Made by a program: the position numbers and the translations under genes. A stretch of DNA of 33,704 bases, from positions 1 to 33,704 of IMG/VR virus record IMGVR_UViG_3300025853_000335. One strand, written 5' to 3'. Shown piece by piece: positions 1-33,704 of this stretch; within the stretch, counting starts at the first letter, position 1; every line of letters begins with the position of its first letter. This DNA is from a virus. Under the pieces are notes generated by a model that saw only the letters and a program-made list of their open reading frames with translations, ran no database searches and was not told where the DNA came from.

Positions 1-1
1 G

Positions 2-130
2 TCAGGCGACACTTGGGGCGACACAGACATCTCTGGCGAAAGCACTGAGGTGCAAGGCATTTGCAACGCCGTGTGGAGCGATGCTGTAAAGACAGCGTAT
101 CAGGCCGCTATAGACGCGCAGGAAGTATAA
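2..130 (+). CDS. 3' end of a virion-operon protein (partial, cut by window edge)
   Basis: An open frame enters from the left edge and ends at a TAA at 128-130, leaving 42 C-terminal residues. The fragment is acidic (GDTWGDTDISGES, then VWSDAVKTAYQAA) with no diagnostic motif. It lies 11 bases before a fibre-like gene on the same strand, so it probably belongs to the virion operon. I do not recognise the family. Confidence 0.6.
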   Translation, partial: SGDTWGDTDISGESTEVQGICNAVWSDAVKTAYQAAIDAQEV

Positions 131-141
131 GGAACTAGGTA

Positions 142-963
142 ATGGCACTGAGTAAAATCGTAAGAGACAGTTTAAACACTGGCATTGATGATAACTCAGA
201 TGCCACTGCCATCACGATTGATAGCTCTGAAAAGGTGGGTATCGGAGACACCTCACCTCTTGGAAATAAAGTGCATATTCGCACAGCAGGTTCTGCAACG
301 AGTGTAAACGGCGATGCGGGTTTAGTGCTTGAGAGTGACGATAGCACTCGTTGTGATTTGCAGTTTATGGGTCCAGACGGAGCCTTTCAAAGCGTCTACT
401 TCGGGGATGTAAGTGATGATAACCGAGGAATTATTGCGTACTCACACAGTGGCAATAATATGCGATTTACAGTTGATGCAAGTGAACGTATGCGCCTGAC
501 ATCTGACGGCCTCACCTTCAACGGCGACACGGCGGCGGCGAATGCTCTGAATGATTATGAGGAAGGCACGTTCACGCCAACTTTCACAGGCGCTTCCACT
601 GCGGGAAGCATCACTTACGTTGTTCAGGACGGGAGATATGTAAAGATAGGCAAACAAGTAACTTTATGGATACGTTTTCAATATTCAGCGTTCTCTGGCA
701 GCGCTGGTACAATTAGGGTTGGAGGTTTTCCTTATGCAAGTGAAAGCGGAACCCACGCGCACGGCCTTTCATCTAACTGGCTAAGTTTTGGCAACCCAAT
801 ACCGAGTGGATGGCCTATCTTCTACATTTCTGGTGGCACGTCACACGCCAATGCTCTGATTAGTAAAGACAATACATCGTGGGCAGATTGGGCATCAAGT
901 GATTTTCATTTAACCAGTGGAACCAAGTATTTCAATCTCAACATATTTTATAAAACAGCATAA
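142..963 (+). CDS. putative tail fibre/adhesin protein
   Basis: This 273-residue protein has the composition of marine phage fibres: rich in Ser, Thr, Gly and Asn, with beta-type repeats and no enzymatic motif. The N-terminus (MALSKIVRDSLNTGIDD, then ITIDSSEKVGIGDTSP) resembles the short collar segments that open several phage fibre proteins. A central segment, NDYEEGTFTPTF at about residues 133-145, is a motif I know from phage fibre C-terminal domains. The ATG at 142 follows a GGAACTAGGT-type ribosome site. It is the first complete gene of a run of fibre genes, so a host-binding or decoration role is likely. The ligand cannot be predicted. Confidence 0.75.
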   Translation: MALSKIVRDSLNTGIDDNSDATAITIDSSEKVGIGDTSPLGNKVHIRTAGSATSVNGDAGLVLESDDSTRCDLQFMGPDGAFQSVYFGDVSDDNRGIIAYSHSGNNMRFTVDASERMRLTSDGLTFNGDTAAANALNDYEEGTFTPTFTGASTAGSITYVVQDGRYVKIGKQVTLWIRFQYSAFSGSAGTIRVGGFPYASESGTHAHGLSSNWLSFGNPIPSGWPIFYISGGTSHANALISKDNTSWADWASSDFHLTSGTKYFNLNIFYKTA

Positions 964-983
964 CCCCACCGGATGGTGAGGGT
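963..983. other. short hairpin between two fibre genes
   Basis: ACCC-CACC pairs with GGTG-A-GGGT around a GGAT loop, giving an eight-pair stem with one bulged A directly after the stop codon at 961-963. No T-run follows, so a classic terminator is unlikely. It could act as an mRNA processing or translational-insulation element in the 48-base gap before the next gene. Function is inference. Confidence 0.3.
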
Positions 984-1011
984 CGGACAGTTTAACCATA
1001 GGAGATAAAAT

Positions 1012-1746
1012 GTGGCCTACATAGGCGTAGATCCAAATATAGGTGACATCACCTTTCAGACCTTTACTGGGACAGGTAGTGCGACGGCCTTCACGCTGGC
1101 GCAAAGCGTCGTGTCTGGAGAGGCTTTGCTTGTCACCATTGGTAACGTCGTGCAGGAGCCGGGAACCAGCAAGGCGTATACGGCGCAGGGCAACACCCTG
1201 ACATTTTCTGCTGCCCCTGCTAACGGCGACGTAATCACCGTGCGCTTTTTTGGCCGCGCTGTAGATCAGCCGACCAGCTACGCCATGCAGCTATTCAAGT
1301 ATGTGGCTACGAACAACCAGGCGGCATTTACGGGGGCAGATGCGAATGGTGCGATACTGGCTTTTAGTGGTGATGATGTCGATGTTTACCTTAACGGGGT
1401 GCATCTGGACAGTTCAGACTTCACAGCAAGCAACGGCGACACAATCACACTTGGCACCGGGGCCGCGACTAATGATGAGTTGGTAATACGCGCCTATCGT
1501 GCTTTCACTGTTACTGATACAGTATCCAAAGCGTCTGGCGGCACGTTCAGCGGTGAGATTACCGCACCGTCCTTCCAGACAACGAACACCCTAGTGGACA
1601 CGGCGGCGTTCCGCACCAACGACAAGACGGTCAGCGAGGACACCACCATAGCCGCCACAAAGAATGCTCTTGGCATCGGGCCGCTTACGATTGCTGATGG
1701 CGTAACAATAACGGTTGCCAGCGGTGGCAGTCTGACAATCCTGTGA
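1012..1746 (+). CDS. putative tail fibre protein with two beta-sandwich-type repeats
   Basis: The 244-residue product starts at a GTG, preceded by GGAGAT at 1001-1006. An ATG at 1010 is out of frame and hits a stop after four codons. Two related beta-rich units are visible: residues about 15-85 (FTGTGSATAFTLAQSV, then VTIGNVVQEPG and GDVITVRFFG) and about 100-165 (DVDVYLNGVHLDSSDF, then NDELVIRAYRAF). Units of this 'VYLNGV...D...' type are common in phage tail fibres. The C-terminus (ADGVTITVASGGSLTIL) resembles a short beta-helical cap. It probably forms part of the adhesin apparatus. Confidence 0.75.
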   Translation: MAYIGVDPNIGDITFQTFTGTGSATAFTLAQSVVSGEALLVTIGNVVQEPGTSKAYTAQGNTLTFSAAPANGDVITVRFFGRAVDQPTSYAMQLFKYVATNNQAAFTGADANGAILAFSGDDVDVYLNGVHLDSSDFTASNGDTITLGTGAATNDELVIRAYRAFTVTDTVSKASGGTFSGEITAPSFQTTNTLVDTAAFRTNDKTVSEDTTIAATKNALGIGPLTIADGVTITVASGGSLTIL

Positions 1747-1753
1747 GGCGCGT

Positions 1754-2260
1754 ATGGCTTCGATAATAAATGTAGATAAAATTAGGGCTACAGGTAGCAC
1801 AACGGATGGATTGCTTGTTGATTCGTCTGGTCGAATTACGCAACCGGCTTTGCCCGCATGGAGTGCATATAATTCTAGCGGGGCTTACACCAACACCAGT
1901 CCTATTGTTTTCAACTCAACAGAAGTCAATAGAGGTTCAATATACAGCACCAGCACGGGTGTTGTGACCATTCCGGTGGCAGGTGTCTACTGTATCAACT
2001 GTTATCTTTATTTAAGAGTTGACAATAGTGAAGACGGCACTCTTCGCCTACAGAAAAGCACAGATGGTGGTTCAAACTTCAGCAACGTGACATATGCGTA
2101 TTGTTACCCAACAGGGGTGACGCAAATTCATGTGACGGTGACCTTGAGCCATCTTCTTGATTTATCAGCCAACGATCAACTTCGTATAACTTTTAGCGGC
2201 TCTGGAGAATATTTCAGCGGTTCTCAAGAGAGCCGGTTTAGTGGATTTTTGTTGGGGTAA
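1754..2260 (+). CDS. C1q-like jelly-roll fibre protein, copy 1
   Basis: The 168-residue protein has two parts. Residues 1-35 are a collar-like segment (INVDKIRATGSTTDG, LLVDSSGRITQPALPAW). The rest fits the C1q/TNF-like jelly roll: VVTIPVAGVYCINCYLYL near residue 75 matches the family's 'F.AP..G.Y.F' strand, and the chain ends FSGFLLG, close to the family's final strand. C1q-like domains trimerise and occur at the tips of phage fibres. A related gene lies at 2770-3255. It starts 7 bases after the previous stop. Role in receptor binding is inference. Confidence 0.75.
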   Translation: MASIINVDKIRATGSTTDGLLVDSSGRITQPALPAWSAYNSSGAYTNTSPIVFNSTEVNRGSIYSTSTGVVTIPVAGVYCINCYLYLRVDNSEDGTLRLQKSTDGGSNFSNVTYAYCYPTGVTQIHVTVTLSHLLDLSANDQLRITFSGSGEYFSGSQESRFSGFLLG

Positions 2261-2263
2261 ACC

Positions 2264-2773
2264 ATGAGTACACTATTCGTAGACACCATCAACGAGAAGA
2301 CCAGCGGCAACGGGGTGGCGATTCCGGGGCATGTGGTTCAGTATCAAGGTCTAGCTTCGTGGAGCAATACACAAGCTAACAGCAGTTCTTCTTGGACAAC
2401 CGCCGAAACAGTTTCAATCACGCCGAAATTTTCTAACAGCAAAATTTTGTTCTGCTTCAACTTCATGTCTAGACTTCGTGGCACAGCATCAAGTGAACAA
2501 CGGGGCGGTTGGCGTGTGATTAGAAGCACGGATGATTTCAGTACGACAACCGCAGTTTTCAATACGATTGGTTCTGTCGAGACTCAACATATTGGTCAGA
2601 GTCATAGTGAGTTTGACACTATGATGATGGTGTCAGGAATAGACGAACCCGGAGTTGCAACCGAGGTCAAGTATCGCATTCAAGGAAAAATTCACAGTTC
2701 TGGTACGAGTTGGATTGAGTTCATTCCAAGCACTTTTGGTGGTCAGGTATTTTGCATGGAGATTGCCCAATGA
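2264..2773 (+). CDS. putative fibre/tail accessory protein
   Basis: The 169-residue product begins MSTLFVDTINEKTSGNGV and continues to AIPGHVVQ, a collar type seen at the start of many marine phage fibre proteins. A beta-rich domain follows (SWTTAETVSITPKFSNSKILF, then QVFCMEIAQ at the end) with no recognised catalytic residues. Its stop overlaps the next start as ATGA (2770-2773), indicating translational coupling to the second C1q-like gene. A fibre-tip role is likely from context; the exact fold is not clear. Confidence 0.7.
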   Translation: MSTLFVDTINEKTSGNGVAIPGHVVQYQGLASWSNTQANSSSSWTTAETVSITPKFSNSKILFCFNFMSRLRGTASSEQRGGWRVIRSTDDFSTTTAVFNTIGSVETQHIGQSHSEFDTMMMVSGIDEPGVATEVKYRIQGKIHSSGTSWIEFIPSTFGGQVFCMEIAQ

Positions 2774-3255
2774 GCAGCATACTGAAAGTCTCCGAAATCC
2801 AAGACCCGACTAACGGGAACACTGCCGTTTCTATTGACTCGTCTGGCTATGCAATCATGCCGCAGCGTCCAGCATTTTTTGCTCGTGCCGCTACCCAATA
2901 CACTCAAACTGGAATTATTAAATATAATGATGTGACCAGCACCGGATGCTTTAATCAGGGCGGGCATTTTTCAACAACAACATACAAATTTACCGCGCCG
3001 GTAGATGGCGTTTATGTGTTCAGCAATCAAGTGTATACAGAAGGCACGAATGAATTAAGCTTTACTCTTTATCAAAACGATGTCGTTGTCGCTGGTAGTA
3101 GATGCAACTACACGAACGCGCAAAACTATCTGGGCATATCGGGAAGTTGGACGTTGTATTGTGATTCAGGACATGAAGTTTATGTGTCTACTGGTAGCAC
3201 TTCGCATCACACAAACTCCGGGTATTCATATTTTAGCGGACATTTGGCGGGTTAA
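2770..3255 (+). CDS. C1q-like jelly-roll fibre protein, copy 2
   Basis: I place the start at the ATG of 2770, which overlaps the preceding TGA, and not at an in-frame ATG 18 bases earlier. The 161-residue product opens MSSILKVSEIQDPTNGNTAV, then SIDSSGYAIMPQRPAFFAR, parallel to the opening of the 1754 gene (VDSSGRI, P..PA). The rest fits a C1q-type jelly roll: YKFTAPVDGVYVFSNQVY near residue 75 is close to the family consensus, and the end is YFSGHLAG. It is a diverged paralogue of the 1754 gene. Confidence 0.78.
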   Translation: MSSILKVSEIQDPTNGNTAVSIDSSGYAIMPQRPAFFARAATQYTQTGIIKYNDVTSTGCFNQGGHFSTTTYKFTAPVDGVYVFSNQVYTEGTNELSFTLYQNDVVVAGSRCNYTNAQNYLGISGSWTLYCDSGHEVYVSTGSTSHHTNSGYSYFSGHLAG

Positions 3256-3258
3256 GAC

Positions 3259-3648
3259 ATGAGTACAGTAGCAGACGCAATCGTAGCTATCATCCCTGAC
3301 GAACAGTGGGTGCTTCGTGGTGAGCCGACCACAGAGGATGAGTTCAACGCCATGTTCCGCCGCATCATCGGTGAGGACGACAATGGCAGTGCCGTCGAGT
3401 CCAGCAACCCGCACAACTGGGGTGTATCGTGGACCACGGTATCTGCAAAGAAGGCCGAGCTTGATGCCGCCGAGCCTATGAAGCTGCTTCGTGCCGAGCG
3501 TGACCGCCGTATCGCCGAGACAGATTGGTGGGCCTCTTCGGATCTGACCATGAGTACAGAGCGCACAGCGTATCGTCAGGCGCTGCGTGATATAACCAAA
3601 AGCTACAGCAGTCTTGACGACGTAATGTGGCCGACAAAGCCGGAGTAA
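3259..3648 (+). CDS. phage tail assembly chaperone-like protein
   Basis: This 129-residue acidic protein carries, at about residues 75-115, the pattern LLRAERDRRIAETDWWASSD followed by RTAYRQALRDI. This pattern is characteristic of the Phage_tail_APC family (PF16778). Members are encoded among tail fibre genes and are thought to help tail or fibre assembly. The N-terminal half (IVAIIPDEQWVLRGEPTTED) looks like the usual variable part. It sits between fibre genes, 3 bases after one stop and 3 before the next start. Family recognition is fairly secure; exact function is not. Confidence 0.8.
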   Translation: MSTVADAIVAIIPDEQWVLRGEPTTEDEFNAMFRRIIGEDDNGSAVESSNPHNWGVSWTTVSAKKAELDAAEPMKLLRAERDRRIAETDWWASSDLTMSTERTAYRQALRDITKSYSSLDDVMWPTKPE

Positions 3649-3651
3649 GCG

Positions 3652-4665
3652 ATGAGTAGAGCGCGTGAATTTGCAGACCTTGCTGGTTCGGCAGATGCCG
3701 GTGGCCTGACAGGCAGAAACCTCATCATTGGGGGATGTATGCGCGTGGCGCAGCGGGGTACGAGTGGCACAAGCACTGCGGATATTTACACAGTAGACAG
3801 ATTTGCTGTAGGTCACGGCTCACCTGTAAATGCTATGACTTTTGAACAATCAACTGATACCCCTGACAACTTTAAAAACAGTTTGAAGATAACAGCGGGT
3901 ACGGGTGCAAGTGCTAGTACAACAGGCTATGCTGTCTTGCGGCAAGCCATTGAAGGTCAGAATATGGCTCATCTTGGCTTTGGAACCAGTGCGGCAGAAG
4001 CCATAGTATTGTCATTTCATGTTAAATCCAGCCTTACTGGAACTTTTGGTGTAAGTATTAGAAACCAAGCTGGCACAAGAGGATACGGCGGTACTTACGT
4101 TATAAACTCTGCAAACACTTGGGAGTATAAAACTGTCGCAATCCCCGCTGACACAGGCGGCACTTGGCCTACGGACAGTGGCATTGGGTTACATATTATG
4201 TGGGATTTGGGTGCGGGTTCAAACTACGATATTGCCGCTGGTTCTTGGACAGATAGCACTAATATTATTGGTGTTGAAAGCACAGTGAAATTAACGGAAA
4301 CGACTAACGCAACTTTCTTCATCACCGGCGTCCAGCTTGAGGTCGGCTCTACAGCAACGGATTTCGACCACTCAGAAAGCTATGGCGAGACTTTGGCTAA
4401 ATGTCAGAGGTATTTTGAAAAATCACAACTTTACGCCGCTGGTAGTACCACTAGCGCACAAGGGTCTGGTTTTACATGGCATTACAAACAAACAAAAAGA
4501 GCCGCACCGACAATTACTAAAGGAACGACCACGGAAACAGGTGGTTACAATGGAAATATCGGCACAATTACAAATAATGTTGAGGCTCTTGGATACGAGT
4601 TTAACACCGACAGCACTACCACCGGAACCATTAGGATGGCAGTCACAGCGGATGCGGAGTTGTAA
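3652..4665 (+). CDS. putative tail fibre protein with carbohydrate-binding-like domain
   Basis: The 337-residue product begins MSRAREFADLAGSADAGG, then LTGRNLIIGGCMRVAQRGTS, a segment found in many phage fibres ahead of a beta-sandwich. The middle (about residues 60-225) is beta-rich with a carbohydrate-binding-module-like composition. Residues about 225-250 (ITGVQLEVGSTATDFDHSES, then YGETLAKCQRYFEKS) form a conserved phage fibre motif, usually followed by a variable tip, here about 85 residues. That layout fits a receptor-binding fibre. The ligand is unknown. Confidence 0.78.
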   Translation: MSRAREFADLAGSADAGGLTGRNLIIGGCMRVAQRGTSGTSTADIYTVDRFAVGHGSPVNAMTFEQSTDTPDNFKNSLKITAGTGASASTTGYAVLRQAIEGQNMAHLGFGTSAAEAIVLSFHVKSSLTGTFGVSIRNQAGTRGYGGTYVINSANTWEYKTVAIPADTGGTWPTDSGIGLHIMWDLGAGSNYDIAAGSWTDSTNIIGVESTVKLTETTNATFFITGVQLEVGSTATDFDHSESYGETLAKCQRYFEKSQLYAAGSTTSAQGSGFTWHYKQTKRAAPTITKGTTTETGGYNGNIGTITNNVEALGYEFNTDSTTTGTIRMAVTADAEL

Positions 4666-4667
4666 AA

Positions 4668-4853
4668 ATGAATGAAATGAACATTACATCTGCACAGTAT
4701 GCTATTGATGAAGCTACAAATCAAAATACTAGCATTGTTGCTACTATTGACGGCACGGAAATGATTATACCTCTCGCCCCCGGCAACCGTCACTACGACG
4801 AAATCATGCGGCAGGTCGCAGCCGGTACGCTGACCATTGCGGACGCCGACTGA
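4668..4853 (+). CDS. small conserved phage protein of unknown function
   Basis: The 61-residue product (MNEMNITSAQYAIDEATNQN...) contains IIPLAPGNRHYDEIMRQVA, a pattern I associate with small proteins encoded near phage fibre and tail chaperone genes. It has no membrane segment or cysteine motif. It begins two bases after the previous stop and overlaps the next ATG by one base (TGATG at 4851-4855), so it lies in a coupled chain. A role in fibre assembly is inferred from position only. Confidence 0.65.
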   Translation: MNEMNITSAQYAIDEATNQNTSIVATIDGTEMIIPLAPGNRHYDEIMRQVAAGTLTIADAD

Positions 4854-5566
4854 TGTTTGGCGAACTGGCACTATCTGAAAGGGCGATAGCCGCACAGGGT
4901 ATCCTGTCTTTCGGCAGTTCCAGTATGATCGGCACCTTCAGCAAGGTGAGCGCAGCCGCCGGTCTGTTGACTGGCATTATGGAAGCCTCTGCTAACTTTA
5001 CCCAAGACACTGACGCGGTAATGATTGCCAGCGCAGATGTCGTAAAGTCCTTCAACTTTACACAGACCACAACAGGGATACGGGTGCAGACCGGAGCAGC
5101 AAGCTCCATCTTTGATTTTACGCAAAGCGCCGCCGGGATATTTATTGGCTCTGGTGTATCTACGCTTGATGCCAACTTTACGCAAAGTAGTGCGGGCATA
5201 ACAGTTGTCAGCGGTATATCAGAGCAATCGTTTAACTTTACACAGGTCAGCACAGCAAGCCTGATAGCTCACGGGCTTGCCAACATAAATACACAGTTTG
5301 ATCAGACAACAGTTGGCATAGCAGTACGAACCGACAGCGCCACGATGGACTTTGCGTTTGATCAGACGACAGTCCTGAATCTTATTCGTGTGGGCGCAGC
5401 AACAATAGAAGCTGTTTTTGTAATGACAACAGACGGCGGGCTGTTGTGGGAGCGTATAGATCCTGACGGTTCTCCGAATTGGGCAGCAATCACACACAGC
5501 GGCGACTCGTGGACAGAAATCTCTACAGGTGGTACAACAGATACATGGACAGAAACGGTGGTTTAA
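4853..5566 (+). CDS. repeat-fibre protein built from nine 20-residue beta repeats
   Basis: The 237-residue protein is mostly a tandem repeat with an exact 20-residue period and no insertions. Units start at nucleotides 4934, 4994, 5054, 5114, 5174, 5234, 5294, 5354 and 5414. Each begins with a polar residue and Phe; the best conserved read NFTQ, DFTQ or [QA]FDQ, followed by a hydrophobic stretch (GIxV) and a turn (TG or SG). Such strict periodicity fits a beta-helix or beta-solenoid shaft. The non-repeat C-terminus (about residues 195-237) is Trp-rich (LLWERIDPDG, SWTEISTGG, TWTETVV). It starts on the previous stop (TGATG). I know no named family for it. Confidence 0.75.
   Translation: MFGELALSERAIAAQGILSFGSSSMIGTFSKVSAAAGLLTGIMEASANFTQDTDAVMIASADVVKSFNFTQTTTGIRVQTGAASSIFDFTQSAAGIFIGSGVSTLDANFTQSSAGITVVSGISEQSFNFTQVSTASLIAHGLANINTQFDQTTVGIAVRTDSATMDFAFDQTTVLNLIRVGAATIEAVFVMTTDGGLLWERIDPDGSPNWAAITHSGDSWTEISTGGTTDTWTETVV
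4934..5473 (+). repeat. nine tandem 60-base coding repeats
   Basis: Nine consecutive units of exactly 60 bases lie inside the 4853-5566 gene. The core AACTTTACNCA or a close variant (ttTGATCAGAC in later units) recurs at the same phase in every unit from 4994 to 5354. The first and last units are more diverged. No unit contains an insertion or deletion, although the bases differ widely. This suggests old duplication under selection for protein register, not recent slippage. Confidence 0.85.
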
Positions 5567-6817
5567 ATGGCTTCCACATATACAGCAAACAGTGGCATTG
5601 AAAAACCCGGCACCGGAGAACAGTCAGGTACTTGGGGCGCAACCACTAACACAAACTTTGACATTATTGATCGTGTGCTTAACGGCGTCGGCACACTTAC
5701 GCTAACAGGCACAACCACCACGTTAACCACGTCAGATGGTGCGTTGTCTGATGGGCATTATAGGGTTTTGGTTCTGGGGGGGTCTCCTTCTGGCACTAAC
5801 ACAATAACCATCAGCCCTAATGACCAAAGCAAGTTTTTCGCGGTGTATAACGGCTCTGGGCAAAGTGCTGTGTTTACTCAAGGCAGTGGGGGTAACGCCA
5901 CCGTTGCAGACGGTGATTTTGCTTTGATTTATGCAAACGGCGCTGGCGCGGGTTCGGCAGTGACGTTAATGGCATTCCCAGTTACGTCGGGTCAGATCGC
6001 TGCGGACGCTGTAGCGACGGCCAAAATCGCAGATAGCGCGGTAACTTCCGCCAAGATAGCGGACGGCACAATAGTCGCTGGGGATATGGCAGATGATGCA
6101 GTAACCGCAGCAAAACTTGCTAGTGATGCTGTCGTAGATGCAAGTGTTGCTTCTGGAGCAGCAATCGCATTTAGCAAAATGGCAAACCTTACGACATCTC
6201 GTGCGTTGGTTTCAGACGGCAACGGCGATGTATCTGTAAGCGCTGTCACAAGCACAGAGATTGGTTACTTGGACGGCGTAACCAGTAACGTACAAACACA
6301 GATCGACAATATTGCTGGATATCCTCAAGTCATCACAGTCCTGACATCAGGTTCTAGCTATTCAATTCCTTCTGGAGCGCAAGCGGTACTAATTAGAGCT
6401 TCCGGCGGCGGCGGCGGCGGTGCTGTTTGGCGGTTTTCTGGAAATCAAGCAGCAAATGGCACGGCGGGTAGCGATACAACTGTGTCTAATAGTACGTTGA
6501 GTATTTCCGTAACAGCCAAAGGTGGTAACAGGGGTATTAACGCTACCTCTGGACTTTCAGATTTCTTAACAGGAGATTCTGGCGGAGACGTACAAGAGGG
6601 TTCTGGCGCTGCCGGAGGATCATCCTACAAAGACAACTTTGACGTGGATATGGGAGATGGCCGCCCTGCTAACCTAGTGACAAAATATGTAACAGGATCA
6701 AACGTCGGCGGAGAGACTTTAACTATTTCTATCGGCGGGGGCGGTGCTGGTGGTAGCGCGGGTGGTGCGACTGCTGCAACGGGAGCTTCTGGATACGTTG
6801 AAATTTGGGTGTGGTAG
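5567..6817 (+). CDS. tail fibre protein with spiral repeats and Gly-rich tip
   Basis: The 416-residue product has clear regions. Residues 1-45 (PGTGEQSGTWGATTNTNFDI, then IDRVLNG) match a widespread phage fibre N-terminal domain. Residues about 145-205 are short repeats (ADAVATAKIADSAVTSAKIA, then DDAVTAAKLASDAV) typical of a trimeric shaft. Residues about 211-250 (RALVSDGNGDVSVSAVTSTE, then IGYLDGVTSNVQTQID) form another common fibre motif. The last 165 residues are glycine-rich (GGGGGG; GGGGAGGSAGG) and end GYVEIWVW, like Gly-rich adhesin tips. The ATG immediately follows the previous TAA. This is the most convincing host-recognition fibre in the window. Confidence 0.85.
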   Translation: MASTYTANSGIEKPGTGEQSGTWGATTNTNFDIIDRVLNGVGTLTLTGTTTTLTTSDGALSDGHYRVLVLGGSPSGTNTITISPNDQSKFFAVYNGSGQSAVFTQGSGGNATVADGDFALIYANGAGAGSAVTLMAFPVTSGQIAADAVATAKIADSAVTSAKIADGTIVAGDMADDAVTAAKLASDAVVDASVASGAAIAFSKMANLTTSRALVSDGNGDVSVSAVTSTEIGYLDGVTSNVQTQIDNIAGYPQVITVLTSGSSYSIPSGAQAVLIRASGGGGGGAVWRFSGNQAANGTAGSDTTVSNSTLSISVTAKGGNRGINATSGLSDFLTGDSGGDVQEGSGAAGGSSYKDNFDVDMGDGRPANLVTKYVTGSNVGGETLTISIGGGGAGGSAGGATAATGASGYVEIWVW

Positions 6818-8692
6818 ATGCCGCTTACAAAATTACAGTTCAGGCCCGGTGTAAATCAAGAAATCACCTCGTATTCTAACGAAGGTGGCTGGCGCGATTG
6901 TGATAAAATCAGGTTTCGTTTCGGATACCCCGAAAAGATGGGTGGTTGGGAAAAGTATAGCTCTTCTACATATCTTGGTTCTGCTCGTGCCCTGCATAAC
7001 TGGATCGCGCTTGACGGCTCTAATTACTTGGGCCTTGGCACTCACCTTAAATACTATATCGAAGAGGGTCAGGGTCTTAACGACATCACTCCGATCCGAC
7101 TGACCACAGGTGCGGGAGACGTGACTTTTGCAGCCAGTAATGGAAGCACAACAATCACTGTCACAGACGCTTCGCATGGCGCGTTCGAAAACGACTTTGT
7201 AACATTTTCTAGCGCGGCGTCCCTCGGAGGAAACATAACGGCTGCTGTTCTCAACAAAGAGCATCAGGTAGTAAATGTGCTCGATGCCAACACATACACC
7301 ATCTCTGTAAGCGTTGCCGCTAATGGTTCTGATACTGGGAATGGCGGCGGCAGTACAGTTGGCGTTTATCAAATTAACGTGGGCCTTGATACTACTGTTG
7401 GCGGCACTGGTTGGGGTGCGGGCACCTGGGGAAGAGACGGTTGGGGAGATGCTGCATCTGGTGGCTTGACGACTACAAATGAAATACGTCTGTGGTCGCA
7501 TGATAATTTAGGAGAAGACCTTCTCATTAATCCTAGAGATAGTGGCATATTCTACTGGGACAAAACAAACAACCTGTCAACAAGAGCCGTTGAACTTTCT
7601 ACTTTAACTGGTACGAAACGCAGTGTTCCGCAGATTGCTAAACAGGTTCTTGTGTCTGATCAAGACAGACATGTTATTGCTTTTGGTTCAGACGGACTTG
7701 GTGGAGCTTCGGATACGCAAGGTGACGGCACACAAGATCCTTTGTTAATTCGATTCTCATCGCAAGAGAACCCGATTGATTGGTATCCAACATCCACCAA
7801 CACTGCTGGTGATCTGACACTTGGAGCCGGGTCTACTTTTGTGCAGGCGGTGGAAACCAAACGAGAGATTCTGGTGTGGACAGACACCGCTCTGAACTCG
7901 ATGCGGTTTATCGGGCCACCTTTTACTTTTGGTCTACAGCAGCTTGCCTCGAACATCACCATCATGAGTCCGAACGCTGCCGTCGCAACCGAAGACGTTG
8001 TTTACTGGATGGGTATCGACAACTTCTATGTGTACGCGGGTCAAACTCAGCAGCTTCCATGCACGGTCAAAGACAAGGTGTTTTTGGACTTTAACCTAGA
8101 GCAGTCTGACAAGGTTGTTTCAGGCATCAACTCTGAATTTTCGGAAGTGTTTTGGTTTTACCCATCTGCTAGCAGCACTGATAATGATCGTTATGTTGTA
8201 TACAACTACGGCGAGAAGGTTTGGTACTTCGGCAACCTCAGTCGTACAGCATGGCTGGATCGTGGTGTCAGAACATTCCCGATAGCTACCGGCAGCCAGT
8301 ACATATACAACCACGAACTTGGCTATGATGACGATGGATCTGCGATGGACTCCTTTATTGAGTCCGCTGCGATTGACATTGGCGACGGAGACAAATTCAC
8401 GTATATACAAAGAGTGATTCCGGACCTTACGTTTAACGGGTCAACCAATCTTAGCAGTCCTCAAGCCACGTTTACTGTTAAGGCTAGAAACTTCCCCGGT
8501 GCGAGTTTCGACAACACAGCCTCGGGAGATGCTATTCGCACAGCTAGTTCGCCAGTCGAGACCTTTACGAACCAGTTGTTTTTACGAGCACGGGGCAGGT
8601 CTTTTGCTTTGCGTGTGGAATCGCAAGCATTAGGGGCTAAGTGGAAACTTGGCAGTCCGCGAATTGATTTGCGGCCAGACGGGAGACGCTAG
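6818..8692 (+). CDS. putative tail nozzle/hub protein (head-to-tail or tail tube B-like)
   Basis: The 624-residue protein begins MPLTKLQFRPGVNQEITSYS, then NEGGWRDCDKIRFRFGYPEK. I know this opening from structural proteins of marine podoviruses and related phages. The body is beta-rich with Trp-containing blades (RFSSQENPIDWYPTSTN, TKREILVWTDTALNSMRF, EDVVYWMGIDNFYVYAG, YNYGEKVWYFGNL). These resemble the propeller-type nozzle proteins represented by T7 gp12 and P22 gp10. Nozzle function is inferred from size, fold impression and position between fibre and internal protein genes. The 3' end overlaps the next GTG by one base (TAGTG). Confidence 0.7.
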   Translation: MPLTKLQFRPGVNQEITSYSNEGGWRDCDKIRFRFGYPEKMGGWEKYSSSTYLGSARALHNWIALDGSNYLGLGTHLKYYIEEGQGLNDITPIRLTTGAGDVTFAASNGSTTITVTDASHGAFENDFVTFSSAASLGGNITAAVLNKEHQVVNVLDANTYTISVSVAANGSDTGNGGGSTVGVYQINVGLDTTVGGTGWGAGTWGRDGWGDAASGGLTTTNEIRLWSHDNLGEDLLINPRDSGIFYWDKTNNLSTRAVELSTLTGTKRSVPQIAKQVLVSDQDRHVIAFGSDGLGGASDTQGDGTQDPLLIRFSSQENPIDWYPTSTNTAGDLTLGAGSTFVQAVETKREILVWTDTALNSMRFIGPPFTFGLQQLASNITIMSPNAAVATEDVVYWMGIDNFYVYAGQTQQLPCTVKDKVFLDFNLEQSDKVVSGINSEFSEVFWFYPSASSTDNDRYVVYNYGEKVWYFGNLSRTAWLDRGVRTFPIATGSQYIYNHELGYDDDGSAMDSFIESAAIDIGDGDKFTYIQRVIPDLTFNGSTNLSSPQATFTVKARNFPGASFDNTASGDAIRTASSPVETFTNQLFLRARGRSFALRVESQALGAKWKLGSPRIDLRPDGRR

Positions 8693-8922
8693 TGTCATCA
8701 AATCAGATAGCACCGCCAAGACTGCCTGAGCCGCCGTTAGACTATACGCAGCAGTATATGTCAGATTTGACTCGTGCGCTGGAGCTTTTTATTTCGCAAG
8801 AGCGTAACCCCGGAGAGTTGCGCGGGACAAAGATTACGTTGACCGAACTGCCGACTAGTGCGTCTGGACTGGAGACAGGCGCTCTGTATAATGACAGTGG
8901 TACAGTGAAGGTGGTTACCTGA
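8692..8922 (+). CDS. small virion-operon protein of unknown function
   Basis: The 76-residue product starts at a GTG that shares its first base with the previous TAG, and its TGA overlaps the next ATG. The proline-rich start (SSNQIAPPRLPEPPLDYTQQ) and the end (SGLETGALYNDSGTVKVVT) form a pattern I know from small proteins encoded beside phage nozzle genes. The C-terminal segment resembles fibre-type beta hairpins. A small structural or connector role is plausible but not shown. Confidence 0.7.
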   Translation: MSSNQIAPPRLPEPPLDYTQQYMSDLTRALELFISQERNPGELRGTKITLTELPTSASGLETGALYNDSGTVKVVT

Positions 8923-9740
8923 TGGGCCTGTTTAAGAATCTTACAAAAGCCTTAAAGAAAGCAGCACCTGTTATTGGCGGGACGATTGGCTTTGGTCTTG
9001 GTGGTCCGATGGGTGCGGCCATCGGTTCTGGAATCGGGGGTCTTGCAGCGGGACAGGATGTTGAGGATGCGTTGAAGACAGCCCTTATCGGCGGCACCCT
9101 TGGATACGCGGGCCGTGCAGCGGGGTTTGCGCCGGCAGCAAGTGGTGGTTTTATGCCACGTTTCGTTGGCAGTGAAGCTGCCGCTGGTTTCGGTCTTACC
9201 GGTGCGCCTGTTACTTCTGTGCCTGCTTCAGCCTCACCCGGTATATTTACTCAAGGTGCCGCCGGGGATACAGCGGCGGCAGCGGCGTCTGATGTAGCGT
9301 CATCCAGTCAAGGGTCTGGCATCATGAGCGCCCTTGGCAACTTTGCCAGTGAGAACAAGCTGCTTACTGCTGGTTTAGGTCTCGGTGCACTTGGTCTTCT
9401 TGGCATGACAGAGGAAGAAGAAAAACAAGCCGAGCGCCCGTTCCCGAAGGGTGAGATGTTCGACATCACTTCTCGGTCGCGTGAGACCGGCGATGTGTAC
9501 CAGCTAACTGATCCAGAAGATCTTGCAGCATATCAGCGCGAGATATCGAACTATAACTATATGCATGGCGGCGAAGTCCACGGTCCGGGGACCGGCACTT
9601 CTGATTCAGTGCCTGCACGTCTGTCGGACGGTGAGTTCGTCGTAACAGCAAAGGCCGTGCGTGGTGCGGGTGGTGGAGATAGAGATATCGGTGCCGCACG
9701 TATGTATGATATGATGGCCGAGTTGGAGGCTTCTGCATAA
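8922..9740 (+). CDS. putative internal virion protein with Gly/Ala-rich N-terminus
   Basis: The 272-residue protein opens with an amphipathic helix (MGLFKNLTKALKKAAPVIGG) and a glycine/alanine-rich hydrophobic stretch to about residue 45, the kind of region that can insert in membranes. Another hydrophobic stretch (LLTAGLGLGALGLLGM) lies near residue 150. The C-terminus contains MHGGEVHGPGTGTSDSVPAR, then LSDGEFVVTAKAVRGAG. This motif is widespread in phage internal or tape-measure-related proteins. A role in DNA ejection is inferred from composition and neighbours. It overlaps both neighbours by one base. Confidence 0.68.
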   Translation: MGLFKNLTKALKKAAPVIGGTIGFGLGGPMGAAIGSGIGGLAAGQDVEDALKTALIGGTLGYAGRAAGFAPAASGGFMPRFVGSEAAAGFGLTGAPVTSVPASASPGIFTQGAAGDTAAAAASDVASSSQGSGIMSALGNFASENKLLTAGLGLGALGLLGMTEEEEKQAERPFPKGEMFDITSRSRETGDVYQLTDPEDLAAYQREISNYNYMHGGEVHGPGTGTSDSVPARLSDGEFVVTAKAVRGAGGGDRDIGAARMYDMMAELEASA

Positions 9741-10672
9741 TGTCTACACAAACCGTAATTCAAGAAACCAGACTTCCTGAGTTTCAGGAACAGTATCTGG
9801 CAAATCTGCTGACCTCGGCCCAAGGACTCTTCAAGCCGACAAGCGAGGGTGGCCTCGGCCTTACTATGCCGTATGCGCCAGCGCAGCAGGCAGAACTACA
9901 AGAAGGTCAGCAGCAGGCGATACAGGCGGCTTTGTCTGGTGTGGGTGCCTACCAGCCGTTCTTGCAGCAGGCAGAAGCTGGTATTCAAGGAGCGATGCAG
10001 ACCGCAGCCGGCGCAGGCATGTCGCCGACAGCGTATCAAGACTATATGGATCCGTATCTCGATGACGTTGTTCAGCGGGCACAGGCGGATATTGGTAGAC
10101 AGGGTCAGCAGCAGCAAATTGCAGCAGCAGCAAAAGCGCGTGGTGCAGGAGCGTTTGGCGGGTCACGTCAAGCTGTCCTCGAAGGGGAGATTGGCCGCAA
10201 CACACTGGAGCAGCAAGCGCGTACAGGTGAGCGTCTTCGCAGTGCCGGGTTTTCGCAAGCCTCGCAGCTTGCCAGTCAGGCGGCGCAGCAGCAGTTGAAA
10301 CAAGCACAGCTTGGCGGTGCTCTGGCTCAAGGACTTGGTGGCCTTGGTCAAATGGCACAAGCGGGCGGCGTTCAAGACATCAACACATTGCTCGGAATCG
10401 GCGGGCTACAACAGCAGCAGGCTCAGACCGGTCTTAACATTGGTCAGCAGAATCTGTTGGCACAGCAGCAGCTTCCATTCCAGCAAGTTGGATTTATGTC
10501 AGACATCTTCCAAGGTGTACCGGCTCTGCAACAAACAACCTCGCAGACTATGTCACCACCACCTAGCGCAATGTCCCAGATCCTTGGTCTTGGAATCGCG
10601 GGCCTCGGTGCTGCCGGTCAGGCGGGTGGTATTGGCAACCTGTTTAACTTCGGACAAAGGGCGACTGCGTGA
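9740..10672 (+). CDS. Gln/Ala-rich internal virion protein
   Basis: The 310-residue protein is very rich in Gln and Ala with long helical, coiled-coil-like segments (YAPAQQAELQEGQQQAIQAA; later QASQLASQAAQQQLKQAQLG). A central block GRQGQQQQIAAAAKARGAGA, then FGGSRQAVLEGEIGR at about residues 112-150, recurs in internal virion proteins of marine phages. There are no enzyme motifs. It lies between two other presumed internal proteins with one-base overlaps. Packaging in the capsid and ejection with DNA is the best guess. Confidence 0.7.
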   Translation: MSTQTVIQETRLPEFQEQYLANLLTSAQGLFKPTSEGGLGLTMPYAPAQQAELQEGQQQAIQAALSGVGAYQPFLQQAEAGIQGAMQTAAGAGMSPTAYQDYMDPYLDDVVQRAQADIGRQGQQQQIAAAAKARGAGAFGGSRQAVLEGEIGRNTLEQQARTGERLRSAGFSQASQLASQAAQQQLKQAQLGGALAQGLGGLGQMAQAGGVQDINTLLGIGGLQQQQAQTGLNIGQQNLLAQQQLPFQQVGFMSDIFQGVPALQQTTSQTMSPPPSAMSQILGLGIAGLGAAGQAGGIGNLFNFGQRATA

Positions 10673-12699
10673 TGAATCCTCTTTACCGCAAGATGTTTCG
10701 TGATCCACGGGCCGCGAAACGTGCAACTGGGATCTTGGCCTCTTCTGCTCCGTTGATGACGGCAGCGCAGAAGGCGATGGCGCAGAACAAACCAATGCGG
10801 GCGCAGCGCGGTACAAGCGTAAACACACAAAACCGTACGCTGCTTGAGGATTTGGCGATGCTGCCTACAGATGTGCGGGCTGGTCTTGGTCGGATTTTTT
10901 CTTCGGCGCCTTCCGTGTCATCTACAACTTCGTCCCCACGTACTATGCCCGACTCTGTTTTTTCGGCAGGTAGGGGGCAGCCAGTGGCGCCCTCCAGCGT
11001 TATGACGCCACAACAACGAGCGGAAATTTCAGCGGCTCAACAACAACGGGCAGAAACGGTTGCTCGTATGGGTGGACCGCGTTACGACTCGGGTCCATTC
11101 TTTCAAGTGGGCGATGTTAATCTTGGAAACATGTTTTCTGACGGTAGTCCGTTGGATATTCTTAGAGCGGCGAGGACTTCAGCACAGCCTCTTATGGATA
11201 CGCCCCCTGAAACAAGTTTGCTGGGCACAGCTTTCCCCAAGATCGGAGAAGCTGAGATTCGGGAAAGACAAGCGGCGGCTGCACAAGATGAGCAAGGTCA
11301 GTCGGAGGCTGCTAGGTTCGCCGAAAGGCAAAGGATCATGGCGTTGGGCGGCGGCGAAGCTTTATCTGAAACTCCTCCTGTTGCTGCACCGGGTGTAGAC
11401 CCTGGTGAAAACGCAGGTCTTGATGCGGGTTTTGTACCAAAATCAGACACCGCCAAAAAAGAAGAGGCCACTGAAACTGATCAGCCAGAGAAAACAGTTT
11501 CTACTGTGGACCCGGCAATTGAAGCGGCAAAGAAAAGCAACGCGGCGTTGGAAGGGGAACTTGCTAACATTCGTGGCGGCGGAGATAGCTCAACAGAAAT
11601 GAATTTGCTAACCACAGGCACAGCAGGGCAAAGAGTTGGCCCTAGTGGTGGGCAGCCAGAATCTCAGAAAGACGTTGCTGACTTCGGCGTAGAGTACGCT
11701 GAAAGAGTTGAGCCAGAAGAAGTTAGTTTGAGTGATATCGAAAAGCGCGCCAAAGAAATAATGGGCTTTGACCCTAACGAGGCGGAAGAAGATCGAAAGA
11801 ATTCTTTCTGGATGAATCTAACTCGTGCTGGTCTTGCGATTGCAGCAGGTGAGTCAGAAAATGCTTTGACAAATGTTGCCAAAGGTTTGTCCTTCGGACT
11901 AGAGGGATATGCTAAAGATACTGCTCGTATTGATGCCAAGGATGAGGCACAAAGAAAAGAATATAGAGCAACTCTTCGTACGATGATTAAAGACGAAAAA
12001 GATGCTTCAATCGCCACAGCACAGATGATTAACAGCTACAATCAAAGTGTGAATGCGTTGAAACAAAACGCTGCGAATGCGGCTCGACAAGATCTTACTG
12101 CTCGAGAACTTGCACAATTCCGTGACAACACTGCTCGAGAACTTGCGGCAGCAAGAAACGCCATAGCAGGTCAAACTCTGGAGTTTCAATTTGCGTCAGC
12201 GATAGCCAGAAATAAAATAGATATTGCTCGACTTGAGTCGGATGCAAGCTATCGAAAAGACAAACTAGACAGTGATGAGTTGTATAAAACTAAAATGCTT
12301 GCAATAGATGAATGGAAAGCGCAGCCCAATCTAGTCAAGATAGGACAAAGTCTTGGATATACGGATGACGAAGGTGAGTGGACTACTCAAGGTCTTGTCT
12401 GGGCGCACGGGATGGCAGAAAAAGCGCTGGTTGGCTCAAAAGGCACAGGCGTAGACACTAGCGGAAGATTTCTTCGGGACATAATTAAAAACACCAACAA
12501 TAAACAAACTGCAATAGATGGACTTCAAGACAGTGTTGCTATGAAAATAAATCCAGAAAACCCAACAGAAGTAAATCTTTCGTCCACTGTTTCAGATGCA
12601 GATCTTTTAGGATATCTTGGCGCGGTGTTCGATGCGTCGAATGGCGATGATAAAGCTTTAGATACTTGGATTACTGGCTATATCGCAAGAAGTCAGTAG
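10672..12699 (+). CDS. large internal virion protein, coiled-coil rich
   Basis: The 675-residue product starts at the ATG sharing its A with the previous TGA. A GTG three bases upstream is also possible but would break the one-base-overlap pattern. The N-terminus is basic (MNPLYRKMFRDPRAAKRATG). Residues about 60-340 look disordered and acidic, rich in Ala, Glu, Ser and Pro. Residues about 360-560 form long charged helices (DEAQRKEYRATLRTMIKDEK, then ARELAAARNAIAG). No catalytic motif is visible. Context suggests an ejection or internal core protein. Confidence 0.7.
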   Translation: MNPLYRKMFRDPRAAKRATGILASSAPLMTAAQKAMAQNKPMRAQRGTSVNTQNRTLLEDLAMLPTDVRAGLGRIFSSAPSVSSTTSSPRTMPDSVFSAGRGQPVAPSSVMTPQQRAEISAAQQQRAETVARMGGPRYDSGPFFQVGDVNLGNMFSDGSPLDILRAARTSAQPLMDTPPETSLLGTAFPKIGEAEIRERQAAAAQDEQGQSEAARFAERQRIMALGGGEALSETPPVAAPGVDPGENAGLDAGFVPKSDTAKKEEATETDQPEKTVSTVDPAIEAAKKSNAALEGELANIRGGGDSSTEMNLLTTGTAGQRVGPSGGQPESQKDVADFGVEYAERVEPEEVSLSDIEKRAKEIMGFDPNEAEEDRKNSFWMNLTRAGLAIAAGESENALTNVAKGLSFGLEGYAKDTARIDAKDEAQRKEYRATLRTMIKDEKDASIATAQMINSYNQSVNALKQNAANAARQDLTARELAQFRDNTARELAAARNAIAGQTLEFQFASAIARNKIDIARLESDASYRKDKLDSDELYKTKMLAIDEWKAQPNLVKIGQSLGYTDDEGEWTTQGLVWAHGMAEKALVGSKGTGVDTSGRFLRDIIKNTNNKQTAIDGLQDSVAMKINPENPTEVNLSSTVSDADLLGYLGAVFDASNGDDKALDTWITGYIARSQ

Positions 12700-12711
12700 T
12701 GGAGAAAACTT

Positions 12712-15700
12712 GTGGCAGTCACACATAGTTTTTTTGGCTCTGAGTACGAGTTTCCAGATGGGACATCTAGGGAAGCCGCTGCTGCTCTTGTGGCGGCGGG
12801 TGGGCAAACGCCAACAACAAGTCCTGCACAACAAGAATCCACGACGCAAGAAATTGCAGAGGGTATAGCCTCTGGTCTTATTGCGATTCCACAAGGTGTC
12901 GGAGAGCTTGGTGCTTCTCTTGTTGATCTTGCTTTTGACACGGACTACACGCAGGATGTCACTGATTTTGCCAACACCGTTAGAGAGATGGGTGGTATTG
13001 ATCCAGAGGGAGCAGCCGGAGAGATAGCCGAGGTTGTAACTCAGTTTGTAGTTCCTGGCTTGTTCGCTGCCGGAATTGTAGGTAGGCTTGGCCGTGTGCA
13101 AGCCATGTCCAGAGTTGCACAAAAAGCGTCTCAGATTGGCGCTGCTGGAGTTACAGATGCAGTTGTAGCAACAGACGGAGTCACCACAATCGGTGATTTC
13201 TTTGGTGGCGGTATCACACAGACCACCGAAACAGTTGGCTTAGAGGGTCGCGAAGCCGCTGCCGCAAAAATAGGTAATAAATTAAAAGTTGGTCTTGAAG
13301 CAGTTGGAGCCACGGCTGCGGTTGATCCTGTTCTTCGTACATTAGGTTTCGCAGGTAAGGGAGTTGCAAAAGGACTTGCCCCTGTTGCATCCCCTGTTGC
13401 CAAAGGCGCGTTAAAAGCAGGCACTGCAATAAGCTCTGGTGTTGTTAAACTAGCTGACAAACATCCAATGGTTGAAGGGTTTTTATCTGCCTTTAGATCC
13501 AGAGGCTATCTTTCTCAAGAAGCTTTTGAAAAACAAACTGCTATTCGTGGAGAGGTGGATGCTGAAATAGGTCAGGTTGCTAGAACAATCATTCAAGTTG
13601 AAGAGGGCATAGACGCCTCTTTGAAAAATTCAGAAAATGTTATGGCAGATGGGTCACCTCTTGCCAAGGAAGAGGCTCTTAATCGATTTTACTCCTACCT
13701 GACTAAAGAAGATGCGTTTATGGAGGAGGCCAAGAATCTTGGCATACCTCCGTTAAAAATGCTGCCTGATGAAATGCAAAGCGCTGCAAGAAAAGCACGG
13801 GTTCAGGTAGATCGTTTGTCAAAGCAGATTCTTTCTTCTGACTACCTTACAAGAGAAGGTCTTGTAGGACAGGAGGCGGAGGCTGCTGAAATTATTCAAA
13901 GACAAATCGGCTCGTACTTGCGGCGGCGATACAAAATATTTGAAGATAAAAACTACATCGGTTCAGAGCAGTTTAAACAAAACAGACTCGACACCATAGA
14001 TTATTTTCAAAGCGCTCCCGGCGCAGCTAGAAACATATCCGAAGAGATCGATGTTGTTCTTGATGAAGGCGTTGATATTATAACGGAAGGCGGAAAAGAA
14101 GTTCTCACCCGTGACGCTGCCGAACGTTTAACAGATGCCTTTGTGTCTCAATACTCGGGCAGGTTTTTAAAAAGTGCAGGTAATCAAGCTGCTCAGACCG
14201 TAGCCAAAAACAGGCTCCGCACAGGTCTGTTTAAAAGCCGTCAAGCTAACAATGAAATGCTTCGTCGTCTTCTCGGAGAGGTTAAAGATCCTATTGAAGC
14301 TTTAACAACTACTGTCGCGGACATGGCTGAGTTTGTGGCAACCGATAGGTTTTACAAATACATTGGTTCAGATCTTCTTGACGATTCGTCAGGGATGTTT
14401 GTGTCTCAGGAAGCAGCTAAAAGACTTCCTCGTTCCATTCGAGATGCAGATTATACGGAACTAGGTGAAGGATTCGGATCGCTCCAAGGCAGCTTTGCGC
14501 GGAACGATGTGTATAAAAACATCAGTATGCAAACCAAGGCGCATACAAATGACATGGCGCAAGTTATGCGGGCTTCTTACTCGGCCTTTTTGAAGGGAAA
14601 GGGTATCACGCAATATGCTGCGACTGTCTTGTCTCCGGTCACGCAAATTCGAAACGTAACATCTTCAAGTTTGTTTGCTCTTGCACAAGGAAACGTGGGA
14701 AGTGGAGCAAACTTATTTGATTCTGTTGGTGTGGTTTGGGACGGCATTCGAAAAAGACCGGACAAAGAAAGATACTTTTCGAATCTTCAACGAGTTGGTG
14801 TGGTCGGAAATCAGGCGCAGCTTAAAGAAATTGATCGTTTGATTGGTGAGGGTTTTGGTGGCACCAAAGGAGCCACCGAAGATGCTGCTGGTATTCCAAC
14901 AAGCGGTAGTTTCAAACAGACTTTTCAACGAGGCAAGCCAGGCGCTTTTTTAGGAAGCATCAATCGTCGTATGCGTGATTTATACCAAGGCGGCGATGAT
15001 ATTTGGAAAGTCTACAATTTTGAGTTTGAAAAAAACAAACTTCTCTCCGGCTTCGGGGGTAATGCAAATCTTGCTGCACGAGCAGTTTTGGGTAATGAGG
15101 CATTTGTAGAGTTAGCTAGGCGCGCTGCACAGGATGCGCCGGACAGCGCTTCGGCCATACGACGTGCTACGAACCAAGCAATAGATGAATACGCAGCCAA
15201 CATAGTAAAAAACACAGTACCTAATTACGAGCGTGTTCCCGAGGTTATTAAAGAAATACGCAAGTTACCCGTCGGAAACTTTATAGCGTTCCCCGCTGAA
15301 ATAATTCGTACCAGTGCGAACACCTTAAAAATGTCTCTGGATGAACTAGCCTCAGAGCACAAGGCTATACGTGAAATAGGCATGCGCCGGCTTTTAGGTT
15401 TTACAAGCACTACGGTAATAGCTCCTACGGCGATACAAAAAATGGCTATGGATTTAGCCGGCGTTTCGCAAGAACAGATGGATGCTATTAGAGAAAACGG
15501 AATGCCGTGGGAAAAAACATCTATACTTCTTCCAACCAGTATACGGGAACGCGAAAACGCAGAGAACGTAGTGACTGGATACGTGAATTACAGCTATACA
15601 AATCCGTACGCTTACTTAAATCAACCCGCCAGAGCCATCCTCAACGCTGTCAGTAAGGGCGAGGAGATGGGTAAAAGTTCCGCCGCTATTGCTACTGACG

Positions 15701-16686
15701 CCGCTTTAAACGTGATTTCAGAGATTTTTTCCCCATTCGCGGGAGAAGCTATTTTGTCTGAAAAACTTTTAGATGTGACAATTAGGAATGGACGCACAGC
15801 CACTGGTGCAAAAGTTTATCGCCCGGAAGCAGATACTCCGGGGGACATAGCTTTGAAAAGCATGGCTCACATAAGCAGTGCTTTTGTGCCGGGCGCTGTT
15901 AAGCTTTTCGCTGACGTTAAGGGACAGAAGAAAGAAACTCAGGCTCCGGGTATTGAGCTTGGACGTTTAGCCAGAGCTTTTGCTGAAGACACCACTGATC
16001 CAGCAGGGAATGAACGGCGTATCGCACAGGAAATATTTAGATCATTAAGCGGTATTACCGAAACTGAAGTTAAGCCTGACAACATGCTCCTGTTTCGTGG
16101 TTATGAGTATGGTAGAGATAGACAAACCGCAGCGCAGATTTTTAACACAGCGGTTTCTACAAAGGGTACGCTTGATCCTGAAAACGCCATTCAAACCTAT
16201 CGCGATGCAAACGAAGCTAGGTATAGAATAGCGAACAACATGTATCGTTTTGTTCAAAACATGAAACGAATGGGCATGAGTGACCGTGACATACGACGCG
16301 CACTCCAAAAAAATGGTGTGGCAAACGCTAGAGAGTTAATGCGTGGAGAGTTTGTCCCGTTTGTTCCCAGTCGAGATATTGAAAAGCGGGTTCGAGAAAA
16401 TGGTAACAGACTTCCCCGGTTCGAGCTTCGTCAAATTGCGAGAGAGTTTAAGAACCGTCGTCTTGGCGAACCCGTAAATCAGCCAGAGGAAGAGGATCCT
16501 CGGACCTTGGACGTTTCTGAGGTTGCACCAATCACATCGAACACGGGGGCGCCATCTCCCTCTAGCGTTGCTCCTCCGGCAACGACGGCAGCCCCCGTAC
16601 CCACAACCACCAGCCCGCAAACGCGACAGGCGTTGGCTGGTCTTAACCCGGGAACTCAACTGATAGCCACAAGGACTGGACCATGA
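12712..16686 (+). CDS. giant internal virion / DNA-ejection-type protein (1324 residues)
   Basis: This is the largest gene in the window. It starts at a GTG preceded by GGAGAAAA at 12701-12708. The N-terminus (FFGSEYEFPDGTSREAAAAL) carries the 'EFPDGT' motif common at the start of phage internal or tape-measure-like proteins. Hydrophobic patches occur at about residues 108-125 (FVVPGLFAAGIVGRLGRV). Most of the rest is helical, and the last ~50 residues are Pro/Ala/Thr-rich. No transglycosylase or peptidase motif was found. Size and position beside the lysozyme parallel the large ejection proteins of podoviruses such as T7 gp16. The function is inference. Confidence 0.72.
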   Translation: MAVTHSFFGSEYEFPDGTSREAAAALVAAGGQTPTTSPAQQESTTQEIAEGIASGLIAIPQGVGELGASLVDLAFDTDYTQDVTDFANTVREMGGIDPEGAAGEIAEVVTQFVVPGLFAAGIVGRLGRVQAMSRVAQKASQIGAAGVTDAVVATDGVTTIGDFFGGGITQTTETVGLEGREAAAAKIGNKLKVGLEAVGATAAVDPVLRTLGFAGKGVAKGLAPVASPVAKGALKAGTAISSGVVKLADKHPMVEGFLSAFRSRGYLSQEAFEKQTAIRGEVDAEIGQVARTIIQVEEGIDASLKNSENVMADGSPLAKEEALNRFYSYLTKEDAFMEEAKNLGIPPLKMLPDEMQSAARKARVQVDRLSKQILSSDYLTREGLVGQEAEAAEIIQRQIGSYLRRRYKIFEDKNYIGSEQFKQNRLDTIDYFQSAPGAARNISEEIDVVLDEGVDIITEGGKEVLTRDAAERLTDAFVSQYSGRFLKSAGNQAAQTVAKNRLRTGLFKSRQANNEMLRRLLGEVKDPIEALTTTVADMAEFVATDRFYKYIGSDLLDDSSGMFVSQEAAKRLPRSIRDADYTELGEGFGSLQGSFARNDVYKNISMQTKAHTNDMAQVMRASYSAFLKGKGITQYAATVLSPVTQIRNVTSSSLFALAQGNVGSGANLFDSVGVVWDGIRKRPDKERYFSNLQRVGVVGNQAQLKEIDRLIGEGFGGTKGATEDAAGIPTSGSFKQTFQRGKPGAFLGSINRRMRDLYQGGDDIWKVYNFEFEKNKLLSGFGGNANLAARAVLGNEAFVELARRAAQDAPDSASAIRRATNQAIDEYAANIVKNTVPNYERVPEVIKEIRKLPVGNFIAFPAEIIRTSANTLKMSLDELASEHKAIREIGMRRLLGFTSTTVIAPTAIQKMAMDLAGVSQEQMDAIRENGMPWEKTSILLPTSIRERENAENVVTGYVNYSYTNPYAYLNQPARAILNAVSKGEEMGKSSAAIATDAALNVISEIFSPFAGEAILSEKLLDVTIRNGRTATGAKVYRPEADTPGDIALKSMAHISSAFVPGAVKLFADVKGQKKETQAPGIELGRLARAFAEDTTDPAGNERRIAQEIFRSLSGITETEVKPDNMLLFRGYEYGRDRQTAAQIFNTAVSTKGTLDPENAIQTYRDANEARYRIANNMYRFVQNMKRMGMSDRDIRRALQKNGVANARELMRGEFVPFVPSRDIEKRVRENGNRLPRFELRQIAREFKNRRLGEPVNQPEEEDPRTLDVSEVAPITSNTGAPSPSSVAPPATTAAPVPTTTSPQTRQALAGLNPGTQLIATRTGP

Positions 16687-17132
16687 ACTTAGAACAGTTA
16701 CAAAAAGAGCTAGCCGCCGACGAAGGATGCAAGCTCGAAATCTATTTGGACCATCTTGGCTACCCCACCGTCGGAATTGGTCACCTAATTACTGAAAATG
16801 ACGAGCTTTACGGCTTTGAAGTCGGCTCAGAGGTCTCTCAGGAGCACGTCGATGAACTATTCCACGAGGACATCCAACGAACTGTACGAGATTGCGAATT
16901 ATTGTATAGTGATTTCAACGAGTTATCGGAAGAGCTACAATTGATCATCGCAAACATGTGCTTCCAATTAGGCCGTCCTCGGCTAACAGGCTTCAAAAAA
17001 ATGAAAGCGGCAGTCGATTCTAAGGACTGGGCAGAGGCCAGTCGTCAGATGTTGGACTCGAAGTGGGCTAAACAGACTCCGAATCGGGCGTCTCGTTTGT
17101 CTCATCGGATGGCGGCGTTGGGTGATACATAA
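16683..17132 (+). CDS. T4-type lysozyme endolysin (GH24)
   Basis: The 149-residue protein is a clear glycoside hydrolase 24 lysozyme that cleaves peptidoglycan to release progeny. The catalytic triad Glu14-Asp23-Thr29 has the same 9- and 6-residue spacing as E11-D20-T26 of T4 lysozyme, in ADEGCKLEIYLDHLGYPTVG, followed by IGHL. The second half also matches (NMCFQLGRPRLTGFKKM; SKWAKQTPNRASRL). It lacks a signal peptide or signal-anchor segment, so a holin or equivalent should be needed, but none is recognised nearby. The ATG overlaps the previous stop (ATGA). The last 65 bases overlap the convergent 17068-17253 gene. Confidence 0.95.
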   Translation: MNLEQLQKELAADEGCKLEIYLDHLGYPTVGIGHLITENDELYGFEVGSEVSQEHVDELFHEDIQRTVRDCELLYSDFNELSEELQLIIANMCFQLGRPRLTGFKKMKAAVDSKDWAEASRQMLDSKWAKQTPNRASRLSHRMAALGDT

Positions 17133-17253
17133 GATAGAACGCCTTACACTCAGGGCATGACAGGTTAGAGACGATGAAGTAGTCCTCGTCGTCTTCAATG
17201 TCGTGATCACCGCCCCAGATTAATTTTCCGCCACAAGCAAAACAGTTTTGCAT
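17068..17253 (-). CDS. small zinc-ribbon protein
   Basis: The 61-residue product has two CxxC pairs (Cys4/Cys7 and Cys33/Cys36) with a conserved-looking middle (KLIWGGDHDIEDDEDY, then IVSNLSCPEC). I know this pattern from small phage proteins. It probably binds one zinc ion; whether the partner is DNA, RNA or protein is unknown. The ATG at 17253 overlaps the upstream TGA (TGATG); a GTG one codon earlier is possible. Its 3' end runs 65 bases into the oppositely oriented lysozyme gene. Confidence 0.75.
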   Translation of the reverse strand: MQNCFACGGKLIWGGDHDIEDDEDYFIVSNLSCPECKAFYLMYHPTPPSDETNETPDSESV

Positions 17254-17492
17254 CACTTCTTCTCCCTGATAGGCACAGCCCTCAGCGTGTAGCCGAGGTA
17301 GTTCAGCGCTGCTTCCATGTCACTGATCCTGGGGGTGTGCGTCGTGCGCCACTTACGCAGTGTGTCGCGGTGCAGGCCAACCCGCTCTGACAGATCCATC
17401 TGACAGCAACGCTGCTTGTGCATCTCCTTGAACAGGAACTGAACAACCGGGTTGCCGTTGGCGATGGCGGGACGGTAACGAAACTTTCTCAT
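17253..17492 (-). CDS. small HTH DNA-binding protein
   Basis: The 79-residue protein has a Cro/XRE-like helix-turn-helix (CQMDLSERVGLHRDTLRKWR, then TTHTPRISDMEAALNYLGYT) in its central and C-terminal part. The N-terminus is basic (MRKFRYRPAI). Such proteins are usually phage repressors or transcription regulators. Its start overlaps the polymerase stop by four bases (ATGA), so it is translated from the replication transcript. It could provide feedback control of that unit, which is inference. Confidence 0.75.
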   Translation of the reverse strand: MRKFRYRPAIANGNPVVQFLFKEMHKQRCCQMDLSERVGLHRDTLRKWRTTHTPRISDMEAALNYLGYTLRAVPIREKK

Positions 17493-19402
17493 CCCACCTC
17501 ACCCCAGTTGTTGCCAAGCTCTGTATCCACATCGAAGGGAACCTTCAGCCCCTTCACACAAGTTGACATTATTTCACTGATCCGCGCTGCCTGTTCATCA
17601 GAGTTCACGTTAAAACACAATTCGTCATGCACCGTGAGGATTGGTGTGAATCCTTCTGAATAGCACACCGCCATCGCCTTCTTTGTCTGGTCGGCACTTG
17701 AACCTTGAATCAGCTTGTTCAGCGCCTTGTATGTGAATGCCGGCCTGATTGCCCCACGTCCGCCATATTCCTTGGCGGCTTCTTCGAGTGGCAGAGGCTT
17801 GTGGTAGCCGAACATCTTTGGCTCCCACATGTTGAACCGGCACTTTCGTCCCAGAGCGGTGCGGATAAACCCGTTCTTTTCTGCCTGACGCATGGCAAGG
17901 TCTGCCATGCCTTTCACGAATGGCACCTTGTCGTGGTACTTGCCCAGCAGTTCGGTCGCCTCGTCCACCTCGATGTCCATGACACCGGCCAGCTTCTTCT
18001 TGCCCATGCCGTACATGATACCCAAGTTCACGGTCTTTGCTTCTTTGCGACTGATTCCTGCTAGGTCTGCCACCTTCTGGTGGAAGTCGGCAGCGCCTTC
18101 GTGGTATTCTTGTACAACTTCTTCGATCATGGGGTGTGGGTTTTTTAGTGACGCACAGTAGTGGGCCAGCCACCGTGGCTCTTGAGATGCATAGTCAAAC
18201 GATCCCCACTTGTGCCCCTCCTCTGGTATGAAGAGTCCGCGAATCATCTTTTTTATTTCTGGATCTCGTGCCGGGATTTGCTGGAGATTCGGGTTGGACG
18301 AAGAAAATCGTCCGGTAACTGTGCCCCCTTCATCTGAACGAAGAGGGTGAAAATCACAATGGATACGCCCGTTATGAGAATGCTCGAGTATAGTTTCGAT
18401 AAATGTCGTGTTGGCTTTGTTAAACTCGCGAAGGCGTACGATCTTCTGTGCGACAGGGTGCTCGTGATTCGCAAGAAAAGCTTTTGTAAAAGCGGGCGCA
18501 TTAGACTTTTCTGTCCTTTCGTACGTGAGCCGAAGCGCGTCGAACGCCTTTGCTATCGATGTGGCAACCCAAGGCTCTACAAGGACGCCGGTCTCTTCCT
18601 TTATTTCTTTAAGTAAAACTGACTCTCTAGTCTTCAGTTCTTTTCGCACCTGCTCTGCTCGATCTACGTCAACACGGACACCAGTCTGTTTCATGTCTAG
18701 CAGCAGCGGGGTCAACGACGACTCTAGTTCAAAGATGCCTGTGCATTCATCGTCACGCAATTCCTGTTCCAAACGATCCCACAGTCGCAGAGTAACAGCA
18801 GCATCTTGCTCGGCATACGGGCCAACAAACTGACTGGGTAGTTGCCACATGCCAGACTTGGGATCTACACCGAACACATCCGCCGCCTGACGCAGCAGCT
18901 TTTCGTTTTTAAACTCACTGAGATAGTCACGAGCCAGGCTGTTCAGGTTGTAGTACCGACGGTTTTCGTCGAGCAGCGGCGCTGCAACCATCGTATCAAT
19001 CACCCGACCCTGTACTTCGATGCCCGCCCAGCGTAGCCAACCCAGATCGTACAGTGCGTTGTGCATAATCTTATCGATGTGCGGTGTAGCCAGTTGTTTC
19101 TTCAGCCAGTTGACTACCTTCTTCTCTGATATATTCCCGCCGCCTTCGTGACGCACGGGATAATACCCCACAAAATCCCCAGCGGCTACAGCGTAGCCAA
19201 TGACGTAACCATCATCTCGGCACCAACCCGGCCCAAGACGAGTAAGGTTTGGATCTCGAGTCTCAAGGTCGATGGCAATCCGATCAAACTGCGTTAGGTC
19301 AGGGAAGTTGGACGGTGGAGACCACGTTCCCTCAACCCCTGACGCCGCTACACGTTTCAGGTCTTCTGCGTCGAAGATGTCAAACTGATGTTTCTTTTTC
19401 AT
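17489..19402 (-). CDS. family A DNA polymerase with 3'-5' exonuclease
   Basis: The 637-residue replicative polymerase carries both domains. The exonuclease has motif I (IAIDLETRD, Asp45/Glu47), motif II (HNALYDLGW, Asn115/Asp119) and motif III (YAEQDAAVT, Tyr196/Asp200). The polymerase has motif A (FDYASQEPRWLAHY, Asp403, steric-gate-position Glu408, Arg410), motif B (RKEAKTVNLGIMYG, Lys456) and motif C (VHDEL, Asp593/Glu594). No 5'-3' exonuclease domain is present, as in other phage PolA. Leu460 is at the position of E. coli Phe762. I chose the ATG at 19402, which has GAGGAG upstream; an in-frame ATG at 19432 would add ten residues but has a poor ribosome site. Confidence 0.96.
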   Translation of the reverse strand: MKKKHQFDIFDAEDLKRVAASGVEGTWSPPSNFPDLTQFDRIAIDLETRDPNLTRLGPGWCRDDGYVIGYAVAAGDFVGYYPVRHEGGGNISEKKVVNWLKKQLATPHIDKIMHNALYDLGWLRWAGIEVQGRVIDTMVAAPLLDENRRYYNLNSLARDYLSEFKNEKLLRQAADVFGVDPKSGMWQLPSQFVGPYAEQDAAVTLRLWDRLEQELRDDECTGIFELESSLTPLLLDMKQTGVRVDVDRAEQVRKELKTRESVLLKEIKEETGVLVEPWVATSIAKAFDALRLTYERTEKSNAPAFTKAFLANHEHPVAQKIVRLREFNKANTTFIETILEHSHNGRIHCDFHPLRSDEGGTVTGRFSSSNPNLQQIPARDPEIKKMIRGLFIPEEGHKWGSFDYASQEPRWLAHYCASLKNPHPMIEEVVQEYHEGAADFHQKVADLAGISRKEAKTVNLGIMYGMGKKKLAGVMDIEVDEATELLGKYHDKVPFVKGMADLAMRQAEKNGFIRTALGRKCRFNMWEPKMFGYHKPLPLEEAAKEYGGRGAIRPAFTYKALNKLIQGSSADQTKKAMAVCYSEGFTPILTVHDELCFNVNSDEQAARISEIMSTCVKGLKVPFDVDTELGNNWGEVG

Positions 19403-19676
19403 CGTTAGAAATCTCTCCTCCCAGAGCGGCATAACCTATGATATCTACCCACGAATCGTCCTTGTGCATGTCCTCGGCAAGGCGGGCAAGCTTCAGGCCG
19501 ATCATCATCGCCGTCACTTCTGTCGGCGTGATCTTGTCCAGTAACTTGGAACGAAGCAGCACGTTCCAGATCGTAGCAATCCGCTCGTGGTTTACCAACG
19601 CTGGCCCGTAATCCTCGGCCCTCGGACCGTTGATTAGTTCCTCTGCTTCCCGCAAGAAGTGTTCTCTGTTCTTCAT
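19380..19676 (-). CDS. DUF6378-like phage protein
   Basis: The 98-residue protein matches the pattern I know for DUF6378: AEELINGPRAEDYGPALVNH, then ERIATIWNVLL, ITPTEVTAMMIGLKLARLAE and DDSWVDIIGYAALGG. This all-helical family is common in phage genomes and resembles MazG-like NTP pyrophosphohydrolases, though an activity is not established here. It sits between helicase and polymerase and overlaps the helicase stop (ATGA at 19673-19676). A role in nucleotide metabolism during replication is plausible. Confidence 0.82.
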   Translation of the reverse strand: MKNREHFLREAEELINGPRAEDYGPALVNHERIATIWNVLLRSKLLDKITPTEVTAMMIGLKLARLAEDMHKDDSWVDIIGYAALGGEISNDEKETSV

Positions 19677-21184
19677 ATTGCATACCTCACTTTGCCGGAT
19701 TCAACGACGTGCAGGTTCTGTCGGGCGCGAGTGGCGCCGACATAAAACACCCGCGCCTCATCGTCCGGGTCGTTCTTGTCACAGGTCTTTGTGGTTTCGG
19801 TCAGTAGTAAGACGTTATCCGCCTCGCCACCTTTTGCTTTGTGAATCGTCGATAGACGGATCCTCGGTTTCGCATCCCCCAGAATCTTCTCGCCACTCCT
19901 CCGAATAGAGGCTATGTACAGTGCCTCCTTCTCCGAGGCCCGAAGAACCTTGGTCCAGTGCATCTCGCGCGATACGAGCATGTTGCAGTTCTCGATAAGT
20001 TCGTCGAGAGAGTAGGCGATCTCGGGGTCTAAATTGTTGAAGCGTCTTTTCCCCTGGCGGTTGATAACTTCCTTCCTCAAGTACGAGCCAAAAGTCTTCA
20101 TCTCCAGTGGGGTAAATTTTTCGCCTCTGCATAATCGGATCCATACCTCCAGCGCGTTCAGTGTTTTCGGGGAGATGGACCAACCCGAACCCTCGCGCCA
20201 GAAGACGAAGCCCTGATCTTTAAGAGAGGCGGCGACTTTGTTGACGATGTGATTTGTACGGCCAAGGATAAGCCACTCACCAGTTCGTAGGTCCACGTTC
20301 ATAATATCATGATGGAACTTAACGGTGCCAGCGTGATCGTTCGGATCCCAGCTTTTATCTTGTCGCACTGCTACACGGCGGATGATGCTCTGAGCCACGT
20401 CGTAGATCGGCTTGGGTAGACGATACGATCTGTCCAGAACGGTGACGTTCTCAGATGCGTTCATGAAGTCCTTCACGTCCACACCCATCCACGAATAGAT
20501 GCACTGGTCATCGTCGCCCGCGTAATAGACGACCTTGGACCGTGGAACTAGAACCTCTCGAATCATGCGCCACTGCATTGGTGTCAGGTCTTGTGCCTCG
20601 TCCACAATCAGCAGGTCGAGGTTCGGGCCTTCGCCACCGAGGATGAACTGCTCGATCATATCGACGAAGTCCACCTTGTCGTGCACATCTTTGTATCGTG
20701 CCAGTGCATTCTCAACCAGCCGCAGTTGCTGCCGGCTCATGCTCCAGTGGGCAGATATGTCGAACTCCCGCTCGGCGGGGATCTCTGCCGCCCGCGCCTT
20801 GCTGATGATGTTGATGTACGCATCGCCGCCGACACCAGTAGCAAACATCGGACCGTCTTCCATCTTCAGCGCAGCGTGTGACCGGAACTCGAGTCCGAGC
20901 GCCTTGCCAAGATCGTTGTAGTCCGCGCCCTTCATCACGTCTGTTGTCGTCAGGCCAAGATACCGAAACGCCATCGAGTGCAGGGTGCGGAACCAGACAA
21001 GCTGCTTCTCGTCGTAGCCAAACTTTTCTTTTGCACGAGCCAGCGCCTCGTCTGCGGCCTTGCGACTAAACGAAACAAACGCAATGCGCGTCGGATCCAT
21101 GCCGCCTTGCAGCGCCTCGTCCACGATGTTGAGGAGGGTGGTTGTCTTGCCTGTGCCTGGTGGGCCAAAGATTGCCTTTTCCAT
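19673..21184 (-). CDS. UvrD/PcrA-like superfamily 1 helicase
   Basis: The 503-residue protein has the SF1 helicase motifs: Walker A GPPGTGKTTT (residues 7-16), motif Ia VSFSRKAADEA (37-47), Walker B LLIVDEAQD (191-199), motif III AGDDDQCIYSW (222-232), motif IV SYR (253-255), motif V RLSTIHKAKGGEADNVLLL and motif VI VFYVGATRARQNLHVV near the C-terminus. It should translocate on single-stranded DNA and unwind duplexes using ATP. At ~500 residues it is shorter than cellular UvrD, as usual for phage forms. The ATG at 21184 overlaps the primase stop (TGATG); a longer upstream open frame is rejected because Walker A would lie too far inside. Confidence 0.94.
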   Translation of the reverse strand: MEKAIFGPPGTGKTTTLLNIVDEALQGGMDPTRIAFVSFSRKAADEALARAKEKFGYDEKQLVWFRTLHSMAFRYLGLTTTDVMKGADYNDLGKALGLEFRSHAALKMEDGPMFATGVGGDAYINIISKARAAEIPAEREFDISAHWSMSRQQLRLVENALARYKDVHDKVDFVDMIEQFILGGEGPNLDLLIVDEAQDLTPMQWRMIREVLVPRSKVVYYAGDDDQCIYSWMGVDVKDFMNASENVTVLDRSYRLPKPIYDVAQSIIRRVAVRQDKSWDPNDHAGTVKFHHDIMNVDLRTGEWLILGRTNHIVNKVAASLKDQGFVFWREGSGWSISPKTLNALEVWIRLCRGEKFTPLEMKTFGSYLRKEVINRQGKRRFNNLDPEIAYSLDELIENCNMLVSREMHWTKVLRASEKEALYIASIRRSGEKILGDAKPRIRLSTIHKAKGGEADNVLLLTETTKTCDKNDPDDEARVFYVGATRARQNLHVVESGKVRYAI

Positions 21185-22713
21185 CAGAACGGAATGTCCT
21201 CCCCTTGTATGTCGATATCCGGAGCTTCGACCTCGGGACTGAATGCCGGGATGTGCCAAACACGAATCTTTTTCCACTGACCATCCGAACCCTTGAAGCT
21301 CTTCGCCCCAGATGCCTTCGCATCTGGATTCAGTTCCTTCAGACGCTCCTGAATCTGACCACGGCTGTAGGTGTCGAAGCGGTTGTTACGCAGGTACTTG
21401 ATCAGGGACTCGATACGGAAGTAGGTCAGCCCATCCTCGGTCCACGGCTTGCCCAGTGCTAGTTCCTCGGGACTCGCAGCTTGAACCCTGCCGGTACAGA
21501 ACTCTTCGAGGAAGTCCATGAACTGCCCCTTGTATGTCAGTTCCTCCGGCACCTCGATCTCGCTCATGTCGGACATCAGCATCGTGACCATAGCCTGCCA
21601 GTCGCCCAACTTCATTAGCGGAGGCATTTGATGGATCTGTTCCATACATGCCTTCTGGAACTTCTGTGGTGTCTGTAGCTCCTCGGTAATCAACTCCACG
21701 CGCTTGCCATCAACGTCGCAGAACCAGACAGGTGGCTCTGACTTGACGACGCACAGGCCCGTGATGTCGGCGGAGGCACTGCCACCACCGATTCCAAACT
21801 GCTTCGTTTTGCACAGGGTCTTGTTGCAGCGAGACTTGAACGGCTCCTGCTGGCAGGGGAAACCGTACTCTTTCTTCTCGTGTTGTGTCTGGATGATCAC
21901 CATCTCGGATGCAGGCAGTGGAGGCTGCACATGAGACATGTTGATCTCTTCGAGCCTGCCCTTCCAATTTTCTGGCTGCTCTTTCTTACACGCCACGCAC
22001 GTGCCGAACATTACGATGTTCCGTGTGCCCTCCGGTACGCCATCCGAGAACAGACTCTGCATACACGGTGGGTATTCCATAAACTCGTCGAGGCTGCGCC
22101 CAAGGGACAGTGTAACGAAAGCGTCTGGAGTACACCGTCGAGCTTCGACAAGCGCTAAGAACTCTTCGATCTCTGCTTCATCGCCATCTTCCTTAATGGC
22201 GTAACGCATCGTCTGTTCCGAATCAAAGTACGGAAGGTTGATAAAGTTACCAACATCACCACGCTCGACCAGAAGCTGCTCCTGCTTTGGGAACACTTCG
22301 CAGCCCCCGTAGCCAAGAAAGGCACTGATCTCACCCGCCTTGTCACGGAACTCACCAGCGCCAATTTCCTCTGTGAAAAAGAAGAAGATATGTGCGCCAC
22401 CTGATTTCGAACGGCAGACCACAGCCGGGATATCATTGTCTCGTAGCCTCTTGTCTATCGCCACAAGGTCGAGCGGGTACTGATCGATGTCGAGTGCACC
22501 AAAGGAACACTTGTTGTTTTCCTTAATCGGGATCGAGCCAACACCCTTGGCGCCGGCAAGATGCCCTTCAATAAGTTCAAGCGTGAGCGGCTGACGTACG
22601 ATAAAGGACTTGGCCTTCTGCTTACCGGCTCGACGTTCTTCTGATATTTGTGTCTGTCCATGTGCTGCGCTGAATCCTTCAAACGCAGCCATGAACCGTT
22701 GTGCTAGGTTCAT
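21184..22713 (-). CDS. archaeo-eukaryotic-type primase with SSB-like C-terminal tip
   Basis: The 509-residue protein carries AEP superfamily motifs: FGALDIDQYP with Asp75/Asp77 (motif I), CRSKSGGAHIFFFF with Ser104/His108 (motif II), then NFINLPYFD (~156-164). This is the type found in TOTE-like and phage primases. A cysteine cluster (YGFPCQQEPFKSRCNKTLC) may bind metal. The C-terminal third looks like a winged-helix region (YFRIESLIKYLRNN), and the chain ends DIQGEDIPF. It should make primers, possibly with polymerase activity. I chose the ATG at 22713; an ATG at 22725 and a TTG at 22755 are in frame but lack ribosome sites. Confidence 0.88.
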   Translation of the reverse strand: MNLAQRFMAAFEGFSAAHGQTQISEERRAGKQKAKSFIVRQPLTLELIEGHLAGAKGVGSIPIKENNKCSFGALDIDQYPLDLVAIDKRLRDNDIPAVVCRSKSGGAHIFFFFTEEIGAGEFRDKAGEISAFLGYGGCEVFPKQEQLLVERGDVGNFINLPYFDSEQTMRYAIKEDGDEAEIEEFLALVEARRCTPDAFVTLSLGRSLDEFMEYPPCMQSLFSDGVPEGTRNIVMFGTCVACKKEQPENWKGRLEEINMSHVQPPLPASEMVIIQTQHEKKEYGFPCQQEPFKSRCNKTLCKTKQFGIGGGSASADITGLCVVKSEPPVWFCDVDGKRVELITEELQTPQKFQKACMEQIHQMPPLMKLGDWQAMVTMLMSDMSEIEVPEELTYKGQFMDFLEEFCTGRVQAASPEELALGKPWTEDGLTYFRIESLIKYLRNNRFDTYSRGQIQERLKELNPDAKASGAKSFKGSDGQWKKIRVWHIPAFSPEVEAPDIDIQGEDIPF

Positions 22714-22714
22714 A

Positions 22715-22738
22715 CCTGCCCCCATAAAAAAAGGCAGG
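22715..22738 (-). promoter_or_regulatory. hairpin overlapping the primase ribosome site
   Basis: CCTGCC (22715-22720) and GGCAGG (22733-22738) are perfect inverted repeats around a 12-base A/T-rich loop. On the coding (minus) strand the 3' arm GGCAGG is the only Shine-Dalgarno-like sequence before the ATG at 22713. Folding would hide the ribosome site and could limit primase translation. The pairing is seen in the sequence; the control is inference. Confidence 0.4.
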
Positions 22739-22837
22739 GGGTGATTAACAGACAACTTTAACTGAGAAAGGTACCAGCCCGCCGGATCTGTTAATCTTGC
22801 CGCAGCCCCCTGTACTACGGATCAATCCCCGGCGGAA
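22739..22837 (-). other. non-coding gap between SSB-like and primase genes with inverted repeat
   Basis: With the hairpin above this is the longest gap within the replication unit (124 bases in all). CCGCCGG (22779-22785) and CCGGCGG (22829-22835) form a seven-base inverted repeat about 43 bases apart. The stem lies just after the SSB-like gene's stop, so it could be a weak attenuator or processing site. No T-run is present. I see no gene here. Confidence 0.3.
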
Positions 22838-23650
22838 TTAAAATGGGATATCGTCATCCGCGTTGCTGGATGCAGCGTTCGACTGCTTGTTCATTTCATC
22901 CTGTGTACCAGCTTGTGTCTTTACATCACCGGACCGGAAAGACTGGAAGAACGCCTTCGCAGCGTGAAACGCGGAACTTGGAACTTCGGTCGGCTCGACA
23001 CGAGACACGCCATAGTTGTACCACGTACCCTTGTCGTTGCTTTCCGAGATCACCGTCATCTTCCAGGCAGTGCCCCACATCGGTGGGTTGAACAGACCTT
23101 GTGGTCCTTCGTACTGCACCATACGCATCTGCGTATTCCAGCGACGAGACACCTTCAACTGTGTCTTCTTCATGTCACAGATCGCCTGCTGTGTATGACC
23201 CGTTTTAAGATCAACAAGCAACACAAGATGCTGTGCCGAACGGACAAGCTCATTACCCGACGGTAGTATTTCTGCCGCGCCATTGCGTGTGGTGTTCTTC
23301 ACGTCCGGTGAATTAGGATCCAACTCACCGTGGAAACCTCCACCAGCCTCACGCAATCCGAACTCGAGGTACTTAACGGTGTACCCACACGGAATAACTA
23401 CTACGCCTTCCTCGCCGTCCCAGACCTGCTGAGTAACGGTGTTGAACAGGTCACCTGCGGATGCGCCCTTAATGAACTTGGCGTCACCCTTCTGCACTTC
23501 TGGCGACAGAGGCTGGAGAATCCGCAAGAACGGAATCTGCATATCCTCTGTACCAATTGAATCCATGCCCTCGCCTGCAAACTCTGCCATGTCAGCAAAG
23601 ATTGTGGACGGTGCGGTTTCTTTCTTATCTGCTACTGCTGTACCAGCCAT
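22838..23650 (-). CDS. SSB-like protein with acidic DDDIPF tail
   Basis: The 270-residue protein ends NADDDIPF. This reproduces the C-terminal tip by which bacterial SSB recruits its partners (E. coli SSB also ends DDDIPF). The tail is preceded by a polar, disordered-looking linker (TQAGTQDEMNKQSNAASS). The main body is beta-containing, with aromatic and basic residues (VVVIPCGYTVKYLEFGL, CDMKKTQLKVSRRWNTQMRM) that could hold single-stranded DNA. I infer a phage SSB or recombination mediator from the tail and the primase/helicase neighbours; I cannot place the fold with certainty. The start is the MAGTAVADKK ATG preceded by GGGGAAC. Confidence 0.75.
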   Translation of the reverse strand: MAGTAVADKKETAPSTIFADMAEFAGEGMDSIGTEDMQIPFLRILQPLSPEVQKGDAKFIKGASAGDLFNTVTQQVWDGEEGVVVIPCGYTVKYLEFGLREAGGGFHGELDPNSPDVKNTTRNGAAEILPSGNELVRSAQHLVLLVDLKTGHTQQAICDMKKTQLKVSRRWNTQMRMVQYEGPQGLFNPPMWGTAWKMTVISESNDKGTWYNYGVSRVEPTEVPSSAFHAAKAFFQSFRSGDVKTQAGTQDEMNKQSNAASSNADDDIPF

Positions 23651-23661
23651 TTTAGTTCCCC
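23641..23661 (-). repeat. 21-base start-site repeat, copy 1 (SSB-like gene)
   Basis: This segment covers the ribosome site, start codon and first codons of the SSB-like gene (minus strand GGGGAACTAAAATGGCTGG and onward). It is identical to 23906-23926, which spans the start of the neighbouring gene. The similarity weakens outward into both upstream gene ends. It suggests duplication of a translation-initiation segment. Confidence 0.75.
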
Positions 23662-23915
23662 TTGATTTGTTCTTCGATATCGAAGTCAAGTTCATGTGTG
23701 AAACGCCACCAGAAATCGTCAATCTCGATACGAGATGCCGCTTCACAGTGGTAGAGTCGTTGAAGAAGACCAGCCACTAGGTTGGTGTGTGACTTTTCCC
23801 ACCCCACATCTTGCAGCTTTTTCTCTGCAAGAATCCGGAAGGGAACAGGATCCCACGGATCAACCTCGTGCCGGCTGTAATCGCTTTCTATATCGAAACG
23901 AACCTTACCAGCCAT
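23652..23915 (-). CDS. small phage protein of unknown function
   Basis: The 87-residue product (MAGKVRFDIESDYSRHEVDP...) is acidic and Trp-rich, with KSHTNLVAGLLQRLYHCEAA and FWWRFTHELDFDIEEQIKGN in its second half. No known motif is evident. The start lies in a 21-base segment duplicated at the next gene's start. Its stop is one base before the SSB-like ATG, so the two are co-transcribed and probably coupled. Position hints at a replication accessory role only. Confidence 0.68.
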   Translation of the reverse strand: MAGKVRFDIESDYSRHEVDPWDPVPFRILAEKKLQDVGWEKSHTNLVAGLLQRLYHCEAASRIEIDDFWWRFTHELDFDIEEQIKGN

Positions 23916-23926
23916 TTTAGTTCCCC
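23906..23926 (-). repeat. 21-base start-site repeat, copy 2
   Basis: This is an identical copy of 23641-23661, 265 bases to the right, covering the ribosome site, ATG and first codons (MAG) of the 23652-23915 gene. It lets both genes use the same initiation signal. Confidence 0.75.
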
Positions 23927-24246
23927 ATCACTTGTTCGATGTTGTTATCAAGATTAGCCACCATAACTCGCTGGCCTCTCCCACTGGCACCGGGCCTTCT
24001 TTCACCCGTGTACCTAATCAGTCCCTTCCTCGCCAAAGAAGCAAACCTTGCTGTCACCGAGGAATAAGATTTGATGTTGTAGTTTTCCTTGCAGAACCTT
24101 CTAACATCATCCGAGATACACCCGTTCGGGCTGGACTTTATCGCCCGCAGCACCAGACCCTCTAGCTTTGTCGGGTCTATACTTTGTGCAGCCTCGATGC
24201 TCGTATCCGGGGCGTCTGTTCTGTAAAGAGTTCTTACGTCTTCCAT
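23917..24246 (-). CDS. winged-helix DNA-binding protein
   Basis: The 109-residue protein has a C-terminal winged-helix domain of about 70 residues: LEGLVLRAIKSSPNGCISDD, then VRRFCKENYNIKSYSSVTAR, FASLARKGLI and a basic wing (YTGERRPGASGRGQRVMV). A short, perhaps disordered N-terminus precedes it. It probably binds DNA, either as a regulator of the replication unit or as an origin-associated factor. The ATG at 24246 has AAGGAG seven bases upstream; an open frame extending further upstream is not used. Confidence 0.75.
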   Translation of the reverse strand: MEDVRTLYRTDAPDTSIEAAQSIDPTKLEGLVLRAIKSSPNGCISDDVRRFCKENYNIKSYSSVTARFASLARKGLIRYTGERRPGASGRGQRVMVANLDNNIEQVMGN

Positions 24247-24248
24247 CA

Positions 24249-24818
24249 CTAGCTCCTTGAAATCTTGGCTTCTGTGCCAACAAAAACCCCAAACGTGTCG
24301 AAGTCCAACTCTTTGCCGGCTTCGATTCTGTTCTTGACCCACGCCTTCAGGGTGGACGGATGTACGTGAGTCTTTTGTGATGGATCAAGACCGTACTGTT
24401 GCCGGAGGTCTTCGACCACCGAGCCAGCCATGTTGTCTTGTCCTGCTGAGAACGAGATCGTCACATCATTCTTGATGATGTCACCCTCGCCAATGGATCG
24501 CAGATAACCGAACGCTTCATTGCGCTTGTCCTCTGTAATCCGCGCGTGAACGAACTGCCGCAGAGTAACCTTGTTACCATCCACGGTGACGCTGTCCATG
24601 CCCATCTCTTCCATGAGCATTGGAATATCTTCTTCGTTGATCTTGCGCTTTTTAAATTTCAGATCTTTCAGAAACTGTTCTGCATCTGCGATCTGCTTAT
24701 CAATCTCGAGGGATCGACGGATCAGATTGGAAAGGTCGCTTGCGCCTTCCTTCTGCACGTTGTCAAACTTGTCGGCGTTGACTGCCTCTTCTTCAAATAG
24801 CGAGAACACATCGCTCAT
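24249..24818 (-). CDS. conserved-looking phage replication-unit protein, unknown
   Basis: The 189-residue acidic protein begins MSDVFSLFEEEAVNADKF. Residues about 25-65 form a charged coiled-coil-like helix (LIRRSLEIDKQIADAEQFLK, then DLKFKKRKINEEDIPML). A compact segment follows (MGMDSVTVDGNKVTLRQFVH) and the C-terminus has THVHPSTLKAWVKNRIEAGK. The pattern resembles single-copy proteins near phage replication genes, but I cannot name a family. Start is the ATG after AAGGAGAGAGTG; the GTG directly before it is in frame. Confidence 0.7.
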   Translation of the reverse strand: MSDVFSLFEEEAVNADKFDNVQKEGASDLSNLIRRSLEIDKQIADAEQFLKDLKFKKRKINEEDIPMLMEEMGMDSVTVDGNKVTLRQFVHARITEDKRNEAFGYLRSIGEGDIIKNDVTISFSAGQDNMAGSVVEDLRQQYGLDPSQKTHVHPSTLKAWVKNRIEAGKELDFDTFGVFVGTEAKISRS

Positions 24819-24928
24819 CACTCTCTCCTTCTGGTAAAAAGTTTAACCCCTTCGGGTGGTGGTGCAGCCCTGCCCACGGAGGTAAGCGCGGGCTGCGGCC
24901 AGTGTGATACACCGGCAAACTTTTATGG
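24819..24928 (-). other. 110-base gap with inverted repeats
   Basis: GCAGCCC (24864-24870) and GGGCTGC (24890-24896) can pair around a 19-base loop. Nearer the downstream gene, ACCC/GGGT forms a small hairpin, followed on the minus strand by a short T-run (TAAACTTTTT). This could be a leaky terminator after the ribbon-helix-helix gene. No gene is seen. Confidence 0.3.
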
Positions 24929-25072
24929 TCAAGCAGCTTTCTGCTGCTCCTGTAATTTGACCATGTGTGCAATCTGACGACTCACACTTCTGTCGCTGTC
25001 CTCTGCCAGCTTCTGTAACTTTTTGTAAATCTCTATCGACACTGCAACAGATTTGTACTTCGTCTTGTCCAC
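24929..25072 (-). CDS. ribbon-helix-helix (Arc/CopG-type) small regulator
   Basis: This 47-residue gene is read directly from the sequence. It starts at a GTG with AAGGAG six bases upstream and ends at a TGA at 24929-24931. The product has a basic N-terminal strand (MDKTKYKSVAVSIEIYKKLQ), then KLAEDSDRSVSRQIAHMVKL and a Gln-rich end. Strand, helix, 'S.S' turn and helix fit the ribbon-helix-helix fold, which binds DNA as a dimer. It is the first gene of the replication unit and diverges from a nuclease gene 72 bases away, a good place for an autoregulator. Confidence 0.8.
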   Translation of the reverse strand: MDKTKYKSVAVSIEIYKKLQKLAEDSDRSVSRQIAHMVKLQEQQKAA

Positions 25073-25144
25073 GTTCTTCTCCTTGATTTTATACGAAGAT
25101 TAAGGGAAACTTACCCCATACAATGCGAGGGAGTCAAGCATTCA

Positions 25145-25693
25145 ATGGGAATAGATCATAGAATCCGTGACGGCGCTCAATGTGAGCTTATTGCCGCCGC
25201 GTGGTTGGTACAACAAGGGTGCTATGTCTACCAACCGGTCATGTCTCAGGGTCCAATAGACCTGATTGCTCTTGCGCCCGACGGCAAACTGCACCTGTTC
25301 GATGTCAAAAAAGCAGCGCAAAGAGAAAACGGATCTTACATATCTCGAAAACTTAAACCCAAGCAAAGAAAGATGGGCGTACGTCTTCTGTATGTGGAAC
25401 CCGGGACGGGGAGATGTGCTTTGTACCCTCATCAGCTTTACTCTTCTTTAACAGTTCAACATCAGGCCATCATCGAAAAGGCTTCTAATCGTCATTGGCA
25501 CGGGGGGAGAGTTCCAACCATCTCCGGACTTCTTCACCCAGAGCAGCAGCCGACAGTTCAATCTTCTTCTGAAGCGTCTTCACAATGTGAACATCCACAG
25601 TCTGCGGAGCCATCAGATCAACGTATAGAACAGGATGATGCTGACCAATCCGATGCGCTCGATCCTCTGACTGCACCCTACTCTCGAGATTAA
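25145..25693 (+). CDS. PD-(D/E)XK endonuclease with antisense-overlapping C-terminus
   Basis: The 182-residue product has a nuclease core in its first ~110 residues: GAQCELIAAAWLVQQGCYVY (Glu14), QGPIDLIALAPDG (Asp39), LHLFDVKKA (Asp53-x-Lys55), then KPKQRKMGVRLLYVE. This fits the PDDEXK family PF11645 and resolvase-like nucleases, with Asp in place of the usual Glu before Lys. Residues ~114-182 are low-complexity (EQQPTVQSSSEASSQ...) and lie antisense to the 3' end of the 25485-26942 helicase, so this tail may be a by-product of read-through. It is the only plus-strand gene in the 17-31 kb block. The ribosome site is weak (GGAG, 11 bases). Confidence 0.8.
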   Translation: MGIDHRIRDGAQCELIAAAWLVQQGCYVYQPVMSQGPIDLIALAPDGKLHLFDVKKAAQRENGSYISRKLKPKQRKMGVRLLYVEPGTGRCALYPHQLYSSLTVQHQAIIEKASNRHWHGGRVPTISGLLHPEQQPTVQSSSEASSQCEHPQSAEPSDQRIEQDDADQSDALDPLTAPYSRD

Positions 25694-26942
25694 AGTCGTT
25701 TGCATAGTAAACCACGTTCGTTGCAGCATGCAGTGTCAGACCCATGCCAGCGGTCTGCGGGTTGCCAACAAAGAACCGAACATCACCTGTCTGGAATTGT
25801 TTCTTTGCCTCCTCGCGCTGGTCACTGGTCGTGTCGCCGAAGTATGTGACTGTGCTTTCTGGTCCATACTTTTTCTTTAGCTCTGCTTCAATCTTGCGGA
25901 TGTCGTAGCGGAACCTGGACCAGATAATAACCTTACCAGTCATCTCTTCAATACAGTCCAGCAGCGCCGTAATCCTGTTGCTGGGAATCTCGACCAGTTC
26001 GCCGTCGTCTGTTACCAGATGCCCGCACAGTAGCTGTTGCAGCCTGATCAACTGCGTCATAGCAGCGGGCGCCGAAACCAACTCACCACTTTCAAGTATC
26101 GCAATCGCAGCCTTCTTGAGCGAGTGGTAGTGCTCGATCTGCTGCTTGGTCAGTGACACATTGCGTGTGGTGTAGACTTTATCCGGAAGATCCAGCGCCT
26201 CGTCTTTCGTTACGCGATACGAAAACGTCAGCAGCTTGTTTGATAACTCTTCCAGATTCCGATAGCCCACCACCTGATTGAAACTGTGCGACCCCATCCG
26301 CTGCGTTCGCGTGATCGCATACCTACCTTGAAAAGAATAGAACGAATCGAACCCGAGCAGCCGCTTGTCCATGAATCCACATTGTGCATACAAATCCAAA
26401 GGTGACTTGGTTACCGGTGATCCCGTCAGGATCCTTTTATATGCAGCCTTTGCACCGAAGATGACCAGCGTCTTAGTGCGTTTGGCTTTGGGGTTCTTGA
26501 TTGTAGTGGACTCATCAACAGCAAGTAAGAACGTGCTGCCTTGTGTGAACTTATCCACAAAAGCTGGCAGCTTCTTAGTCGCAAACCCTTCCACGTTTGC
26601 CAGAAGGATGCGGAAGACACCACGCTCTTTAACACCGGCTGCAAGACGTTCTGCCTGTGACTTGTTGGGACTCGGATTCCATACATAAACCTCGTGCGGA
26701 ACGGCTTCGGGGAAATGGGTGGGAATCTCCGCCGTTTCCCAGTTGCGATAAACACCCTTCGGCGCAACAATAACCGCCGTGTCAATACAGCCCTGCTCGT
26801 AGAGCCACACCATGTTGTCAATAAGTACCTTCGACTTGCCACATCCCATCTCCATAAAGTAAGCGTAGTTGCGTTTGTCGTAGCTTCGAACCAGCGCTTC
26901 ATGCTGGTGAGCATACGGCTCCGTCCTATAGTTAAACTTCAT
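25485..26942 (-). CDS. SNF2-like superfamily 2 helicase/translocase
   Basis: The 485-residue protein has SF2 motifs in order: YAHQHEALVRSY (Q-like, ~10-21), Walker A MEMGCGKSK (30-38), motif Ia VIVAPKGVYRNWE, Walker B LLAVDESTTIKN (DEST, 143-146), motif III ILTGSP (171-176), then NPQTAGMGLTLHAAT (motif V) and QSEDRAHRIGQ (motif VI, 424-434). This set is typical of SNF2-type ATPases, frequent in phages and thought to move on duplex or branched DNA during replication or recombination. The ATG at 26942 follows repeated CCGAGGA and lies 11 bases inside the upstream gene. The 3' end is antisense to the 25145 nuclease for 209 bases. Confidence 0.92.
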   Translation of the reverse strand: MKFNYRTEPYAHQHEALVRSYDKRNYAYFMEMGCGKSKVLIDNMVWLYEQGCIDTAVIVAPKGVYRNWETAEIPTHFPEAVPHEVYVWNPSPNKSQAERLAAGVKERGVFRILLANVEGFATKKLPAFVDKFTQGSTFLLAVDESTTIKNPKAKRTKTLVIFGAKAAYKRILTGSPVTKSPLDLYAQCGFMDKRLLGFDSFYSFQGRYAITRTQRMGSHSFNQVVGYRNLEELSNKLLTFSYRVTKDEALDLPDKVYTTRNVSLTKQQIEHYHSLKKAAIAILESGELVSAPAAMTQLIRLQQLLCGHLVTDDGELVEIPSNRITALLDCIEEMTGKVIIWSRFRYDIRKIEAELKKKYGPESTVTYFGDTTSDQREEAKKQFQTGDVRFFVGNPQTAGMGLTLHAATNVVYYANDFNLESRVQSEDRAHRIGQHHPVLYVDLMAPQTVDVHIVKTLQKKIELSAAALGEEVRRWLELSPRANDD

Positions 26943-27126
26943 CCTCGGTCCTCGGTTCTTTTATGTTTGTTACATTGTAGCGCGGTGACTCTCGCAGCAT
27001 CTTCTCCAGTTGCCCGCGAGTGCAGTCTGAACCACACTCCTCGAAAGCATCCAGCGCCTCTCGCAGCGACAGCTTGCCGTCCATGTAATCAAACTGAACG
27101 CGAATCATTTCTACAACTTCACTCAT
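26932..27126 (-). CDS. small acidic phage protein, unknown
   Basis: The 64-residue product is helical and acidic (MSEVVEMIRVQFDYMDGKLS, then LREALDAFEECGSDC). AGGAG lies nine bases before the ATG. It overlaps the helicase start by 11 bases and the upstream gene by 8, consistent with coupling. No domain is recognised. Encoded directly before the SNF2-like helicase, it might be a partner, but nothing proves that. Confidence 0.65.
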   Translation of the reverse strand: MSEVVEMIRVQFDYMDGKLSLREALDAFEECGSDCTRGQLEKMLRESPRYNVTNIKEPRTEDEV

Positions 27127-27349
27127 CGTCTGTTGCTCCTAGCATGATCCCGAATCGGGCAGCTTCGAAATACCAAAATATCTCTGCTGGATCGTGGACC
27201 GTGGTTATCATCTGCACTTCGCCAGCCTCGTTCTGACCAAGTATAATTAATTCCTTGAAGTTTTTTGCTGCGGCCTCACACACCTGCGGCACAGGGTCTC
27301 TGGCTTTTTCTACTTTGTGGACCGGAAAGCTAAGTACATTGTCGGTCAT
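27119..27349 (-). CDS. small phage protein, unknown
   Basis: The 76-residue product begins MTDNVLSFPVHKVEKARDPV and continues CEAAAKNFKELIILGQNEAG, with QMITTVHDPAEIFWYFEAAR later. This looks like a compact alpha/beta protein that I know only as a hypothetical in phages. I prefer the ATG at 27349, which overlaps the upstream TGA (ATGA) with GGAG ten bases away. The in-frame ATG at 27358 has its ribosome site too close. Confidence 0.68.
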   Translation of the reverse strand: MTDNVLSFPVHKVEKARDPVPQVCEAAAKNFKELIILGQNEAGEVQMITTVHDPAEIFWYFEAARFGIMLGATDDE

Positions 27350-27561
27350 ATCGCGCATTCTCCTTGGCAGCAGTCATCGATCACGCTGCCACATGCAGCA
27401 CATTGATAATGTCCATGAACCTCAACCCGACCAGCACCTCCACAGCGCGGGCATCGATCCTGCATCTCTTCCTCGTGAATCTTGGCAAGCATATCCTGAC
27501 GCTTGTCCGGCACTATGTGGTGGCGACGGATGTCGCGCCAGCTTGGATCGCGGGGTTTCAT
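27346..27561 (-). CDS. zinc-ribbon protein with extra cysteines
   Basis: The 71-residue product has a basic N-terminal helix (residues 1-35) and a zinc ribbon: Cys37/Cys40 (RCPRCGGAG), Cys54/Cys57 (YQCAACGS). Three more cysteines sit in the tail (DDCCQGECAI, Cys64, Cys65, Cys69). The ribbon should bind one zinc ion, and the tail cysteines might bind another metal. It overlaps both neighbours by four bases. Nucleic acid binding is a guess. Confidence 0.72.
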   Translation of the reverse strand: MKPRDPSWRDIRRHHIVPDKRQDMLAKIHEEEMQDRCPRCGGAGRVEVHGHYQCAACGSVIDDCCQGECAI

Positions 27562-27782
27562 GTCTGTTCCTTATCAGCGGTTCGGCAAACAATGTTGATA
27601 ACCACTGGTTCTGTAGACTCTAATGTCATGGCTCGGAACATACTCTCCTCGTTGCGGTAAGACCACGCCTCGCAGATAGCCAGACTTTTAAAACTCTCAT
27701 CGCTCTGACGCATGTAGCATTTGTTTACCGGCAGACCATTTACATCCGCCGCAAAGCAGACAGCTATTATCGCAACAAACAT
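27558..27782 (-). CDS. small protein with signal-peptide-like N-terminus
   Basis: The 74-residue product starts with a hydrophobic segment (MFVAIIAVCFAADVNGLPVN) that could be a signal peptide or membrane anchor, though it lacks N-terminal positive charge. The remainder has three cysteines (KCYMRQS, AICEAWSY, NIVCRTA) that could form disulfides outside the cytoplasm. It overlaps the next gene as ATGA. An envelope function is possible. No family is recognised. Confidence 0.6.
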   Translation of the reverse strand: MFVAIIAVCFAADVNGLPVNKCYMRQSDESFKSLAICEAWSYRNEESMFRAMTLESTEPVVINIVCRTADKEQT

Positions 27783-27783
27783 A

Positions 27784-27972
27784 TCACCCTCTCAGAATCC
27801 GTTCCCATGCTTCCATAACCTTATCTGCCTGACCGTCTTCGAAATCTTCCGGCCATTCGTGCAAAGTGCACAGCACTTCATTAACGCACCAGTCGATTAC
27901 CTGAACAGCGGTGCTCCACTCCATAACAGTTCTTGCCTCTGCCTCCGGCATCAGTTTTGTTTCTTCGCTCAT
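27784..27972 (-). CDS. small helical phage protein, unknown
   Basis: The 62-residue product begins MSEETKLMPEAEARTVMEWS and continues TAVQVIDWCVNEVLCTLHEW, mostly helical with several Trp. An open frame extends 16 codons further upstream, but the ATG at 27972 has AGGGAGA about eight bases before it and a good promoter-like sequence (27996-28024) ahead. It is likely the first gene of a secondary transcript. No function can be assigned. Confidence 0.68.
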   Translation of the reverse strand: MSEETKLMPEAEARTVMEWSTAVQVIDWCVNEVLCTLHEWPEDFEDGQADKVMEAWERILRG

Positions 27973-27995
27973 GTCCAATCTCCCTGAAATGACAT

Positions 27996-28024
27996 ATGAT
28001 ACTTTATTATCCCATGCCATGCAA
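27996..28024 (-). promoter_or_regulatory. candidate sigma70-type promoter
   Basis: On the minus strand TTGCAT (28019-28024) and TATCAT (27996-28001) are separated by exactly 17 bases. The -10 box matches 5 of 6 consensus positions and the -35 box 3 of 6. Transcription would start near 27989, leaving a 16-base leader before the ATG at 27972 that contains the AGGGAGA ribosome site. The gap 27973-28033 is one of the few non-coding stretches in this gene array. Confidence 0.42.
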
Positions 28025-28033
28025 TGCTATCCG

Positions 28034-28267
28034 CTATTGCCTGCGAATCTCAGGCCACGGACTGACCCTACCAATCGCCGGACGGTCATAGACCTGTGTG
28101 TTGCGGACAACAGGACCATTGATGCTGCCACCAATGTTTCCTCGATAGGGTTCCTCCTGAAATGTCAGATCGGCAGGAAAGCTGCCACCAAACATCAAAT
28201 CAAAATCCGGATCCAGAACCCCTGCATACATGCATGCCGATGGATGAATATAAAACGCTCTACTCAT
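28034..28267 (-). CDS. small phage protein, unknown
   Basis: The 77-residue product begins MSRAFYIHPSACMYAGVLDP and is rich in Pro, Gly and aromatic residues (DLMFGGSFPADLTFQEEPYR), ending in a basic segment (VSPWPEIRRQ). The ATG at 28267 overlaps the upstream TGA (ATGA). No motif or membrane segment is seen. It is the last gene before the candidate promoter at 27996-28024. Confidence 0.6.
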   Translation of the reverse strand: MSRAFYIHPSACMYAGVLDPDFDLMFGGSFPADLTFQEEPYRGNIGGSINGPVVRNTQVYDRPAIGRVSPWPEIRRQ

Positions 28268-28452
28268 TTCCAAACCGCCTTCATTCTAACGACGACAGGA
28301 CGATCTTCGTCCTGCGTCTCGTTGCTTACAATCTCGAGTCCGCAACCAGGGCACTTGATCCTCGGTGCTTTTGGTATCGCGGTCTGACACTTTGGACACA
28401 TGCCGTGTGCCAGCCGCCTTGCCATTACTCCGTCGCCTTTATCAATCGTCAT
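28264..28452 (-). CDS. small zinc-ribbon protein
   Basis: The 62-residue product has two CxxC pairs at Cys19/Cys22 (MCPKCQTAIPK) and Cys34/Cys37 (KCPGCGLEIVSN), the classic rubredoxin-like zinc-ribbon spacing. A charged tail follows (ETQDEDRPVVVRMKAVWK). The ATG at 28452 has AAGGA about five bases upstream and overlaps the previous gene by 11 bases; an internal ATG at 28425 is possible. A nucleic acid or protein contact role is typical for such ribbons but unproven. Confidence 0.7.
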   Translation of the reverse strand: MTIDKGDGVMARRLAHGMCPKCQTAIPKAPRIKCPGCGLEIVSNETQDEDRPVVVRMKAVWK

Positions 28453-28630
28453 CTATCCTTGTCTCCACTCTGATGCAGAGTGCTTCCTGATTGATGGGCA
28501 TGTTTTCCCAAAATGTTTGAGTCGATGCCACATGACACTCTGCCATAGTATCGTAGCCGCCCAGAGACTTGGTGTCGAACTCATCGACACCGTATCCCGT
28601 GACTAAAAGCAGAACCCAGACCAGCTTCAT
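28442..28630 (-). CDS. small secreted or membrane-associated protein with two Cys
   Basis: The 62-residue product begins MKLVWVLLLVTGYGVDEF, a short signal-like segment with a Lys. It is followed by SLGGYDTMAECHVASTQTFW and ALCIRVETRIDDD. Cys32 and Cys52 could form a disulfide after export. I know small 'GYDTMAEC'-like proteins from marine phages but no function. The ATG overlaps the upstream stop (ATGA). The hydrophobic segment is short for a holin. Confidence 0.62.
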   Translation of the reverse strand: MKLVWVLLLVTGYGVDEFDTKSLGGYDTMAECHVASTQTFWENMPINQEALCIRVETRIDDD

Positions 28631-28878
28631 TCTTCGTCGTCCTTGTCTGGAACATCCTCTGCAAAAACATAGTTTATGTAATACCCACCCGTACCCTGCG
28701 GCGGCTTGAACTCGAACTCCCTTTGTAGGTAGTTGATGATATCGTTCATCTTAGCCAGATCAGACAGCCACATATCGTTGCACTCTTCGACTGTGCAGCG
28801 AATGCTTTTCAGGTCGTTATGGACTTCCAACATCTTCCGACGCATTTCGCGCGTCACTCGCTTGTCATGTACACTCAC
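28627..28878 (-). CDS. small helical phage protein, unknown
   Basis: The 83-residue product starts at a GTG with AAGGGAGA six bases upstream. Residues 1-50 look like a long charged helix (VTREMRRKMLEVHNDLKSIR, then CTVEECNDMWLSDLAKMN), compatible with dimerisation. The C-terminus is acidic (AEDVPDKDDEE). It overlaps the previous gene by 14 bases and the next by 4. No family is recognised. Confidence 0.65.
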   Translation of the reverse strand: MSVHDKRVTREMRRKMLEVHNDLKSIRCTVEECNDMWLSDLAKMNDIINYLQREFEFKPPQGTGGYYINYVFAEDVPDKDDEE

Positions 28879-29050
28879 CTAGAATCTCCCTTCTATAGGT
28901 TTCGTCTTCGCAGGCACACTCGTCGCAACGAATGTCCCCAAAATAGCTGGTATGTTCCCAGCATCTCTCGCCGCAGTGGTCGCACTCGACGCCTTGGTAG
29001 TCGTCCTCGATCTTCTTAGACTCCTCGTCATAATCAGAATCGAGGGTCAT
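28865..29050 (-). CDS. small acidic zinc-finger protein
   Basis: The 61-residue product starts at the ATG overlapping the upstream TGA (ATGA). It has Cys23/Cys26 (ECDHCGERC) and Cys42/Cys45 (IRCDECACED), with further cysteines at 30, 47 and 60, and a very acidic N-terminus (MTLDSDYDEESKKIEDDYQG). It probably binds zinc. The acidity argues against general DNA binding and for a protein partner, which is inference. Confidence 0.7.
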   Translation of the reverse strand: MTLDSDYDEESKKIEDDYQGVECDHCGERCWEHTSYFGDIRCDECACEDETYRREILGECT

Positions 29051-29460
29051 TCGGGTAGCCCCCAATTACGATCCGGATCGTTGCGCCTGTTCGGACGATA
29101 TTTCATCTCACGCTCCAGAACCATTGTTAGAAGTCCCATGCCAATGTGCCGAATCTTCCCTGTTTGTCTGTTTTTTATCCGGAAAAACGGTGTGTAGTTT
29201 CCCATCCGTTTACCGCTGTTGCTCTTGTAGGTGCCGTTGTGTAGCTTCTTTCGGATCACCCAGTGACGCACAAACAATTCGTGCCGACCCTTGCCAAACT
29301 TTTCCCAAAACACCTTGTCCAAAAAGTACGAGGACAACATCTCTTGCGATGTCATGGCGTCGGGGTTCTCAGCCACATGCGCGACTCTTTCGTTGAACTC
29401 ATCCCAGTCGCTGAACTTCAATTTTTTGCTGCAAACAACAGCCTTAGAATCTTGGGACAT
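29047..29460 (-). CDS. basic phage protein of unknown function
   Basis: The 137-residue product begins MSQDSKAVVCSKKLKFSDWD after a strong AGGAGGGGG ribosome site. An open frame extends further upstream but there overlaps the 29444-29623 gene. The centre is charged (AENPDAMTSQEMLSSYFLDK). The C-terminal half is strongly basic (RHWVIRKKLHNGTYKSNSGK, then RMGNYTPFFRIKNRQTGKIR), suggesting nucleic acid contact. No family motif is recognised. Confidence 0.68.
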   Translation of the reverse strand: MSQDSKAVVCSKKLKFSDWDEFNERVAHVAENPDAMTSQEMLSSYFLDKVFWEKFGKGRHELFVRHWVIRKKLHNGTYKSNSGKRMGNYTPFFRIKNRQTGKIRHIGMGLLTMVLEREMKYRPNRRNDPDRNWGLPE

Positions 29461-29623
29461 ACTGAACCCCCTCCTGCTGTAGCCGCTTGACGGATTTGTA
29501 CCTGCGCCAAGCCGCATCGATTTCATCCTGCGGTGCCTCGTCAAAACAGAGATCACCGAACTCGCGCATGAGCCGACGAACCTCGTCGGCCACATGCATC
29601 AGTCTGGGGTCAGCCTTTCCCAC
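29444..29623 (-). CDS. small protein, 59 residues, unknown
   Basis: This short gene fills the gap between its neighbours. A GTG at 29623 has GGAGG nine bases upstream, and the frame ends with TAA at 29444-29446. The product (ADPRLMHVADEVRRLMREFG, then DLCFDEAPQDEIDAAWRRYK) is helical and amphipathic. It overlaps the upstream gene by 14 bases and the downstream start by 17, like other junctions in this array. Codon-level sense and the ribosome site make it credible. Confidence 0.68.
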   Translation of the reverse strand: MGKADPRLMHVADEVRRLMREFGDLCFDEAPQDEIDAAWRRYKSVKRLQQEGVQYVPRF

Positions 29624-29816
29624 AGAATATTTCCTCCAGCTTGTTGATCTGTTCCTGCAACATCTCAGGCGTCGGAGAACGCTGACCTGTCATGTCCTCT
29701 TGCACCTCGTCATAGACTCGCAGATTCGTCGCACCGTGCTTCGCGGCCCACGAATCTCGGCTCATCCACGCGGCATCTTCTTCCATGCCGATCAGCCAAT
29801 CACTTACCTTACCCAT
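29610..29816 (-). CDS. small phage protein, unknown
   Basis: The 68-residue product begins MGKVSDWLIGMEEDAAWMSR and continues DSWAAKHGATNLRVYDEVQE, ending in a helix (EMLQEQINKLEEIFCGKG). The ATG at 29816 follows AGGGAGAAGAGTG, an initiation sequence that recurs at several genes here; a GTG sits one codon earlier. No known domain is visible. Confidence 0.65.
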   Translation of the reverse strand: MGKVSDWLIGMEEDAAWMSRDSWAAKHGATNLRVYDEVQEDMTGQRSPTPEMLQEQINKLEEIFCGKG

Positions 29817-29827
29817 CACTCTTCTCC

Positions 29828-30133
29828 CTAATATCCTGTGCCAGACAAATCACCCAAAACCTCGTGCATCTCTCTCAGAAGCCACGGCTCTGGTTCGTCG
29901 TGAAAATTCTGGATGTTGTACAGATTGGCATCATGTAAGTGGATGCCCTTGAATGGACGAAACGCACTGACAGGCTTGTCAAAGACGGACTCGTGTTTCA
30001 GCGTGTCATTAACATTGTGGCCGCTCATCACCATCATGTCGCCAAGGTCAAAAGCCCCAAGACCGTCTGTTTTGGGCTGAACCCAATACTCGCGTTCCAT
30101 AATAAAACGAACCGTCAAGATGTCCTTCTTCAT
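29828..30133 (-). CDS. phage protein of unknown function
   Basis: The 101-residue product begins MKKDILTVRFIMEREYWVQP, then FDLGDMMVMSGHNVNDTLKH and FRPFKGIHLHDANLYNIQNF. It appears to be a compact alpha/beta protein, with several His near the middle that could bind metal. The ATG overlaps the upstream TGA (TGATG) and follows AGGGAGAGAGGG. The family is not recognised. Confidence 0.65.
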   Translation of the reverse strand: MKKDILTVRFIMEREYWVQPKTDGLGAFDLGDMMVMSGHNVNDTLKHESVFDKPVSAFRPFKGIHLHDANLYNIQNFHDEPEPWLLREMHEVLGDLSGTGY

Positions 30134-30312
30134 CACTCTACCCTCTCTCCCTGATACTCGTAGGTGTAGTTGTATTCAGCATCCAACCCGTGCCATGCCT
30201 CTTCATAGGCATGATCCCAGTTTGTGTGGTAGCCGGTGGCTACGTCCTCGTCGGCGATACCCTTCGCCCAATGGTCGAGGCTAGGCTCATGGTCGAGCGG
30301 TAGTTCTTCCAT
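30133..30312 (-). CDS. small acidic phage protein, unknown
   Basis: The 59-residue product (MEELPLDHEPSLDHWAKGIA, then YHTNWDHAYEEAWHGLDAEY) is acidic and rich in Trp, His and Tyr. I place its start at the ATG overlapping the upstream TGA (TGATG at 30310-30314). A longer reading upstream would run inside the neighbour in another frame. No function can be assigned. Confidence 0.6.
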   Translation of the reverse strand: MEELPLDHEPSLDHWAKGIADEDVATGYHTNWDHAYEEAWHGLDAEYNYTYEYQGERVE

Positions 30313-30581
30313 CAGTCCAACCTCTCGCCATCGACGTACTCGGCGTCCGGCCACTTGTAGTCCATGCCGTCACCATTCTCCTCGCTCGTCGGCTCGTATT
30401 CGAACCTGTGACCATCCTTGTCCCACTGCACATGCAGCAGTCCCCACTTGATGTAGAAGTCATGTGCCGATTTGATATCACGCGGCTGGCCCTCGTCATC
30501 AACCGGCCACCCCTCAATCTCCTTGATCTCCCAGAAATGTGTGGCCTGTACATGGTACTCGGCCTCAATGATCCTCGCCAT
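30312..30581 (-). CDS. acidic phage protein, unknown
   Basis: The 89-residue product begins MARIIEAEYHVQATHFWEIK and is acidic and aromatic-rich (DFYIKWGLLHVQWDKDGHRF, then MDYKWPDAEYVDGERLD). The beta-strand-like alternation suggests a small beta fold. The ATG follows a very good AGGAGGT ribosome site and overlaps the upstream TAA (TAATG). No family is recognised. High Asp/Glu content could reflect a DNA-mimic type, but evidence is thin. Confidence 0.65.
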   Translation of the reverse strand: MARIIEAEYHVQATHFWEIKEIEGWPVDDEGQPRDIKSAHDFYIKWGLLHVQWDKDGHRFEYEPTSEENGDGMDYKWPDAEYVDGERLD

Positions 30582-30748
30582 TAGCTTACCTCCTCTACTT
30601 CAAGGGTGTCCTGCTGATACTTCTCCGGCCCCTCACAAGACACAGTGAACATGTCATGAGCCAAATCCTCCGCTGACTCTTTATCCACAGCACGAACCTC
30701 ATACGTCTTCGTCACCGTCGCGCGAATCGTCACTTCATACGTCTTCAT
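30581..30748 (-). CDS. small beta-type protein resembling DpnD/PcfM
   Basis: The 55-residue product begins MKTYEVTIRATVTKTYEVRA and continues VDKESAEDLAHDMFTV. Two beta strands followed by an 'A.D.E.A...A' helix are the pattern I associate with DpnD-PcfM-like small proteins. The ATG at 30748 has GGGAGG eight bases upstream; an upstream open frame is rejected because it lies in the neighbouring gene. Function in phages is not established. Confidence 0.65.
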   Translation of the reverse strand: MKTYEVTIRATVTKTYEVRAVDKESAEDLAHDMFTVSCEGPEKYQQDTLEVEEVS

Positions 30749-30749
30749 T

Positions 30750-30980
30750 TCAATAGTCCTCCCTCGGCTCCGGATCAGACCAGACCTTCTCGCCCGTCTC
30801 GCCATGCCAGCCCTCGTTGTACTCGGCAATTTCCTCGACAGTCATGTGCTCAGAGTCTATGCGCTGACAGCCATGATCGCTGTACCACTCCCAATGCGGG
30901 TTGTAACGCCGACCATAATACCTGTCCGCCGATCCACGGTCCCTTGGACTGCCGTGCACGGTTTTTAGATCATTGCTCAT
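30750..30980 (-). CDS. small phage protein with RGSADxYYGRRYNPH motif
   Basis: The 76-residue product begins MSNDLKTVHGSPRDRGSADR, then YYGRRYNPHWEWYSDHGCQR. I know the 'RGSAD.YYGR..NPHW' motif from small proteins in many phages and prophages, always as a hypothetical. The C-terminus (MTVEEIAEYNEGWHGETGEK) is acidic. I chose the ATG just past the upstream stop, with AAGGTGG ahead. Confidence 0.7.
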   Translation of the reverse strand: MSNDLKTVHGSPRDRGSADRYYGRRYNPHWEWYSDHGCQRIDSEHMTVEEIAEYNEGWHGETGEKVWSDPEPREDY

Positions 30981-30981
30981 C

Positions 30982-31182
30982 TCAACCCACCTTCTGATAA
31001 CGGTCGCCATTCACATATAGAATGTCGTCGTAATAACTGTGACGCTTTGGAAGATGATCAATCAAACCTGTGCCGTCGCACTCAGGACACGCATCAATCT
31101 CATAGCTGTTGACCGGCTGGTAACCTGTCCCAACACACTGGTCGCAGACAAACTGAATCTTGGTCGCCGGATCACGGTTCAT
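30982..31182 (-). CDS. DnaJ-zinc-finger-like small protein
   Basis: The 66-residue product has two CxxCxGTG motifs: Cys13/Cys16 (VCDQCVGTG) and Cys32/Cys35 (ACPECDGTG). These match the CxxCxGxG signature of DnaJ-type zinc fingers, which bind zinc and unfolded protein. With only two motifs it can form one zinc site and lacks a J domain. AGGAG lies seven bases before the ATG, which overlaps the upstream TGA (ATGA). Confidence 0.75.
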   Translation of the reverse strand: MNRDPATKIQFVCDQCVGTGYQPVNSYEIDACPECDGTGLIDHLPKRHSYYDDILYVNGDRYQKVG

Positions 31183-31334
31183 TGTGCGTCTCCTACAATC
31201 TCTGACAGCTTGGCCAGTGCCTTCTCGTATGCGGTCGCCGCTTCATCTGTCCTGTCAGACAGGAGCATTAGTGCCATGAACTCGATTTGGAACTTGGCGT
31301 CCTTTACGTTCTCGATGATATCGTCTCTGCTCAT
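31179..31334 (-). CDS. 51-residue helical protein, first gene of the small-gene array
   Basis: This short gene starts at the ATG of 31334, with AGGAG about eight bases upstream, and ends at a TGA (31179-31181) overlapping the next ATG. The product (MSRDDIIENVKDAKFQIEFM, then DRTDEAATAYEKALAKLSEI) is helical and resembles a helix pair such as a TPR-like unit. It is the first gene of the leftward array next to the divergent regulatory region. Function unknown. Confidence 0.7.
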   Translation of the reverse strand: MSRDDIIENVKDAKFQIEFMALMLLSDRTDEAATAYEKALAKLSEIVGDAQ

Positions 31335-31460
31335 TTAGAAGTCTCCTCTCGTTGATGTCTAGGAATGTTCCCACAACATCCCAGCTATGTAAACAGAAAA
31401 AACGGTTATATACAGTTTCCCCCATATTTTTTTGTTTTTGTTTTTTATTTTGTAAAAGTG

Positions 31461-31548
31461 GCGTAACGAGCGTAACGGCGTAACGAGTGCTCTGTAACCG
31501 TTGGTCAGCAACAATGTGTTCGTTACACCCTCGTTACGTTGGTTACAC
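31461..31548. repeat. GTAAC/GTTAC repeat cluster
   Basis: Three direct copies of CGTAAC start at 31462, 31471 and 31479, two of them extended to GCGTAACGAG. A fourth site reads TGTAACCG at 31493-31500. Three inverted copies follow: CGTTACAC at 31521, CTCGTTACG at 31530 and GGTTACAC at 31541. The inverted CTCGTTACG exactly complements the direct CGTAACGAG. Such ordered sites usually bind a repressor or an initiator protein. Confidence 0.7.
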
Positions 31549-31607
31549 GGAGTCAGACCCTCCAGCCATATTTTAGTAAATAGTCTTTTAAAAAATATGA
31601 CAGAAAC

Positions 31608-31613
31608 TATAAT
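31608..31613 (+). promoter_or_regulatory. TATAAT -10 box directly before the small terminase start
   Basis: A perfect TATAAT lies seven bases before the ATG at 31620, and no Shine-Dalgarno sequence is present. Transcription would start at or next to the A of the ATG, giving a leaderless mRNA. The -35 region is poor (TTTTAA at 31586-31591), so the promoter may need an activator or a phage factor. Confidence 0.35.
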
Positions 31614-31619
31614 GGCAGA

Positions 31620-32177
31620 ATGGAAAAGCAAAAACGATCTGCCGGTAGACCCGCTGGTTTGAATAATCGCCAGCGAGAATTTGCCCGCTATATTGTCGAG
31701 GGTGTTTATTCCAACGCGGAATGCGCTCGTAAGGCTGGCTATGCAGAAGGTCAGGCGGCGAAGACGGCTAGCCTGTTCTTGAATGGCCGAGATTATCCAC
31801 ATGTTGTCGAATTGATAAAAGATTTGCGCGAAGAAAAAGAACGCCGGTACGGCGTCACGCTTCTTGGCCAATTGAAACGGCTGGACGAACTGTCCCGCAG
31901 TGCTGAAGAATCCGGACAATTCTCTGCGGCGATCAACGCAGAGAAGATCAGGTCTGCGCTTGGCGGTCTGACCATCGACAGGCGCGAACAGAACCACACT
32001 CACCAGCTTGATAAACTGTCCCGCGAAGAGATAGCGGCGCGTCTTGCTGAGATTAGAAAAAGCCACCCTGCGGCCTTCATAGAAGGCGAAGTGATCGAAC
32101 ATGCCCCAGCCGGAACAAAATCTCTGGAAGTCATTCAAGCAGCACCTGCCGAGGAAATCCCACTGGAATCGAGTTGA
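31620..32177 (+). CDS. terS: terminase small subunit
   Basis: The 185-residue protein has the Terminase_2-type N-terminal HTH: GRPAGLNNRQREFARYIVEG, then VYSNAECARKAGYAEGQAAK. A helical region follows (LIKDLREEKERRYGVTLLGQ) and a polar C-terminus. The small subunit recognises phage DNA and delivers it to the large subunit for packaging. No large-subunit ATPase is in the window. The start lacks a ribosome site but has TATAAT just upstream. The last 77 bases overlap the next gene in another frame. Confidence 0.85.
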   Translation: MEKQKRSAGRPAGLNNRQREFARYIVEGVYSNAECARKAGYAEGQAAKTASLFLNGRDYPHVVELIKDLREEKERRYGVTLLGQLKRLDELSRSAEESGQFSAAINAEKIRSALGGLTIDRREQNHTHQLDKLSREEIAARLAEIRKSHPAAFIEGEVIEHAPAGTKSLEVIQAAPAEEIPLESS

Positions 32178-32550
32178 AAACCGCACAGGCACTGGCATGC
32201 CAGACGTGTATTTGGTCATCGATGGTGTGCCGTGCTGGCTTGAACTCAAGGTCATAAAGAAAAACCGTGTCCGGATTGCCGAGTCGCAAATTGCTTGGCA
32301 CCTGTCGCACACTAGATGCGGCGGGGCGTCGTTTTTCCTGCTGCGAGAAGAGGGGGCAAAGACTGCGCTCCTGTACCGCTCTGCGGACTGCCTTGCGCTC
32401 TGCGGCCCGCGTGACAAATGGCCGGAACCTGTCTGCGCGTCCGCGCTTTCAGACATATCTGCGGCCTTGCGATCTGATGCGGTTGAAATTTTGGGCATGA
32501 AAAAAACGCGACGTCCCAAGGGAACGCCGCCGCCTGTTAATGAGTTTTAA
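32101..32550 (+). CDS. VRR-NUC/Hjc-like PD-(D/E)XK nuclease
   Basis: The 149-residue protein has a clear nuclease core: NLWKSFKQHLPRKSHWNRVE (Glu26), NRTGTGMPDVYLVIDG (Pro34-Asp35), CWLELKVIKK (Glu48-x-Lys50) and ESQIAWHLSHT (Gln63). Spacing matches phage VRR-NUC/resolvase-like enzymes that cut branched or flap DNA. Family conservation begins at the first residues, so the ATG at 32101 inside terS is probably right. That gives a genuine 77-base overlap. Position next to terS suggests processing of DNA for packaging. The C-terminal 60 residues are variable and basic. Confidence 0.85.
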   Translation: MPQPEQNLWKSFKQHLPRKSHWNRVENRTGTGMPDVYLVIDGVPCWLELKVIKKNRVRIAESQIAWHLSHTRCGGASFFLLREEGAKTALLYRSADCLALCGPRDKWPEPVCASALSDISAALRSDAVEILGMKKTRRPKGTPPPVNEF

Positions 32551-33202
32551 AAATGATGTTCCGCGCGGGCATTTCCCAGCACAGGACGCAATCACCGCAA
32601 CCGCCGGTCTTGCCTTCCTGTTCTGGACAAATCAAGCTTTCACCTTTTACCGGCTGCGCTAACGCTTCACTGTTGGCACTGTCTGGCAAATCAGGGCGAT
32701 CAGACCAGCGAATTCTGAACCGGTCAGGATGCCGATCCTTCACCCGTTGGATGGCTTGCCCAATGTCGCGTTCTAATGGAATGATACTGTCGGGCCAGTT
32801 ATGCGAGTAGCCCCATGCGGCCAGCTTCGGGTGATCATCCAGCCACCTGCCCCATTGTTCGACGTACTCGACCGACCAAAAATCGCCCAAAACATGCAAC
32901 CGAACCAGCGTCAGCTTTTCATGGCGGGCTTTTAATTCGTCGTCAATCTTGGCGATTAACTCCGGACCATGTTCCAGCCGGTGTGCGAATGGCATGTTAT
33001 TGCCATAGCAAGACTCTAGATGGTGACATGTTGCGGGGCATGTTGCCCGCTCTTCTAGCGTCAGAGTGTGGACGCGATAACCTTTGAATCGGCCTTTTAT
33101 GACCTCTTTTAATAGCTTCTTATTGGTGACAGGCTTCAACACTTTAAACGTGTAACCCGCCATTTTGCGGCGGCTTTTTATATATCTCGTTTGCATCTGC
33201 AT
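32537..33202 (-). CDS. Gp88-family phage protein with Cys cluster
   Basis: The 221-residue product matches the Gp88 pattern known from actinophages and other phages: HTLTLEERATCPATCHHLES, then CYGNNMPFAHRLEHG, TLVRLHVLGDFWSVEYVEQW and a C-terminal CPEQEGKTGGCGDCVLCW. Cys54, Cys59 and Cys65 plus Cys192, Cys202, Cys205 and Cys208 could hold an Fe-S cluster or zinc. The function of the family is not known. The ATG at 33202 has GAGGA ten bases upstream; an ATG at 33163 lacks one. It converges with the nuclease gene and overlaps it by 14 bases. Confidence 0.82.
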   Translation of the reverse strand: MQMQTRYIKSRRKMAGYTFKVLKPVTNKKLLKEVIKGRFKGYRVHTLTLEERATCPATCHHLESCYGNNMPFAHRLEHGPELIAKIDDELKARHEKLTLVRLHVLGDFWSVEYVEQWGRWLDDHPKLAAWGYSHNWPDSIIPLERDIGQAIQRVKDRHPDRFRIRWSDRPDLPDSANSEALAQPVKGESLICPEQEGKTGGCGDCVLCWEMPARNIIFKTH

Positions 33203-33504
33203 TGGTTTAGATTCCTCGTTATGGGTTGTTAAAACAGTATTGCAAATAATCCCAGCCCGCACAATAAAAAACCAATTTGCAGAAATGGGATTCCCTGCTA
33301 TTTCCTCGGATTTATTGGAATTTCGCAGAATTCCGTTTCGGTTTTTCTTGCACCGTGTACCGTGTCAGGCCGTTCTATTTTCATTTGCGGGCCTTGCCTG
33401 CGCGCCGTCGCTGTCAAAAAAACCGTGTTTCGCGGGCCATGATCCACTGGCGGGCCTTGCGTTCTGCGGCCTGCGCGCCTTTGCTGTCAAAGGGACGCGG
33501 GCAC
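33203..33504. other. 302-base non-coding stretch with a duplicated segment
   Basis: No convincing gene is seen on either strand. The left half (33203-33385) is A/T-rich with several T- and A-runs and could hold the promoter of the 32537-33202 gene, but no box pair is convincing. The right half is G/C-rich and carries the imperfect repeat at 33387-33491. A plus-strand open frame crossing this stretch also runs through the terminator hairpin, so it is not accepted. Confidence 0.55.
33387..33491. repeat. imperfect direct repeat, second copy with ~10-base insertion
   Basis: Copy 1 (33387-33418) reads GCGGGCCTTGCCTGCGCGCC followed by GTCGCTGTCAAA. Copy 2 has the same left part at 33450-33460 and the right part CCTGCGCGCC plus TTTGCTGTCAAA at 33470-33491, with about ten extra bases between. 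A shorter CGCGGGCC also occurs at 33431-33438. This may be a regulatory or structural RNA element, or a remnant of duplication. Confidence 0.65.
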
Positions 33505-33535
33505 AAAAAGACGGCGGGCTGATTCAGCCCGCCGT
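33505..33535 (-). terminator. intrinsic terminator for leftward transcription
   Basis: An 11-base perfect stem (ACGGCGGGCTG at 33511-33521 pairing with 33525-33535) has a three-base loop. On the minus strand it is followed by CTTTTTG. It lies six bases after the stop of the leftward gene entering from the right edge, a textbook rho-independent terminator. On the plus strand no T-run follows. Confidence 0.88.
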
Positions 33536-33540
33536 TGCTC

Positions 33541-33704
33541 CTAGTATCCACTGAACTCATCGCGACCAACACCGGCCGCTGGCTCTAGATCCTCATCATG
33601 CCAGTAATTTGAATCAGTGAACACATCCTCGCGGTATCGCTTGCGGTTGTCCGCCTCGACTTCGTCGCAGCACAGGTGGCACATGCGACCACCGAGCGCC
33701 AGCC
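33541..33704 (-). CDS. 3' part of a leftward phage protein with CxxCC (partial)
   Basis: An open frame enters from the right edge and ends with TAG at 33541-33543, giving 53 residues: LALGGRMCHLCCDEVEADNR, then KRYREDVFTDSNYWHDEDLE and a polar end. The CHLCC motif may bind zinc with partners further upstream outside the window. The terminator just downstream supports it as the last gene of its transcript. The family is not identified. Confidence 0.65.
   Translation of the reverse strand, partial: LALGGRMCHLCCDEVEADNRKRYREDVFTDSNYWHDEDLEPAAGVGRDEFSGY

Follow-up and report, generated by a model that had tools for sequence, protein, structure and literature searches.

Two neighbouring replication proteins of a marine phage, a gp34-like protein and an archaeo-eukaryotic primase, end in the tips DDDIPF and GEDIPF. 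Hundreds of relatives of both proteins retain such a tip, and it is likely, albeit not proven, that the ends of gp34 and primase co-vary. We consider it slightly better than an even chance that both tips dock on one shared replication protein, most likely phage-encoded, and that gp34 is a ssDNA-binding protein. A shared C-terminal docking tip is of a known kind; what seems new are the paired altered tips across distant lineages, and their occurrence on these proteins, for which our literature search found no description of a shared C-terminal docking tip.

The two tipped proteins

The window, i.e. the whole virus record of 33.7 kb, contains a minus-strand replication module composed of a SNF2-like helicase, a gp33-like protein, the gp34-like protein, the primase, a UvrD-like helicase and a family A polymerase. 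The gp34-like gene (22838..23650, minus strand; ATG at 23650) encodes 270 amino acids ending in ASSNADDDIPF by translation, and the codons for its tip lie at 22841..22858 (minus strand). The protein matches PF23977 (Pam3_Gp34) with 222 bits against a curated cut-off of 27 (E=1e-65; profile positions 2-235 of 235) and phrog_2402 (E=2e-67), a family that is present in 505 phage records, mostly of Pseudomonas phages, and has no function assigned in the libraries. As an earlier note on this DNA had claimed, the last six residues are identical to those of E. coli SSB, and they have the form [DE][DE][IL]PF that serves as the C-terminal tip criterion for bacterial SSB. The description "SSB-like" in the same note was a guess: no protein in the window matches PF00436 (bacterial SSB), and PF23977 is the sole Pfam family matched by the gp34-like protein.

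The AlphaFold2 model of the gp34-like protein, built with 98 relatives (pLDDT 90.6, pTM 0.82), is predicted to have a folded core followed by a flexible, low-confidence tail from about residue 241. The core elements appear in the OB-fold order, with strands at 83-97, 134-146 and 153-161, a helix at 162-177, and strands at 195-204 and 209-218. A Foldseek comparison of the model with the PDB gave no significant match and low TM-scores, the weak top matches including SSB, PriB and MCM chains among other folds, and the gp34 sequence profile had no match among PDB sequences. Matches among viral structures include phage proteins named SSB (E=1e-3 and 1e-2). We treat the gp34-like protein as a probable ssDNA-binding protein on account of the OB-like model, the weak OB-fold matches and the viral proteins named SSB. 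Its putative OB-like core and acidic flexible tail thus point to a phage ssDNA-binding protein, an assignment that is probable but unproven and that would be newly proposed for PF23977/phrog_2402.

The primase gene (21184..22713, minus strand) encodes 509 amino acids ending in DIDIQGEDIPF by translation, with the tip codons at 21187..21204 (minus strand). The protein is assigned to PF22548 (AEP-TOTE) with 60 bits against a curated cut-off of 27 (E=3e-16) and to phrog_21866, annotated "primase" (E=2e-82). Its AlphaFold2 model (pLDDT 88.8) has a Prim-Pol fold, the best PDB match being the CRISPR-associated Prim-Pol (CAPP) 7nqd with E=7e-12. The catalytic motifs I (D75xD77) and II (SGGxH108; S104-G106, H108) are invariant across 72 relatives, and the last 20 residues (490-509) form a low-confidence tail without predicted secondary structure. 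The genes of the primase and the UvrD-like helicase overlap, the stop codon of the former with the ATG of the latter.

Conservation of the tips

Only these two ORFs of the window have tip-type ends. In 365 related loci, an end of the form [DE]x?[ILV]PF is found in only 7 of 28,303 ORFs outside both families; four of the seven are small SSBs of phages, and the rest comprise a gp34 fragment and two other ORFs. The shared tip is not a matter of chance, and translation, conservation and the rare background all bear out the earlier note in that the two tips are real.

That note had named close relatives lacking the tip as grounds for refutation. For each protein, about 118 close relatives from viral contigs were compared, and the sole one without the tip is a primase that ends in PL; the other primases all end in PF, mostly as EVPF or DIPF, and all gp34 proteins end in F, almost always as [DE][IVL]PF. 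In these close relatives the tip is kept down to about 45-55% identity, with diverged linkers. Wider searches yielded 253 gp34/primase pairs, or 137 once near-duplicates were removed, and a terminal Phe is present in 100 of the gp34 proteins and 109 of the primases of this non-redundant set. In a C-terminally anchored comparison of the 137 pairs, the information content of the last residue is 2.6 bits in gp34 and 2.9 bits in the primase, that of the penultimate residue 1.9 and 2.0 bits, respectively, and that of linker positions about 0.3-1.1 bits. AEP-TOTE-type proteins from bacterial genomes that end in DIPF or DLPF (L407, L420 and L421) were also considered and set aside, their ends being sporadic and not conserved.

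Probable concerted variation of the two tips

Altered tips are common to both proteins in several distant lineages, the paired forms being PF, PY, DIV/NIV and E-plus-hydrophobic. HTVC027P-like Pelagibacter phages have DIV/NIV in 30 of 32 pairs and IV/IV in all 32, and PY/PY tips occur in other SAR11-type phages. The Acinetobacter/Klebsiella group has E-plus-hydrophobic ends on both proteins, and in ct3Et533 the two proteins end in DIPFA and PPPFV, thus PFA and PFV. Related phages also show EL/DL, and EM or EL paired with EF or DL. The pairs of the P[FY]/P[FY] type are distributed as FF 64, YY 5, YF 2 and FY 0. Several pairs disagree, with Y on gp34 and F on the primase, or M with F; this speaks against a shared receptor, as does the loss of the primase tip in Pan1, R26L and HTVC023P, whose gp34 retains it.

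In a shuffle test on 36 primase clusters formed at 60%, each represented by a single pair, which like the swap test below leaves some shared ancestry in, the BLOSUM62 score of the last four residues within the same phage is 5.3 as compared with 2.1 after shuffling (P about 0.0025). The same test gave no within-phage match signal for the control segments at -8..-5, -14..-11 and -24..-21. When tips were swapped with those of relatives, the match dropped by 8.5 at 25-35% identity, by 4.8 at 35-45% and by 1.2 at 45-60%, and at 60-85% identity the swapped tip fitted as well as the phage's own. On the primase tree, 5 of 21 changes in the end class of gp34 share their branch with a change in the primase, where 2.5 would be expected (P=0.07), and all five run in the same direction; for the class "ends PF", the tree-corrected co-change has P=0.045. 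The tree-corrected statistic is therefore borderline. This borderline value would fit the notion that the two ends are alike by composition or through separate histories, with no docking role (e.g. protection of a flexible C-terminus). We regard this as very improbable, since the last residues are strongly conserved beside a free-running linker, the background rate is very low, and gp34 and the primase belong to different families.

Host SSBs and small phage SSBs

The earlier note had suggested that the tips dock either host SSB partners or one phage protein. If the former holds, both tips would imitate that of host SSB, and PriA, RecO, RecG, chi and other SSB-interacting proteins of the host would be drawn to the primase and to phage ssDNA. 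E. coli SSB ends in DFDDDIPF (PMC10164576), in agreement with DDDIPF, and small SSBs of related enteric and Vibrio phages end in DFDDDIPF, so that mimicry of the host tip does occur in this group. However, the conserved stretch in our proteins spans mainly the last 4-5 residues and not the longer DFDDDIPF.

We searched for SSB in genomes that contain contigs of related phages or elements, including SAR11 single-cell genomes, and all 20 host SSBs recovered end in [DE][DE]IPF, whereas the phage tips in the surveyed genomes include KQPY/EAPY (L385), EAPY/ETPY (L399), EAPY/EDPY (L392) and AMPY/NEPY (L394). In SAR11 single cells, both phage proteins end in PY and the host SSB in DD[DE]IPF; a single-cell genome gives the better link here, as a phage contig in a MAG may be a binning error. 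The PY, IV and EM/EL tips in relatives, where host SSBs retain IPF, thus weaken host-SSB mimicry as a general explanation.

A separate small SSB (phrog_18154/7364) is present in ten loci of the Acinetobacter, Klebsiella/Salmonella and Vibrio types, and mostly ends in DFDDDIPF or near it. In 9 of these 10 loci gp34 is without the PF end, and gp34 retains an acidic-hydrophobic end in the small-SSB loci. The host-type tip can therefore sit on another protein while PF is gone from gp34. We favour a shared phage-encoded receptor over host docking because of the altered paired tips, the IPF ends of host SSBs and the small-SSB loci, and consider host docking unlikely overall. It is nevertheless a serious rival in the window's own clade, where the tip matches that of host SSB, and host SSB partners may therefore bind there as well. 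The other suggestion of the note, one phage protein docked by both, fits the altered paired tips and the small-SSB loci better, with candidates only for the partner.

Another way in which the tips could match is docking of the primase tip on gp34 itself. The gp34 tail would fold back on its own ssDNA groove, and the primase would be drawn to coated DNA by a tail that imitates the gp34 tail. An SSB tail is able to touch the OB domain of its own protein (PMC10164576), acidic motifs of PrimPol bind the basic cleft of RPA70N (PMC5457501), and gp34 adjoins this primase, so that matching tips would follow. But the gp34 tip is kept in Pan1, R26L and HTVC023P, where the primase has lost its tip, and phages with another type of primase likewise have an acidic-hydrophobic gp34 end. 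The gp34 tip should therefore have another role, and we think it improbable that docking on gp34 accounts for the pair, although it is a serious rival.

Proposed role of the tips

In the reading that we favour, the gp34-like protein would coat phage ssDNA, and the neighbouring AEP enzyme is the primase of the phage. Both tips, on their flexible tails, may fit into one type of pocket on a shared, most likely phage-encoded receptor, for which the SNF2-like helicase, gp33, the UvrD-like helicase and the family A polymerase are candidates. Through gp34 the receptor would reach coated ssDNA, and through the primase it would reach newly made primers. Competition between the tips might then allow priming to give way to synthesis in a hand-off, in analogy to the contact of the T7 tails with gp5. 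A lineage-specific change in the receptor pocket would then be followed by changes in both tips. More tentatively, and with less than even confidence, we can imagine a private tip code, in which a phage-encoded hub reads one C-terminal signature that the primase and the ssDNA-binding protein both carry. This signature would move away from the host SSB tip in parallel on the two proteins and so insulate the phage replisome from host SSB partners, and tip competition would pass the primer from the primase to the polymerase.

Comparison with known systems

The closest parallel is T7, in which the SSB (gp2.5) and the primase-helicase (gp4) end in GDF and TDF, respectively, and basic patches on gp5 serve as binding sites for the gp4 tails (PMC12593628, PMC8472574). 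The corresponding ends are YDF/DDF in Syn5 and DDF/TDF in P-SSP7, and HTVC011P has the -DF end on its SSB only; -DF is thus found on 4/4 SSBs and 3/4 primases checked. As in T7, the probable ssDNA-binding protein and the primase of the window share a tip on an acidic tail, and the gene of a family A polymerase lies close by. In contrast to T7, the families PF23977 and PF22548 are not homologous to gp2.5 and gp4, the AEP primase is separate from the helicase, and the tip resembles that of bacterial SSBs (DIPF) and differs from lineage to lineage. The view that a primase carrying such a tip is unusual can thus be retained for the DIPF form, but not for shared tips in general, as the -DF tip of the T7 proteins illustrates.

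The gp34-like protein also resembles E. coli SSB in having an acidic flexible tail after the core, but differs from bacterial SSBs in that the tip is on two proteins, a primase included, with PY, IV, EM and EL variants in relatives. Human PrimPol is likewise an AEP primase-polymerase with acidic-hydrophobic motifs in a flexible C-terminal region and is recruited via the ssDNA coat (PMC5457501), but its motifs are helical segments binding RPA, while the motif in the window is the extreme C-terminus and is common to the coat protein. A shared tip on coat protein and primase suggests at least two origins on unrelated proteins, the T7 type and the AEP primase plus PF23977 type, and two origins would mark it as a general way of coordinating priming with coating.

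Candidate receptors

The UvrD/Rep-like helicase (19673..21184, minus strand; 503 aa) matches PF00580 with E=5e-26. The family A DNA polymerase (17489..19432, minus strand; 647 aa; PF00476, E=2e-60), which also has a 3'-5' exonuclease domain (PF01612), is a candidate by analogy with T7. The SNF2-like SF2 helicase lies at 25485..26942 (minus strand; 485 aa; PF00176, E=7e-17), and the gp33-like gene at 24249..24821 (minus strand; PF23984/phrog_2378, E=1e-28). The gp33 family has no function assigned in the libraries, and Pam3 has gp34 and gp33 of the same families in the same gene order as the window.

In 83 long related loci, SNF2 and UvrD are each present in 83, PolA in 82 and gp33 in 77. Co-occurrence is not decisive for the receptor, because SNF2, UvrD and PolA are found in 82-83 of the 83 loci. 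The natural tip variants (PF, PY, DIV, EM and EL) could serve as existing mutants in a search for the receptor and in asking whether phage and host SSB networks are insulated from each other. The gp33-like gene is nearly always directly upstream of gp34, also in phages without the AEP-TOTE primase, and SNF2 and gp33 alone also accompany gp34 into PB1-like and Vibrio phages that are without this primase, which is a weak pointer to SNF2 or gp33 as the receptor.

A separate small phage SSB (phrog_18154/7364) is encoded at loci L350, L352, L353, L355, L357, L359, L362, L363, L365 and L366, with no Pfam match among those tested, and frequently ends in DFDDDIPF, as in E. coli SSB. At nine of these ten loci, the PF end of gp34, the probable ssDNA-binding protein, is replaced by EM, DM, TM, EL or EY. 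In Pan1, R26L and HTVC023P (L122, L123, L361) the primase lacks the tip, while gp34 retains EVPF or SVPF; these phages are useful natural controls, carrying the tip on gp34 only.

Large AEP-TOTE-type proteins of 776-911 aa in Mesorhizobium and Rhodospirillaceae-type genomes (L407:8911-11241, L420:8968-11703, L421:2219-4954) terminate in DEDIPF or DEDLPF, an end absent from most of their relatives, and no gp34 was found near these genes.

The gp33-like protein (PF23984/phrog_2378; window 24249-24821, minus strand), which has no assigned function, is a good candidate for a partner of gp34. Its gene lies directly upstream of gp34 in nearly all phages examined, including PB1-like and Vibrio phages.

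The 386-aa ORF at 31359-32519 (minus strand) has no match in Pfam or PHROG. Within the minus-strand replication region, a plus-strand 182-aa ORF (25145-25693) resembles, by visual inspection, a putative small PD-(D/E)XK-type nuclease.
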